A stretch of 64,000 bases of DNA from Prorocentrum cordatum. Lineage: Eukaryota; Sar; Dinophyceae; Prorocentrales; Prorocentraceae. Each line of letters starts with the position of its first letter. Positions within the stretch are counted from its first letter, which is position 1. Shown piece by piece: positions 1 to 64,000 of this stretch. Where the stretch lies: the NCBI GenBank assembly GCA_963575745.1, contig CAUYUJ010017871.1, forward strand, positions 603,045 to 667,044, read 5' to 3'. The position numbers and the translations under genes are program-made. Below the pieces are notes generated by a model. That model made no database searches and had not been told where the DNA came from. It saw nothing but the letters and a program-made list of their open reading frames with translations.

Positions 1-129
1 CGCCCCTCGACCGACTATAGAGCGTCCAAGAGGGCCTCGGCGAGAAGATCAAAATCCTAGGATCGACACGTGATTCGGGCACATGTTGGCCTCCTGGGGG
101 GGGCTCTGATTGACTAGCCCCACTCTTCT

Positions 130-440
130 TTGATCGATCTCCTCCAAGATGGCCCAAGATGGCCTCCGAGGCTCGCAAGGAATGCCCAAAGAGGGTCCCG
201 GCGCCCAGGAGGCCCCAATAGGCCCCCACGAGGTCCCCAAGAGTCTCCCAAGAGACCCTCGAGATGCCCCCAAGAGGCTCCCCCGAGGCACCCAAGACGC
301 TCCAAGAGCCCCCCAAGACCGCCCGGAGGACCCCAAGACGCGCCAAGAGGATTCCAAGAAACTTTCAAGAGACATCCGAAGAGACTCCGTGAGGCATCCA
401 AGAGGCATCCAGCCATTCTGCTCGCCGACGACAACTACAA
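130..440. repeat. Degenerate 10-12 bp tandem array (CCCAAGAGGC type)
   Basis: About 25 imperfect copies of a short word of the form CCCAAGAGGC / CCCCAAGACGG run head to tail. The same word builds the larger array at 39198-39790 and a short piece at 39945-40010. Several frames are open on both strands because the word rarely makes a stop, so the peptides rich in Gly-Leu-Trp-Ala (minus) or Pro-Lys-Arg (plus) are treated as by-products, not genes. Confidence 0.85.
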
Positions 441-751
441 CGTCCATCCTCCCCCTTGTGGGTACGACGGCTTCCAAGGCATCCCGCCTGGGCATCGCTT
501 CTGGAGGGGCTGGTGGAGTGACGCGAGGCGCCTGGACTGGCGAAGGACCTCCCGACGTGCCTTCCTCATGGCTCGAGAGGGGGTCTGGGGCCGGGGGCGT
601 CTAGGACGGGGGCGTCCAAGAGGGGGTGCAAATCCTTGCCCGATGCACTTGCGCGGTCCTGGGGGGCCAGGGAACGCATTGAAATAAGAACAGGCGTCAT
701 GAGATCTCGGGAGACATCATGGCCCCCACCATGATGTCCACCCCCCTAGTC

Positions 752-907
752 TTAGGTCGGGCGTGTCCCCCCACAGGTGGATTTGTTCGAAACACAAGAA
801 GTAGTCAAACCAGCATTTTAAAAGTACCACACATGCTAAAACAAATCGTCCTCTTACTATTTTGTTGGCTAGTTTTGAACATTCCTCCTATAGGGGAACG
901 TGCCCCC
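752..907. mobile_element. Short TIR element, TTAGGTCGGGC family, copy 1
   Basis: The left end reads TTAGGTCGGGCGTGTCC and the right end is an inverted, diverged version (cctataggggaacgtgcccc). The interior is AT-richer than the flanks. It belongs to a family of non-autonomous inverted-repeat elements of 155-175 bp with further copies at 37684, 38417, 41287, 45738 and 49101. No coding capacity is seen. Confidence 0.6.
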
Positions 908-979
908 TATCATCACCCCCCTCTTGGCCGCCCCCATGGGGGGGCATGGCCCCACTTGCGCTTTGCGGTGGTGGTCCTG

Positions 980-2040
980 AGCGTTTCCTCCTCCTCTCCT
1001 CCTCCTCCTTCCTCCTCCTGCTCCTGCCTGCTCCTCCTTTTCCTCTCCTCCTCCTCCTCTCTCCTCCTCCTCCTCCTCCTCTCCTCCCCTCCCCTGCCCG
1101 TCCTCCTCCCCCTGGCTCTCTCCTCCGCTGTGCTGGACTTGCTCCTCCGCCTCTCCTACTCCTCCTCCGCCTCACTTCCTCCTCCTCTCCTCCTTCATCC
1201 TCCTCTCCCCCGCTCTCCCAGCCTCTCTTCCTCCTCGTCTCCTCCTAGTCCTCCTCCTCCTCTCCTCCTCCTCCTCCTCCTCCTCCTTCCCCTCCCCCCT
1301 CCTACTCCTACGCCTCCTCCTCCTCCTCCTCCTCATCCTCCTCCTCCTCCTCCTCCTCCTCCTCCCCCTCCTCCTCCTCCTCCTCCTCCTCCTCCTCCTC
1401 TCCTCCTCTTCCTCTCTGCCCCTGCCCCTGCCCTCTCCTCCTCCTCCTCCTCCACCTCCTCATCCTCCTGCCACTTCCTCTCCTCCTCCACCTCCTCCTC
1501 CTCCTCCTCCTCCTCTCATCCTCTCCTCCTCTCCGCTCTCCTCCTCCTCCTCCTCCTCCTCCTCCCCCCTTCCTCCTCCTCCCCTGTCCCCTCCTCCTCC
1601 TCCCCTCCCCTACTCCTCCTTCTCCTCTCCTCCTCCGTTCCTCCTCCTTCCTCCTCCTTCCTCCTCCTCCTCCTCCACCTCCTCTCATCCTCATCCTCCT
1701 CCCCTCCTCCTCCTCCTCCTCCTCCGCCTCCTGCGCCTCCTCCTCCTCCCCATCCCCTGTCCCTCCTCCTCTCTCCTCCTCCTCCTCCTCCTCTTCCTCC
1801 TCTCCTCCTCCCTCCTCCTCCTCCTCCTCCTCCTCCTCCTCCTCTCCTCTCCTCCCCTCTGCGTCTCCTCCCTCCTCCCCATCCTCATCATCCTCCTTCT
1901 CCTCCTCCTCCTCCCCAGACCGCGCCTCCTCCCACCTCCTCCCATTCCTCCTAATTACGCTCCTCCTCCTCCTCCTCCTCCTCCTCCACCTTTTCCTTCT
2001 CCTCCTCGTCCACATCCTCCTGCTCCCTCTCCTCCAGTGC
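980..2040. repeat. CTC/CCT microsatellite tract, interrupted
   Basis: About 1 kb of almost pure pyrimidine on the plus strand, mostly (CTC)n with interruptions. It is open for long distances in several frames on both strands (Ser/Leu/Pro-rich plus, Arg/Glu/Gly-rich minus). This is expected for a trinucleotide repeat without stops and is not evidence of a protein. Confidence 0.95.
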
Positions 2041-2132
2041 CTGGGCCCCCCTCACTCCTCGTCACGCTTCCCACTCTCCCCCTCCCCATCCTCCACGCAA
2101 CTCCTCATCCCCCTCCTTCCCTTACCGTCGTC

Positions 2133-2427
2133 GGCGCCGATGCCGCCATCGTCATCGTCGTCCTCGTCACCCTCACCGACTTCTCGTGCGGCGTCGGCAA
2201 GGACGACGACCAAGACGCCGACAACAAGAGCGATGACGACGAGGACCACGACGACGACGATGACGGCGACGGCGACGACGACAAATGCGACGAAGCCAGC
2301 AGCGACGACGCCGACGACGACAATGGCAACGACGGCAACGACGACTTAACTGGCGGCGCTTGCGACTACCACGCCGACGACGACGCCGCCCATGCCGCCG
2401 ACGCCGACAACGACAACGGCGAGCGGA

Positions 2428-2526
<99 letters not shown>
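2133..2526. repeat. GAC/GCC-rich region ending in pure (GAC)n
   Basis: From 2133 to about 2426 the sequence is an interrupted mixture of GAC, GAT, GCC and AAC triplets. From about 2427 to 2526 it becomes an uninterrupted (GAC)n run of roughly 33 units. One frame reads as poly-Asp, others as poly-Arg or poly-Thr. Confidence 0.95.
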
Positions 2527-2557
2527 TACGACGAGGACGACGACGTGGAGGACGAAA

Positions 2558-2695
2558 TCGCCGCATTTTCTTGTCACAACATCGATCCCCAGAGGTCTCG
2601 ACCCATTCCCAGGGACCCGTTGTGCATCCTGAATCGTTCTATGACGGTCCCAAGTCCCGGCGAGGGCCCCCAGAGGCCCCCACATGATATGAAAA
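2558..2695 (+). repeat. Dispersed ~110-bp repeat (GGTCTCGACC type)
   Basis: Carries the conserved series 'ccccagaggtctcgaccc', 'catcctgaatcgttct', 'tgacggtcc' and 'cggcgagggcccc'. The same series recurs in both orientations at about 3160-3290, 4858-4925, 29520-29625, 34895-35145, 35405-35565, 36950-37040, 38770-38893, 42855-42935 and 43785-43875. No terminal repeats were found, so the class of the element is unknown. Confidence 0.7.
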
Positions 2696-2708
2696 ACAAT
2701 TGGATTTT

Positions 2709-2930
2709 GAGCACAAGGACCGACCGTCCTGGCCTTCCTATAAGCCCTACCGCGAAATTTTCTTAGAACGAAAGCCTATTAGCAATGTTCTTAGACCATA
2801 AATGCGGTGTCTTAGAACAAGACGGTCTCAGCCAGACAGATTCCAAGAACAGCCCGTGCAAACCACAAGAGGTTCTCGGATCACTCCGCGGTGGGACTGT
2901 AGGCAGGTCAGAACGTTTCGCCACTGCCTG
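2709..2930. mobile_element. TIR element with repeated TTCTTAGAAC palindromes, copy 1
   Basis: Begins 'gagcacaaggaccgaccgtc' followed by 'ttcctataagccctacc', and ends with a diverged inverted version near 'ccactgcctg'. The interior contains several copies of the palindromic word TTCTTAGAAC. A cleaner copy lies at 46456-46685, where the inverted ends CCTATAGGCCTACC and GGCAGGCTTATAGG are easy to see. Confidence 0.6.
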
Positions 2931-3159
2931 AAGATCGAAAACCTCATATCGTCGGATATTTGTGTTGCATTTTCGGGGGACCTTGTCCGTCCCATCGCGG
3001 CCTTATCAGCGTCGAAACCGTGCCGAATCCATGTCGGCCTCGTCGGATCCGTGACGCGTCCGTGCCGAATCAGCGCCGAATCCACGTCGGGCACAAGAAA
3101 AGATACAAATGTGGGGGACAGGCGAGGTCCCCTGAAGATGCACCCCCAGACATGCGACG

Positions 3160-3290
3160 TCCTGATTTCTTCGAGACGGCGACCCCAGAAGTCCAGACCC
3201 TTCCCCCCCGGCAGGGTTTTCATCCTGAGCCGTTCTCTGACGGCTCCGAGGCCCGGCGAGGGCGCCCCGAGGCCGAAATTGGCCAAAAGC
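3160..3290 (+). repeat. Dispersed ~110-bp repeat (GGTCTCGACC type)
   Basis: Second plus-strand copy of the dispersed repeat described at 2558. It is recognised by 'catcctgagccgttctctga', 'cggctccgaggcccggcgag' and the terminal 'gaggccgaaattggcc'. Confidence 0.6.
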
Positions 3291-3509
3291 CTCCCGTCCT
3301 GCTTGTTTTACGACGCGATCATGTCTGGGACGCAGGGAGATCTGTGCCGTCGCCGTGGCCGTCGGCGGCGCCGCCGCCGGAGCGACCACGCCAGCAGCAG
3401 CCCGCCAGCGCTGCCCGCGAGCGCGGCGAGGCCGCTCGCGGGGGCGCCAGCTCCCGGGGCCGCCCTGGGCGCTCGGAAGGGAGGAGGTGTCCTGATCCTC
3501 CTCGACCTC

Positions 3510-4252
3510 CACCTCCCCCGCGCCCTCCTCCTGCTCCTCCTCCTCCTCCTCCTCCTTCTCCTCCTCCTGCTGCTGCTCCTCCTGCTGCTCCTTCTCCTCC
3601 TCCACCTCCCCCTCGCCCTCCTGCTCGTCGTCCTCCTCCTCCTTCTCCTGCTGCTCTTCCTCCTCCTTCTCCTGCTCCTGCTCCTGCTCCTGCTGCTCCT
3701 GCTGCTCCTGCTGCTCCTGCTGCTCCTGCTGCTCCTCCTCCTCCTCCCTCCTCCTCCTCCTCCTCCTCCTCCTCCTCCTCCTCCTCCTCCTCCTCCATGT
3801 ATTAATCCTTATCCTCCTTCTCCTTCTCCCAGCCTCCTCCTTGTCTCTCCTCCCGCTCCTCCTCCTCCTCCCTCTCCTCCTCCTCCTCCTCCTCCTCCTC
3901 CTCCTCCTCCTCTTCCTCCTCCTCCCTCCTCCTCCTCCTCCTCCTCCTCCCACTCCTCCTCTCCTCCTCCTCCTCCTCCTCCTCCTCCTCCTCCTCCTTC
4001 TCCTCCCCCTCCCCCTCCCCCTCCCCCTCCCCCTCCCCCTGTTTCTCCTCCTCCTCCTCCCCTCCTCCTCCTCCTCCTCCTCCTCCTCTTCCTCTTCCGC
4101 CCCCTCCTCCTCCCACTCTTCCTCCTCCTACTCTTCCTCCTCCTCCTCCTGCTCATCCTGCTTCTCCTGCCCATCCCCCTGCTCTTCCTCCTCCTTCTCC
4201 TTCTCCTCCTCCTCCTCCTTCTCCTCCTCCTCCTCCTTCTCCTCCCCCATCG
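3510..4252. repeat. CTC/CTG microsatellite tract
   Basis: A pyrimidine-rich tract of (CTC)n with (CTGCTC)n around 3670-3740 and a short (CCCCTC)n block at about 4005-4040. It is open in many frames on both strands only because of its composition. Confidence 0.95.
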
Positions 4253-4259
4253 CCCCTGT

Positions 4260-5210
4260 GCGTGTACAAGGCTGCCGCTAGTGGCTCTCGTGCTCCTGAC
4301 GTGGGGGTAACCCGTATCTCCCCTGGTCCTTCCCAGGCCAATCCTCATTGGACTCTTGCGGAGCGCCGCCGCTGCCGCCTCCTCCCCCCCCTGAGCCCTG
4401 AGATCCTGACGCACAGTCGAGCTACTACCCGAAGGAACGCGGGATAAGGAACGAAATCCCGTTTGAGTCCCGAAAGCGCCCGGGTGCACGAGGAACGCCA
4501 GAGGAACAGCCCTGGAAGGACCGAAGGAACAGCGAGGCCATTTCGAACCCGAGCCGATCCTTAATTTCAGCGTCTTGACTGCACCAATGTTCATCACATA
4601 TCGACCTGGCTCAACAAAGTGCAACAGAAAGACGGGGTCTGGGGCTGGGGCCTCGGTCGCGTCCGTTCGCGATGTCGCAACTTCCTCTCGCAACGTCGGA
4701 TTTCAGGGCCTCCCTCCCTCCCTCCCTTCCCCTCCCCGGACCGCTCGCGTCGTGGAGAAAACGAGCAACGGCGGACGGCTCTCTCTCTCTGCTTTGCTGC
4801 TGCAGCCTCCTGCCCTCTGAGGGCCCTCGCCCGGCCCAGGGACAGTTAGACGCGGCTCGGGACGAAGCGCCCGTCTGAAGGGCCGGGTCGCGACCTCCGG
4901 GGGGCCCACGCCGTGGAACAGAGCACGACCCCGGGGGGCCTGGGCTCCCCACGGCCTCTTCCCCCCAGGCGAGTGGGGCTGGCGCGTCGACGGCGCGGAG
5001 CGGCAGCGCGCCCTCCGCACCGCCGCCTCTCCCCCCCTTCCCTCCACACGTCTCCCAGGTCGCGGGGACGTCCTCTGCTGCACGGACTCCAAGCCCGCCC
5101 GACCTGCAGGCGCGCTGGGACGCCGTAGGCGCGCCCTTCCAACGAGAGGTACCGCATCCACTTCACTCCGTGAGGGCCCCAGAATGCCAGAGACAGAGAG
5201 GGAGACACAT
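4260..5210. other. No gene recognised
   Basis: GC-rich sequence between two repeat regions. A minus-strand fragment of the dispersed GGTCTCGACC repeat lies at about 4858-4925. The open frames are short and compositionally biased, and no domain, splice pattern or RNA gene was recognised. Confidence 0.5.
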
Positions 5211-5213
5211 GTG

Positions 5214-5312
5214 TACAATTCATATACACGTATAATATGTATACACATCTATAGAAGCATAAACCTATACACACGTACGTTGGTACATATACATATATCT
5301 TTTTGGTACGTG
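5214..5312. repeat. TA/CA-rich simple sequence
   Basis: Alternating purine-pyrimidine sequence rich in ACATATA and GTATAC words, in sharp contrast to the GC-rich flank. Similar tracts occur at 9244-9380, 14889-14920, 17055-17100 and 18671-18730, always at edges of satellite units. Confidence 0.8.
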
Positions 5313-5379
5313 TACATATATGCATTCATGTGAGCTTTTGTGTGTCAGCCAGCGTGGACCACAACTAGGTGTATTATAG

Positions 5380-5600
5380 CATACTACATGGTGAATCCTG
5401 AGTGGTGCGTCTACGAGGAGCAATTGCGAAGTGCAAGCTATGTGGTGCAATCTATGTGGCGTAAGCAACGTGGTGCAATATCGGTGGTGCACCCCATGTG
5501 GCGTCATCTATGTGGTGCAATCTGTTCGGCGTAAGCTATGTACAGCAAAATATGTGGCGTGAGCTACGTGGTGCAATGTGTGGTGCAATCTATGCGGTGC
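5380..5600. repeat. Degenerate GTGGTGCAATCTAT tandem repeat
   Basis: About 14-bp words such as GTGGTGCAATCTAT, GTGGCGTAAGCTA and GTGGTGCAATCTGT are repeated head to tail. Homologous runs lie at 14080-14215 and 16990-17130, each time immediately left of a large satellite unit starting near 'tcttacaaacatc'. Confidence 0.8.
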
Positions 5601-5621
5601 CAAATTGATTTTTACCCATGG

Positions 5622-6885
5622 TGTGACACATCCCGTGCTTTTGCAAACATCCCACCCACCCACCCGCAACTTGGTTTGCAAAACCTCTAAAGACCGACTG
5701 CGACGACACCGACGACAACGACTACGACGACACCGACGACGTCTCCGACGACTTCGACAACGACAACGACGCCGACGCCGACGACGACGAAGACGACGCC
5801 AAACGACGACGAGGGAGGAGGAAGGACGACGACGGCGACAACGACGACAATGAAGACAACGACGAGGGAGGAGGGAGGACGGCGACGACGCGAACGACGA
5901 AGAAGGAGGAACGACGGCGACGCCGACGACGACAACGACGAGGGAGGAGGGAAGATGACGACGACAACGACGACGACGACGACGGCGACGAAATAGGAGG
6001 GACGACGACGAGACGCCGACGACGGACGACGACGACGACGAGGGAGGAGGAGGAAGGACGACCACGGCGACAACGACGACGGAAACGACCACGACGCCAA
6101 AGAGGACGACGACGACGAACACGAGGAAAGACAGAGGACGACGTAGGCGACGACGACGACGACGCGGGAGGAGGGAGGACGGCGACGACGACGACGACGG
6201 CGACGCAAGAGCGCGCGCGCACGCTTTTGACGAACATCTGTGTTGCGAAACCTTGTGTTTTCGTCAGTTTTTTGGACACACGATTTTGAAATCCTTCCGA
6301 AACCGATGGGTTTTGAAGGTTTTCGGCATACGCGCGCGACGACGCGCGCGTCTGCACTTCGTCTTATGTTTAGCAAAGGATTCTCGCGACGGCACACGCG
6401 CAAGGCCGTTCGACAGATTTCGACATGCGCGCGCGCGAAGCCCGTCTGGTAGCATGTTGTGACAATCTTGAAAAACCCATGGTTTTCTTAAGATTTCGCA
6501 CGAGCCCGCGCGGAAGCTTGTTTAGCAAATCAGTGTTGCAAAACCATGTGTTTTTGTATGTTGTTTGGAAGCTCGATTGCGATATGCTTCCAGCACCGAA
6601 AGTTTTTGGAGGATTTCGGCATGCGCGCGCGACGACGCGCGCGTGTGCACTTCGTCCAGTTTTTTGCAAGGGATTCGTGACAAAGTGTTATGTTAGAACT
6701 ACAAATGTCGCCGCGTAGTGTTTTTTTTACAAGGGAACCTCAGGGGGGGGATACTGGCCCCCCGGGGATAATGTACATTCATATTTAGGATGGACATGTG
6801 GTCATAATCATATATGATTTACATACCCGAAAGGGTGACCGATAACTCCGGGGGGGGGGTAGATCCTAATTTGTCTTCAGTGATT
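5622..6885 (+). repeat. Large satellite unit, copy 1
   Basis: Starts 'gtgtgacacatccc', runs through 'cacccacccacccgcaactt', an interrupted (GAC)n tract, several hairpin words of the type CGCGCGACGACGCGCGCG followed by 'tgcacttcgtc', and ends with 'aactccggggggggggtaga'. It is closely repeated at 6886-8412, which makes a tandem duplication of about 1.3-1.5 kb. Related, more diverged copies are at 8413-8760 (partial), 14215-15365, 15366-16395, 16396-17130 (truncated) and 17145-18345. No gene was recognised inside. Confidence 0.85.
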
Positions 6886-8412
6886 CCTACCCATGATGCG
6901 ACACATCCCACGCTCTTGCAAACATCCCACCCACCCACCCGCAACTTGGTTTGCAAAACCTTTTAAGACCGACTACGACGACATCGACATCGACTACGAC
7001 GACACCGACGACGTCTCCGACGACTTCGACGACGACAACGACGCCGACGCCGACGACGACGACGACGCCGACGAAGACGACGACGAGGGAGGAGGAAGGA
7101 CGACGACGGCGATAACGACGACAACGACAACAACGACGAGGGAGGAGGGAGGACGGCGACGACGCGAACGACGCGAACGACGAAGAAGGAGGAACGACGG
7201 CGACGCCGACGACGACAACGACGAGGAAGGAGGGAAGACGACGACGACGACATCGACGACGACGACGACGGCGACGAAATAGGAGGGACGACGACGAGAC
7301 GCCGACGACGGACGACGACGACGACGAGGGAGGAGGAGGAAGGACGACCACGGCGACAACGACGACGGAAACGACCACGACGCCAAAGAGGACGACGACG
7401 ACGAACACGAGGAAAGACAGAGGACGACGTAGGCGACGACGACGACGACGACGCGGGAGGAGGGAGGACGGCGACGACGACGATGACGACGACGACGGCG
7501 ACGCAAGAGCGCGCGCGCACGCTTTTGTTGAAAACCTGTGTTGCGCAACCCCGTGTTTTTTGTAGGTTTTTTGGACACACGATTTTGAAATCCTTCCGAA
7601 ACCGATGGGTTTTGAATGTGTTCGGCATACGCGGGCGACGATGCGCGCGTCTGCACTTCATCCTGTTTTTTTCAGAGGATTCCCGCGACGGCACACGCGC
7701 AAGGGCGTTCGACAGATTTCGACATGCGCGCGCGCGAAGCCCGTTTAGTAGCATGTTGCGAAAATTTTGAAAAATCTATGGATTTCGCCCTGAAGATTTT
7801 TAGCAAATCAGTGTTACGAAACCCTGTGATTTTGTATGTTGTTTTGGAAGCTCGATTGCGAAATGCTTCCGGCACCGAAAGTTTTTGAAGGATTTCGGGA
7901 TGCGCGCGCGACGACGCGCGCGTGTGCACTTCGTCTCATTTTTTGCACAGGATTCTCGCGACGGCACACGCGCAAGGCCGTTCGACAGATTTCGACATGC
8001 GCGCGTGCGAGGCCCGTTTAGCAGAATGTTGCGAAAATCTTGAAAAACCTATGGTTTTCTTAAGATTTCGCACGAGCTCGCGCGGAAGATTTTTTAGCAC
8101 ATCAGTGTTGCGAAACACAAGGCGCCGAAGGTTTTTGGAGGATTTCGGCATGCGCGCGCGACGACGCGAGCATGTGCACTTCGTCCCGTTTTTTGCAAGG
8201 GATTCGTGACAAAGTGTTATGTTAGAACTACAAATATCACCGCATAGTGTTTTCTACCATGGAACCTCAGGGGGGGATACCGGCCGCACGGGGATAATGT
8301 AAATTCATATTTAGGATGGACATGTGGTCATAATCATATATGATTTACATACCCGAAAGGGGTACCGATAACTCCGGGGGGGGGGTAGATCCTATTCTGT
8401 TTTTAGAACAGA
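6886..8412 (+). repeat. Large satellite unit, copy 2
   Basis: Near-identical to copy 1 over the GAC-rich half and the hairpin-rich half, but with an extra internal repeat of the 'ttcgacatgcgcgcg' segment (about 7720-8200), which makes it some 250 bp longer. It ends with the same 'gataactccggggggggggt' signature. Confidence 0.85.
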
Positions 8413-8760
8413 GAATTCACTTGTGGAGCTCGCAGTTGCCAACTTCACTGGTCGCGCAACCATCTCACCCGCCCACCCGAAACTTGTTTTGCAAAACACA
8501 AAGCGGCGGCGACTGGCACGAGTGCTTGGCGTTGGCTGGTGCGCCTCTGCGGCCGCGCCAGCGGCCGCGCCAGCCCGCGCATGCACTTGCGCGCGGCGAC
8601 GGGTGGGGGTCGATACCGGTTCCCCTGGGATGGTACGAGTTCAAATTTAGGATGAACGATGGGGCAGAACCATATGCAAGCTGCAATTTCAATGGGGGAA
8701 AGGGGTACGGATAATACCCGAGGGGGGTAATCTACTCCCTTTAAAGAAGGGAAGGGTGTA
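8413..8760 (+). repeat. Large satellite unit, truncated copy 3
   Basis: Contains the unit start ('cacccgcccacccgaaactt', 'tgcaaaacac') and the unit end ('gataccggttcccctggga', 'atgggg', 'taatctactccctttaaaga') but lacks the long middle part with hairpins and GAC tract. Confidence 0.7.
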
Positions 8761-8784
8761 TGTGGTGGAAACGATGTGGTGCAT

Positions 8785-9240
8785 ACAAAGCAATGCAAAT
8801 CAAAGTCAAACGGCGCAAAGCAACGAACAGACAACAATGCAAATCAATATAGCGCAACGCGCGATAACTCAAACCAGCGCAAAGTAATGCAACGCAGTGC
8901 GAAGCAACTCGGAGCAATGCCAAATAATGCCACGCAGTGCCAGGCAATGCGAAGCAATGCGAAGAAAGGCAAACGAGAGGCGACGAGGAGCAGGGCGGCG
9001 ACGAGGCGGCGACGGCGGCGACATGGCGGCCAAGGTGCCCGCAGGTCCAGGCGACGGGCGGCGACGGGGCGGCGACTGCGAAAACATAGCCGTCAGGCTG
9101 GCACTCAAGCCGAGACGACAGGCAGCGACTAAGCAGCAAATGGGCGGCGACGGCGACGTGGCCGCCAGACCGACCTCCAGGTCCAGTTCCTTGTTCCACA
9201 AGTAAATACCCGTAAATGCAAACACTGATTGGGGAATGCG
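8785..9240. repeat. GCAATGCAAA-type and GGCGGCGAC-type tandem repeats
   Basis: 8785-8965 is a degenerate run of words like GCAATGC and AAGCAATGCGAAG. 8970-9200 is a run of GGCGGCGAC and CGACGGGGCGGCGAC words. The second part has a homologue at 18365-18660, ending in both cases near 'cagttccttg' or 'caattccttggg'. The GCAATGC words recur within the gene spacers at 19930-20060, 20270-20400, 22760-22850 and 25080-25230. Confidence 0.75.
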
Positions 9241-9382
9241 TATGTGTACGTGTGTGTATATATATATACATGTATACACGTGTGTGCGTGCGCCAACCAG
9301 CGCGAACCACAAACCGTGTGCTGCTAGGAACGCCTGCTGTGCAGTACACACATGTATATATATCTATATATATATATACTTA

Positions 9383-9719
9383 CCCGTTACGAAAGTTATT
9401 CATCTTGAGCACTGACGACTAGGGCGTCTCCGAGTGGCCCCCCCTTCCCCCCGTAGACTCTTAGCACGGCAGTCTTCGGCCTGGCTCGGCGGGAGAGATT
9501 TCCGGGGTTCTCCCTGGTAGCATTAATAGTATATAACCAATTCAGGATAAAATCTCTCCCCCGTAAATTCACAAGGGAGAAATCACTCCCGGTCACTTCC
9601 AGGCAACTCTGAATCTCTCCCCGTATGAAACCACAAGGAAGAATCACTCCCATACCACTTCTCACCACAGCGCCCACACATGTCAATTTTAGCCAAGATG
9701 AATTAACTTTCGTAACGGG
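9383..9719. mobile_element. 337-bp TIR element A, copy 1 of the higher-order array
   Basis: Left end CCCGTTACGAAAGTTATTC and right end 'gaattaactttcgtaacggg' form a terminal inverted repeat of about 26 bp that includes CATCTTG. The same 337-bp element occurs four times (9383, 10839, 12308, 13730), each exactly 337 bp by coordinate count. A 115-codon minus-strand frame is open across three copies and shorter in the fourth. Its conservation is explained by recent duplication and no function is assigned. The element looks like a MITE that was captured in a satellite and amplified with it. Confidence 0.8.
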
Positions 9720-10838
9720 GATGAGGACCCACGACTTTTTCACACGTCAAAGGCAGCTAATGTCATGAGGAACCTAAATTCGAAATCCACGCGGGGACCA
9801 GCATCGCGTTCGATAGACACGTCGCCATCATCATTGCCGCCGCTGCTTCGCTGCGACGACTTACTGCGCATCAGAGTTGTCCCGATTTCGAGCCCCGCCA
9901 TGGGCGGGGCCGACCGTCTGTTGTTTGCGTTCGCGCCTGGGGCGGATGCGGATTTCGCGCTCGCGTCGGGGCAGGCAACGTTGCCAAGGGTCTGCGGGGC
10001 ACGTGCAAGCGCGTCGTGGCGGCCAAAGGCGTTGCTGTCAACGGGTAGCGCTGGTCTCACCCTTGTAGAAGTGCTATGTTAGATACCGGACCCACGACTT
10101 TTTCACACGTCAAAGGCAGCTAATGTCATGAGGAACCTAAATTCGAAATCCACGCGGGGACCAGCATCGCGTTCGATAGACACGTCGCCATCATCATTGC
10201 CGCCGCTGCTTCGCTGCGACGACTTACTGCGCATCAGAGTCGTCCCGATTTCGAGCCCCGCCATGGGCGGGGCCGACCGTCTGTTGTTTGCGTTTCGGCC
10301 GTGGGGTGATTTGCGGACTTCTTCGCGCTCGCGTCTGGGGCAGGAACGTTGCCAAGGGTCTGCGGGGCACGTGCAATGCTGCGGTCGTGGCGGCAAAAGG
10401 CGTATGTGTCAACGGGTTAGCGCCTGGTTCCACCCTTGTAGAAGTGCAATGTTAAGATACCGTGAAGGACCCACGAATTTGTCACACGGTCAAGGCAGCT
10501 AATGTTCATGAGGAACCTAAATTCGAAATCCACGCGGAGACCAGCATCGCGTCGATAGACACGTAGCATCATCATTGCCGCGCTGCTTCGCTGCGACGGA
10601 CTTACGGCGCATCAGAGTTGTCCCGATCTCGAGCCCCGGCCATGGGCGGGGCCGACAGTTCATGTTGTTTTGCGTTCGCGCATGGGGGCGGAATGCGGAT
10701 TTCGCGCTCGCGTCGGGACAGCAACGTTGCAAGGTCTCTGCGGGGCACGTGCAAGCGCGTCGTGGCGGCCAAAGGCGTTGCTGTCAACGGGTAGCGCTGG
10801 TCTCACCCTTGTAGAAGTGCAATGTAAGATACCGCTTA
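9720..10838 (+). repeat. Satellite B block 1 (three units)
   Basis: Three head-to-tail units of about 366-378 bp (9722, 10088, 10466). Each starts 'ggacccacgactttttcaca', contains 'cctaaattcgaaatccacgc' and 'ccccgccatgggcggggc', and ends 'cttgtagaagtgcaatg...gataccg'. The second and third units carry many 1-bp indels relative to the first, which break both the plus and the minus open frames. This argues against a coding function. Confidence 0.9.
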
Positions 10839-11175
10839 CCCGTTACGAAAGTTATTCATCTTGAGCACTGACGACTAGGGCGTCTACGAGTGGCCCCCCC
10901 TTCCCCCCGTAGACTCTTAGCACGGCAGTCTTCGGCCTGGCTCGGCGGGAGAGATTTCCGGGGTTCTCCCTGGTAGCATTAATAATATATAACCAATTCA
11001 GGATAAAATCTCTCCCCCGTAAATTCACAAGGGAGAAATCACTCCCGGTCACTCCCAGGCAACTCTGAATCTCTCCCCGTATGAAACCACAAGGAAGAAT
11101 CACTCCCATACCACTTCTCACCACAGCGCCCACACATGTCAATTTTAGCCAAGATGAATTAACTTTCGTAGCGGG
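10839..11175. mobile_element. 337-bp TIR element A, copy 2
   Basis: Same element as at 9383, inserted after the 'gataccgct' end of a B unit and before 'gaggaccc' of the next. It differs from copy 1 by only a few substitutions, one of them in the right TIR (gtagcgggg). Confidence 0.85.
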
Positions 11176-12307
11176 GATGAGGACCCACGGCTTTTTCACA
11201 CGTCAAAGGCAGCTAATGTCATGAGGAACCTAAATTCGAAATCCACGCGGGGACCAGCATCGCGTTCGATAGACACGTCGCCATCATCATTGCCGCCGCT
11301 GCTTCGCTGCGACGACTTACTGCGCATCAGAGTCGTCCCGATTTCGAGCCCCGCCATGGGCGGGGCCGACCGTCTGTTGTTTGCGTTCGCTCCTGAGGCG
11401 GATGCGCGGATTTCGCACTCGCGTCGGGGACAACAGGCAAACGTTGCCAAGGCCCTGGGGGCACGTGCAAGCGCGTCGTGGCTGCCAAAGGCGCTGCTGT
11501 CCACGGGTAGCGCTGGTCTCACCCTTGTAGAAAGTGCAATGTAAATATACCGGACCACGAATTTGTCACACGTCAAAGGCAGCTAATGTCATGAAGGAAC
11601 CTAAATTGAAATCCACGCGGGGACCACCTCGCGTTCGATAGACACGTCCGCCATCAATCATGCCGCCGCTGCTTCGCTGCGACGAACTTACTGCGCATCA
11701 GATGTCCGTCCGATTCGAGCCCCGCCATGGGCGGTGGCCGAGGTCTGTTTGTTTTGCGTTCGCGTCTGGGGTGGAATGCGGACTTCGCGCTCGCGTCGGG
11801 GCAGGCAACGTTGCCAAGGGTCTGCGGGGCACGTGCAAGCGCGTCGTGGCTGCCAAAGGCGTTGCTGTCAACGGGTAGCGCTGGTCTCACCCTTGTAGAA
11901 GTGCAATGTAAGATACCGCTGAGGACCCACGACTTTGTCACACGTCAACGGCAGCTAATGTCATGAGGAACTTAAATTCGAAATCCACGCGGGGACCAGC
12001 ATCGCGTTCGATAGACACGTCGCCATCATCATTGCCGCCGCTGCTTCGCTGCGACGACTTACTGCGCATCAGAGTAGTCCCGATTTCGAGCCCCGCCATG
12101 GGCGGGGCCGACCGTCTGTTGTTTGCGTTCGCGCCTGGGGCGGATGCGGGACTACTAGTTTGTGTTATGTTCTTTCGGGGCAGGCAACGTTGCCAAGGGT
12201 CTTCGGGCAGGTGCAAGCGCACGTGCGTGGCGCCAAGCCGCCCGCGGTCAACGGGTAACGCTGGCCCGAGAATGACCCTTGTAGAAGTGCAGTGTAAGAT
12301 CCGCTTA
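11176..12307 (+). repeat. Satellite B block 2 (three units)
   Basis: Units begin at about 11178, 11552 and 11921. The middle unit again has the most indels, and the third has a diverged segment around 12149-12175 (actagtttgtgttatgttc). Otherwise the structure is that of block 1. Confidence 0.9.
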
Positions 12308-12644
12308 CCCGTTACGAAAGTTATTCATCTTGAGCACTGACGACTAGGGCGTCTCCGAGTGCCCCCCCCTTCCCCCCGTAGACTCCTAGCACGGCAGTCT
12401 TCGGCCTGGCTCGGCGGGAGAGATTTCCGGGTCTCTCCCTGGTAGCATTAATAGTATATAACCAATTCAGGATAAAATCTCTCCCCCGTAAGTTCACAAG
12501 GGAGAAATCACTCCTGGTCACTTCCAGGCAACTCTGAATCTCTCCCCGTATGAAACCACAAGGAAGAATCACTCCCATACCACTTCTCACCACAGCGCCC
12601 ACACATGTCAATTTTAGCCAAAATGAATTAACTTTCGTAACGGG
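12308..12644. mobile_element. 337-bp TIR element A, copy 3
   Basis: Third copy of the TIR element, again at a B-B junction. Inverted ends are intact (CCCGTTACGAAAG / CTTTCGTAACGGG). Confidence 0.85.
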
Positions 12645-13729
12645 GATGAGGACCCACGACTTTTTCACACGTCAATGTCAGCTAATGTCATGAGGAACCT
12701 AAATTCGAAATCCACGCGGGGACCAGCATCGCGTTCGATAGACACGTCGCCATCATCATTGCCGCCGCTGCTTCGCTGCGACGACTTACTGCGCATCAGA
12801 GTTGTCCCGATTTCGAGCCCCGCCATGGGCGGGGCCGACCGTCTGTTGTTTGCGTTCGCGCCTGGGGCGGATGCGGATTTCGCGCTCGCGTCGGGGCAGG
12901 CAACGTTGCCAAGGGTCTGCGGGGCACGTGCAAGCGCGTCGTGGCGGCCAAAGGCGTTGCTGTCAACGGGTAGCGCTGGTCTCACCCTTGTAGAAGTGCA
13001 ATAAGATACCGGACCCACGACTTTTTCACACGTCAAAGGCAGCTAATGTCATGAGGAACCTAAATTCGAAATCCACGCGGGGACCAGCATCGCGTTCGAT
13101 AGACACGTCGCCATCATCATTGCCGCGACGCTGCTTAGCATCAGAGTTGTCCCGATTTCGAGCCCCGCCATGGGCGGGGCCGACCGTCTGTTGTTTGCGT
13201 TCGCGCCTGGGCGGATGCGGACTTCGCGCTCGCGTCGGGGCAGGCAACGTTGCCAAGGTCTGCGGGGCACGTGCAAGCGCGTCGTGGCGGCCAAAGGCGT
13301 TGCTGTCAACGGGTAGCGCTGGTCTCACCCTTGTAGAAGTGCAATGTAAGATACCGCTGAGGACCCACGACTTTTGTCACACGTCAATGGCAGCTAATGT
13401 CATGAGGAACCCAAATTCGAAATCCACGCGGGGACCAGCATCGCGTTCGATAGACACGTCGCCATCATCATTGCCGCCGCTGCTTCGCTGCGACGACTTA
13501 CTGCGCATCAGAGTTGTCCCGATTTCGAGCCCCGCCATGGGCGGGGCCGACCGTCTGTTGTTTGCGTTCGCGCCTGGGGCGGATGCGGATTTCGCGCTCG
13601 CGTCGGGGCAGGCAACGTTGCCAAGGGTCTGCGGGGCACGTGCAAGCGCGTCGTGGCGGCCAAAGGCGTTGCTGCCAACGGGTAGCGATGGTCTCACCCT
13701 TGTAGAAGTGCAATGTAAGATACCGCTTA
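12645..13729 (+). repeat. Satellite B block 3 (three units)
   Basis: Units begin at about 12647, 13011 and 13359. The middle unit has a deletion near 13128-13140 that removes the 'cgctgcgacgacttactgc' segment. The outer two are nearly identical to the first unit of block 1. Confidence 0.9.
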
Positions 13730-14066
13730 CCCGTTACGAAAGTTATTCATCTTGAGCACTGACGACTAGGGCGTCTCCGAGTGGCCCCCCCTTCCCCCCG
13801 TAGACTCCTAGCACGGCAGTCTTCGGCCTGGCTCGGCGGGAGAGATGTCCGGGGTTCTCCCTGGTAGCATTAATAGTATATAACCAATTCAGGATAAAAT
13901 CTCTCCCCCGTAAATTCACAAGGGAAAAATCACTCCCGGTCACTTCCAGGCAACTCTGAATCTCTCCCCGTATGAAACCACAAGGAAGAATCACTCCCAT
14001 ACCACTTCTCACCACAGCGCCCACACATGTCAATTTTAGCCAAGATGAATTAACTTTCGTAGCGGG
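13730..14066. mobile_element. 337-bp TIR element A, copy 4
   Basis: Last copy. Its right flank is no longer B satellite but a GT-rich tract followed by the GTGGTGCAATCTAT repeat, so the array ends here with an A element, just as it begins with one at 9383. Confidence 0.85.
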
Positions 14067-14079
14067 GATGTATATGTGT

Positions 14080-14215
14080 GTGTGCGTGTGTGGCGCAATC
14101 TGTGTGGTGCAGTATACGTGGTGTCATGTTCGATGTGCATCCTATGTTCTGCAATCTGTGTGGTGCAATATTTGCGGAGCAATCTATGTGGTGCAATTGG
14201 TTTTGACGAACCAAT
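14080..14215. repeat. GTGGTGCAATCTAT tandem repeat, second run
   Basis: Same degenerate words as at 5380-5600, again immediately before a large satellite unit. Confidence 0.75.
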
Positions 14216-15365
14216 TGACGCATTCCACGCCTTTACAAACATGACACCCATCCACCCGCAACTTGGTCTGTAACACCCATACGGCGGCGACTGCGATGAA
14301 TGCTTGGCGATGGTTTGTGCATATCCGCGGCCGCGTTAGCCCGCGCATGCTCGCGCGCACAGCGGCCAGCTAGTTTGGCGCGCCCGACGCGGCCGCGGTG
14401 GCGCTGACCGCTTGGCACTTCCAAGGGGCCGCTGGGGACCCCCAGCGGCCACTTCGGCGCGAGTCGGTGACTTGGGCGGGCCCGGTATCATGGCGACAAA
14501 GACATCGGTAGACGCGATTACGAAAGTAGCGATGGTGACGAAAATGGCGATGACGACGGCAAGGCCAGTGAAGTGATGGCGCCGATGTTGATCACGCCCG
14601 CCGACTGCGATGACGACGTCCTCGCGTCGGCGATGAAGGCTTTTTGAAGGAGTTCGACATGCGCGCGAGGCCGACGCGCCCGACTCGCCCGCGCGGTGTT
14701 ATTTGACGCGGGTCGTGCCACCCCAGCACGCGCGCAAAGGCGTTCGAATGAGCCGAATGAGTTCGACATGCAGCGCGCGAGGCCCGTTTGGCAAAAATGA
14801 AAGAAACAACTGGAAGAACATATGATTCTCTTAAGAATCCGCAGGAACACGAACGCAAGGTGTTTTAGACCTGATGGTGCAACACCTTGGTATATATATA
14901 TATGTATATATATATACACACGTTCGGGCTGCCAATTTTGAAACCCATGCGACATTTTTTCCCCATGGATTCAGGCACGCGCGCGCGACAACGCGCGCGC
15001 GTGTACTTCGTCCCACTTGTTGCGAGGGCGTTCGAACGATTTCGACACGCGCGCGCGAGAGGTCAATTTGGAAACATGATTTTGTGAAAACTCATGTTTC
15101 CTTGAGACCCGATTTTGAAATCACGATGGAAACGCAAGTTGGTCAAAGATTCCGGCATGCGCGCGACGACGCGCGCGTGTGCACTTCGTCACATGGCGGG
15201 TGGCGGGGGGTGTAGATACCGGCCTGGCCGGGATGGCTCGAATTCATTATTCGGATGGACGATGGGGCAAAATCATCTGTACATTTCAATACGAACAAGT
15301 GGATCGTTCATTTCGGTGGGGGGGTGAATATATTACTCTTTAACAGGGGAGAATTTATCTCTGTC
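14215..15365 (+). repeat. Large satellite unit, copy 4
   Basis: Begins 'acgcattccacgcctttaca' and 'cacccatccacccgcaactt', has a GCGGCCGCG-rich part with 'ctaatttggcgcg'-like words, several CGCGCGACGACGCGCG-type hairpins, and ends in the 'gataccgg...ggatggacgatgggg' signature. It is diverged from copies 1-2, especially in the GAC part. Confidence 0.75.
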
Positions 15366-16395
15366 CACAATGAGTTTTAAACTCCACTGCTCGCGCAGTC
15401 ATCCCACGCGCCCGCCCGCAGCTTTGTTTGCATACCCATGAGGCGGTAATTGCGATGCATGCCTGGGGCTGGTTGGCGCATCGTTGCGGCCGCGCTAACG
15501 CGCGGAGCGGCCAGGTAGTTTGGCGCGAACGACGCGGCTGCGGTGGCGCTGACCGCTGGGGACTCCCCAACGCGTCTCGCAGGTCGCGCTGACGCGCGGG
15601 CATTTCCGTGCGAATCGGCGACTCGGGCGGGCGCGGTATCACGGCGACGTTACGGCAAACACCATGATGATAGTAACGACGCTGGCGTCGACGATGGCAA
15701 TGACGACGACACGGATAATGACGGCGTCGGTGCTTATCACGCCGATGATTATGATGGGATCCACGCGTCTGCGATGAAAATTTGAAAACGATTTCGACAT
15801 GCACGCGGGGCCGACGGGCGCGACTGGCCCGCATGGTATGACTTGACAAGGGCCGCGCCCCCCCCCCTCCAGCTCGCGCGAAAGGGCGTTCGAATGATTT
15901 CGACATGGCCGGGCGAAAAGCCCGTTCGGTCGCGTCGGATGAAAGTGTTGGACATCCAGTGTTCTCTTAAGAATTATTAAGAGCCTGCGTGCAGACTTGT
16001 TTGAAAACTGGTGTTGCAAAACCATGTTTCTGGTTTTGCACATGTACTCGGAGATCCCAATCCTGAATTCATTGCGAAAAATATGGTTTTCGATGTGTTC
16101 CGGCATGCGCGCGCGAAAACCTGCGCGTGCGCACTTCGTGCCGTCTGTTGCAATGGATTCTTGCGTGTGCATGAAGTGTGACAAACGAGTGCGCGCGCAT
16201 GAAATCATTTGACGGGGATGATAAAGAGGGGTCGAATCTGACTTGGCTAGGATGACCTGAGTTCATGCTGAGCATGAGCGATGTGGCAGAATTTTGTGTA
16301 CATTGCGCACCACCAGGAAGAACGGATAACCCCAGCCTTGGGTGGTGGTGGTAGATCCTGAATCTTTGCTTAACAAAGAGACCGGGTCCAATTCA
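15366..16395 (+). repeat. Large satellite unit, copy 5
   Basis: Same order of segments as copy 4: 'cgcgcccgcccgcagctttg', the NotI-like 'gcggccgcgctaacgcgcgg', a short GAC/GAT part, the TTCGACATG words, and a final 'ggtggtggtggtagatcctg'. Confidence 0.75.
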
Positions 16396-17130
16396 GCTTG
16401 CCGGAGGTGAGGTTATCAACTCTACTGCTCGCGCAACCATCCAACCCACCCACCCGCAACTTGGTTTGCAAAACCCATGCGACGGCCATTGCGATGACTG
16501 CTTGGCGCTGGTTGACGCATCGCTGCGGCCGCACTAGCGTGCACAGGCTCGCGCGCAAAGCGGCCAGCTAATTAGTCTGGCGCGACCGACGCGGCCGCGG
16601 TGGCGCTGACCGCTGGGGACCCCCCAGCGCGTCTCGCAGGCCGCGCTGGCGCGCGGGCAGTTCCGTGAGAGTCGGCGACTCGGGCGGGCGCGGTATCATG
16701 GCGGCGTCGACAATGGCAGTCAATGTTATGATAATGGCGATGATGGCGGCGATGATGACGACGCCGACGGCAAGGCCAATCACGGCGCCGATGCTGGTCA
16801 CGCCGATGACGACGATGGAGTCCACGCGTCTGTGATGAATGTTTGATGCGAGTGCGACATGCGCGCGCGGCCGACGGGCTCGAGTGGCCCGCATGGTATT
16901 CTGCGACAAGAATCATGCCCCCCCCCCAGCACGCGCGCAAGCGAATTCGATTGATCATCTTACCTGGTCTGCGGCCTCGATATTCCTGGTGCGATGTGTG
17001 CTGTGCAACCGGTGTTGTGCAACCTACGTTATGCAATCTAAGTGGTGCAATTTGTACATATATATATATACACATATGTGTATATATATAATATACACAC
17101 ACTGGGTGCGAACTGTGTGGTGCAATTGAC
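16396..17130 (+). repeat. Large satellite unit, copy 6 (truncated)
   Basis: Starts 'ctactgctcgcgcaaccatc' and 'cacccacccgcaacttggtt', and follows copies 4-5 to about 16930. It then breaks off into a GTGGTGCAAT run and a TA-rich tract, so the hairpin-rich second half is missing. Confidence 0.7.
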
Positions 17131-17144
17131 TACCCTGCACCGCG

Positions 17145-18345
17145 CTCGACACATCCCATGCTCTTACAAACATCTCACCCACCCACCCGCAATTTGGCTT
17201 GCGAAACCCATACGGTGACGATTACGATGAGTGCTTGGCGTTGGCTGGTCCATTGGCTGGTCCATCTGTGCGGCCGCGCCGACCCAAACACGCGCGCGCA
17301 GCGGCCAGCTAGTCTGGCGCAGCCGACGCGACCGCGGTGGCGCTGACCGCTGGGCACATCCCAGCGGGCACTTCAGAGCGAGTCGGCCACTTGGGCGGGC
17401 GCGGCACCATGGCGACATCGACAACGGTAGACACGATGATGATAGCAGCGATGCTGGCGACGATGTTGACAACGACGACGGCGCGGCCAGTGCGGGCGCA
17501 GATGCCGATCGCGCCGACGACGATGACGGCGTCCTCGCGTCGGTGATGAAGGCTTTCGAAAGAGTTCGACATGCGCGCGCGGCCGACGCGCGAGTGGCCC
17601 GCATGGTTTATTTGACACGGATCGTGCCCCCCCCAGCATGCGCGCAAGGACGTGCAAATGATTTCGGCAGAGGCCCGTTTGGCATAATTCCTTGAGCATG
17701 CTGAAACACCGATGGTTTTCTGAATTCGCAAGCGGGCGAACGCACGCTTGTTTGAAAACTGATGTTGCGAAGCCATGTGGTTTAATATGTTCTTTGGACA
17801 CTCGGTTTTGAAATCGCTGCGACACCGAAAGTGTTTGACGGATTCCGGCATGCGCGCGCGACGGCACGCGCGCAAGGGCATTCGAATGATTTCGATATGC
17901 GTGCGGGCGAAGCCAATTTCGTAGCATGGGATGAAAATGATGGAGAACCTAGGATTTTCTTTAAAAGCCGCAAGAGCGCGCGCAAGTTTTTGAAAATCCG
18001 TGTTCCGAACCCCTGTGTTGTTTATATGTGTTTGGGACACTCGATTTTGAAATCCTTACGAAACCGAAGGTCCCTGAAGGATTTCAGCATGCACGCGCGA
18101 CGACGCGCGCGTCTGCACTTCGTTTCATTGTTTGCAAGGGGTTTTTGAAAACTCCTGATTTTTGATAAACGAATGCGCGCGCAGTATTTTTGTGAAATGG
18201 ATGGCGGGGGGGCGATACCGGTTCGGCTGGGATGATATGGACTCATTGTTAAGATGGACGATGGGGCAGCATCAAATGTAAATTGCAATGCGAAAATGGG
18301 TGCCGATGAGTTCGGGGGGGTCGAGTCGATTCTCTTCTTAAACTT
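17145..18345 (+). repeat. Large satellite unit, copy 7
   Basis: Full-length unit from 'acacatcccatgctcttaca' to 'tcgagtcgattctcttctta', with hairpins at about 17847 and 18090 and the 'gataccggttcggctgggat' end signature. Confidence 0.75.
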
Positions 18346-18364
18346 GTATATATGTATATACCCG

Positions 18365-18660
18365 CGGCGCAATCTATGCGAGGACACCAATGCGAGGCGG
18401 CGACGATGCGGCGACCAAGCGGCGACGGGGCGGCGACAGCGACAACATAAACGCCAATACGGCACGCCCGCCCAGACGACGGGCGGCGACGAGGCGGCAA
18501 CGGGCCGTCGACGGCGATGACATGGCCGCCAGGAACGGCGCACCAGCCCAGACGATAGACGGCGACGAGGCGGCGACGCGGCGGCGACGGCGAACTACAT
18601 AGCCGCCAGAGCGGCACACCAGCCCAATTCCTTGGGCCAGATAAGCCATAAGTGCAAGCA
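18365..18660. repeat. GGCGGCGAC-type tandem repeat, second run
   Basis: Homologue of 8970-9240, directly after a large satellite unit as in the first instance. It is followed at 18671-18730 by a TA-rich tract and at 18750-18840 by a short CT-rich tract. Confidence 0.7.
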
Positions 18661-19177
18661 CCGTTTGGGAATATATATATATATATATACACACATATAT
18701 ATAGACATACGTACATACGTACCTGCATACATCTATGTGCATATTCACGTATCCCCCTCCTGCTGCTCCTTGTCCTGCTCCCTCGTCCTCCTCTTCCTCT
18801 TCCCCCCTCCTCCTCCTCCTCCTACTCCTCCTGGTCCTCCCTTCCGCCCGCAGCCTCGCCGCTCTCCTGCGAGGCCAAAGGGTTCGAACCAAAACTCAAT
18901 GTTTGGAGGAGAAATACAGTCAACCCGTAGAATAAGGATGCGCGGTAAGGTTGCAAGGACCTTGTACGCCCATGCCGAGGCTCTTCGAGCGGGGCTGGCC
19001 ATCGAAAGTGCCTGAGGATGGACCGAAGATGGCCGAAGAGGCAAGAATGCATGGGTACCCTTGGGAAGCCCATCATCCTTACTTTGCGGGTTGGCTGTAA
19101 GCTGAAGTAGGCGGTGCACGTTCCCCGACTCCTGGAGGCCTGACGTAGGCACGCGCAAATGGAGGCCCCATGCCGCC

Positions 19178-19690
19178 TCACAGCTCCATCGTGCTCCCCC
19201 CCGCTGATACGACAACGGTCGTCATGCCCGACGCGGCACCCCGCGTCGACCCAGAATGCGCCGAAGCGCTGGTGACCTCCCCGTCGGCATCCACCGCGAA
19301 GGACGACCGGACCGCGTCCGCGGGGCTGGAGCTGAAGACCTCAGCGCCAGTCTGGACGAAGGCGAGGGAGTCGTCGTCCTCCCAGGGCCTCGGGCTCGAG
19401 AGCTCATCCTCGCCGTAACACTGCACTTTCGGACGCTGACACAATGGTACCTCCGCCGCTGCCGGAGCCTGCGCCGTGCGGTACAAGTATACCCCCTCCT
19501 TCTGCATTAGCGAGAGCGTGACCGCGTCCCCGCCGCCATCCGAAAGGTCTTGCGGGAGCGCATCGTCGTAGAAACCATCCTCGGCCGCGATCGTGGCGAA
19601 CAGCTGGTCCTGGCTGAGGCCCCCTGGCGCCGACTGCGAGGCGGCCACGAGGCGGAGCATCACGAGGGCGACGGGCATGCTGCCAAACAT
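19178..19690 (-). CDS. Secreted small acidic protein, tandem copy 1
   Basis: A 170-codon frame from ATG at 19690 to TGA at 19178. The N-terminus (MFGSMPVALVMLRLVAASQS) looks like a signal peptide, so the product is probably secreted or enters the endomembrane system. The mature part is acidic, Ala/Ser-rich, with only two Cys (near LCQRP and VQCYG) and a conserved stretch DGFYDDALPQDLSDGGGD. I recognise no domain and assign no function. Three further copies lie at 21999, 24363 and 26752 with nearly the same sequence, in contrast to diverged spacers, which supports real coding. The start is chosen because the signal peptide begins there and a spliced-leader relic sits 84 nt upstream. The TGA lies inside GTGAGG, which could instead be a splice donor, so the C-terminus is uncertain. 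Confidence 0.75.
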   Translation of the reverse strand: MFGSMPVALVMLRLVAASQSAPGGLSQDQLFATIAAEDGFYDDALPQDLSDGGGDAVTLSLMQKEGVYLYRTAQAPAAAEVPLCQRPKVQCYGEDELSSPRPWEDDDSLAFVQTGAEVFSSSPADAVRSSFAVDADGEVTSASAHSGSTRGAASGMTTVVVSAGGSTMEL

Positions 19691-19774
19691 GGCGAATGCG
19701 ATAACAGACGTAGCCGTCCGGCCAGGGTCAGGTGGAAGTTTAGAACTTTGGTGGGCGCGTCTAGAATCTGCGAG

Positions 19775-19796
19775 CTTGAGCCCAAAACAGCACGGA
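19775..19796 (-). promoter_or_regulatory. Relict dinoflagellate spliced leader, copy 1
   Basis: On the minus strand the bases read CCGTGCTGTTTTGGG followed by CTCAAG, against the dinoflagellate spliced leader CCGTAGCCATTTTGG followed by CTCAAG. One base is lost, one gained and two substituted. It is in sense orientation, 84 nt before the ATG of the secreted-protein gene. A spliced leader belongs on RNA, so its presence in genomic DNA marks a past mRNA retrocopy. Confidence 0.7.
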
Positions 19797-20049
19797 TGCA
19801 TTATTGGTTTTAGCCTGCCCGTTCTCAAGAACCCTTTCCCCACGACAGATACAACACAGGTCCTGATGCAGACGATAATTCCAGCGTGGACCCCAACCAA
19901 TGACTTGTTGCGATACTCCTGGCGCAATGCCGTCCACGCCGTTTGCGACAATGCAAGGCAGTGCAAAGCAATGCCTTGTAAACACAGCGCGCTGCTAATC
20001 GATGCGTGGCAGTGCGCAGCACTGCAGACCAAAGCAAGCAGATGCAAAG

Positions 20050-20149
20050 CAAAAGTAAAATCCCAGCCGTCCGGCCAGGGTCCGGTGGAAGTTTAGAACT
20101 TTGGTGGGCGCGTCTAGAATCTGCGAACTCGAGTCCAAAGCGGTACGGA
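20050..20149 (-). repeat. Detached 5' UTR fragment with spliced-leader relic
   Basis: Repeats the 5' UTR of the secreted-protein gene (ccgtccggccagggtc, ggtggaagtttagaacttt, ggtgggcgcgtctagaatct) without the coding part. It ends in another leader-like word at 20128-20149 (minus: CCGTACCGCTTTGGACTCGAG in two parts, CCGTACCGCTTTGG + ACTCGAG). This copy keeps the A after CCGT that the gene copies have lost. Confidence 0.65.
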
Positions 20150-20960
20150 CCTACTTGTTTATCATGGTGTGCTTAGTTTCGATAGACCTGTCCCTAAGAC
20201 GGAAGGAAAACTGGTCCCGACGATGACGCGAGTACTGAATGCAATACTTGTGGTGCAGAATCATCCAAGCGATGGCCCATGCGCGACAGTGCAGGCCAAT
20301 GCAAAGCAAATCACTGTAAGCTGTAAAGCCGTGCGCAATTAAGTCATACAAAGCACTGCAAAGCAAAGCCAAGCAAAGCAAACGAGTGCAAAGCAAAAAG
20401 CAAGTGAAAACTCCCAGCGGCACAGGGGGCCCTATGTGCGCCAATCATTGCGCAATCGATGGTGCAACCTGCTGCTCCCAAGAGTTGCCGCCGCGCAGGG
20501 GACCCATGCGCCTATATGCGCTGCTCGATGCGCAATATATGGCCCAACAGGTAGTTCCCGCCGGCGCAAGGAATTCTATGGGCGACAACCCGTTGCGAAA
20601 CGTAGTAACTAACGCATTGGCACCTGAGAAGGTCCGCTGGCTCAGTGGGCTGTACGGGTGGGAACGTGTTGCCCACTCGGGCTAAAAACCCACTTCTGGC
20701 AACTCCATCACCAGTTCTTTAGAGGACAAGCAAGAAACCCGAAGTACAAGCATTGTTATGCGCATTACGATTCAAGGGCAAGCTGGAGCCCCGAATCCTC
20801 CTCCTCAATCTCTTCTCCTAGTCAGGCGCACTGCTGGACCAATGCTCTTACAGCTCGCCCACCAGACGTTGGCCCAAAACTGCGCAGCCTCGACCTGGCG
20901 TGTATCTTGTTTTGCGCGTGCATGTTCGATGTTCGCCAAGATGGTATCTCAAGGACGCCT
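20150..20960. other. Gene spacer 1, degenerate repeats only
   Basis: Contains GCAATGCAAAGC-type words (20270-20400) and degenerate relatives of the roughly 300-bp spacer repeat seen at 22860-24110. No gene or RNA was recognised. Confidence 0.5.
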
Positions 20961-20982
20961 GGCAGCACACATTCTCATAGGT

Positions 20983-21208
20983 AGAAGAGGTAGAAGAAGA
21001 AAAACAAATTGTAAACTTTTGTTGGCGCTCCGCGCGGATTTCTTGAATCCGCTCTGGACCCCTCTCCCCTGCTCGCGGAGCGCGCCAGGGGCGGCGCCGG
21101 AGGCACCGCCGGGGGGCCCCAGCGCGGATCCAAGAAATCCGCGCGGAGGGCCAAAGTAATATGTTTATGGCGTTTTTGTATGTTGTTGTTGTTTCTTCTT
21201 CTTTCGAA
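20983..21208. mobile_element. Foldback element, CCGCGCGGATTTCTTGGATC family, copy A, with flanking direct repeats
   Basis: The core inverted repeat pairs 'ctccgcgcggatttcttg' on the left (from about 21028) with 'caagaaatccgcgcggag' on the right (to about 21148). The middle (ctcgcggagcgcgccagggg / ggcaccgccggggggcccc) can also fold. The whole unit is flanked by 18-bp direct repeats, GCACACATTCTCATAGGT at 20965 and GCACGCATTCTCATAGGT at 21209, one mismatch, which look like a target-site duplication. Four more family members are in this window. Confidence 0.75.
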
Positions 21209-21538
21209 GCACGCATTCTCATAGGTGTAATCGTCCTCGTGTGCTTGCACCAAGCGATGCCACACTGTGCTCCACGAGGGGCTGCCGCTCGGTGGCCGCT
21301 GCGGGCGCCCTCGTACGGCCGCCCCCCCGCGATGCGGCGGGGCTCCGCGGGTCTTCGCGCAGGCCTCCCCCCCCGTGTAGAGGGCAAAAAATCCACCCCC
21401 AGAATAACCACCCCGCTAAACGAGGGCGTTTAGCAAACGCACTCAAAGAAGGAATCGACCAGGGCAGGGCTGCTTAGGAAACGCCCATGGCCGTTTCGCA
21501 CACGCCAGGCCGGGTCCGGGAGGTTTTTCCTCCTTGAC

Positions 21539-21770
21539 CGTGGCCGCCCCTTGTGCTGGCGGGTCTCCTCGGGCTTCCTCGCGCGATGAGCGCACGTGGC
21601 CGCCTCGTGGCCGCACCTTGCGCTGGCGGGGCTCCTCGGGCTTCCTCGCGCGGTGAGCGCACGTGTTCGCCTCGTGGCCGCCCCGTGTGCTGGCGGGCCT
21701 CCGTGGGCCTTCGCGCGCTGGCTGCTCGGGGCAGCCTCGTGCCGCCCCGATGGTGGCGGGTCGCCTTTCC
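21539..21770. repeat. ~65-bp tandem repeat, about 3.5 units
   Basis: Units begin near 21539, 21597 and 21664, each with 'cctcgtggccgcc', 'tgctggcggg', 'ctcctcgggcttcctcgcgc' and 'gtgagcgcacg', with a partial last unit. The frame on the minus strand is open through the repeat (Arg/Gly/Ala-rich), which I treat as incidental. Confidence 0.8.
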
Positions 21771-21998
21771 GGAGGAGCGCCTCGCTGGCACCACAGGGCA
21801 CCGGCGTAGACTGCCACTGCACCTGCAGCACCTCGCAGCCTGCATCCCATAGATTGCGCCACTTAGATTGCACAGCACTGTTTGGGGTCCACGCTGGCGA
21901 ACATTTTCTCGGCGGAAAAACTGAAAAGCAGGCGGTGCACGTGTCCCAACACTCGGAGGCCTGACGTAGGCACGCGCATATGGAGGCCCCATGCCGAC

Positions 21999-22511
21999 TC
22001 ACAGCTCCATCGTATTCCCCCCCGCTGACACGACGACGGTCGTCATACCCGACGCGGCACCCCGCGATGGCACAGGATGCGCCGAAGCGCTGGTGACCTC
22101 CCCGTCGGCATCCACCGCGAAGGACGACCGGACCGCGTCCGCGGGGCTGGAGCTGAAGACCTCAGCGCCCGTCTGGACGAAGGCGAGGGAGTCGTCGTCC
22201 TCCGAGGGCCTCGGGCTCGAGAGCTCATCCTCGCCGTAGCACTTCACTTTCGGACGCTGGCACAGTGGCACCTCCGCCGCTGCAGGAGCCTGCGCCGTGC
22301 GGTACAAGTATACCCCCTCCTTCTGCATTAGCGAGAGAGTGACCGTGTCCCCGCCGCCATCCGAAAGGTCTTGCGGGAGCGCATCGTCGTAGAAACCATC
22401 CTCGGCCGCGATCGTGGCGAACAGCTGGTCCTGGCTGAGGCCCCCTGGCGCCGACTGCGAGGCGGCCACGAGGCGGATCATCACGAGGGCGACGGGCATG
22501 CTGCCAAACAT
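21999..22511 (-). CDS. Secreted small acidic protein, tandem copy 2
   Basis: A 170-codon frame, ATG at 22511, TGA at 21999. It has the same signal peptide and layout as copy 1. Differences are mostly conservative (for example VKCYGEDE for VQCYGEDE, and a changed linker SAHPVPSRG). The downstream 80-90 bases are conserved with copy 1, ending in a pyrimidine-rich stretch and CAG. This could be a short intron after the GTGAGT that overlaps the stop codon. Confidence 0.75.
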   Translation of the reverse strand: MFGSMPVALVMIRLVAASQSAPGGLSQDQLFATIAAEDGFYDDALPQDLSDGGGDTVTLSLMQKEGVYLYRTAQAPAAAEVPLCQRPKVKCYGEDELSSPRPSEDDDSLAFVQTGAEVFSSSPADAVRSSFAVDADGEVTSASAHPVPSRGAASGMTTVVVSAGGNTMEL

Positions 22512-22595
22512 GGCGAGTGCGATAACAGACGTAGCCGTCCGGCCAGGGTCAGGTGGAAGTTTAGAACTTTGGTGGGCGCGTCTAGAATCTGCGAG

Positions 22596-22617
22596 CTTGA
22601 GCCCAAAGCAGCACGGA
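22596..22617 (-). promoter_or_regulatory. Relict spliced leader, copy 2
   Basis: Minus strand CCGTGCTGCTTTGGG followed by CTCAAG, again 84 nt upstream of the ATG. It shares the loss of A after CCGT with copy 1, so both descend from one retrocopy. Confidence 0.65.
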
Positions 22618-22859
22618 TGCATTATTGGTTTTAGCCTGCCCGTTTTGAAAAACCCTTTCCCCACGACAGATACAACACAGGTCCCGATGCAGACGATAAT
22701 TCCAGCGTGGACCCCAACCAATGACTTGTTGCGATACTCCTGGCGCAATGCCGTCCACGCCGTTTGTGACAATGCAAGCCAGTGCAAAGCAATGCCTTGT
22801 AAACACAGCGCGCTGCTAATCGATGCGTGGCAGTGCTGCAGATGCAAGCGAAAGTAAAA

Positions 22860-24110
22860 TCCCGTCGGCGCAGGTGGCCCTAATTACGTGTGCAACAGAT
22901 GGCGCACCCTATGACGCCCAGGAGTTCCACCTGCCGCAAGGGACTCTATGTATGGATGGGAGTCATGGCGCATAAGATGGCGAAACCTCACAATGACGCC
23001 CAAAAGTCCGCGCCAAGACACATCCAAGTCTTCAGATGGCAGACAGGGGCCCCATACGTGCAAGCTTGTTCCGGCAGAAACAATGCAAGGGCAAGCCCGA
23101 ATCCCTCTCCTCTTCCTCCTCCTCCTGCTCTACATCGTTTATGTCTTCCCCTATCCGAACGCAATATTGGACCAGCGCCATACGTGCGCAACGAATGGCG
23201 CAACCCATGGCGAAACCTATGACATCCAAGAGTTCCGACTGGCGCAAGGGACTCTATGGGTGGGGCGTCAGTTGGCGCAACCTACCCATGACGTCCCAAG
23301 GTCCGCACCAGGACACACCCAGTTCTTCAGATGGCAAGCAAGCTTCTCTACTTGCAAGCACTGTGGCATGAGGAAAAAATGAAAGGGTAAGCTCAACTCC
23401 CCCTCATCCTCTTCCTCCTATTCATCGTTTATGTCTTCCCCTTTCCGAGCACAATACAATGTTGGACCAGCGCCCTAGGCGTGCAACGAATGCTGCAACC
23501 CACGGCGCAGCCTATGACATCCAAGAGCTCCACCTGGCGCAAGGGACTCGATGGGTGAGGCCCATGGTGCGTAAGATGGCGAAACCTAACCATGGCGTCC
23601 CAAGGTCCGCTCCAAGACATACCCAGGTCTTCAAATGGCAAACAAGAGCCCCTACGTGCAAGCACTGGTCCTGCAGAAACAGTGCAAGGGCAAGCCTGAA
23701 TCCCTCTCCTCCTCCTCCTCCTCCTGCTCTACATCGTTTATGTCTTCCCCTATCCGAACGCAATGTTGGACCAGCGCCCTACAACGAATGGCGCAACCCA
23801 TGGCGCAACCAATGACGTCAAAGAGTTCCGACTGGCGCAAGGGACTCTGTGGGTGGGGCCCATGGTGCGTAAGATAGCGCAATCCCATGGCGTCCCCATA
23901 ACCACGCCAGGAAACACTCATTTCTTCAAATGGCAAAGCAGATATTTTACTTGTCAGCACTGGGCCGTGAAGTACGATTCAAGGGGAAGCTCCTTCTCCT
24001 TCTCCTCCTCCTCCTCCTACTCCTCCTCCTCCTCCTCGTACCCTACATCGTTTACGTCTTCTCCTATCCGAGCGCAATGTTGGACCAACACTACCTTAAT
24101 TCATCTACGG
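22860..24110 (+). repeat. ~300-bp spacer repeat, block 1 (about four units)
   Basis: Units carry in order 'tggcgcaacc..atgac', 'ccaagagttcc', 'ctggcgcaagggactctatg', 'tggtgcgtaagatggcg', 'gacacacccaggtcttc', 'atggc', a CTCCTC run, and 'tacatcgtttatgtcttccc' followed by 'tatccgaacgcaatgttgga'. Unit starts are near 22900, 23200, 23500 and 23797. They fill the spacer between secreted-protein copies 2 and 3. Confidence 0.85.
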
Positions 24111-24362
24111 GAGATCAGACCCCAAACCGTAAAGCCTCGCGATGGCATGCATCCGCTTGGCAAGCGCCTTCCCAGATTCACACATATGTTTTCTCAGGGA
24201 CACTTCGCAGCACACAGCGATGCCTCGCATGAATGCGCATGCGTTTCATGTCCAAGCATCCTCCTGTTTCTCCAGATGCGGCATACCCGACACGGATGGT
24301 GCACGTACCCCGACTCCCAGAGGCCTGACGTAGGCGCACGTATATGGAGGCCCTCTGCCGCC

Positions 24363-24875
24363 TCACAGCTCCATCGTATTCCCCACCGCTGACACGACGA
24401 CGGTCGTCATACCCGACGCGACACCCCGCGTCGGTATAGGATGCGCCGAAGCGCTAGTGACCTCCCCGTCGGCATCCACCGCGAAGGACGACCGGACCGC
24501 GTCCGCGCGGCTGGAGCTGAAGACCTCAGCGCCCGTCTGGACGAAGGCGAGGGAGTCGTCGTCCTCCGAGGGCCTCGGGCTCGAGAGCTCATCCTCGCCG
24601 TAGCACTGCACTTTCGGACGCTGGCACAGTGGCACCTCCGCCGCTGCAGGAGCCTGCGCCGTGCGGTACAAGTACACCCCCTCCTTCTGCATGAGCGAGA
24701 GCGTTACCGCGTCCCCGCCGCCATCCGAAAGGTCTTGCGGGAGCGCATCGTCGTAGAAACCATCCTCGGCCGCGATCGTGGCGAACAGCTGCTCCTGGCT
24801 GAGGCCCCCTGGCACCGACTGCGAGGCGGCCACGAGGCGGAGCATCACGAGGGCGACGGGCATGCTGCCAAACAT
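24363..24875 (-). CDS. Secreted small acidic protein, tandem copy 3
   Basis: A 170-codon frame, ATG at 24875, TGA at 24363. Signal peptide and conserved motifs are as in copy 1. It has EQLFATIAAEDG in place of DQLFATIAAEDG, and SRADAV in place of SPADAV. The sequence after the stop matches copy 4, not copies 1-2, beyond about 65 bp, so copies 3 and 4 form one duplication pair and 1 and 2 another. Confidence 0.75.
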   Translation of the reverse strand: MFGSMPVALVMLRLVAASQSVPGGLSQEQLFATIAAEDGFYDDALPQDLSDGGGDAVTLSLMQKEGVYLYRTAQAPAAAEVPLCQRPKVQCYGEDELSSPRPSEDDDSLAFVQTGAEVFSSSRADAVRSSFAVDADGEVTSASAHPIPTRGVASGMTTVVVSAVGNTMEL

Positions 24876-24959
24876 GGTGGGTGCGATAACAGGCTAAGCC
24901 TCCCGGCCAGGGTCAGGTGGAAGTTTAGAACTTTGGTGGGCGCGTCTAGAATCTGCGAG

Positions 24960-24981
24960 CTTGAGCCCAAAACAGCACGGA
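24960..24981 (-). promoter_or_regulatory. Relict spliced leader, copy 3
   Basis: Identical to the relic of copy 1 (CCGTGCTGTTTTGGG + CTCAAG on the minus strand), 84 nt upstream of the ATG at 24875. Confidence 0.7.
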
Positions 24982-25234
24982 TGCATTACTGGTTTTAGCC
25001 TGCCGTTTCTCAAGTCCCCACGACAAATACAGCACAGGTCCCACTGCAGACAATAATTCCAGCATAAGCCCAAACCAATGACTTGTTACGATGCTCTTGG
25101 CGCAATGCCATCCAAGCCGTGTGCGACAATGCAAGGCAGTGCAAAGCAATGCGCTGCAAACGCAGCGCACTGCAAATCGATGCGTAGCAGTGCGCAGCAC
25201 AACACCAACGCAAACCAATGCAAAGCCAAAGTAA

Positions 25235-26490
25235 ACTCCCAGCGGCGCAGGTGGCCCGAACTACGTGTGCAACGAATGGCGCAACCTATGACGCCCAAGA
25301 GTTCCACCTGGCGTAAGGGACTCCATGGATGGGAGTCAAGGCGCATAATATGGCGCAACCTCACAATGACGCCCAAAAGTCCGCGCTAAGACACACCCAG
25401 GTCTTCAGATGGCCGACAGGAGCTCTATACGTGTAAGCACTGTTCGGGCAGAAACAATGAAAGGGCAACCCCGAATCCCTCTCCTCTTCCTCCTCCTCCT
25501 GCTCTACATCGTTTATGTTTTTCCCTATCCGAACGCAATGTTGGACCAACGCCATACGTGCGCAACGAATGGCGCAACCCATGGCGCAACCTATGACATC
25601 CAAGAGCTCCACCTGGCGCAAGGGACTCTATGGGTGGGGCCCATGGTGCGTAAAATATCCATGGCGTCCGAAGGTCCGCGCAATGACACACCCAGTTCTT
25701 CAGATGGCAAACATGCTCTTCTACTTGCAAGCGCTGTGCCATGAGGAAAACATGAAAGGGTAAGCTCAACTCCCCCTCATCCTCCTCCTTATCCTCCTCC
25801 TCCTCTTCATTGTCTGGTCTTCTCATTTCCGAGCGCAATGCAATGTTGGACCAGCGCGCTAGATGTGAAACGAATGCTGCAACCCATGCATGGCGCCGCC
25901 TTTGACATCCAAGAGCTCCACCTGGCGCAAGGGACTCTATGGGTGGGGCCCATGGTGCGCAAGATGGCGAAACCTAAACATAGCTTCCAAAGGTCCGCTC
26001 CAAAACGCACCCAGGTCTTCAAATGGCAAACAAGAGCTCCTACGTGCAAGCACTGTTCCTGCAGAAACAATGCAAGGGCAAGCCCGACTCCCTCTCCTCT
26101 TCCTCCTCCTCCTCCTGCTCTACATCGTTTATGTCTTCCCCTATCCGAACGCAATGTTGGACCAGCGCCCTACAACGAATGGCGCAACCCATGGCGCAAC
26201 CTATGACATCCAGGGATCCGACTGGCGCAAGGGACTTTATGGGTGGTGCCCGTGGTGCGTAAGATAGCGCAACCTACCCATGGCGTCCCAAGGTCCATGC
26301 CAGGAAACACCCAGTTCTTCACCTGGCAAATAAGATGTTGTACCTGTAAGCGCTGGATCGTGAAAGACGACGCAAGGGGAAGCTCAACTCCTACTCCTTC
26401 TCCTCATCCTCCTCATCCTCCTCTACATCGTTTACATCTTCTCCTATCCGAGCGCGATGTTGGACCAACGCCACCTCAGCTCGCCTACCG
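25235..26490 (+). repeat. ~300-bp spacer repeat, block 2 (about four units)
   Basis: Same repeat as 22860-24110, in the spacer between copies 3 and 4, with unit starts near 25250, 25560, 25890 and 26190. The two blocks also share their order of unit variants, so the whole spacer was duplicated with the gene. Confidence 0.85.
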
Positions 26491-26751
26491 GAGATGATCA
26501 GAGATGAGCCCAAACTGTATAGCTTCGCGCTGGCGCGCATCCTGTTTCGCACGTTCCTTTCCATATTAACACAGATGTTTTCTCAAGAACATCTCGCAAC
26601 ACACAGCGCCGCCACGCATGAATGCACACACGTTTCATGTCCAAGCATCCTCCTGTTTCTCCAGATGCAGCATACCCGACACAGATGGTGCACGTACCCC
26701 GACTCCCAGAGGCCTGACGTAGGCGCACGTATATGGAGGCCCTCTGCCGCC

Positions 26752-27270
26752 TCACAGCTCCATCGCATTCCCCCCCGCTGACACGACGACGGTCGTCATA
26801 CCCGACGCAACACCCCGCGTCGGCACAGGATGCTCAAGATGCACTGAGGCGCTGGTGACCTCCCCGTCGGCATCCACCGCGAAGGACGACCGGACCGCGC
26901 CCGCGCGGCTGGAGCTGAAGACCTCAGCGCCCGTCTGGACAAAGGCGAGGGAGTCGTCCTCCGAAGGCCTCGGGCTCGAGAGCTCATCCTCGCCGTAGCA
27001 CTGAACTTTCGGACGCTGGCACAATGGCACCTCCGCGGTTGCCGGAGCCTGCGCCGTGCGGTACAAGTACACCCCCTCCTTCTGCATGAGCGAGAGCGTG
27101 ACCGCGTCCCCGCCGCCATCCGAAATGTCTTGCGGGAGCGCGTCCTCGTAGAAACCATCCTCGGCCGCGATCGTGGCGAACAGCTGCTCCTGGCTGAGGC
27201 CCCCTGGCGCCGACTGCGAGGCGGCCACGAGGCGGAGCATCACGAGGGCAATGGGCATGCTGCCAAACAT
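26752..27270 (-). CDS. Secreted small acidic protein, tandem copy 4
   Basis: A 172-codon frame, ATG at 27270, TGA at 26752. It is the most diverged copy: it lacks one Asp in the SEDDSLAF stretch and carries three extra residues before PVPTRGVAS, both as in-frame changes. In-frame indels and retention of the open frame suggest selection on the protein or very recent duplication. Function is unknown. Confidence 0.75.
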   Translation of the reverse strand: MFGSMPIALVMLRLVAASQSAPGGLSQEQLFATIAAEDGFYEDALPQDISDGGGDAVTLSLMQKEGVYLYRTAQAPATAEVPLCQRPKVQCYGEDELSSPRPSEDDSLAFVQTGAEVFSSSRAGAVRSSFAVDADGEVTSASVHLEHPVPTRGVASGMTTVVVSAGGNAMEL

Positions 27271-27354
27271 GGCGAGTGCGATAGCAGACTAAGCCTTATG
27301 TCCAAGGCCAGGCGGAAATTTAGAACTTTGGTGGGCGTGTCTAGAATCTGAGAG

Positions 27355-27380
27355 CTTGATTGAGCCCACATCGGCACGGA
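27355..27380 (-). promoter_or_regulatory. Relict spliced leader, copy 4
   Basis: Minus strand CCGTGCCGATGTGGG followed by CTCAATCAAG. It has a 3-base insertion near the end but is closer to the true leader at GCC-AT than the other copies. The distance to the ATG is again 84 nt. Confidence 0.55.
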
Positions 27381-27399
27381 CTCATTCCTCTAAACTGCC

Positions 27400-28090
27400 C
27401 GCGCTTTTTGAATGAATGCTCCTGGACTGTGGCTGGATACTGGGAGGCACCGATTAGAACAGTTACAACCGAAGGAATGGCCAAAAAACCTAACAGCTAA
27501 GAAATCCGGGCCAGCGTCCCGGAAATATCTTAACACAAGCCTGGGCCAACTGTTTTCTGTTAGTACCGGAGGGGGTAACGTGCGCAAGAATCTCGGCCGG
27601 CTTCCTGGCAAGTTGGTTGAGAAACGCTGGGCCGGCTTTTCGGGAGAAGGTTTCTGAATCAGATGCTCGACTGCAGGCGGAGAAGGCAGCATGCCGCTCC
27701 GAACCTTCCTCCCCATGCACCCACGAAGGAATCGTCCCCCGAGCCCCCCAACCCCCCTCCCCTGTGCCAGACGTGTGGGCGCCAAACGCTCCCCTCGCGA
27801 CCGCCGACTCAGAAATGGGCGGGGGTCACACCTTGCAACGCCGCTCGGACACGTCACCACCGAAGGCGACGGGAGGGATCGCAGACAGGCTCCAGCAAGG
27901 GGAGGGGGCGCGGAAGGGGAGCAGAGGGCGACGGAGGACGACGCTGACTGAGAAGAGGAGGAGGAGGAGGAGGAGGAGAAGGAGGAAGAGGAGGGGCAGG
28001 AGCGGAGGGGATGGACGAGGAGGGCTCTCGGAGTTGCCCCGCAGGATGTCGTCGAGCAGTTCTGGAGGGGGGCACCGCAACTGCCTCGGC
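27400..28090. other. No gene recognised
   Basis: GC-rich non-repetitive sequence with a short GAG tract at 27950-28000. Open frames on both strands are Arg/Pro-rich without recognisable domains. Confidence 0.45.
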
Positions 28091-28094
28091 CAGG

Positions 28095-28285
28095 CCTTTA
28101 GCCGTCTTGGCTTATGTTGCTCCCATCGTATCTAAGGACGACGTCCCAGACATATGTTCGAGCATCCAGAAGAGTATCGAAGCAGTGTCGAAAGAGCATC
28201 GCCTCCCAGGGTCCGACACGTGAAAACCATCAATATTAAATACTTGCCTAATGCTCGAAATTCTGTCTGGTGGTCAAGGCAAAAA
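28095..28285 (+). repeat. Dispersed ~190-bp repeat (GAGCATCCAGAAGAGTATCG), copy 1
   Basis: Contains 'ctcccatcgtatctaagga', 'cgagcatccagaagagtatc', 'gtgtcgaa', 'cctcccagggtccgacacgt', and 'ctgtctggtggtcaaggc'. Related copies are at 41660-41830 and 42605-42830 in the same orientation. No inverted ends were found. Confidence 0.7.
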
Positions 28286-28614
28286 AGACGGTTAGAACAT
28301 CATCAAGTCTTGACATGTCTGGGCCGCGATTGTGTTGGCCGTGTGGCCCGCTGGCGGGACTCTTGAACCAGCAGCGCCACTGGGGGAGCCCGTCCAGAGT
28401 CGGGCGTCGGGCAGAACCCCGCATGCTATTTCTGGGCCGGCTGTGGAGCGACAGAAAAGGAGCAGAAACGACATCAACGTACGCTTCCAGAGGTCCGCGC
28501 AGACTTGTTCGGGCGCAGAGCTGCCCCTCCCACACCCTTTACCCGGCAAGCGGGGCGCGCTGGGTATGGGGAGGGGGGTCCAGCGCCGCCCCAGAAAAAT
28601 CCGACCGAGGCTCC

Positions 28615-29120
28615 AAAATTTATGGCTATGCTGCTATCTGTCTTGCTTGTCTTCTCGTTTCCCGCGAGGCGACTCCGATGGGGCTCCCCAAGAGGCCCAG
28701 AGCGGATCCGAATAAGCTCTGATCCACGACCACGGCACGGTGGCGGGATGGGCCAAATACGATTACGGTCAGGAACTTGTGCTAAGCGTGTCGCATCGGC
28801 GGCCTTGGCGACACGCTTCGCCGTGCAAGCGGACAGCGTGTCGCACCGCTCCGCGGGGCGGTAGGCTGAGGTAACTCGGGACGTTGACGTCTGGGGACCT
28901 GGAAGTGGTCAGCGTGTTTCGCCGAAGCGTGGTGGGCCAGAACCGGCGGCGCGACACGCTCAGGACAAGTTCCTGACAGTATGCTTATTTATGCTATCTG
29001 CTTGTTCTCTAAGTCGCGTGAGGCCGGTCGAATATGGCTCCCCAAGAGGCTCAGGCTCAGAGAGGATCCGAGGAGGCTCTGATCCACCAGGGCACGGTGG
29101 CGAGAGGGGCTAAGATACGG
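28615..29120 (+). repeat. ~140-bp direct duplication split by a TIR element
   Basis: 28615-28760 ('tgctgctatctgtcttgctt', 'ggctccccaagaggcccaga', 'agctctgatccacg', 'ggcacggtggcg') is repeated at 28980-29120 ('atgctatctgcttgttctct', 'ggctccccaagaggctcagg', 'ggctctgatccacc', 'ggcacggtggcg'). The TIR element at 28769-28976 lies between them. Confidence 0.75.
28769..28976. mobile_element. 208-bp TIR element (TCAGGAACTTG)
   Basis: Left end TCAGGAACTTGTGCTAAGCG followed by TGTCGC. Right end is its inverse with two mismatches (gcgacacgctcaggacaagt + tcctga). Internal subrepeats of 'agcgtgtcgc' also occur. No coding capacity is seen, so it is a MITE-like element. A clear target-site duplication was not found. 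Confidence 0.75.
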
Positions 29121-29335
29121 CGAGTTCGTGCCCTCACGGCTTCGGCACGGGCCCCTGACACCGCGTGGATCGCTCATCCTTGGGCCGTCGGCGCTCTGGG
29201 GAGCGGCGGATCGCTCAGTATCGATTGATCCTGGGCCACTGCCAGCGCTGAGCCTTGAACGCCCGCGGCGGGGTCGCCGCCGCGTCGATGCGGCGCGAAC
29301 CTGCCGTACAGGCGGACTCAGAACAGAGGAACACC
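29113..29335 (+). repeat. Dispersed ~220-bp repeat, copy 1
   Basis: Shares with 60655-60870 the ordered segments 'tacggcgagttcgtgcc', 'cctgac..cgcgtggatcg', 'gcggatcgctcagtatcgat', 'cagcgctgagccttgaac', 'ggggtcgccgccgcgtcgat' and 'gcgcgaacctgccgtac'. The copies are diverged by many substitutions and small indels. Confidence 0.6.
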
Positions 29336-29689
29336 ATTCAAAAGCATGAGGCCCACCGCCGGCCAAGATGAGGAGCACTCGAGGGTACCCACCCCCAGGA
29401 TGCACGAGAACGTCCAACAAACACGAAGAACATCATAGGGTACCCTCCCCGAACCGACCTCGATCTTGTACCTCGGTCCGACTGTAACCCCCGACGTCGC
29501 GTTCTCTTCGCGGAATGTGCTCCGGGAGATCTGGGCCTCCTCCCGTGGGACTGACACGAGCGCCGTTCTCTGACGGACAGGGGCCCGGGGATGGCCCCCC
29601 AGAGGCAGAACATCGCCAAGAACATCCAGCATGGTACAGCAGAGAAAGCATGCGCCCACTTGCGCGTCGGCGGGAGAAAGCACCCGCGA

Positions 29690-29890
29690 AATGGAGAAGA
29701 GGAGGAGAGGAGAGGAGAGGACAGGAGGAAATAAGAGGAGGAAGAGGAGGAGGAGGAGGAGGAGGAGGAGGAGGAGGAGCAGGCGGAGCACGAGGAGCAG
29801 GAGGAGGAGCTGGAGGGGGAGCAGGAGCAGGAGGAGAGAAATCCCACGCGGGAAGAGAGGAGGGAGGAAGAGGAGGGAAAAAATATAAGG
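29690..29890. repeat. GAG/GGA microsatellite
   Basis: Purine-rich (GAG)n on the plus strand with GCAGGA interruptions. Long frames through it are compositional. Confidence 0.9.
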
Positions 29891-30063
29891 GAGGAGACGA
29901 GGACTGGAATCAATCAATTGCACATGCTGCAAGCTTGGTCGGCCCACTGGTGCCTTGGCCGCCCCCTGCGACTGCGAGAGGTCTACGTCTGGGACGTGCC
30001 GTCGCGTCGTCGTCTGGGAAGGCTTCGGGCTGCGCACAGGCAGCCCCCCGGAAGCAGTGCCCT

Positions 30064-30246
30064 CTGGCCTCAGCATGCCCCCCCCGAGTAGCCCTGGCTT
30101 CAGCAGGCCCCCCCGGATAGCCCGGGGCGGTCTTCACACCCCGCCCCCGGCTGGGGTGCCGGGCGCCCCAGGGGCGCCGCCGGAAGCGGCGCCACGGTGT
30201 CGAGACCGCCCCAGACTACTCGGGGGGGGGGGCGTGTTGAGGCCAG
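30064..30246. mobile_element. 183-bp foldback element
   Basis: Left arm CTGGCCTCAGCATGCCCCCC + CCGAGTAG pairs with the right arm CTACTCGGGGGGGGGGCGTG + TTGAGGCCAG. A second, inner half-copy (cccggatagcccggggcggt / accgccccagactactcgg) extends the pairing. No coding sequence. Confidence 0.6.
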
Positions 30247-30774
30247 CCGCGACTACTGTCGGGGCTGATGGCAGAGAGTCACGTCAGAGGACACGAGACC
30301 CTTCCGAGGGACACACTGCCACGCGAATGTCGAGGGCATGGGTCGCGAAACACAGGACACGAGGGTTCCCTTGAGCCGGCAGGGCCGACTTACTGAGCAA
30401 CCTCGACCTTGCTCGATGGGGCCTGTTGAAGCGGGACTGCGCGCGGGGGGCCTGGAACACTCGGAGAAGGAAGAGACTCTCGTCACTGTCTTGGCCACCC
30501 AGGGCGCCAAGGGTGCTGTCTCCCCTCCCTCTGCGGGATAGGCGCCCGGGGGCTAGCCGGTGTATGATCATAACCACCCCCGCCGTGTGCACACACACCG
30601 CAGGGCCTATGAGCCATCGGCAGCGGGGCAGGGGCGCTGTCCCGCAGGACGTGGTCCAAGGGAGCGGGCCGCAGCCCGCAGAGGAAGGAGGGGAGGACCA
30701 GACGGGTGACCCGCGGGTCGGGGCGAGCACGCAAAGGGGCCCGCGGGCAAGGGGGAGGGAGGAGAGAAAGAGGA

Positions 30775-30997
30775 GGCGGAGGATAATGACGAGGAGGAGG
30801 AGGAGGAGGAGGAAGAGGAGGAGGAAGAGGAAGAGGAGGAGGAGGAGGAGGAGGAGGAGGAGGAGGAGGAGGAGGAGGAAGAAGGAGGAAGAGGAGGGGG
30901 AGGTGGAGAAGAAGGAGGAGGAAGAGAGGAAGAGCAGGAGGAGGAAAGGGAGGAGGAGGAGAAGAGAAGGAGGAGGAGGAAGAGGAGGAGAGGAGGA

Positions 30998-31028
<31 letters not shown>

Positions 31029-31285
31029 GGGGAGGGGAGGGGGAGGGGGAGGGGGAGGAGAGGAGGAGGAGGAGGAGGAGGAGGAGGAGGAGGAGGAGGA
31101 GGAGGAGGAGGAGGAGAGGAGGAGGAGGAGGAGGAGGAGGAGGGAGGAGGAGGAGGAGGAGGAGGAGGAGGAGGAGGAGGAGGGGAGGAGGAGGAGGAGG
31201 AGGAGGAGGAGGAGGAGGAGGAGGAGGAGGAGGAGGAGGAGAAGGAGGAGGAGGAGGCGGAGGAGGAGGAGGGGGAGAACGACGA
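30775..31285. repeat. GAG microsatellite, long
   Basis: About 500 bp of (GAG)n with interruptions on the plus strand. A short (CTC)n tract of opposite polarity follows at 31515-31590. Confidence 0.95.
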
Positions 31286-31599
31286 CTGCGACAACGATGG
31301 CGACGACGAGGGCGGGGCCGCGGGCCGAGGAGGGGCCTGCCCTGCGGGCCAGGAGGGGAGGTGGGGGGCGCCCAACACGCCGATGCAGCGGGCGGCTTTT
31401 TTGTGCGGTCCCGCCCTGTCGTGGCCACGACGCTCGCCCTGCACTCCCGCACGCGCGGATGGACCCCCATCTTTCTACATTTTTCGAGGCAGATCTATTT
31501 GTGAGGCCCCAAGGCCTCCTCCTCCTCCTCCTCCTCCTTCTCCTCCTCCTCCTCCTCCTCCTCCTCCTCCTCCTCCTCCTCCTCCTCCTGGCAGTGAGG

Positions 31600-33190
31600 A
31601 GCCCCACGCAGCGGACCTTGGCGGCGAGCACGTCGAGGGCGTCCGCGTCGCACGCAGCGCCGACGCTGCCACAGTGTCCTGCCCGAGGGGCCAACGCTCG
31701 CAGCTGTCATCTCGAAGTCCCTGGCCAGCGGGGCACTGCGCCAGCAGGTGCAGGAGGTTGCTCTGCGCGCCAATGCATAGGGCGCAGATCTGCGGGAGTC
31801 TCGATAGGTGCAGCCCCCATACATCTGCGGGAATCTCTGATGCAACAAGTGCTACGCACCAGGCCCTGTGGAATCTCCACGTCGACCTACCCCACCCGGC
31901 CCATCGTACATCAACGCGCCACTGTCTATCAGAGGCAACACCTCGGCGATGGGCAGCAGCCCGCTGTCGTTGAGCTTGCCCAACTGCTCGCAAAACCACG
32001 TGCGCTCCGCCTCGCGCATCTTCAGCAACACCGCCACCCGGGCCCGCGAGCTGACCGACTGTCGCCGGGCCGTCGGCCCAGCCGCTGCCGCGACGGCCAG
32101 GACAAGCGAGGGGGCGGACACACAGCACGCTTGCGCCACCGCCGCAGCATCCTGCAGCCAGGTGCCGTCCCCGGCCTTCAGTGCCGCCCAGACCGCAGGC
32201 GCCACGGGCGAGTCCTGTGGCAGGGTGGGCATCCGAGCCCACGCTATGATCCTCGTCGCAACCTTGGCTGCCGCCTTGGTAAACAGGCGTGTCTCCAGGA
32301 ATGCGTGCACATGGCCACCTGCGCCAAACGAAGCTGACGGAGGGAGGCCGAGTAGCGTCTCCGCCGCGCAGTCGTACACGCGGTTCCGCTGTGCAGCTAC
32401 CGCCTGCCAGCCCCGCACATGGCTGGCCAGCAGCTCGGCCCCTTGGAAAGCCGCTGCTTCGACGCAGGCAGGAAGTTGACCGGACTGGAGGGGCAGCCCG
32501 AGGCCCCGGTGTGTCAACGATGCCACCAAGCGCCGCGCTCAATCGCGCAGCCTGCCGTACACGCTGGCCAGCAGCGGCTCCAGGGACAGCGCGTCGTCGA
32601 CCAACACGCCCAGAATATCTAACTCAGTGGCCGGGCGGACAGGGGCACCATCACTGTGCCGCAGGCCGCCTGGACGGGGCCGGCGCCGCCCACTGCAGGC
32701 CGCGGGGCTGTTGGCGCCTCCTTGGAAGCGGTGCCTGCAGAAGTGGCAGAAAGGCCTCAGCCCAGCATTCGCTCGAGCCAGCCCCGCCTCGTCTGGCTGG
32801 CGGATGAGAGCGTCGTCCGCGAGCTGCACCATCAATACCTGCAGCGACACCTCGGCGACACCTCGGCGTCCTCGGGGTCCCAGGCTACTCCTGGCGTTGC
32901 CGCTCGGCAGAGGTCCACCAGGGCGCTGCACAAGTGCACACCCGCCCGGCGCCCCTGGCCTGCGCCGAAGCCGACGAGGGCGCGGATCGGCCCGACCAGC
33001 AGGCCCAGGCGTAGGCGAACGGAGTCCTCGCCCAGGGAGGCGGCGGCGGCAAGCCAGAAACGGCCGCGCAACCCGGCCCGCCTGAGCTGCAGCAGAACGG
33101 CGTCTCTCCGAGCCAGGTCGAACCCGTGAAGCATTGTGCGCAATGCGCACTCCCTGTCGCAAGCGTAGTTGCAAAGCGAGCACTATGCCG
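31600..33190 (-). pseudogene. Broken non-LTR (LINE-type) reverse transcriptase, 5'-truncated
   Basis: Read on the minus strand in three or more frames. From 33143 the peptide GFDLARRDAVLLQLRRAGLR corresponds to palm motif A with its Asp. Then GQGRRAGVHLCSALVDLC matches the usual PQGxxLSPLLF region. VQLADDALI is the catalytic xADD box, with both Asp kept. ELDILGVLVDD follows. The thumb-like part (GLGLPLQSGQLP, then KMREAERTWFCEQLGKLN) runs from 32529 to 31852. The C-terminus has a CCHC knuckle in CALCIGAQSNLLHLLAQC (C-X2-C-X8-H-X4-C). Frame changes near 32860, 32535 and 31860 break the frame. No endonuclease domain remains, and the 5' side runs into a GAG tract. This fits a dead, 5'-truncated LINE insertion. 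Confidence 0.8.
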
Positions 33191-33229
33191 ACGGCCTGGG
33201 AGGTCCAGGGGATGCGTCGCGAGGTAAGG

Positions 33230-34093
33230 GGGAGGAGTATGTAAGAGGAGAAGAGGAGGACAAGGAGGAGGAGGAGGAGGAGGAGGCTCGCTGGCCCAAC
33301 TTTGGAATGGAATGATGTGCGCTCGTCCGCACATGGTAGACCCTGAACGGAACGACTTAGCATCAAGACCCCTGATAGGGGAAAGAGAAGCGGAGGAGGG
33401 AGGAGGTAGGAGGGAGGGAGCGGGGAGAGGAGGAGGGAGAAGGGATGCAGGAAGTAGGAGGTAGGAGGGATAGGAGGAAGGTAGGAGGGAGGGGGGGGAA
33501 GAGGGAGGGGAGCGAGAAAGGGAGAGAGGGAGCAGGTAGGAGGAAGTGAGGGAGGGAGGAGGAAGGATGGAGGAGGGAGGGAGCGTGGAGAGGAGGAGGG
33601 AGGAGCGAGAAGGGAGAGAGCGAGGAGCGAGACCGAGGGGAGCGAGGAGACGAAGGGTGAGGAAGAGCAGGGAGGGAGGGAGGAGGGGAGGGAGGAAGGA
33701 GCTGGGAAAGGAGGGAGAAGGGAGTGAGGGAGAAAGAGGATGAGGAGGATGAGGATGAGGATGAGGATGAGGATGAGGATGAGGATGAGGAGGAGGAGGA
33801 GGAGGAGGAGGAGGAGGAGGAGGAGGAGGAGGAGGAGGAGGAGGAGGGAGGAGGGGAGAGGGCGGGGAGAGGAGGAGGAGGAGGGAGGAGCGAGAATGGA
33901 GAGAGCGAGGAGGGAGAAGGGGAAGGAGGAGGAGGAGGAGGAGGAGGAGGAGGAGGAGGAGGAGGAGGGGAAGAGGAGGAGCGAGCAGGAGCAGGAGCAG
34001 GAGGAGGAGGAGGAGGAAGAGCAGGAGGAGGAGGAGAAGGAAGAGCAGAGGAGGAGGAGGAGGAGGAGGAGGATGAGGATGAGGATGAGGAGA
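33230..34093. repeat. Purine-rich GGA/GAG tract
   Basis: About 860 bp of purine-rich sequence on the plus strand, first irregular (GGAGGGAGGGA words, 33370-33720), then nearly pure (GAG)n. Confidence 0.9.
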
Positions 34094-34338
<245 letters not shown>

Positions 34339-34894
34339 CGAGGAGGAGGAGGAGGAGGAGGAGGAGGAGAGAGGAGGGAAGGGAGGAGGGAAGGAGGGCG
34401 AAGAGGAGGAGGAGGAGGAGGCAGGAGGGGTCTTGAGATCCGACGTCACAACAAAACATGTAACGTCGTAAGGAAACTCGGCGGGGGGCGCCAAACCGCG
34501 GCATTTCTAGCGTGGGATCGATCCGTGCTGGTCCTGCTGGGGCCCGGAAGCGGGCGAAAAAGCAGCCAGCATGCAAAACACCGCTACGCCCAGACCGCAG
34601 GGGGAAGGAAGTGGGATGAGGACGAGGGAGGAAGAAGGAGAGAGGAGCGAGAAGGGAGGAAGCCAGAAGCGAGAGCGGAGGGAGCCAGGAGGTACGGCGA
34701 GGGCACTGGAGAAGGAACAATTGGACAAGGAATCCAGGGTCTGAAGCTGGTGGAATACCAATCGTGGATCGGCCATGTATACCACCGCCGACCTCATAAG
34801 ATAAGGAATCCTCCAGGGTCTGAAGCCTCCTGGGCACATTCCTTGACCAACGTCCCCACAGTAGCCCAGACCCTCGACGTCATGGCTTTTTCAT

Positions 34895-35145
34895 AACGTC
34901 GACCCCCAGAGGTCTCGACCAATTCCTCTCGGGGGCGACCATGGGGGCGAATAGCTCAGGGAACGTAACAAATGTATCCAAGGGCGCCGATGGTCCACGC
35001 CTTTAGCGAGGCTCCCCAGCAAATATGTGTAACGCCCGCCCCTGGGCTATTCGCCCATATCGTCGCCTCCCATCCACGGGACCGGCTTGTCACCCTGAAT
35101 TTCTTCTGACGGCCCCGACGGCCGTTGAGGGCTCCCCGAGGCCGA
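34895..35145 (+). repeat. Dispersed ~110-bp repeat, two tandem copies
   Basis: Two neighbouring copies of the GGTCTCGACC dispersed repeat, at about 34895-34960 and 35065-35145 ('ggcttgtcaccctgaatttc', 'tgacggccccgacggc', 'gaggctccccgaggccgaa'). Confidence 0.55.
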
Positions 35146-35149
35146 AAAA

Positions 35150-35640
35150 GGAGAAGCTCCCGTCGCTATTGCTTGATGACAGAGGCGAGGCGACCGAGCT
35201 GGACTCTCCGAGGCCTGCCGAGGGTGGACCCACACGTCGGGCTGGCCTGCGCAGTGGCGCCGCGGCCGCCGCCGGCGGCGCGGCGCGCGCGCCGGCCTGC
35301 TGCGCTGCGGCAGGCGCCCACCTGGCGGCCGCCAGGTCGCTTCGATGATTCCCAGACGGCCTCGTCCTCGATCCCAAGGCCCCCTCGAGTCATGCAAAAG
35401 TCACGTGGTGAAAAACCGCGGGAGGTGTCCCTACATGTTCGGCCGCTGGGAGCCCTGACCGGGCCCCGGGACCGTCAGAAAGCGGCTCGGGGCGAAAAGC
35501 CGGTCCCGGGGAGTGGGTCGAGACCTCTGGGGGTCCACGTCATACAAAATCATGGCGTCGGGGGTCTGGGTCTCGTGCGATCTGGTTCCTGGTCTGGCCC
35601 GCGACGGCCTCCTCTGTGACGCAGACGGGCATCGTAGTAC
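35150..35640. other. No gene recognised; contains minus-strand dispersed repeat
   Basis: 35405-35565 holds a minus-strand copy of the GGTCTCGACC repeat ('gggaccgtcagaaagcggct', 'gggtcgagacctctggggg'). The GC-rich part at 35210-35340 has no recognisable domain in any frame. Confidence 0.45.
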
Positions 35641-35667
35641 TATGCGCCCCCCTTGCAGGCGTGCGTC

Positions 35668-35830
35668 CGACCAGAGCATAATATGCTCTGGCCGAACGCA
35701 TATAGTAATAGATCGTTACTACAACCATCTTGCAGTAGATCGTTGCACAATATGCTCTGGTCTGACTACAGCCATCTTGTAGCAGATCGTTGCATACGCC
35801 AGCGGTATGGCCAGAGAGCGCCTGCCACCG
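35668..35830. repeat. Palindrome-containing ~62-bp tandem repeat
   Basis: A near-perfect palindrome CCAGAGCATAATATGCTCTGG (21 bp, given in two parts: CCAGAGCATA + ATATGCTCTGG) is followed by repeats of 'catcttgcagtagatcgttg' and 'catcttgtagcagatcgttg' with the 'aatatgctctggtc' half-site between them. Confidence 0.6.
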
Positions 35831-36164
35831 AGCATGTACTGCACATCGCCGTGACGAGAAATGACTTCACTCTGCCTTCGCCAATAGCGCAGCAGGGCGG
35901 ACACGTTCGGAAAAATGATGCTGCAACTGCTCCGCGCGCGGACGCATTCCGCTCGATGCATTCTGGAAGGTGGCGCGGAGTAGATTCCGATCCAGTTTGT
36001 GGTGATCGATTTATAACCATCAGGCAGATCGGAAACTACTCCGATGAATGACGCCAGCAGAGACGAACCCAATCAGTGGATGCCGAATGACAACGGCATG
36101 ATGCTTGGAACCTAAAATTACACCCCGAAAAAACCCAATCAGTGGACGGTTTGACAATTAGTGA

Positions 36165-36375
36165 TACGGATATTGAGATCCATGGTGAGATCGATCATGA
36201 CATCGATAGCGTAATCGATAGTGAGGACGATTGTCTGGTCGATCGTGGGACCGATAGTGAAGTCGATTCAATGAGATCGATATTGAGATCGATCGTGAGA
36301 TCGTGCGATCTATAGTGAGATCGACTGTGAGATCGATTGATAATGAGATCGATGGTGAGACCGATCGATAAGAAG
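36165..36375. repeat. GATCGA-rich degenerate tandem repeat
   Basis: About 200 bp with GATC nearly every 8-14 bp, as words like GAGATCGATCGTGA, GATCGATAGTGA and GTGAGATCGAT. It is far richer in GATC than its surroundings. Confidence 0.85.
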
Positions 36376-36604
36376 ATCAACCAAGAACATGGGAAAGCGG
36401 AAACCCCGCCGCCCACCGAACTCGGCCCGGAACCCGGACCCGGGAACCCTGAAGCCCGGAGACGGGAACCCGGGAACACGGCCGCCCACCGACATCGGCC
36501 CGGCACTTTCGCCCAATCTTGCAAGCTCTGCTAGGACTCCTCCAGTGCAAGCACTGACTGGGGAAAAAATTAAGAGGAAAATCATGGAGGCCTGGCGCGG
36601 AAAC

Positions 36605-36690
36605 TTGAGACCCGATCTACGTCGGGTCCACGTCGGATTTACGTCGGGTTCACGTCGGACTACGTCGGATTTACGTCGGATTTGCGTCGG
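36605..36690. repeat. ACGTCGGRTTY tandem repeat
   Basis: Eight or so 11-12 bp units such as ACGTCGGATTT and ACGTCGGGTTC. Related words occur at about 3010-3095. Confidence 0.85.
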
Positions 36691-36949
36691 ACTGACACTG
36701 GAGCAGCGCCGCGCGAGCGTCGACCCATAGCTTACGGAACTGACGTGTGGACTAGATGATACGGCTAGTACGCGCCGCGCGAGGCCTCCAGGATTCTCCT
36801 CACAAGAGACGGTCTGGGAGAGATCTTCGCCACAACCACTGGATGAAACTCTCGCCACGGCTGTGAGATGTCCGAGCGCGCGTGCCGCCCTGCCGGGGCC
36901 ACGCGCACACTTAGCAACAGTGTGTCAGGGTGAAGCCCAGGTCACGACG

Positions 36950-37040
36950 GGAGGCTTCTGCCATTGTTCCACGTCGGGGGGGGCCCTCGAGGGGCCGTCG
37001 AGAGCCTGCCCAGGATGAAGCCCATGCCCCCGGGGAACCG
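36950..37040 (-). repeat. Dispersed ~110-bp repeat, minus orientation
   Basis: Minus-strand copy of the GGTCTCGACC dispersed repeat, seen as 'gggggccctcgaggggccgt', 'caggatgaagcc' and 'cccccggggaacc'. Confidence 0.5.
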
Positions 37041-37228
37041 CGCGCTGACAAACACCAAGACGTCGCACGTCTGGAGGGTGTGCGTCAGCGCCGGCGCGTG
37101 CGCGCGCTGGCCCTGAGATCCGGAGCACACCAGGCGTCCTCGCCCGGCTTCGGGCCCCCGGGGGCCATCACAGATCGATCGGGCTCGAAGAATGCAGCAG
37201 CAGAGACAGGGCCCAGGGCTCTGGTACA

Positions 37229-37428
37229 GTGGAGGCCAGTCCACCAGGAATCTCCAGCAGGAGTGCACAAGAAACCTTCAACAAGAAGAGGCCCCAGGGC
37301 GTCCCTTGACTTTGGCTGTGGGCGCGTCGCGCTTTCCATGCAAAACCATCGAAGCCCAAGAAACCCAGGGCACCCTGGAGGCGAGTAGGGTGCTCCTTGA
37401 CCTGGGTCTCCACTGCAGCGCTTTTCCG
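37229..37428. mobile_element. ~200-bp TIR element (CAGTGGAGGCC), copy 1
   Basis: Begins ACAGTGGAGGCCAGTCCACC and ends 'gggtctccactgc', a short imperfect inverted repeat. The interior ('ccccagggcgtcc', 'ttgacttt', 'accatcgaagcccaagaaac', 'ccagggcaccctggaggc') is shared with 46267-46455. Confidence 0.55.
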
Positions 37429-37683
37429 CGACGTTGCATCTGTGTCGCAACGTCGGATCTCGGGGACGAGGCAAGCTGTGCAACAACTCAGGGCTGGGTC
37501 AGGCCGCGTGCTGCCGGCGGAGTGGAGCAGGGTGAGCACACACTGGGCGAGCTCGCGTCTCGGAGGGGCACCCGGATCTCCGAGCCGAGGAGGGGGGGCA
37601 CCGAGGATCGTCGATCGCTGGCGGAGGGGCACCCGGATCTACGAGCCGAGGTGGTCTGATTCGGCCCCAGGCGGTGCTTCTTG

Positions 37684-37850
37684 CAGGTCGGGCATGTCCT
37701 CCTACAGGCTTTTTTTTTTTTGGGGGGGGGAATAAAACATGGTCAAACAAGTATTCAAACACCCGCAAAAAAGCGCGAAACATCGTCGCTTTTCGGCTGT
37801 TCTTGAACACTTTTTCTGCTCGGCGGTGGACAAGCCTCCCTTAAGTAAAC
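37684..37850. mobile_element. TTAGGTCGGGC-family element, copy 2 (right end diverged)
   Basis: Left end CAGGTCGGGCATGTCCTCCT + ACAGGC, followed by a T11 and G9 run, then the AT-rich interior typical of the family (gttcttgaacactttttctg). The right inverted end is not clear. Confidence 0.5.
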
Positions 37851-38199
37851 CACCCTTTCTGGTGAAAACGACCCGGGACCGAAACCGACGGACCTGGACC
37901 CGCAGGACTGACGGCCGCGACGCCCTCTCGCGAACCGAAAACGGCACATTCGCGAATCGACGTGCCAGGGTAGGAGGTCTATCAACCTCCGATCGGTAAA
38001 GGGGCAGGCCCGACTCAAAGGTGCTTCCTCGCTCTCGGATTTCTCTCCGGGGGGAGAAGGACACATTGCCAAAGAAATATATTCCAAAAGGAGCATGACA
38101 AAACCACGAGACATCGCCGCCAGGCTATTTTTTGGGGGGGCTGTGCTCGACCACTCCTTCTCTAGGAGGCGCGGGCCCGACTCCAAAAGGCTCCCTCGC

Positions 38200-38232
38200 G
38201 CTCGGCATCCGAGGGGGGGGGGGGGGGGGCGC
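38200..38232. repeat. Long G homopolymer
   Basis: An 18-20 G run on the plus strand at about 38211-38230. It is a potential G-quadruplex and a likely site of sequencing or assembly error. Confidence 0.8.
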
Positions 38233-38416
38233 CCCCCACGGACCCCGCGGGGGGGCCCCATGGGGCCGAGCGCAGAAGTCCTCTGGGCGAGGCGGCGGGG
38301 CCCTGAGCTCGGGTCGGGCACGGCCCTCCTAAGGAGGCGGGCTGGGGACGAGACATCAAGCATGTGGAGAATATGCCAGAAAAAAACCTCAAAGATGGTC
38401 AATATGGGCCCTACGC

Positions 38417-38592
38417 TTAGGTCGGGCACGTCCTCCTAGAGGCGGATTGAGGACGAAGCATCAAACAGCATGCAAAACGGAGGCACATACGCCGGCGCCA
38501 GCAACAACTCAAAGATGGCCAAAAAGTCGTCCCCAGACTGTTGTTTTACTACTTCTGAATGTGCCTCCTGTAGAAGGACACGCCCGACTTCA
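38417..38592. mobile_element. TTAGGTCGGGC-family element, copy 3
   Basis: Left end TTAGGTCGGGCACGTCCTCC + TAGAGGCGGATT, right end CCTCCTGTAGAAGGACACGC + CCGACTT, forming an inverted repeat of about 28 bp. A possible half-copy lies just upstream at 38315-38350. Confidence 0.75.
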
Positions 38593-38769
38593 CCCTACAG
38601 GGGGGGCCCGCGCAATCGGCACCCTCTCCTCGTAGTTATCGGAGGTCTGGGCAGTCGGCCCCCCAACCCCCTCGAGGACCGAGGCAGTCGTGGCCTTTTC
38701 CGTGCCGTGGCGCTCCTGGAGCCCTGCAGACAGGACCGCGCCAGGGGGTAAAACAAAACCCGGACGGGA

Positions 38770-38893
38770 GGCTGTTGGCCAAGTTCGGCCTCGGGGGGGC
38801 CCTCGCCGGGCCTCGGGAACGTCAGCAAACGACCCGGGATGAAGCACCAGCCCCCGGGGAATGGGTCCGGACTCCCGGGGGGCGCCGTCCTGC
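38770..38893 (-). repeat. Dispersed ~110-bp repeat, minus orientation
   Basis: Well-preserved minus-strand copy of the GGTCTCGACC family ('ttggccaagttcggcctcgg', 'ccctcgccgggcctcgggaa', 'cgggatgaagcaccagcccc'), cut by the assembly gap. Confidence 0.6.
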
Positions 38894-38900
38894 AAAGATC

Positions 38901-39000
38901 NNNNNNNNNNNNNNNNNNNNNNNNNNNNNNNNNNNNNNNNNNNNNNNNNNNNNNNNNNNNNNNNNNNNNNNNNNNNNNNNNNNNNNNNNNNNNNNNNNNN
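38901..39000. other. Assembly gap (100 N)
   Basis: Exactly 100 unknown bases, the conventional size for a gap of unknown length. The distance between left and right flanks is therefore not known. Confidence 1.
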
Positions 39001-39197
39001 TTTTTCGGCGAACGCCTTAATGCAACGTATCCAGTGTATCCGAAGATTTTATAATTGCAACATGTTGTGCAATGTTACATTATTATGTCTCCCCCCCTAC
39101 CCCCCCTTGGAGCCGCGCCACAGCGCCGTACCAAACTGATCGGCCCCTTCTGGGGCCCTTAAAACCTACAAGAACCTATGACAAATCAACACATTCG

Positions 39198-39790
39198 GCC
39201 TCTTGGGGCCCCAAGAGGGCCTCAAGATGGCCCAAGATGGCCCCAAGGCGGCCCAAGACGGCCCCAAGACGACCCAAGATGGTCCCAAGGCGGCCCATGA
39301 GGCCCCCAAAACGGCCCAAGAGGGCCCCAAACGCCCCATGGACGGCCCAAGAGGGCCCCAACAGCGCCCACAACTGCGCCTCCAGAGGCCGAAATCATTG
39401 ATTTTCCCATGGTTTCTGTAATATTTTAGCGCTCGCGCCTTTTTCGACTCTCAAAAATCCATGACGGCCCAAGCAGCTTCCAGAATCGCCCCAGAACAAC
39501 CCAAAAAGCGCCCAACAGGGCCCCCAAGCGGCCCAAGAGGGCCCCACAACACGCCAAAAAGGCCCCGAAGACGGTCCAAGAGGCCGCGAAGACGGCCCAA
39601 GAGGACCCCAAGAGGGCTCCAATGCGGCCGCGAGAGGTCCCCAAGACAGCCTCCGAGGGGGCGAAACGGCGCAAAGGCGCCCCAAGACGGCCCAAGACGC
39701 CCCCAAGAGGCCCCAAGAGGCCCCCAAGAAGCCTCCAAGAAGTCCCCCAGAAGCCTCCAAAAGGCCCCCAAAAAGTTCCCCAAAGGCCAC
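39198..39790. repeat. CCCAAGAGGC tandem array, large block
   Basis: About 590 bp of the same 10-12 bp word as at 130-440, with spacing modulated so that CCCAAGA recurs every 9-18 bp. A short tail of the same type lies at 39945-40010. Confidence 0.9.
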
Positions 39791-40123
39791 ACAGCGACTG
39801 GAGTGTAATGTTATTTTCCCCCCTCTGGGCGAACTGCGGCGCAACGCCAGCCAGGTGGAACTTGGTCACTGCGGCGCCCATGATTAGAGCCGGCGCTGGA
39901 AGGGAAGATGGGGAGGGTGTATGAAAAGGAAGGAGGGTGGAAAGGCCCCAAAGAAGCCCCCAAGAGGCCAAAAGAAACTCCCAGGAGGCCTCCAGGAGGC
40001 CCCCAATTGAGGGATGGAAAAACGACCCTACCCTGGGTTACAAGTGCGCGGTTTGTAAACCTCCTGGGAACCCCCAAAGCCTAGAGCCGCCAGGACGCGG
40101 CACATCACGCAGGGTTTACCCGG

Positions 40124-40876
40124 TCAGCCCACAGGAGTTTCAGCGCACAGCGCCTCGTACACCAGGGTAGGGGCGTTTTTTTCTGCCCTTGACCCAAGAG
40201 GCTCCCAAGAGGCCCCGCGACGACGTGACTGTACGTGCTCCGGACGTGCACCTCGCGAAGCGAGAGGAATCAATTTTCCCTGCTCGGGTGACGATGACGG
40301 CCCTGTCACCGGCACTATTGTCTTATGGTCCATCTGCGGCCCCGACTTGAAGAGGGGAATGACCATGACGAGGGGCAAGATGACCAACAGGAGAAGCCAG
40401 ATGAGGACGAGGAGACGGAGGATGAGGAGACGCAGGGGAAGGCGCAGGATGAAGGGGGGAAGCGCACAACCAGGAGGAGCGATAGGAAGAGGAGCAGCAG
40501 CACAATAATACCAAGCAGGGGAGGAAGGATGAGGAGGATGAGGAGAATGAGGCCGAAGAGGACGAGGAGGAGGAACAGGATGAAGATGATGTTTGAAACT
40601 TTCCCTCATCGAACCCGGCCGCGGGGCCGAACAATCAAAGGTTTGCCTGCACCGCTGTCTACACACCGCGCTCTCTGGCCCACTGGCCGCAGAGAACATC
40701 ATCAAGATTCTTGGGAGGAGAAGAAGGAGGCTGAGTAGCCAGAAAAAAGGCAGACGCGGAGAAGCATGATGAGACAGGGCAAGATCGCCCACGAGCTCAA
40801 GGCGAGCAGCATGGACGACAGCAAAATGAGAAGGACCGAGGTGACAGTGACCCTGGCCACGCCCGCCGATGCACAT
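40124..40876 (-). CDS. Possible membrane-protein fragment (low confidence)
   Basis: A 250-codon minus-strand frame with no recognised domain. Its middle (40330-40480) has a very hydrophobic run, LVLIWLLLLVILPLVMVIPL, followed by a plausible cytosolic stretch FKSGPQMDHKTIVPVTG. An adjacent frame at 40790-40860 also reads hydrophobic (SVLLILLSSMLLALSSWAIL). This could be a broken or spliced membrane-protein gene. It could equally be the leucine-rich reading of a CTC-rich tract, since the plus strand reads GATGAGGA-type words. No splice sites were established. Confidence 0.25.
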   Translation of the reverse strand: MCIGGRGQGHCHLGPSHFAVVHAARLELVGDLALSHHASPRLPFFWLLSLLLLLPRILMMFSAASGPESAVCRQRCRQTFDCSAPRPGSMRESFKHHLHPVPPPRPLRPHSPHPPHPSSPAWYYCAAAPLPIAPPGCALPPFILRLPLRLLILRLLVLIWLLLLVILPLVMVIPLFKSGPQMDHKTIVPVTGPSSSPEQGKLIPLASRGARPEHVQSRRRGASWEPLGSRAEKNAPTLVYEALCAETPVG

Positions 40877-41152
40877 CCCCCCCGCCCTCCCTCCCTTCCT
40901 CCTGTGCTCCCCCCCGCTCTCTCTCCCTCCGCGCTCCCCCCCCCCCCGCCCCCCAGCAGGGCCTGGTTCGGCAGGGGCCCCCCGGCGAGAGCCGCTCTGC
41001 TGGAGGCCGCCGCGCTTGGCCGACGCCGCGCTTCGCCGGGCTGTGTGAGGCGCTCCGCCGCACTTTGCCGACGCCGCGGAAGGGTACGGTCGAGCGGAGC
41101 AATCTACAAATTACAGTAGGGCAACGAACAATTACATAAACATAAAAACTCA

Positions 41153-41283
41153 AAGGTCCGCGCGGATTTCTCGGGTCGGCGCTCGACCCCCCTCCCTGGC
41201 GCGCGGAGCGCGCCAGGGCCGGCGCCAGAGGCGCCGCCAGGGGGCCCTAGCGCCGATCCAAGAAATCCGCGCGGACCTCCGAG
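41153..41283. mobile_element. Foldback element, copy B
   Basis: Left arm AAGGTCCGCGCGGATTTCTC pairs with right arm GAAATCCGCGCGGACCT. The GC-rich middle 'ggcgcgcggagcgcgcc' and 'ggcgccagaggcgccgcc' is itself palindromic. The left flank 'cataaacataaaaactc' matches the flank of copy E, so the true element is longer than the core hairpin. It directly abuts a TTAGGTCGGGC-family element. Confidence 0.75.
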
Positions 41284-41286
41284 TTC

Positions 41287-41442
41287 TTCGGGCGTGTCCT
41301 CCTACAGGCGGCTTTTGGACGGATTTTTTAAAAGTCCAATGTAGGAGAAAAAACAAAACCAAACAAAAAATTCAAAAAAGTCCCCCGACTATGCTCTACT
41401 ATGCTTGTACATTCCTTCTGTAAAGGGACAGGCCCGACTTTA
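41287..41442. mobile_element. TTAGGTCGGGC-family element, copy 4
   Basis: Left end 'cgggcgtgtcctcctacagg' (outermost bases diverged), right end 'cttctgtaaagggacaggcc' + CGACTT. The interior is AT-rich. Confidence 0.65.
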
Positions 41443-41659
41443 TTTTGTTATTTTTCTTTCCCCTATACAACAGCATCCTGCGCAGCCGCCTCCGAGGACC
41501 CCCTCGACGAGACGAAAAACGCTGGCCCGGCCGGGGAGGGCCGGCGCTGTCTCGGCTTGGCCCCTCGCCGATACATCTCGCGGCCACTCGGCCTCCCCGG
41601 ACGTGCGAGTTATGCCTTGGCTTTTGCAGCACACGGCCCCTGGAAGCCCGGACCTCTCC

Positions 41660-41830
41660 CCGGGACCTCATCCCAGAAATAGCTACGAGCACCCAGAAGA
41701 GTATCGAAACAGTGTCGAACGAGTAACTATGGCCTCCCAGGGCTCGACACGTGAAGACCCTCAAGTTTCGGTATTCTCTTCGTGCTCTAAATTCTTTCTG
41801 GTGATCAAGGCTGAAGTAGGTTGGAACATG
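41660..41830 (+). repeat. Dispersed ~190-bp repeat, copy 2
   Basis: Relative of 28095-28285: 'cgagcacccagaagagtatc', 'agtgtcgaacgag', 'cctcccagggctcgacacgt', 'ttctttctggtgatcaaggc'. Confidence 0.65.
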
Positions 41831-42257
41831 AGAACCCGGGACCGGCTTCTCCTCGCAGCGCACTGCCAGCGGCACACGCGGTGTCTGAACTATCACGGGG
41901 CGCCTCCTTCACACCTCGTGACAAGCGTCTGGACGCCCGCCGCTGCTGGCTTTCCATCCAAAACCGTTTTCCAATGCCCTTGGGCCCGGTCAGGGGCCCT
42001 GGGGATCGAAAACGACGAAACACCTCCGCCCTGAACTCTTTACGGCGCGGGCGTGTCTGGGTCGCGATCGCGCGCCCAACTACATATACACACAAACTCT
42101 CAGCGGACGGCCGTCGGCGACGAACGCGGCCAGCAGCGGCGGCAGGCGCAGACGGTGGCCGTCGCCTGCAGCCCTTGTGGAGCAGGGACCTACAGGCCCA
42201 GATAATGTTCTTATGGCAGGATCAACCTAGTTCAAAACATCATACCAATGGAATGAA

Positions 42258-42455
42258 ACAGGACGGTCTCCTCCTCCTCCTCCTCCTCCTCCTCCTCCTC
42301 CTCATCATCATCATACCCCTCCCCCTCCCGCTTCTCCTCCCCCTCACTCTCCCCCTGCCCCTCCTCCTCCTTCTCCTCCTCCTCCTCCTCCCCCTCCTCC
42401 TCCCATTCCTCCTCCGCCTCCTCCTCCTCCTCTTCCTCCTCCCTCCACCGCCGCC
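42258..42455. repeat. CTC microsatellite
   Basis: About 200 bp of (CTC)n with a short CATCAT run, followed at 42490-42525 by a GTCGTC tract. Confidence 0.9.
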
Positions 42456-42604
42456 CCATGTCCCGAGCTTCTGACAGGGTCATCAGCTCGTCGTTGTCGT
42501 CGTCGTCGTGGTCGTCGCTGTCGTCCTTCTGGGTCGGCAGCACCAGCCGCAAGGCCTTCACAATAAAACAGGGCGCTCTCAACCAAACAATTTCGAAGAA
42601 CATG

Positions 42605-42935
42605 TCGGGCAAGACATGTTTAGGCTCATGTTGTTCCCATCGTACTTAAGGACTACATTCCAGAAATCATTTCGAGCATCCAGAAAGTGATCGAAAGAAA
42701 GTCTGCTAGACTCGCTGGCGACATGTCGAACGACAGTCGCCTCCCAAGGCCCCACAGGGTAAAACCCTCAAACTTCGGTGCTTCCCTGGTGCTCGACATA
42801 CTCTCTAGTGCTCCAGGCTAGGTAAGTCGGAACATCATACACAGACCCCTGACGTCGTGATTTTTTCGTGACATCGACTCCAGAAGCCTCGACCCCTTCC
42901 ATGGGACCGGCTTTCCCCACCTGACAGGTTGGGGT
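42605..42935 (+). repeat. Dispersed ~190-bp repeat, copy 3, followed by GGTCTCGACC repeat
   Basis: 42605-42830 resembles 28095-28285 ('ttcccatcgtacttaaggac', 'cgagcatccagaaagtgatc'). Then 42855-42935 holds a GGTCTCGACC-family piece ('cgtgacatcgactccagaag', 'ccatgggaccggctttcc'). Confidence 0.55.
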
Positions 42936-43129
42936 CGTTAGATTTTTAGAACAGACCTCCCGGCCACTTCCACCCTGCATGCCGCGGCCGCCAGACCCCA
43001 AGTTGTCCCGAGTGTCCCGGTTATCCCGCCTCGCGCCCTCGACAAACACGACAGAACACACCCTGCATGACGCGGCCGCCAGACCCCAAGTTGTCCCGAG
43101 AATCTCGGGTATCCCGCCTCGCGCCCTCG

Positions 43130-43640
43130 ACAAACACGACAAAACACAATTTGGCACAACAGAACATGACAGAACAGAGCAAGAGCATGACAGAACATGG
43201 AAGAACATAACATATGAAATAGAATGGCACAATCGAGGACACCAGCATATCACATAACATATCACAGCAGAACATGACATAACATAACACGACATAGCAC
43301 AGCATAATATAATATAACCGAGCATCACATAAGACATAGTGACAGGACATATTATATCATGACGCAGCGTCACCAAACATATCATACGACGACAGCAGGG
43401 CATAGCGGCGAACACGCCACAACATGACAGAGCATAGCATACCAATGTCATGATAACATAAGCAGTATATAACTTCACAAAACACATCATACCATAGCAT
43501 GGCAAAACAGAAGGCGACACCGCACAACATAACATACCATAACCGATGAACGCATAAGACACCTTGGCAGAACATCCCATATCATTGCACTTCACCGCAG
43601 ACCATATCATAACACGACAATATAGCATATCGCCAAATAC
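43130..43640. repeat. CATAACA/CATGACA degenerate tandem repeat
   Basis: About 500 bp of words such as ACATAACATATC, GACAGAACATGACAG and AACATAACACGAC, very rich in A and C on the plus strand. A 65-bp direct repeat containing 'gccgccagaccccaagttgt' precedes it (42977-43130). Confidence 0.85.
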
Positions 43641-43934
43641 TTGCGACATCAACTTGCGACCTGGCCCGGCCGCCGCGCTGGTCGACGACGCTGGGCGCTG
43701 CGCACATCCTTCCAGTAGGCGCGCGCACCGTTGGGACCAAACGCTGAAGGTTTCGGTGGGGATCGCTCGAAGCAAAAAAAATCATCCTGAGTCGTTTTTG
43801 GACGGCCCCGAGGCCCAGGAAGGACCCCCGGAGGCCGAAAATAGCGAAAAACCTGCCGCCGTGATTTTTTCCTGACTCGGGGGGTCTGGGTATGCTTCTG
43901 GATGCCACGACAATGGACACCCTAACAGTCCTAT

Positions 43935-44035
43935 CATTAAACATGTGTTTGAAATGTCTTAAAATTGTCAAACCATGTTGAAAAACATGTCTTTTACATG
44001 TTTAAAGCATGTTTAACACATGTTTTAGACATCTG
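43935..44035. repeat. ACATGTTT-rich AT segment
   Basis: About 100 bp with seven or so ACATGT or CATGTTT words, each a small palindrome, in strong contrast to the GC-rich neighbourhood. Confidence 0.75.
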
Positions 44036-44325
44036 GCAATTCTTTGGCAACATGCTCCCTCCCCTCTGATCGCCCTCCACAAGGGTAATACTCTCAGGCT
44101 CCTGCGCCAAAAATCATCTCAGGACGTCCCCCCGGTGGGCCCGGAGGCCGGCCGTGCACGCCTCGCCGCCGCTCGACGCCGGGCACGCCACGGCCCGAGG
44201 CTGGACTCTACACGAGCCGGCCGAGCCGGCCGCGCCGCCCATCGGCGCCGCGATCTCGGCCGCTGCCCTCGCCGGCGCCCGCCCCTGCCCCACTCTTCGG
44301 CGGCGAGCGAGGGGGGGAAGTGCTG

Positions 44326-44530
44326 CTGGCGGCGAGCGAGGGGGGGGGGGTTCGGGTTCGACCCTCGATGTTCGAGGCTTTCGGGCGCTGCCGCAGTTTC
44401 CTGGCGGCTTGCCGCCCTCGGGATGCGTTCCAGCGGGTGCGCCTCGCCGAGAGCGCTTCGGGGATGCCCGGATCGTCCCGAACGGCCGCTGGAGATCCGA
44501 GTTATGACCCGAAAACTGAACTCGGCCCCC
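44326..44530 (+). repeat. Dispersed ~200-bp repeat, copy 1 (shared with 61710)
   Basis: Begins GGCGGCGAGCGAGG, then 'ttcgggttcga', 'gccgccctcgggatgcgttc', 'gcgcctcgcc', 'gagatgcc'-like words, 'tcgtcccgaacggccgc', and ends 'cgaaaactgaactcgg'. The second copy (61710-61905) follows the same order with moderate divergence. A GGCGGCGAGCGAGG word also sits just upstream at 44298. Confidence 0.8.
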
Positions 44531-44624
44531 CATCGCTGGGCGAAAAAGCGGGTACCAATACCGCTGCTCCCGATGCATCCCGAATGGGGTGGGAGCAGAT
44601 GAGGTCGGAGTGTCGCTTCGCATC

Positions 44625-44725
44625 GCCAAGGCATCGGCGATGCATCGGCGGCGTCGGTGATGCATCGGCGACGCCGGCGTGGAGAAAATTGGGCTCCACA
44701 TCGAGCCGCAAAGGCGATACATCGG
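44625..44725. repeat. GATGCATCGGCG tandem words
   Basis: Repeats of GCATCGGCG and GATGCATCGGC. Further runs are at 45100-45255 and, more scattered, at 50200-50260 and 50425-50460. Confidence 0.75.
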
Positions 44726-44844
44726 CGATGAAGCGCGACCCTCCGACCCCATCTACTCTCTGCTCATCTACTCAGACCCCATCTAGAAGCCCTAGAGATA
44801 CCACTACTCGAGAGAAACAGAAAGCGGCACTAACAAACTTTCTG

Positions 44845-44960
44845 AGGTCCGCTCGGATTTCTTGGATCGGCGCTGGACCCCCCTCCCTGGCGCGCGGAGC
44901 GGTGCCGGAGGTTCCGCAAGAGGGGCCCAACGCCGATCCAAGGAATCCGCGAGGACCTTG
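44845..44960. mobile_element. Foldback element, copy C
   Basis: Left arm AGGTCCGCTCGGATTTCTTG + GATCGGCG pairs with right arm CGCCGATCCAAGGAATCCGC + GAGGACCT. The middle ('ccctccctggcgcgcggagc') matches copies B and D. Confidence 0.75.
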
Positions 44961-45099
44961 GAGAATTGGTGTTCGTGCCGCTTCCTGCTCTTGGATACTC
45001 CCCAGACCTCTCCCAGGGTTCGTTCTGACCAGGACTCACGAGCGGCGAACACATCCGTATAAAGGCCTCCTAGATGGGGTCGGAGTAGATGTGGTCGGA

Positions 45100-45255
45100 G
45101 GATCGCGCTGCATCGCCGATACATGGGTGATGCATCGGCGATGCATCGGCGATGCGCCGGCGATGCATAGTCGACGTCAGCGATGCATCGGCGACGTCGG
45201 TGTGGGGAAACACGGGCCCCACATCGAGACGCATCGTCGATGCATCGGCGATGCG
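45100..45255. repeat. GATGCATCGGCG tandem repeat, main block
   Basis: The densest run of the GATGCATCGGCG word, with period 9 to 12 bp. Confidence 0.85.
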
Positions 45256-45737
45256 GCGCGACCTTCCGATTCCCTCTACTCGGACCCAATCTGGGAGGCC
45301 TATAGATCCGTATCCGCGCCCTCGCGGTCTGGACTCCGTGACTACCTACCAGACGACCCCAACCCAACCCGAAGACCCGAATTTGAGCCGAACGTCGGGT
45401 TGGGGGGGGGTACACGGGCCCCATGTGTCTCTTCAACGCCCCCCGACCCCCCCCCCCACTGGGAAGTGGAGGGCAACCCGAGGCCTTCGGGTCTGGGGCT
45501 GGGGTGGCTCCGTGGGTGGCGACTCCGGGGCGCGCCACCACGCGGACGCGCGGTCGCACGGACACGCTCCGCGCGGGGCACCCGCGAGGGAGCGCCGCCC
45601 GCGAGGCCGCGGGGCCGCGGCCCGCGAGGCCGCGGGGTCGCGGAGGTGCCCTCGGCCCACGGGGGCCTGCGCGAGGAGAGGCCGGCCGTGGCCGCGAGGG
45701 CTCCCCGGGACGAGCAGCGGCAGCGGCACCCTGCTCT

Positions 45738-45912
45738 GAGGTCGGGCGTGTCCCCCCTTGCAGGCGGAGGGCGGATGGGGTAGCGCAACAGAGTCGAGAA
45801 AACTGCTCAAAATCACGAAGAGCTCAGCAATGACAGAAACGTCGTCCCCAAACTATGGTTCTGCTTGGCTGTTCTTGAATGCTCCTCCTGTAGAGGGACA
45901 GGCCCGACTTAA
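45738..45912. mobile_element. TTAGGTCGGGC-family element, copy 5
   Basis: Left end GAGGTCGGGCGTGTCCCCCC, right end CTCCTGTAGAGGGACAGGCC + CGACTTAA, with the family interior 'cgtccccaaactatggttct' + 'gttcttgaatgctcctcctg'. Confidence 0.75.
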
Positions 45913-46139
45913 CCCTCCTCCTCCCTCGCATGGCGCTCTCTGGGCGCTCTTCGGGAGCCACTCTCAGCGCGCTATTAAGCGCTACTCTGGGCACGGTGCG
46001 CTGGGCGACAGCGGCCGGCACGCGTCCAGCGCAAGACGGCAGCCGACGCTTTCCGCCCCTGCCTCTCGCGACGGCTCGGCCTTGCAGCGCCGTGCCCTCT
46101 CTCGAAAGACACATATAACGACATAAACATCAACTTTCG

Positions 46140-46260
46140 ACGGTCCGCTCGGATTTTTCGCGGATCCGCGCTAGAGCCCCCCTCCCTGGCGCGCGGAGCG
46201 GCGCCGGAGCTGCCGCTAGGGGGGTCCCAGCGCGGATCCAAGAAATCCGCGCGCAGCGCC
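46140..46260. mobile_element. Foldback element, copy D
   Basis: Left arm CGGTCCGCTCGGATTTTTCG + CGGATCCGCGC, right arm GCGCGGATCCAAGAAATCCG + CGCGC. The centre is shared with copies B and C. It is immediately followed by two other TIR elements. Confidence 0.75.
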
Positions 46261-46266
46261 AAAATA

Positions 46267-46455
46267 TTATGTCTACAGTGGAGGCCAGTCCACAGAAAAC
46301 CTTCCAAGAGAAACCCGACCCTGAGACCCCAGGGCGTCCATTGACCCTTTTGGTGTGGGATCGCCACGCTCTCCATCGCAGAACCATCGAAACCCGAGAA
46401 ACTCAGGGCACCCTGGAGGCAAGCAGGGTGTTTCTTGGCATAGGCCCCCACTGTT
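46267..46455. mobile_element. ~190-bp TIR element (CAGTGGAGGCC), copy 2
   Basis: Begins ACAGTGGAGGCCAGTCCACA and ends 'ggcccccactgt'. A 12-bp inverted end with one mismatch is visible. Homologous to 37229-37428. Confidence 0.65.
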
Positions 46456-46685
46456 GAGCAGGGACCGACCGTCCCGGCATTCCTATAGGCCTACCACGAC
46501 ACGTTCTTAGAACACAGAAATGTTCTAAGAACGGAAACAATATTCTTAGAACATAAACCAGATGTGCTAAACCAAGACAGTCCCAGCCAGAACTGTTCTA
46601 AGAACATTTCGTGGAGACCACAAAAGGTTCTTAGAACGTGGCTTGGCAGGCTTATAGGCACGCCAGGACGCCTCGCCACTGCTTG
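46456..46685. mobile_element. TTCTTAGAAC palindrome-rich TIR element, copy 2
   Basis: Left end 'cgtcccggcattcctatagg' + CCTACC, right end GGCAGGCTTATAGGCACGCC + AGGACG, an inverted repeat of about 30 bp with a few mismatches. Inside are at least five TTCTTAGAAC or TTCTAAGAAC palindromes. Homologous to 2709-2930. Confidence 0.75.
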
Positions 46686-46734
46686 ACACTGTGTGGCGTT
46701 ATTTCTTATTCGACTTGCGGCGCCGTGCCCTCCC

Positions 46735-46954
46735 TCAGGGCCGGCCGCGGCCCACGTCCGGCCCCTCCGCGCCCTCCACCTCCACGATGATCAGCGGCAC
46801 CTTCGCATCCGACGCCGGGGTCGGCGCTCCGTCCTCCGCTGCCTCCTCGAGCAGGCGTATGGCCGCCTCGGCGGCGGCGGTGCGGCCGAGGGCCTTCTTG
46901 ATCGCGACGTCCCACACGAGCCCGCCCTCGTTGAGGTGCGCCTCGGAGGCAGCA
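46735..46954 (-). CDS. Candidate terminal exon (unknown protein)
   Basis: On the minus strand a pyrimidine-rich stretch ending in CCTCCGAG precedes GCGCACCTCAACGAGG. From there the frame reads AHLNEGGLVWDVAIKKALGR, an Ala-rich helix-like segment, EEAAEDGAPTPASDAKVPLI, and ends GRGRP at a TGA (46735). The amphipathic, low-repeat composition resembles a real exon more than a repeat translation. The frame is also open upstream to 47226, but that part is Pro/Arg-rich. No domain is recognised, and upstream exons were not identified with confidence. Confidence 0.3.
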
Positions 46955-47327
46955 GAGGGGTGCCGATGGCGGTGCCCTGTCCCTCGTGTTCGCCTTCTTG
47001 GTGGGCGTCCTTTTTCATTCTGGGTTCCTTGGCCGGGGGGTGGCGGAGGGAGGGCGGGGTCTGAGTCTGGGCCAGAGCTCAGCCGATCTGCTCTTACCGG
47101 TCGCGCAAGTGGACTGGGGGGGGGGGGCCCTGACCAGTCGCCAGAAGCAGCCAAGGGCTGGGCTATGGAGGGGGGGGGAGTGGGGAGGCCGGGGGCCGGC
47201 GCCGATCGGCGAACCAATGCATACACTAACAGGCTGCTTGCGCCTACTGGGAGGCCCTCGCCACGGCCGGAGCCGCCTCGAAAGTTAGGTCAGAGCCCAC
47301 CTGTTGCCGTCGCTCGTGCGTCCATTC

Positions 47328-47460
47328 CCCGTGCATGTTGTCGGCTTCGGGCGTATTTTTTTCCTTTGCCGGATGATCAAAGGTGCTCCTCGATGGTCCC
47401 CGCCAAGAAAAAGTGCGCACGTCCGAGCGGTGCCGAGGCACACCCCTGGAGAGGTCCGGG
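47328..47460. repeat. Dispersed ~130-bp repeat, copy 1 (shared with 50262)
   Basis: Shares 'ttccccgtgcatgtt', 'tcg..gcgtattttt', 'gatgatc', 'tgctcctcgatggtc', 'acgtccgagcggtgcc' with 50262-50400. Similarity is about three quarters by eye. Confidence 0.6.
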
Positions 47461-47641
47461 GAGCAGCAGTGCCCGCCCGGCGCCTGCCCGAAGAGCAGCA
47501 GCCCCTTCCTGCGCGTGAGGAGCGCCCCGAAGGGTTGGCGCACAAGCATGCCCCCGCTCCTCTGCGAGAAGAGCTGGTGCACCTCCATGGGCACCGTCCC
47601 GCGCACGGATTGCTCCTGTCGGCTGCTCGGGAGAAGCAACG

Positions 47642-47783
47642 GTACCACTACCATCCATCAGCCAAGGGGGTGGTCGCTCCCTCCCCTCGAGCTGGTGGCA
47701 CCTCCTTCTGGGAACTGGGAACACGAGGTGCCACCAGCTCGAGAAGGTGTGGCAGCCACCCCCTTAGCTGGTGGTAGTGGTAC
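47642..47783. mobile_element. 142-bp palindromic (foldback) element
   Basis: The inner arms CTCGAGCTGGTGGCACCTC and GAGGTGCCACCAGCTCGAG are perfect 19-bp inverses around a 24-bp loop. Pairing continues outward with mismatches through 'ccaagggggtggtcgct' / 'agccacccccttag' to the outer ends GTACCACTACCA and TGGTAGTGGTAC. Arms total about 60 bp, so nearly the whole element is hairpin. Confidence 0.8.
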
Positions 47784-47789
47784 TTTTGT

Positions 47790-49095
47790 CTCTGGTGAGC
47801 TACGCGGCATCAACCGTCGTGGACCCAGATCTCGCTCCAGAGAATCAGGAACCTGGACGGGACCCTATATGCGTTTTCCTGGAGCATCTCTGCTCGCAGA
47901 ACTATCGCATATCTGGACCTGGACTGCTGTGGGAGAACGCTTGGAGTGAAGTCGCTTCCTCAGCTTCGAGTTTTCTCTCAAGTCTAAGTGCGGATGCACA
48001 AGCAGTAGAAGGTGGCCCTATCGGGTGTTGCCAGAGGCGTCCCTGGCCCAAGCGGTCCCCAGGGCTTCGAGGGATGGTCCTGTGCTCTTCCAGAGCACTC
48101 CTCGCGAGGCCCAGAGGGCTTGGTCCATTTTACAAAACGCCCTGGGCGTTTTTTGTTGCGTTGTCTAGTTCAGGCTCTTGACAGGCTGAACATGCTTAAA
48201 AACGCTATGTGTTGTGTTAGCGTTTTGAGGGTAGCTTGTTTGGCGAACCAAGCCAGAGGGGGGGCCCAAGGGCCCGCTCCCCAAAACGGGACCAAAGGCC
48301 GGGGACACCCTGGCCCATGGACTCCTTTGTGACCACCTGGGGATGGGGAAACCTGCGCAAGCAGAAAGCTTCGGAGGTCTGCGCGGAGGTCCAGAGGCCT
48401 TGTGGATATGCAGCTGTTTGTGCTCCTTATTCGACCTAGGGCGGGCGCAGGGGAGAGAGGTGGAAAGCCAAGCGCGCAAGCCGCTGCTATCGAATTGCAC
48501 TCAACGATCAAGGGAAAGCCCACATTTACCAATACCGCGACTCCCCAGACCTCTCCCGGGATGCGCTCTGACCAGGACTTCGAGGCGAATCCGACCGCGG
48601 CGACAAGGGCCTCGCAGGAGGCCCAATGAGGCGCAAACGAGGAAAGTGCAGCGGTATCGGCACTTTCGCCTCATCTGAGATCGGGGGACCCCAGCGGACC
48701 CGCACTCAAGGGTCACTCCGTCCCAGGACCGCTCTTGCGAGCGTTGGGAAGCAACTCGCGGAAGCTGCTGGTCGTCCCCATGCTGCCCCGTACTGCGCCC
48801 CATCGCGCCCAGTAGCGCGCAAGGATGGCGCAACGCATCTCCCTCGCATGGCTCAATGGAGGGCTGCTTGGGAAAAGCTCGGCGCTTCTGAGGGTTATTC
48901 TCGGCACTACTGGGCGAAATTCGCGCGCGCAAATGGGCGCTACTCGCCGATACACGTTCCAAGACGGGCGGAAGCTTCCGTGACTGACTAACTCTGGCGT
49001 GTGCGGCCGATCCTGCTCGATGCGCGCGCCCGGGGCGTCCGGGATCCGCAGCAGGTGGTGGGTCACCGGGCGCTTGCTCCTCGGGCACTCGTTCA
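47790..49095. other. Mostly unassigned; minor hairpins
   Basis: Two small hairpins are visible: AAAACGCCC/GGGCGTTTT at 48133-48152 and AAAACGC/GCGTTTT at 48199-48226. A ~45-bp word 'actccccagacctctcccgg' + 'tctgaccaggactt' at 48540-48580 is shared with about 44995-45035. No convincing gene was recognised. Confidence 0.4.
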
Positions 49096-49100
49096 CGGGG

Positions 49101-49258
49101 TTAGGTCGGGCATGTCCTCCTACAGGCGGATTGTGGACGAAAACTTAGAGATAGGGAAAAATGCTCAGAAGTATTCAAATGTAGCCACGAAATCGTCCCC
49201 GTACTACTTTTCTACTATTTTTGAATATTTCTCCTGTGGAGCAACATGCCCGACTTAA
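49101..49258. mobile_element. TTAGGTCGGGC-family element, copy 6
   Basis: Best preserved family member by its ends: TTAGGTCGGGCATGTCCTCC + TACAGGCGGATT on the left and TCTCCTGTGGAGCAACATGC + CCGACTTAA on the right. The interior is strongly AT-rich for this window ('actacttttctactattttt'). The TTA(A) at both ends may be part of the target site. Confidence 0.8.
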
Positions 49259-49519
49259 TCCCGGGGCAGGGAAGCAATCGACGATGCGATTTTTGTCAAC
49301 CGGTCGTCGTCGACGTCGTCGTCGTCCGCCTTCAGGGTCGGCGGCACCTGCCGTAAGGCCGTCGCAATCAAAAACATCTCCGACGACCTGACCTTTCCAC
49401 CGGTGGATTTTCCTCGATTTGGGCTTCCAGGGCCCGTGATCGGGCCCCGAGGCCATCCACAGTGGATCCAGCGCGAATAGCCCCCCCCTTCGGTGCCAAC
49501 TCACGGGAGCCTCCCATAC

Positions 49520-49645
49520 TTGCGAATCGACGCTAATCGACGCTAGTCGACGCCAAATCCACGCTACATCGACGCTAGCCGATGTTAAATCGGCGCTATC
49601 TCAGCGACTCCCAAACGCTAATCGACGCTGGTCGACGCTAAAGAC
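49520..49645. repeat. ATCGACGCTA tandem repeat
   Basis: Ten or so 11-16 bp units such as AATCGACGCTA and GTCGACGCTAA. Confidence 0.85.
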
Positions 49646-50261
49646 GGAATAAAGAGGGCACACCAAGCTCCCACGATTTGCCATCGAATCCCCCACGGGA
49701 CTGGGTCAGGACCTGGGGAGCATGTCCGCGCCGTGAAACGATTGCGACGGGAGATGATGTTGGCCGCTTGCGGCCCCCCTGGCCTTAGCCGGGCCTTGCG
49801 ACCGTTCAAAAAACGAGCCGTGATGAGAGAAACCAGTCGACTTCTTGAGGGGGCCCAGGGACACACAAATAGATGCACAAATTTCAGGATTCACGCAGAT
49901 CTTTCCATGTTTTCTGGAGCTTCGTCTTCCCCCACCCCATACTTGCCACACGCTCCCACATTTCCTGGGGGATCGAATATTTGCGTCTGTGTTTTTTCTC
50001 GTCCTGCCTTCTAGGGACCCCGTATGGAAAAACAGACAAAAACAATCAAAGCAAAACAAGCAAGACACCGCATTTCCGGGCACTTCTCTACCGCCCTGCG
50101 GGCCGTGTCCATAATGGATGGCGCAGGCCGCTTCGACTCCCTCTTCCTGCCGTCCTCGATCCCCCCTTCCTGGGGTCCGAGTATAGATGAGGCCGGAGGA
50201 TCGCGCCGCATCGCCGATACATCGGCTGTGCATCGGCGACGTCGGCGGTGCATCCTGCTAT

Positions 50262-50400
50262 CGCTCGGACGTCGATTCCCCGTGCATGTTTCGGTGTCGT
50301 GCGCCCGTTTTTCGCAAGATGATCTGGGATGCTCATCGATGGTCTTCACCGGGGAGAAATACACACGTCCGAGCGATGCCAGGGCATCGGAGAAGCCGGC
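50262..50400. repeat. Dispersed ~130-bp repeat, copy 2
   Basis: Counterpart of 47328-47460, here embedded between GATGCATCGGCG words. Confidence 0.6.
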
Positions 50401-50614
50401 GTGGAGGAACTCGGGATCCACATCGGGCCGCACCGTGGATGCATCGGCGCTGCGGCGCGGTCCTCCGACCCCTTCTAACCTTGGGGGAGAAGGTGACGGG
50501 GACCATGACCAGGACTGGGCATGGCAGCGTCGTGTCGGCCTTGGTCGCCGACGATCGTCAACTCGTGGACCGTCCTCGCGAGTCGGCGACGGCCGACATT
50601 AGGGGAACGAGCAT

Positions 50615-50790
50615 TGACATGACCATAAAAACTCGGAGGTCCGCGCGGACTTCTCGGATCGGCACTGGAGCCCCCTGGCGGCGCCTCCTGCGCCGCCCCA
50701 TGGCGCGCTGCGCGCGCCAAGGGGAGGGGTCAAACGCCGATCCGAGAAATCCGCGCGGACCTCTTAGTTGTTGTGTGCATGTGTTCTTTG
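50615..50790. mobile_element. Foldback element, copy E
   Basis: Core arms GGTCCGCGCGGACTTCTCGG + ATCGGC and GCCGATCCGAGAAATCCGCG + CGGACC. The outer arms 'acatgaccataaaaactcgg' and the inverse of 'cttagttgttgtgtgcatgt' extend the inverted repeat to roughly 50 bp in total. The middle 'ccctggcggcgcctcctgcg' + 'ccatggcgcg' differs in orientation from copies B-D. Confidence 0.75.
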
Positions 50791-50799
50791 TCGTGCGAC

Positions 50800-51660
50800 T
50801 TGTTAATTGTTCTCCTAGAACGGAGCCTCTCTCGACCGTTGTGTGACTTCGATCCGTGGTGACGTGGCGGCTCAAAAGCCGTTCGGAGGGGGGCGCTCCG
50901 GCCTGGCCTCCGCGCTGGATGCTGGGCGCCCTCTGCGCCGCGGGGCCCTGGCTCGGGCAGCTGGGGGCGGCCTGGCCGGGCAGGAGGCCTCCGGGGCCGC
51001 GGCCCCGCGGACCGCTGGGCACCCCGGGCACGGCGGGCACGAGCCGCAGCGGGGCTCGCAGCGGTGCTCCGCCGCCGGGCAGGCTGGGCAGGGCCTGCGA
51101 GGAGGCGCCCGCGGCGGCCGGCCCGACGCCCGCGCCGCGGCGGGCTGCTGAGGCTTTTGCCGTCAGGCCGGGGAATTTTCAGAGTACCCGCCACGGTGGG
51201 CAAGCCGTGCTGCCTGGGCCCACCCGCTCCGCTAGGGTGTACAGAGTGGTCAGTGGCACCTCCTGGTCTGAGGTGAGCGTTGCCAATGACGTTCGCGGAG
51301 GCAACGCCCCCCCACTATCCCGCTGCCGCGCACTCCCCTGTGCTGGCCGGGGTCGTGGGGCCCTCCCCTCCCCCCCCCTTAATTCGGTGCAGGTGGCCTG
51401 TCCTGGGCACGGCGCGTCGGCGCCCGCTCGCTCGGTCAGCGCCCGCCAATCAAAAAAAAAAGGCTGTTGAGGCTTCACGGCTGAGTTGCTGTTCGGCTTG
51501 GGCGCCGGCGTGCTGCTGGCGGTGGTGGCGACTGAGAGCCTGGTGGGCCTGGGGCGGCTCGTGAAACGTGCGGCCTCCGCCGTTCCCTGGGGGTGGCGGC
51601 GGCGGCGCCACTGGCGTGGGAACGCGCGACGCCGCCGGGCAGCCGCGGCTTCGGGCGATT
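50800..51660. other. GC-rich leader region of the DIRS-type element, no gene assigned
   Basis: Lies between the foldback element and the gag-like frame. Frames are open but Ala/Gly/Arg-rich without motifs. It may be the 5' untranslated part of the retroelement. No terminal repeat matching the 3' flank (57920-58200) was found by eye. Confidence 0.35.
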
Positions 51661-51668
51661 AGGGCCTG

Positions 51669-52582
51669 ATGGCCGCAGCGCCTCGGACCCTCGACGTCAC
51701 CGCGAGCCAAGTCTGCATCAACTTCGACGGCGACGACCACTTCCGCTGGCACCACAGGCTGCTCCTCGTCCCAGGCCATGCGCCAGGCTAGTGGGTTGCG
51801 GCGACGCCCGACGGCGAGATTCTGGTGCTGCAGCTGTCCGCCCACCTCGTGGTCGCGCTGACGCAGAACGCTCCGTTCCCGCAGTGTGTCCGCGGGAACG
51901 TCGATGCGTTCGGCGAGCTGGGCCAGGACGCTCTCGACCACCTGCGCCTCAAGGGGCGGAACCTCGCCCGCGTCTTGGGCGTCGCCTCTCCCGCCGGGCC
52001 GCCGGGTGCTCCCGTGGCTCGCTGGGTGATGGCCGACCCCGCCGTCGAGGGCTTCGGCAACGAGATCGAGGCGGGCTTGGCGGCCAACGTCGACCGCTTC
52101 CTGGCGCGCGACGCCGTGGGGATCGCGCTCATCGACGACGAGCTCGGCTTGGAGGCGGTCGAGAACGTGCAGCCCGAGGATCAGCCCCAGTGGCTGGCCG
52201 AGAAGCGGCGGGGGCCAGGGCGCGACCCTCGGGTTCTGCCGGTCCCGCCACCGACGCGTGGGAAACGAATGCAGCTGGGCGCTGTCATCTCGGCCCTGAG
52301 GCCGCAGGAGGACCCGTCTTGGCCGTTCCGCGGCCGAAGGCGCTCGCCGAGTTCTTGGAGGCGGTCGATGCGTCGGGGCTCTCGCTGACGGCGTACTGGA
52401 GGTACTGGGTGGAGCAGTCCGGCGTGGCGTGCCAGAGCGGGCCCGACTTCGAGCTGAAGGTGATCCTGGGGGTCCTCCACCATGCCCCGGTGCACGACCG
52501 GCTCGCCGTCGTGAACTCGGCGAGCTTCGAGCTGATGGCGCGCCGCGCCCTCCAGATCCAGCGTGAAGCGGTGCCCGCGTGA
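51669..52582 (+). pseudogene. DIRS-type gag-like N-terminal region
   Basis: From ATG at 51669 the peptide contains FDGDDHFRWHHRLLLVPGHA, an in-frame TAG at 51789, then WVAATPDGEILVLQLSAHLV and NAPFPQCVRGNVDAFGELGQ. A frame change near 52250 leads to AEFLEAVDASGLSLTAYWRY and ends at TGA 52580. The WHHRLLLV and WVAxTPDGE pattern is one I associate with the first domain of dinoflagellate retroelement polyproteins; this is recollection, not a search result. Its role is presumably capsid-like or RNA-binding. Confidence 0.55.
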
Positions 52583-53029
52583 CCTGTCGTTCGAGTTCCT
52601 CGACCTGATGCTGAGCGGCGAGCTGGACGAGTCGGGCGGCGCGGTGACTCGAGGTTCGACGCCTTCATCGCCGAGGAGCAGAAGATAGGCGGGATCATCC
52701 CGAAGCAGGGGCGGCTATGGCGCGAAGAGCAGGACCACGAGATGAAGACGCGCGAGAGATCCTCGGGCTCCACCGGGGCAGACAACAAGGAGCGACGGCC
52801 AAAGAAGACTTCGCCAAAGGAGGAGGCGAAGGCGAAGGCCAGACCTGGCGACGGCTGAGGGCGCCATGTCGGCGCCCTCCTGGCCCGGCGCTCCGCCAGG
52901 CCGTTCCCTCCGTCGGCGCGGCGCGGGCGGTCCTCCGAGGGGGTCTCCTCCCAGGGCCATCCTTCTCTGTTTCCTCCTCCTGAGGGCGGCCGCCTGTTCC
53001 GTGCTGCCCTGCGTGGAGAACGTGCCGCG

Positions 53030-54656
53030 TTGCCTCGGTTCCTGGCCCAGCGCGCTGCTCGTTCGGACGAGCGCGATAGGCGGACTGTCGAAGCCATCTC
53101 GTCCATCAACGCGCTCGGCAACGCCCGGGCTGGGCGGCCGCTGCTACTGCAGCCGCCAGCAAGTTGCCGCCGACTACCGCCCAGGAATCCGCGGCCAAGC
53201 GGATGCGCAGTCGCGTCCGAAATTTTGAAGCTAAGCCCTCGGACCTGGATCGCGCTTGAGCCCTGCAGGAGCTCCTTCGGTGCAAAGATCTTTACAGTGG
53301 TGCTGGGGAAGGCTCGACCCGTCACGACTACGACCCCGAGCGGCTCAACGTCTTTCGGACCTCGGCCGCCCGCCCCTATCAGGATGCGGAACGTTGCCCC
53401 ATCTCACGCGGTCGAGGCTCTGGACAATGTTGATTATGAGGTGGTGCGGCCTGCGGCGGACATCGCTCCCGACGAAGAGATCGTCGAGCTGTAGTGGGAC
53501 CCGCTGCTCAACCCGCGCTCGGAGGCGAACCGCGGGAGGCTCGTTGACTTCTTGGCCAGGATAGCGGCGCGCGGCCTGGTGGACGGTCGTCGGCGTCGGA
53601 GGGCCTGAGTCAGCACGTTCTTCGTGGCAAAGAAGAACGGGGACATCCGCATGGTCGTGGGTGCTCGACGAGCCAACCAACTCCACCGATAGCCCCCTCC
53701 AACCACTTTGGCGTCGGGGGAGGCCCTAGGTGCTATCAACCTCCTCGGCGCTGTGGATGCGTCGCCCGAGGACCTGGCCGACTTCGACGGCTGCTTCGAC
53801 TTTCTGTGCGCTGCTTCGGTGGACCTGCAGGACGGCTTCTACCAGTTCAGCGACCCTCTGGGGATCTTGGATGGGTTTCGACGTGGAGGTCACCGCGCGA
53901 GCTCGGGATCACCTCGATCTACGAGCTCGGGATCACTTGCGCTGCCGCCCCGTGGGTCGGGACGAGCTGGTCTGGCCCTGCTTTGCTGCGCTGCCGATGG
54001 GCTGGAGCTGGGCGCTCTGGACTTGCCATGAGGTCCTTGTCGACGTGACGGACACCGTGGGTCTGGCGGGCGACACGTGGGTCCTTGACAAGGCTCGCGC
54101 TCCGCAGATGCACGGTGGCCGGGTGGCCATGGCGCCGTACGTCGGCAATGGCAACATGGTCTCTTTGTCGGCGTCCCCCCTCAACGAGAGGCTCGCAGCC
54201 CTCGCGGCGGAGCTGGACCGGCGCGGGCTACGCTGGCACGGGCTCGAGTGGGCTCAGCCGGCGCTCGCCGTCCTGGGTCTCGAGCTCGACGATCGCCGTG
54301 GCCAGCTCCGACACGCTGCGAAGCGGGCGTTGCGGCTCTATCTGGCGCTGCACCGCGTCGCGCAGGTGCCCCGGCAGGCGCGCTGGCAGTTGCGGCGGGT
54401 CGTGGGGCATATCGCCCACTACTTCTCCGCGCTGCGGCCGAGCCTCAGCGCCCTCGGCGGGTGCTACGACTTCATCGGTGGAGGGCCCCTCGATCCAATG
54501 GTGCCCTACGGCGTTGTGGCCGAGCTGCGGGTGGCCGCCGGCTTGGTCTTCCTGGGCGAGGTCGACCTCTGCCGAGTCACCGATAGCTCGCTCAAGAGCT
54601 ACGCCGTCTGCCAGGTCCGCGCGCGGCCTGCTGAGGTGCTGGAGGCCAGCCGCTGA
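53030..54656 (+). pseudogene. DIRS-type reverse transcriptase (broken, active site altered)
   Basis: In frame from 53030: a linker, a stop at 53492, WDPLLNPRSEANRGRLVDFL, a second stop near 53606, then fingers motif VSTFFVAKKNGDIRMVVGAR with a third stop near 53688. Palm motif A is ASVDLQDGFYQF (Asp at 53822). A frame change near 53875 leads to CFAALPMGWSWALWTCHEVL, the usual 'LPMGxSWA' motif B. The active-site box reads PYVGNGNMV at about 54135-54160, with Gly (54144) where a catalytic Asp is expected in YVDN/YxDD. LAVLGLELDD follows at the primer-grip side. The RT is therefore dead by frame breaks and by the active-site change. Confidence 0.8.
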
Positions 54657-54899
54657 AGGAGGGGCAGAGGTTCGACGCCGCCGAGGCGCCCGTCGACCCC
54701 GCCGCGGAGGTCTTCGCGGGACGGGCCACAGGGCTCGTCCACGGCGGCGGCGACTTCGACGTCGACTCGAGGCCGCAGCTGCGCCGTGCCGCGGCGAGGC
54801 GCCGCCGCGTGGAGCTGGAGATCGGCGCCCCCCCAGCGGCCTCTCCGAGGAGCTGCTGGACCCGCGGCGCCGGCAGGAGGTGCGCCGGGGGGCCTGGCG

Positions 54900-55170
54900 G
54901 CACCCTGGGCGCATCCACGCGCCGGAGGCACGCGCGGCCGCGGTGCTCGTGCTGCGCGCCGCTGCCAGCGAGGCCTTCCGCGGCACGGAGGTCCTGGGGC
55001 TGTGCGACAACACGTCGAGCGCGTGCGCCTTCGAGAAGGGCCGGGCCACACACTGGGAGCTTCTCGCCCAGTGTCAACGCGGCCGACGAGGGCAGCCGAG
55101 CTGCCGACAGAGGAGAGCTGCTGCCTGGCCGCTACCGCGGGCGCGGGCCGCTGCTGGACCCTTCGCCTGA
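54900..55170 (+). pseudogene. RNase H domain of the DIRS-type element (broken)
   Basis: EARAAAVLVLRAAASEAFRG then TEVLGLCDNTSSACAFEKGR with the conserved Asp (55006) and THWELLAQ. The expected following piece, NAADEGSRAADRGELLPG, which resembles the usual NPSDxPSR end, lies in another frame at about 55076-55130. The frame is thus broken. Confidence 0.65.
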
Positions 55171-55174
55171 GACG

Positions 55175-55810
55175 CGCAGCGAGCTGGCGCGCGCGCGCGG
55201 CGCCGCTGCCAATGCCGGGGCACGCCCTTTCTACCTAATTACGTGGTCAGCGGTGCCCGCAGCACCCCCCGTCGGGGGCCCCGCGCCGCCGCCTTGCCCG
55301 CCAAGCGACGCGGGCGGCTATCCTCTCAAGAGACGGAGTCAGTTAAGCAGTCCCCCTCTCCCCTCATCTTCCTCTACTCTGCCCCATTTGTCTGCGGGCG
55401 CCCTCGACGGCCACCGCGCCGCCGCCGCTGTCGAGTTCGACGTCGGCGACCTCGCCGCAGTCTGATCTCGCGCTGCCGCTGCCTGGCCTGAACGACTGCC
55501 CCCCCGGGGCCGCTCATCGTCGACGACACCGTCATGCTCTGCTTGCCGCCGCTGCCCCGCGGGCCTGGATGGGCACCTTCGCGAAAGAGATCAACAGCCA
55601 CGGGAGCCCGCCTTCGACGCCGCCGCGCCCCGCTGCTGGCTGCCGCTGCCCCGCGGGCCTGGATGGGTACTTTCGCGAACGAGACCAACGGCCACGGGGG
55701 CCCAGGGGTCGCTCGCCACCTTCGACGCCGCCGCGCGTCGCTGCTGGCTGCCGCCCCCCAGGCCTGGGCGGGCCGTCTCGATCCCATGCTAGTCACATAC
55801 ATCAGCGACC
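55175..55810. other. Linker of the DIRS-type element with a ~110-bp direct repeat
   Basis: Between RNase H and the methyltransferase-like module. 55545-55640 and 55650-55755 are direct repeats ('gccgctgccccgcgggcctg', 'gatgggcaccttcgcgaaag' / 'gatgggtactttcgcgaacg'). No domain was recognised. Confidence 0.5.
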
Positions 55811-55813
55811 ATC

Positions 55814-56695
55814 TTGGGGCTCGGGAACCAGATAAGTTGCCTCGAAAGCCTCGAGACGTCTAGGGAAACCTGGCGTCTTGGAGATCGTCTGGGCTGCGCG
55901 CGACTCACGGGGGCGGCCCGTGAGGCAGGCCTCAAGTGTTTGGCGTCGATCGACGTCCGTCGAGGTCTCCACGGTGACCTCGCTCGCCTGGGCCTCCGAC
56001 GTATGGTTGAATCTTGGCTCGAGCGAGGCCTGGTCTGGTGGGTCCAGATCGGCCCCCCCTGCGCGCGCCGGGCGCCTGCCGGCGGCCTGCGAGAGCCAGA
56101 GCCTGCTGACCGCCTCTTCGTCGACTTCACGCGGCGGCTGCTGCGAATCTGTCGGCAGCGAGGCGCCCGCGTCACCTTCGAGAGCCCTCGGGACAGTCGG
56201 GCGTGAAGCTACCCGCCGTTGGCCCGCGAGCTGCGGCGGCTGCGCTGGCCGAAGTTCGCGTTCGATCGCTGCCGCTTCGGGGCGCCTTTCAAGAATCCGA
56301 ACGCCCTGGCTAAATCATTCGCGGCGCAGGGCGCCGTGGGCCTGCGCTGTGTCTGCCAGGGTCGCCACCGCGTGGAGCTGCAGGGCAAGGTTCGTCATCC
56401 TGTTCGAGGCTGGGTCTGGCGCGCAACGCTGGCAGGCGCCAACCTGCCAGCCTGGCGCCGCGCTGCGGTGCTGCCTGCTGCGGAGGATGCCCCGCCGAGC
56501 GTCTGGGGCCGCTCGGGGCTCGCCGACTGGGTGCGTTGGGATCGCGCGATGGCGAGCGCGGCTGGCGCCCCAGAGCCCGCCGCCCCCGCCGGCGCGACAA
56601 TCTGCCCGCGGAGGTTCCGCTTCCCCGGGCGAGACTCCTGGCCGAGCGCGCTCGACCCGAAGCCGCGGCGCCACGGGGCGGGGGCGCGCTGCTGA
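55814..56695 (+). pseudogene. Cytosine-5-methyltransferase-like module of the DIRS-type element
   Basis: A frame from 55814 with VWWVQIGPPCARRAP at 56036-56080, where GPPC is the pattern of the catalytic motif IV of C5 DNA methyltransferases (Cys at 56060). It is followed by VTFESPRDSR at 56174-56203, like the FENP-type motif after it. A TGA at 56204 interrupts, and the same frame resumes with SYPPLARELRRLRWPKFAFD and a conserved CVCQGRHRVELQGKVRHPVR. The module is shorter than a full methyltransferase and no AdoMet-binding FxGxG motif is obvious, so its enzymatic status is doubtful. Confidence 0.6.
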
Positions 56696-56831
56696 CGCTG
56701 AAGGCGCGAGCCCGAGGGCCTGGTCGTCGCGACGACCTCGGGGCGCCGTGGATGCCTCGCCTCCGCCGCCGCCAGAGCCCCGCCCCGACGCTGGACACCG
56801 CCGGCCGCTGCGGGTGCCGTGCGCTGAGGCC

Positions 56832-57917
56832 GTGGCGAAGCGCCAGCGGCGGGCCGCGTCCGCAGCCCGCGCCGACGTCTCGCTCGCCGGGCGGAGCTGG
56901 GCGCCAGGCGAGTACCTGCGCCTCGCGAGGCTACGGCCAGCCGCGCGCGACGCCTATGAGGCTGCTGTGGCAGAGCTCGAGGGCTTCGCCTCGTCGGTGG
57001 GGCTGCGGCTTGACTCGGTCGACGCCGCAGACAACACAATCAACTTGTACTGCGAGGCTCTCTTCTTCGCCGGCGAGCCCGTCTATCTTGCCCAGAACGC
57101 CCTCTACGGGCTCTGCAAGATCCGTGGTTGGTCTGCTGCTCGCCCGCACTTCCAGAACCCAAAGGGCGCCCTGGACGGCTGGGCGGCGAAACAGCCAGCC
57201 TCGGTACGGCTGCCACCGCCTTGGGACGCCGAGCTGCCCGTGGTGATGCGATTCGCAGGAGGCCCGTTGCTACAAGCTCTGACGGCGTTGGCGGTTCTGG
57301 TGCAGTTTGACATGTATTTGAGGCCTAGTGAAGTTCTGTCCCTCGAAGTCTCGCACATCGCCGGCGACCGACGGATTTTTGACCAGCCGCGATCTGGCAG
57401 GCAGGAAATGGCTACCATTATCGCGCCTATCGGCCACGACGATGCAAAGCCTGCGAAGAATCGCGATTTTGATTGCACCGTCGTCGCTGGATCTAGCTTT
57501 CCGGTTCGCCGAATGTGCCCTGATATCTTACTTGCTCTCCAAGCCCGTTCCCGATCGCGTTCGCCCCCTGTGTCCCTCCTTTTCGCCCCTCTCACTCTTG
57601 CTGTGTACGAAAAGTTTCTCCGAGAGGCTGCGTTTGAGGCTGGCGTACACGACCTTCTCAGCGTGCCCCACCAGCTTCGACACTGCGGCCCGTCCCACGA
57701 TGCCCTTCACGCCGTCCGTGGTTTTGAGCGCATCCAAGCTCGTGGCAGATGGCGGATCGCCTCTAGTGTTCGGGCGTACGAAAAGCATGGCACGCTGCTC
57801 CGCCAGACGTCGAAGCTCACACGCGAGCAACGTGCGCAGTGCAACTCATTTAATGCTCGTGCCGTTCCTGCCGTCTTGAAGCGTGTCGCCTCCGTGGAAC
57901 ATCCCATTGTAAGCTGA
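56832..57917 (+). CDS. Tyrosine recombinase of the DIRS-type element, catalytic residues intact
   Basis: The frame is open from 55878 to TAA-less TGA at 57915. The recombinase proper begins around 56832. The core-binding part reads ARDAYEAAVAELEGFASSVG and INLYCEALFFAGEPVYLAQN. The catalytic part has FDMYLRPSEVLSLEV (Arg at 57321), PHQLRHCGPSHD (His 57669, Arg 57678), QARGRWRIASS (Trp 57750) and VRAYEKHG (Tyr 57777), the expected R-HxxR-W-Y set of tyrosine recombinases. Its role would be cutting and joining circular DNA intermediates of the element into the genome. Unlike the RT it has no stop or obvious active-site change, so it could still act if it were translated. No start codon was fixed. 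Confidence 0.8.
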   Translation: MAKRQRRAASAARADVSLAGRSWAPGEYLRLARLRPAARDAYEAAVAELEGFASSVGLRLDSVDAADNTINLYCEALFFAGEPVYLAQNALYGLCKIRGWSAARPHFQNPKGALDGWAAKQPASVRLPPPWDAELPVVMRFAGGPLLQALTALAVLVQFDMYLRPSEVLSLEVSHIAGDRRIFDQPRSGRQEMATIIAPIGHDDAKPAKNRDFDCTVVAGSSFPVRRMCPDILLALQARSRSRSPPVSLLFAPLTLAVYEKFLREAAFEAGVHDLLSVPHQLRHCGPSHDALHAVRGFERIQARGRWRIASSVRAYEKHGTLLRQTSKLTREQRAQCNSFNARAVPAVLKRVASVEHPIVS

Positions 57918-57919
57918 CT

Positions 57920-58700
57920 CGTTAAAGACCCTCCCGCCCTCCCAAAGACATCTGATATTGGTATGGGACGTGTGGCAAATATTGGGTTTAATGGTCTGCT
58001 GTGCTCTGTGCCCGGTTTTGTGCCCTCCGTGGAGGCCCGCGGCACTTGCTCGAAGGATGTGAATGAAAGGTGGCATTTCACTTTTTTCGCCTTGTATCGC
58101 ACTGGCTACGCCATTGCAGGTCCTTAGTTGCTTGGGCTGCCTCCCCACACATCACCCTGCCGCCTGGGGGGAGAGGCGCGGTGAGCAATTAAAACTTATT
58201 GTTTGTTTCCCGGGACATGGACCGTGACCAAGACCAGCATCGACACGCTCCCGCGGCATCCTGGTCATGGCCCCCGTGCTTCCCTCCGTGCTCGCGCCCC
58301 ACCTGGGATGCCCAGGTTCATGGCCGCCTCCCTCGAGGGAAGAAGCCTCGGGGACCACGACCTGGCTGCCACGGGACCCCGCCGACGCCGACGCTGCTGC
58401 TGGTCGCGGTCCACGCCCGCCGTCGCCGATCCGCGAGTGTGATCCACGATTTGACGCTGACCAAGACGGACGGTGACCGAGATCGACACCGACGTTCCGC
58501 GTTCCGTCTTGGCCATGATCCTCGCGTGTCTCCCCCACCCGTTTCCTGCAGTCCTCGGCACCCCTTCTCGCTCACTGCCCCCCCGCTGCCCCAGAGCCAA
58601 CACAATCTCCTGGCGGGCAGCTGCGCGGTGAGCGGACCCAGCGGGGCCGCCTTCGGGCCAACTATCCTGCAATCGGGGAAGCTGCTCTCGCCGAGCTTCT
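57920..58700. other. Intergenic region, no gene recognised
   Basis: Contains the 3' flank of the retroelement, including the AT-rich 'gagcaattaaaacttattg' at 58178, and a GAC-rich part with repeated 'gaccgtgaccaagac' and 'gacgctgaccaagacggacg' words (58210-58480). No terminal repeat was identified. Confidence 0.4.
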
Positions 58701-58804
58701 GGTCGTGGTCCTCGTGGGGGACCGCCTGCTGGGGAGCCCAGGGCCCAGGACGGAGTCGGATCGGCGATCGAGAGGAATCGGACCAGCGGAGATCGGCAGC
58801 CAAG

Positions 58805-60142
58805 TCAGGAGACGTCGAATCGGCGGCGATCGGCGAGCCAGTGAGGTCTCCGCTGAGAAACCGAACTCCGAGTCGGAGTCCGAAGTCGCGTCGGAATCGG
58901 AGTCGGAATCGACTCGAGTCGGAGCAATCGAAAGGAGCCCTGCGCCTGGGCGCCGGGGTCGCCCTGCGCCTGGGCGCTGGGGTCGAGCCTCGAGTACCCC
59001 GAGGCGGCCACCCCGCCACCCTTCTCGCTCTGGGTCTCCAGGGCCAGAGACTCGCCCTCGAGGATCCAGTTCTGGACCGCGGCTGGCACCACCTTCCAGC
59101 GCAGGTCCGCGCAGGCGGTGGCGAGAGAGAGGGCGATCAGGAAGAGGCTCGTGAGGAAGAACAGGACGACCGGCGCCGCAGTGAAGCACAGCATGGACAT
59201 CGCTGCGACGAACGCACCGCGCACGTCGCCCGCGACGCCGCCGACGTACATGAAGATGCCCACGCACGCCATGAGCATCCACGACGCCAGCGCGCAGTTG
59301 TCCACGAAGCTCGTGTGGGGGCCGGCGAAGATCGTGGCGACGCCCAGGGCGAGGAGTCCCAGCACGACAGCCGCGTGAAGGGCCATCCACGCGACCGGCG
59401 CGTTGTACGCAGCGGTGTAAGGCAGCGCGGCGAGGTAGAAGGCTAGCAGGATCTTGCCGACCACCTCCGCGGGCCACCGCCAGGCGACCCTGTCCGTCCA
59501 GTCGAAGCACGCGCCCAGGCGGCCGGAGGTGCACGCCCCCGAGAGCTGCCCCGCGCTGACCCGCAGCTCCACCCGGCCCAGCTCGTCCTCCAGCTCCTCC
59601 AGCGCCTGCGCCGGCACCGCGCAGTCGATCCAGGGCAGGCCGGCCACCCCAGCGATGCGGCCGTTGCGGCCGCCCCCCATGTACACGAACTTCGTCGTCG
59701 CGCGGATCGGGTGAGCGAACATGACGGGGGTGAACTTCGGGCGCTTTTCCTGCTCCACCTCGGCACCGCCGCCGTACTTCCGGGAAGCGGGCTGCCCGTG
59801 CCAGACGCCGATGTCTGTCTCGGCGCGAACGAGGCCCGTCTTCAGGCCCTCCCCAGACTTGAACGAAGCCCGCTTCTCGCTGTTCTTCCGGGCGAGCTCC
59901 TGATTCTTGTCGGCGCGCTCGCGCTCGACGCGCTCCGACGGCAACTTCGAGAGGTCGTCGTCGATGGACTCGTGCTTGCTCGTGGAGCCCGCCTTGCCCC
60001 AGGGGCCGGGCTCCCACACCAGGCCCCAGGCGCCGGCACTCAGGGCGCTCTCCCGCCCGGGAGAGCCGCGGTGCTCGATCTCGGAGATGGTGGCCGCCGT
60101 GGGAGAGAACGACCAGCCTCGGGCGGCGACGCGCCCGACCCC
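58805..60142 (-). CDS. Multi-pass membrane protein, exon 3 (last visible exon)
   Basis: Minus-strand exon of 446 codons after a plausible acceptor CGGCAG|GGGGTC (60143/60142). The join to exon 2 keeps the frame. It starts with a soluble, Lys/Glu-rich part (ISEIEHRGS, SKLPSERVERERADKNQELA, KFTPVMFAHPIRATTKFVYM) that holds GGGRNGRIAG. Then come about four hydrophobic segments: EVVGKILLAFYLAALPYTAA, ALHAAVVLGLLALGVATIF, CALASWMLMACVGIFMYVGG, and MLCFTAAPVVLFFLTSLFLI with ALSLATA. A Ser/Thr/Arg-rich tail of about 60 residues ends at a TGA (58805), which may be read past if another donor lies there. No known family is recognised. A channel or transporter is possible but unproven. Confidence 0.7.
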   Translation of the reverse strand, partial: GVGRVAARGWSFSPTAATISEIEHRGSPGRESALSAGAWGLVWEPGPWGKAGSTSKHESIDDDLSKLPSERVERERADKNQELARKNSEKRASFKSGEGLKTGLVRAETDIGVWHGQPASRKYGGGAEVEQEKRPKFTPVMFAHPIRATTKFVYMGGGRNGRIAGVAGLPWIDCAVPAQALEELEDELGRVELRVSAGQLSGACTSGRLGACFDWTDRVAWRWPAEVVGKILLAFYLAALPYTAAYNAPVAWMALHAAVVLGLLALGVATIFAGPHTSFVDNCALASWMLMACVGIFMYVGGVAGDVRGAFVAAMSMLCFTAAPVVLFFLTSLFLIALSLATACADLRWKVVPAAVQNWILEGESLALETQSEKGGGVAASGYSRLDPSAQAQGDPGAQAQGSFRLLRLESIPTPIPTRLRTPTRSSVSQRRPHWLADRRRFDVS

Positions 60143-60182
60143 CTGCCGCTTCTGCCGCGTCGACGGGAGGAGGCGGGGCCTC

Positions 60183-60385
60183 CCCCTCCTCCTGCTCCAT
60201 CTCCTCCGCCTCCTGCTCCTCCTCTTCCTCCTCCTCCTCCTGCTCCTCCTCCTCCTCCTGCTCCTCCTCCTCCTCCTCCTGCTGCTCCTCCTCCTGCTCC
60301 ATCTCCTCCTCCTCCTCCTCGTCCTCCTCCTCTTCCTCCTCCTGCTCCTCCTCCTGCTCCTCCTCCTGCTCCTCCTCCCCCTCCG
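60183..60385. repeat. CTC/CTG microsatellite
   Basis: (CTC)n with CTGCTC interruptions on the plus strand, directly upstream (in gene sense) of the exon 3 acceptor. Confidence 0.9.
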
Positions 60386-60654
60386 CGTAATAAGAATGCG
60401 CGTAACAAGGATGCGCGGTAAGGATGCAGGGGGCCCTGGAAGGCGGGCGAGCGAGCGGCCATGTCGACATTCGGCGGGCGGAGCGCGGCCAGCAAAAGCG
60501 GCTCAGGATGGGCAGGAGGGGAAGGATGAAAGGGGCACCCGTGGGACGGTTGCCCATCCTTCCTATGCGGTGCTCGGACTTCGCCGCGTGCTCGACGAAC
60601 TCCGAACCCTGTCCCCGCCGCCCATCGAGTTGCCTGAATCGTGCATCGGCGAGG

Positions 60655-60870
60655 GTACGGCGAGTTAGTGCCGTGTCGGCCCCAGCGTTGGTTCCTGACG
60701 CCGCGGTGATCGTTCAACCTTGAACGATCGGTCGCTTCCGAAACGTCGGATCGTTCAACATCGACCGATTCCAGGTCGCCGGCGGCGTTCAGCGTTGAAC
60801 AACGACGCCGGGGTCGCCGCCAGTCTACACGACGCGAATCGAACGTACTTCTCTCTCCTCGGAGTACCCT
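60655..60870 (+). repeat. Dispersed ~220-bp repeat, copy 2
   Basis: Counterpart of 29113-29335: 'tacggcgagttagtgcc', 'tgacgccgcggtgatcgt', 'cggatcgttcaacatcgacc', 'gttcagcgttgaac', 'ggggtcgccgccagtctaca', 'gacgcgaatcgaacgtac'. Inside it are GATCGTTCAACCTTGAACGATC-like inverted words. Confidence 0.6.
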
Positions 60871-60892
60871 CATGAGGTTTTTAGTTGTTAGG

Positions 60893-61495
60893 GCCCTCCT
60901 CCTCCTCCTCCTCCTCCTCCTCCTCCTCCTCCTCCTCCTCCTCCTCCTCCTCCTCCTCCTCCTCCTCCTCCTCCTCCTCCTCCTCCTCCTCCTCCTCCTC
61001 CTCCTCCTCCTCCTCCTCCTCCTCCTCCTCCTCCTCCTCCTCCTCCTCCTCCTCCTCCTCCTCCTCCTCCTCCTCCTCCTCCTCTCTCTCCTCCTCCTCC
61101 TCCTCCTCCTCCTCCTCCTCCTCCTCCTCCTCCTCCTCCTCCTCCCCTCCTCCTCCTCCTCCTCCTCCTCCTCCTCCTCCTCCTCCTCCTCCTCCTCCCC
61201 TCCTCCTCCTCCTCCTCCTCCTCCCGCCCCTCCTCCTCCTCTTCCTCGTTCTCCTCCTTCTCCTCCCTCCCCCTCGTCTTCCTCCTCCTCCTCCTCCTCC
61301 TCCCTCCTCCTCCTCCTCCCGCCCCTCCTCCTCCTCCTTCTCCTCCTCCTCCCCCTTCTCCTTCTCCTCTCTCCTCCTCTTCCTCCTCCTCCTCCTCCTC
61401 CCCGCCCCTCCTCCTCCTCCGCCTTCACCTCCATCTCTCCTCCTCCTCCTCCTCCTCCTCCTCCTCCTCCTCCTCCTCCTCGTCCTCCCCCTCCC
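60893..61495. repeat. (CTC)n microsatellite, very long
   Basis: About 600 bp. The first 190 bp (to 61083) are an uninterrupted (CTC)n run; later parts have CTCTCTC and CCCCTC interruptions. This is the longest pure trinucleotide run in the window. Confidence 0.98.
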
Positions 61496-61709
61496 TCAGG
61501 GATCGAATCTCGCCGCCGACCAGCCTGGCAGAGACGCCAGGAAGTCCAGGAGGGCGGACGGCAGCGCCGTGGCGATGCGGACTGCGCTCGAGCAGGCCAG
61601 GCGCGCCCTGCTGCTCGAGGGGGCCCCCTCGGCCGCCTGGCTTTCTTTGCGGGCCCTGCCGTAGGTGGCCACCTGGACGACGAAAACAAACGGGGCGATC
61701 GTTAGATGT

Positions 61710-61905
61710 TGGCGGCGAGCGAGGCGTGGGGAGTTTCGGGTTCGAAGTTCGAATTCGAGATTTTTAGCTTCTTGGCGGTCTGCCGCCCTCGGGATGCGTT
61801 CCAGCGGCTGCGCCTCGCCAAGAGCGTTTCGGAGATGCCCAGATCGTCCCGAACGGCCGCCTCAGACCCGAGGTATGAACCGAAAACTGAACTCGGCGGC
61901 GAGCG
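61710..61905 (+). repeat. Dispersed ~200-bp repeat, copy 2
   Basis: Counterpart of 44326-44530, beginning TTGGCGGCGAGCGAGG and ending CGAAAACTGAACTCGG, then running straight into the TIR element at 61893, whose left end is again GGCGGCGAGCGAGG. Confidence 0.8.
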
Positions 61906-62093
61906 AGGGGGGAACTGAGAAGGAGGAAGCCTTCTCGGAAGGCGGCGGGACTTCTCAGAAACCCTCGCGCCGTCTGAGAAGTCTTCCGTGTCTGCGGTGA
62001 AGGCTTCGACAACTTCTCTCTGAAGGCGGGGGGGGCTTCCCAGCCTTCTGATGAGGCCATCTCCTTCTCGCTTCCCCCCCCGCTCGCCGCCGA
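61893..62093. mobile_element. 201-bp TIR element (TCGGCGGCGAGCG)
   Basis: Left end TCGGCGGCGAGCGAGGGGGG + AACTGAGAAGGAG; right end, inverted, TCGGCGGCGAGCGGGGGGGG + AAGCGAGAAGGAG. That is about 35 bp with three mismatches. The interior has further CTTCTC/GAGAAG inverted words. Non-coding, MITE-like, inside intron 2. Confidence 0.8.
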
Positions 62094-62231
62094 CGGTGGC
62101 ATGGTGACCTTACGCGGTGGCTTACGCGGGCCGCCAGCCCGGTACGCCACACTGCAGACGAGGGGCGCTGACGCCCGACCTCACGCGCCCATGTCGGCAT
62201 AGGCGCCCCCATTTTCTTGTGCGTCGCTCAC

Positions 62232-63245
62232 CTGGGAGACGTTCACGGGGATCGCCCGCAGCTGGTCGCAGGTCCTGTCCACGAACACGACCCTGGAGGA
62301 GCCGGGCATGACCATGCCGATCACCTGCTCAGTGTAGAACCAGCCGCGGAGCTTGTAGACGACGTAGGCCGGGACGGCCAGCAGGCCCAGCAGCACGGAG
62401 AAGCCCCAAGTCGTCTCCAGGAAATTGGCGACGACGAACCTGGGCGTGGCGGAGTAGTCCGGGATGCAGCAGACGAGCGCGAGCGTCGCCCCCCTGAAGG
62501 CCAGCGGCAGCACCAGGACGTTGAAGGCCCGGAGCTCCCAGGCGCCCATCCACAGGCCGTGGGGCAGGCTCTCGGCGGAGCCCGAGCCGTTGCGGAGCAC
62601 GTGCCTGCCCACGGCCAGGGCGTGGAGCACGACCACCGCCAGGAAGGCGTAGGCCACCGTCGAGACCATCTCGACGGGGGGCAGCGGCCTCGCGAAGGCC
62701 TCCAGCCGCACGGGAGGCTCCGCGATCTGCCTGCCGATGATGGCAAGCAGCTGCATCGAGGCGACGGCTGCGGAGAGGGTGGGCAGCCCAGCGAGCGTTG
62801 GCGCCGGCAGCCCGAAGGCCTGCATGGCCATCACCAAAAAGTACATCCCGACAGAGGCGAGCCCGAGCAGCGACAGGTTGCTCCCTAGGGCTTCCCACTG
62901 GCCTGGCGAAATGTTGGAGGCGTCCCACGGCATGCGCGTCTGACCCACGACTAGGCCAATCTGATACTCGACGTTGGACTCCTCCTCACTGCCCTCGGGG
63001 CCCTCGCCGACTGCGATCGTGAAGAATGAGTACCCGCGCTTCGAGGGGGCGTTGGTGGCCCAGCCGACCCAGGGCACGGCGGAACCGTCCTCCTGCAGCC
63101 GCCTCGTGCCGACATCCAGCGTGTTGCCGTCATTCTTCTCCTGCTGGATGCTCAGCGTCCTGCCGCCCTCTCCGGCCTTCGGCGAGCAGATGTCGCAGAG
63201 AACGAAAATCTTCACCTCCGCGCCCGGCTCCTTGTGTGCTGCACA
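62232..63245 (-). CDS. Multi-pass membrane protein, exon 2
   Basis: 338 codons on the minus strand between AG|TGTGCAGCAC (63246/63245) and CAG|GTGAGC (62232/62231). The first 110 residues are soluble: EVKIFVLCDICSPKAGEGG, then RGYSFFTIAVGEGPEGSEEE. About five hydrophobic segments follow: LSLLGLASVGMYFLVMAMQA, TLSAAVASMQLLAIIG, MVSTVAYAFLAVVVLHALAV, VLVLPLAFRGATLALVCCI and FSVLLGLLAVPAYVVYKL. A short soluble end (VIGMVMPGSSRVVFVDRTCD, then QLRAIPVNVSQ) closes the exon. Codon-periodic, low-repeat sequence supports real coding. Confidence 0.8.
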
Positions 63246-63400
63246 CTAGAATGACCACAGCCAAGAGTGACCTTTGGCGCGCGGCTTCAGGCGACCGCAG
63301 CAGGTGCCAAATCCAAGCAGTCCAAGCGCGCCAGCCAGTAGTGGTGGGACCCACGTGAGCCCGCGCCAAAGGTCATTCGGGCGAGTGGTCACTCTCACGC
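63246..63400 (-). mobile_element. Intron 1: 155-bp introner-like intron with terminal inverted repeats
   Basis: In gene sense the exon ends CGTTGC at 63401 and the intron runs from GCGTGAGAGTGACCAC (63400) to GGTCATTCTAG (63246). A GC donor with an AG acceptor keeps the frame; the nearby GT would not. The ends are inverted repeats. The first 38 bases after GCGTG (AGAGTGACCAC, then TGACCTTTGGCGCG) match the inverse of the last bases before AG (AGAATGACCAC, then TGACCTTTGGCGCGCGG) at about 31 of 38 positions. Inverted repeats touching both splice sites are the hallmark of introners, introns made by non-autonomous DNA transposons, known from dinoflagellates and their parasite Amoebophrya. Confidence 0.8.
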
Positions 63401-64000
63401 GCAACGGACCTTGGCCCTGCAGGCGAATCGCCGCACGCCGGGGTTCGACGCGTCCGGCTCGCAGTTGCCCTTGCTCGGGTCCATGAAGTTGAGCTCGAGG
63501 GCCCAGTCCTTCACCCTGGAGCTGGCCATGACCAGCGGGAGGTCTACTTGCTTGCCGCCTGCCTCCTCGATGCGGAGTCCCATCAGCTTGATGGGGTTGG
63601 GCGACACGGGCAGGCTGGACACGCCGTTCTCCAGGGGCCAGATCGCGTTGGTCTCGATGTTTGGCCTCAGGCCGATGCTCAAGCCCTCCCCGAAGCCAAA
63701 GTCGCCGCGCTCCGAGGGCTTCAGCGGAGGATCTGATTGCGCCCGCAGCCCTACATGGCCACCTCTCTTCGAGGGGAAGCACACGAGGTGGTCCTGCTCC
63801 ACAGACCACAAATTCATCTCCTTCAGGCCGCTCTCAAAGATACCCGGCACTTTATCGCAGTACCCGTCATTCGACTCCAGGAAGACCTTGCGGCTGCCCT
63901 TGTCCAGAATGACCTCCGCGCCGTCGTCAATCGGAGGCATTTCCGGCGCAACGTCCTCAGAAGTGGCGTTCTCGCCGCCATCGCCCTCACCGTCCGCCTC
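63401..64000 (-). CDS. Multi-pass membrane protein, exon 1 visible part (runs off window)
   Basis: 200 codons on the minus strand, entering from beyond 64000 and ending at CGTTGC (63401) before the introner. The sequence is soluble, probably luminal or extracellular: an acidic start (EADGEGDGGENATSEDVAPE), then VILDKGSRKVFLESNDGYCD, KEMNLWSVEQDHLVCFPSKR, FGEGLSIGLRPNIETNAIWP, and KDWALELNFMDPSKGNCEPD with scattered Cys. No family is recognised. The gene's 5' end is outside the window. Confidence 0.8.

Follow-up and report, generated by a model that had tools for sequence, protein, structure and literature searches.

A MITE-like element as the probable source of a new intron in a gene of Prorocentrum cordatum

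The window, the whole stretch of 64,000 nucleotides of Prorocentrum cordatum DNA analysed here, contains a gene on the minus strand that is interrupted by a short element with inverted repeats. Very probably, this MITE-like element was inserted at a CAAGG target and is spliced out as an intron at 63231-63409, by which the original codons would be restored. The observations behind this explanation are the element family, its ends, the 5-bp duplication, an empty site in a paralog, and the reading frames.

The element, its family, and the empty site

The predicted upstream exon of the host gene (63410..64000, minus strand) is stop-free and open up to the window end. The downstream exon (62232..63230, minus strand) is an open reading frame with hydrophobic stretches recognized by eye, and it ends in CCCAG/GTGAGC (a slash marks a junction) at a proposed next intron (61673..62231, minus strand; GTGAGC...TCCAG/G), the splice sites of which were read off the sequence. 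Taken together, the two exons (538 codons) show GC contents of 0.64/0.46/0.88 at the three codon positions. No homolog of the joined protein was found at an E value of ≤0.001 among 8000 candidates. Within the proposed next intron, away from its splice sites, lies an unrelated second inverted-repeat element (61893-62093, 51-nt arms, 82% complementary), and long CCT-type simple repeats adjoin the gene at 61000-61500.

The element itself spans 174 bp (63235..63408, minus strand; TCCGTTGCGCGTGAGAGTGACC...GGTCATTCTAGTGTGCAGCACA in gene orientation), its ends being set by the family alignment. It is flanked by two identical copies of CAAGG on the minus strand, the 5′ copy in gene orientation at 63409..63413 and the 3′ copy at 63230..63234. 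Against a 174-nt consensus of 21 related copies, the window copy aligned end to end with 0 gap columns and 32 substitutions in 174 positions (18.4%). The inverted repeats of the original prediction were indeed found, with 34-nt arms at 63248-63281 and 63362-63395 that are 79% complementary, and the strand 63403-63239 folds at −89.7 kcal/mol versus a shuffle mean of −64.0 kcal/mol (z of −6.5). Contrary to the original proposal, the arms do not coincide at their outer ends with the splice sites predicted there but form the inner part of the element, which extends to 63408 and 63235 in the alignment of genome copies. Since 107 inverted-repeat pairs were counted across the whole 64-kb window, such repeats alone are little proof, and family evidence was therefore needed. 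Within the window, two end patterns searched at ≤3 mismatches gave no second copy above chance, as had been predicted. Four other inverted-repeat units in the window (21022-21154, 41144-41288, 44833-44970, and 50617-50782) have arms that are alike by eye (GGATTTCT..GATCGGCGCTGGACCCC-like) and look like another short element family.

We then searched the assembly (4.13 Gb in 21,875 contigs). With the window copy as a query, 40 places, its own included, scored at an E value of ≤0.001 out of 882 candidates. The original prediction had suggested a genome search for the element's end and had regarded a lack of other copies as evidence against it; run with the 20-nt family end at ≤2 mismatches, this search yielded 8,643 hits (4322 + 4321) versus 22 (10 + 12) for the reversed control. 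The family may comprise very roughly 4,000-9,000 elements, a range given because a single element can be hit at both of its ends. Aligned copies from 20 fetched regions placed the family ends at TCGGCTACGCGTAAGAGTGACC... and ...GGTCACTCTTGCGTGCAGCCGA, 8 and 11 bases beyond the 155-nt intron originally predicted. In 52 deduplicated copies, the two flanks agreed at exactly five positions, with an identity of 0.56-0.69 versus 0.13-0.44 at same-lag neighbours, and these sequences are therefore a 5-bp target-site duplication. The family has two features of MITEs, namely, terminal inverted repeats (22 nt) and a target-site duplication of constant length (5 bp), and it exists as many dispersed similar copies, as introners do. 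Duplications of 5 bp are a trait of Transib elements, which provides a lead only for the superfamily. Identity reaches 98.4% between the closest pairs of the sample, and such near-identical copies suggest that the family moved recently, in which case strains could be polymorphic at insertion sites. The window copy looks older, its best full-length partner in the sample being only 79% identical.

To look for the uninterrupted site, a 600-nt query was made of the gene from which the element and one CAAGG had been taken out. A paralog (contig C15678, 672500-673099) matched positions 1-600 of this query over 600 bases at 85% identity with no extra length. The gene itself matched the joined query as two pieces, 1-301 and 297-600, and the overlap of the two halves corresponds to exactly the 5 duplicated bases of CAAGG (63230-63234). 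A 28-mer across the site hit the same place of the paralog, which reads CRAKDPGAE there, with two differences, both at third codon positions. The claim of an empty site rests on the 600-nt match, because the reversed control of the 28-mer also gave 1 hit; the paralog is known here from the match table and this one 28-mer. Gain of an intron relative to an intron-less relative, another hallmark of introners, is represented by this paralogous site, and the presence of the element and its duplication points to insertion in this gene rather than to precise loss in the paralog. The multicopy family, the inverted repeats, the 5-bp duplication, and the paralogous empty site together strongly support the original idea that the intron came from a MITE-like cut-and-paste element.

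Predicted splicing of the window copy

Most likely, the element gave rise to a new intron, excised exactly at the 5-base duplication produced by the insertion. According to the mechanism that we propose, a non-autonomous cut-and-paste element of ~174 bp, present in thousands of copies, would have inserted into an exon at CAAGG and duplicated these 5 bp, an event probably driven by a transposase. The target AAG/G would act as a proto-splice site: the left CAAGG plus the first base of the element would create the donor AAG/GT, and the right CAAGG the acceptor AAG/G. The original prediction had the element bring its own splice signals; in the model that we favour, the duplicated target would instead supply the AG acceptor and the donor G, and the element would contribute only the T of GT. 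The spliceosome would remove the element along with one target copy (63231-63409), restoring the codons ...CRAK/EPGAE....

The intron predicted from the sequence in this way is 179 nt in length (63231..63409, minus strand; AAG/GTCCGT...CACAAG/GAG, GT-AG), and its removal is length-neutral, in frame, and free of stops. The upstream exon ends with ...CRAK, and the downstream exon resumes with EPGAEVKIF.... Left unspliced, the 179 nt would break the frame, since they contain stops and 179 mod 3 is 2. We regard 63231-63409 as the best intron because the paralog matches, in length and at 85% identity, the gene minus the element and one CAAGG. Seven donor/acceptor pairs were tried, of which five keep the frame, and GT63409-AG63231 alone matches the length of the paralog, the other frame-keeping pairs adding 4-8 residues. 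A G follows the acceptor of this pair, and the upstream exon, like the intron, ends in AAG. In P. cordatum introns, PMC10666404 reports AG/G acceptors at 79.7% and GT, GC, and GA donors at 24.7, 51.4, and 23.8%. Two features speak against this pair, namely, that the AGs at 63246 and 63239 are nearer, lying upstream of the proposed acceptor, and that positions +3/+4 of the donor are weak by eye. Splicing at exactly 63409 and 63231 is what we infer from these comparisons.

The 155-nt GC-AG intron of the original prediction (63246..63400, minus strand) appears less likely. Its donor does keep the frame on the minus strand (GCGTG...AG, 63400...63246), a property that is not unique to it. The element ends lie farther out than these boundaries, and their use would leave VRCCAAHK, eight extra residues that are absent from the paralog. 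The donor GT63398 (GTGAGAG) was also rejected, giving seven stops with AG63246 and three stops plus a frame shift with AG63239.

Family copies in coding sequence

The frame and splice tests were applied to 147 loci. These yielded 122 copies for which the two ends were present (118 once duplicates had been removed), and no pair of ends was seen at 26 loci. A 100-copy set was obtained by subtracting the window copy and 17 copies selected for AGG targets; these 100 were drawn from the similarity list or from the first 100 places of the 8,643 end hits and lean to window-like or perfect-end copies. Coding potential was scored with general amino-acid frequencies and a GC3 bias of 0.86, close to the 0.88 of the window gene, and no fetched locus was used in training. 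Removal of the element plus 5 bp produced coding sequence on both sides in one frame for 12/118 copies, while removal of one base less or more did so for 1 and 1. The corresponding values for the 100-copy set were 10/100 versus 0 and 1, and per strand they were 15/236 versus 1 and 1. These counts indicated that some copies of the family, although a minority, are located within exons. The window copy had the best coding score of all 118.

Five of these 10 exonic copies (L004, L016, L052, L065, and L072) permitted length-neutral splicing on their coding strand and 0/10 on the opposite strand, versus 12/180 non-coding strands (Fisher P = 6e-4). A rule used for every copy moved the boundary of L072 by one base. 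When only duplications with ≤1 mismatch were considered, the figures were 5/7 versus 9/74 (P = 0.0013), and for exact duplications they were 4/6 versus 4/28 (P = 0.018). A null derived from exon positions (12.8-14.8%) gave a weaker enrichment, with binomial P values of 0.005-0.009 for 5/10. The splice enrichment was lost when the window gene was the sole training set of the codon model (P = 0.27-1), and a model trained partly on the flanks of L006, L016, and L052 gave 5/9 versus 12/182 (P = 3e-4), a result that is circular for L016 and L052. The remaining 5 of the 10 coding copies cannot be spliced in a length-neutral way: L091 (GCATG) and L124 (ACCAG) are clearly exonic with exact 5-bp duplications, and the duplications of L043, L071, and L128 are poor (2-3 mismatches), these three being uncertain cases. 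Six further loci checked apart from the 100 (L148-L153) showed both ends in 5/6 and coding sequence in 0.

The cleanest other case in the family is L086, a copy spotted by eye in translated flanks that has the target GCAGG on both sides. The gene encodes a class III nucleotide cyclase, and length-neutral removal of the element restores its domain: a nucleotide-cyclase domain (PF00211, E value of 6.7e-12) is recognized across the join HTGSIVAGVMQ/GKLPRFRLFGNTINTAARM, and of 29 PDB matches, the three with alignments shown are gap-free at the junction. This copy escaped the coding score because its left flank consists of N past the first 35 bases, and it stands outside the 5/10. Among 11 joined or flanking proteins compared with Pfam, none but L086 scored above the cut-off. 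In the AG/G length-neutral exon insertions, the donor is GT in L016 and L086 and GA in L052, L065, and L072.

Copies with AGG targets were mostly not exonic. There were 86 exact hits, of which 20 were fetched; both ends were found in 16, later 17, and 0/16 were coding at a score of ≥6, with one (L103) coding under the later model. L103 (target TTAGG/CTAGG) adjoins repeated coding-like units (LDNPVDLHAELHLPVRRLEGEES plus a near repeat).

We also asked how insertions are distributed. A family-wide excess in coding sequence was rejected: in a long-flank sample, 6/58 insertion sites were coding versus 29/226 control sites 750-1000 bp away (P = 0.82). An earlier version, based on the window-trained codon model with the window copy included and scores of ≥5 on both sides, gave 5/53 versus 15/104. 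On non-coding strands, AG/G targets were not above chance (12/180, or 9/74 with a well-kept duplication, versus 12.6% of flank positions). The lack of excess in both respects favours ordinary insertion followed by selection. Exon insertions would persist chiefly at duplicated targets with AG/G followed by T, C, or A; thus, AGG would be filtered by selection and not chosen at insertion. From targets outside exons showing no AG/G bias, and coding exons being neither preferred nor strongly avoided, one may tentatively suggest that this is an ordinary MITE, not specialised for exons, that becomes an intron wherever its 5-bp target supplies AG/G, and that the new introns could be survivors of a splice filter and not splice-adapted products.

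Alternative explanations and known introners

An unlikely alternative shares the same origin but has internal sites spliced, either GC63400-AG63246 or GC63402, GA63396, or GT63405 with AG63239, so that the protein would gain 4-8 residues. All four pairs are in frame, the family consensus end contains GTAAGAG (opposite strand, CTCTTACGCGTAG), and the exonic copies L091 and L124 offer no length-neutral option; yet the paralog stretch shows no extra length, neither internal acceptor (AG63246, AG63239) is followed by G, and GTGAGAG at GT63398 runs into the frame shift and stops already described when joined to AG63239. In L086, the extra residues from internal sites would land in the cyclase domain.

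It is very improbable that the element disrupted this gene copy, turning it into a pseudogene without any splicing. A paralog free of the element does exist, and the coding role of the window copy is a prediction from its sequence, but both exons are still open despite the distance of the element from its 21-copy consensus, and the strong third-position GC and the top coding score likewise speak against a pseudogene. Hardly credible is an old intron that was present first and was filled by the element later: the sampled elements are mostly outside coding exons (10/100 and 6/58 coding), whereas the one paralog found has no intron at this position and exon codons directly adjoin the duplication on either side.

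The origin of introns is a long-standing question. Here, one genome holds an intron, its duplication, thousands of sister-element hits (mostly non-exonic in the sample), and an uninterrupted paralog, so that one can ask whether introners are splice-adapted or splice-filtered elements.

Introners in dinoflagellates have already been published (PMC9860276, PMC7789003, PMC10666404, and PMC11453091). Among the papers listed by searches on introners, intron gain, or MITEs in dinoflagellates or Prorocentrum, none names the present family in its title or the printed start of its abstract. Dougan et al. (2023, PMC10666404) described introner elements in P. cordatum itself, likewise introns that carry inverted repeats together with direct repeats of 3-5 nt at their two ends; in the passages considered here they are defined by this repeat pattern, without a family, a consensus, or an empty site. 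Under the rule given there, an inverted repeat of 8-20 nt and a direct repeat of 3-5 nt lie no farther than 30 bases from the ends of the intron. The window intron carries the direct repeat, CAAGG occurring twice, and its longest exact inverted word is 7 nt within ≤30 bases of the ends, 8 within ≤40, and 14 within ≤60, counts of mismatch-free words only, whereas the rule may tolerate mismatches. For Polarella glacialis, thousands of introns from recent insertions of many families were reported (Roy et al. 2023, as summarised in PMC11453091).

Family 1 of Symbiodinium microadriaticum (Gozashti et al. 2022, PMC9860276, Fig. 2B), likewise from a dinoflagellate, also has inverted terminal repeats and a short duplication supplying a splice site. 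It differs in that its duplications are 4 bp and it brings its own 3′ splice site, whereas the 5-bp duplication of the window element would give the acceptor and the donor G. In the introners of Florenciella (PMC9860276, Fig. 2E), both splice sites are co-opted from the insertion site, as in our model, although this is a different organism that is likened here by description and not by sequence. The window element thus appears to behave like an introner, and its family would be a new one of a known kind.
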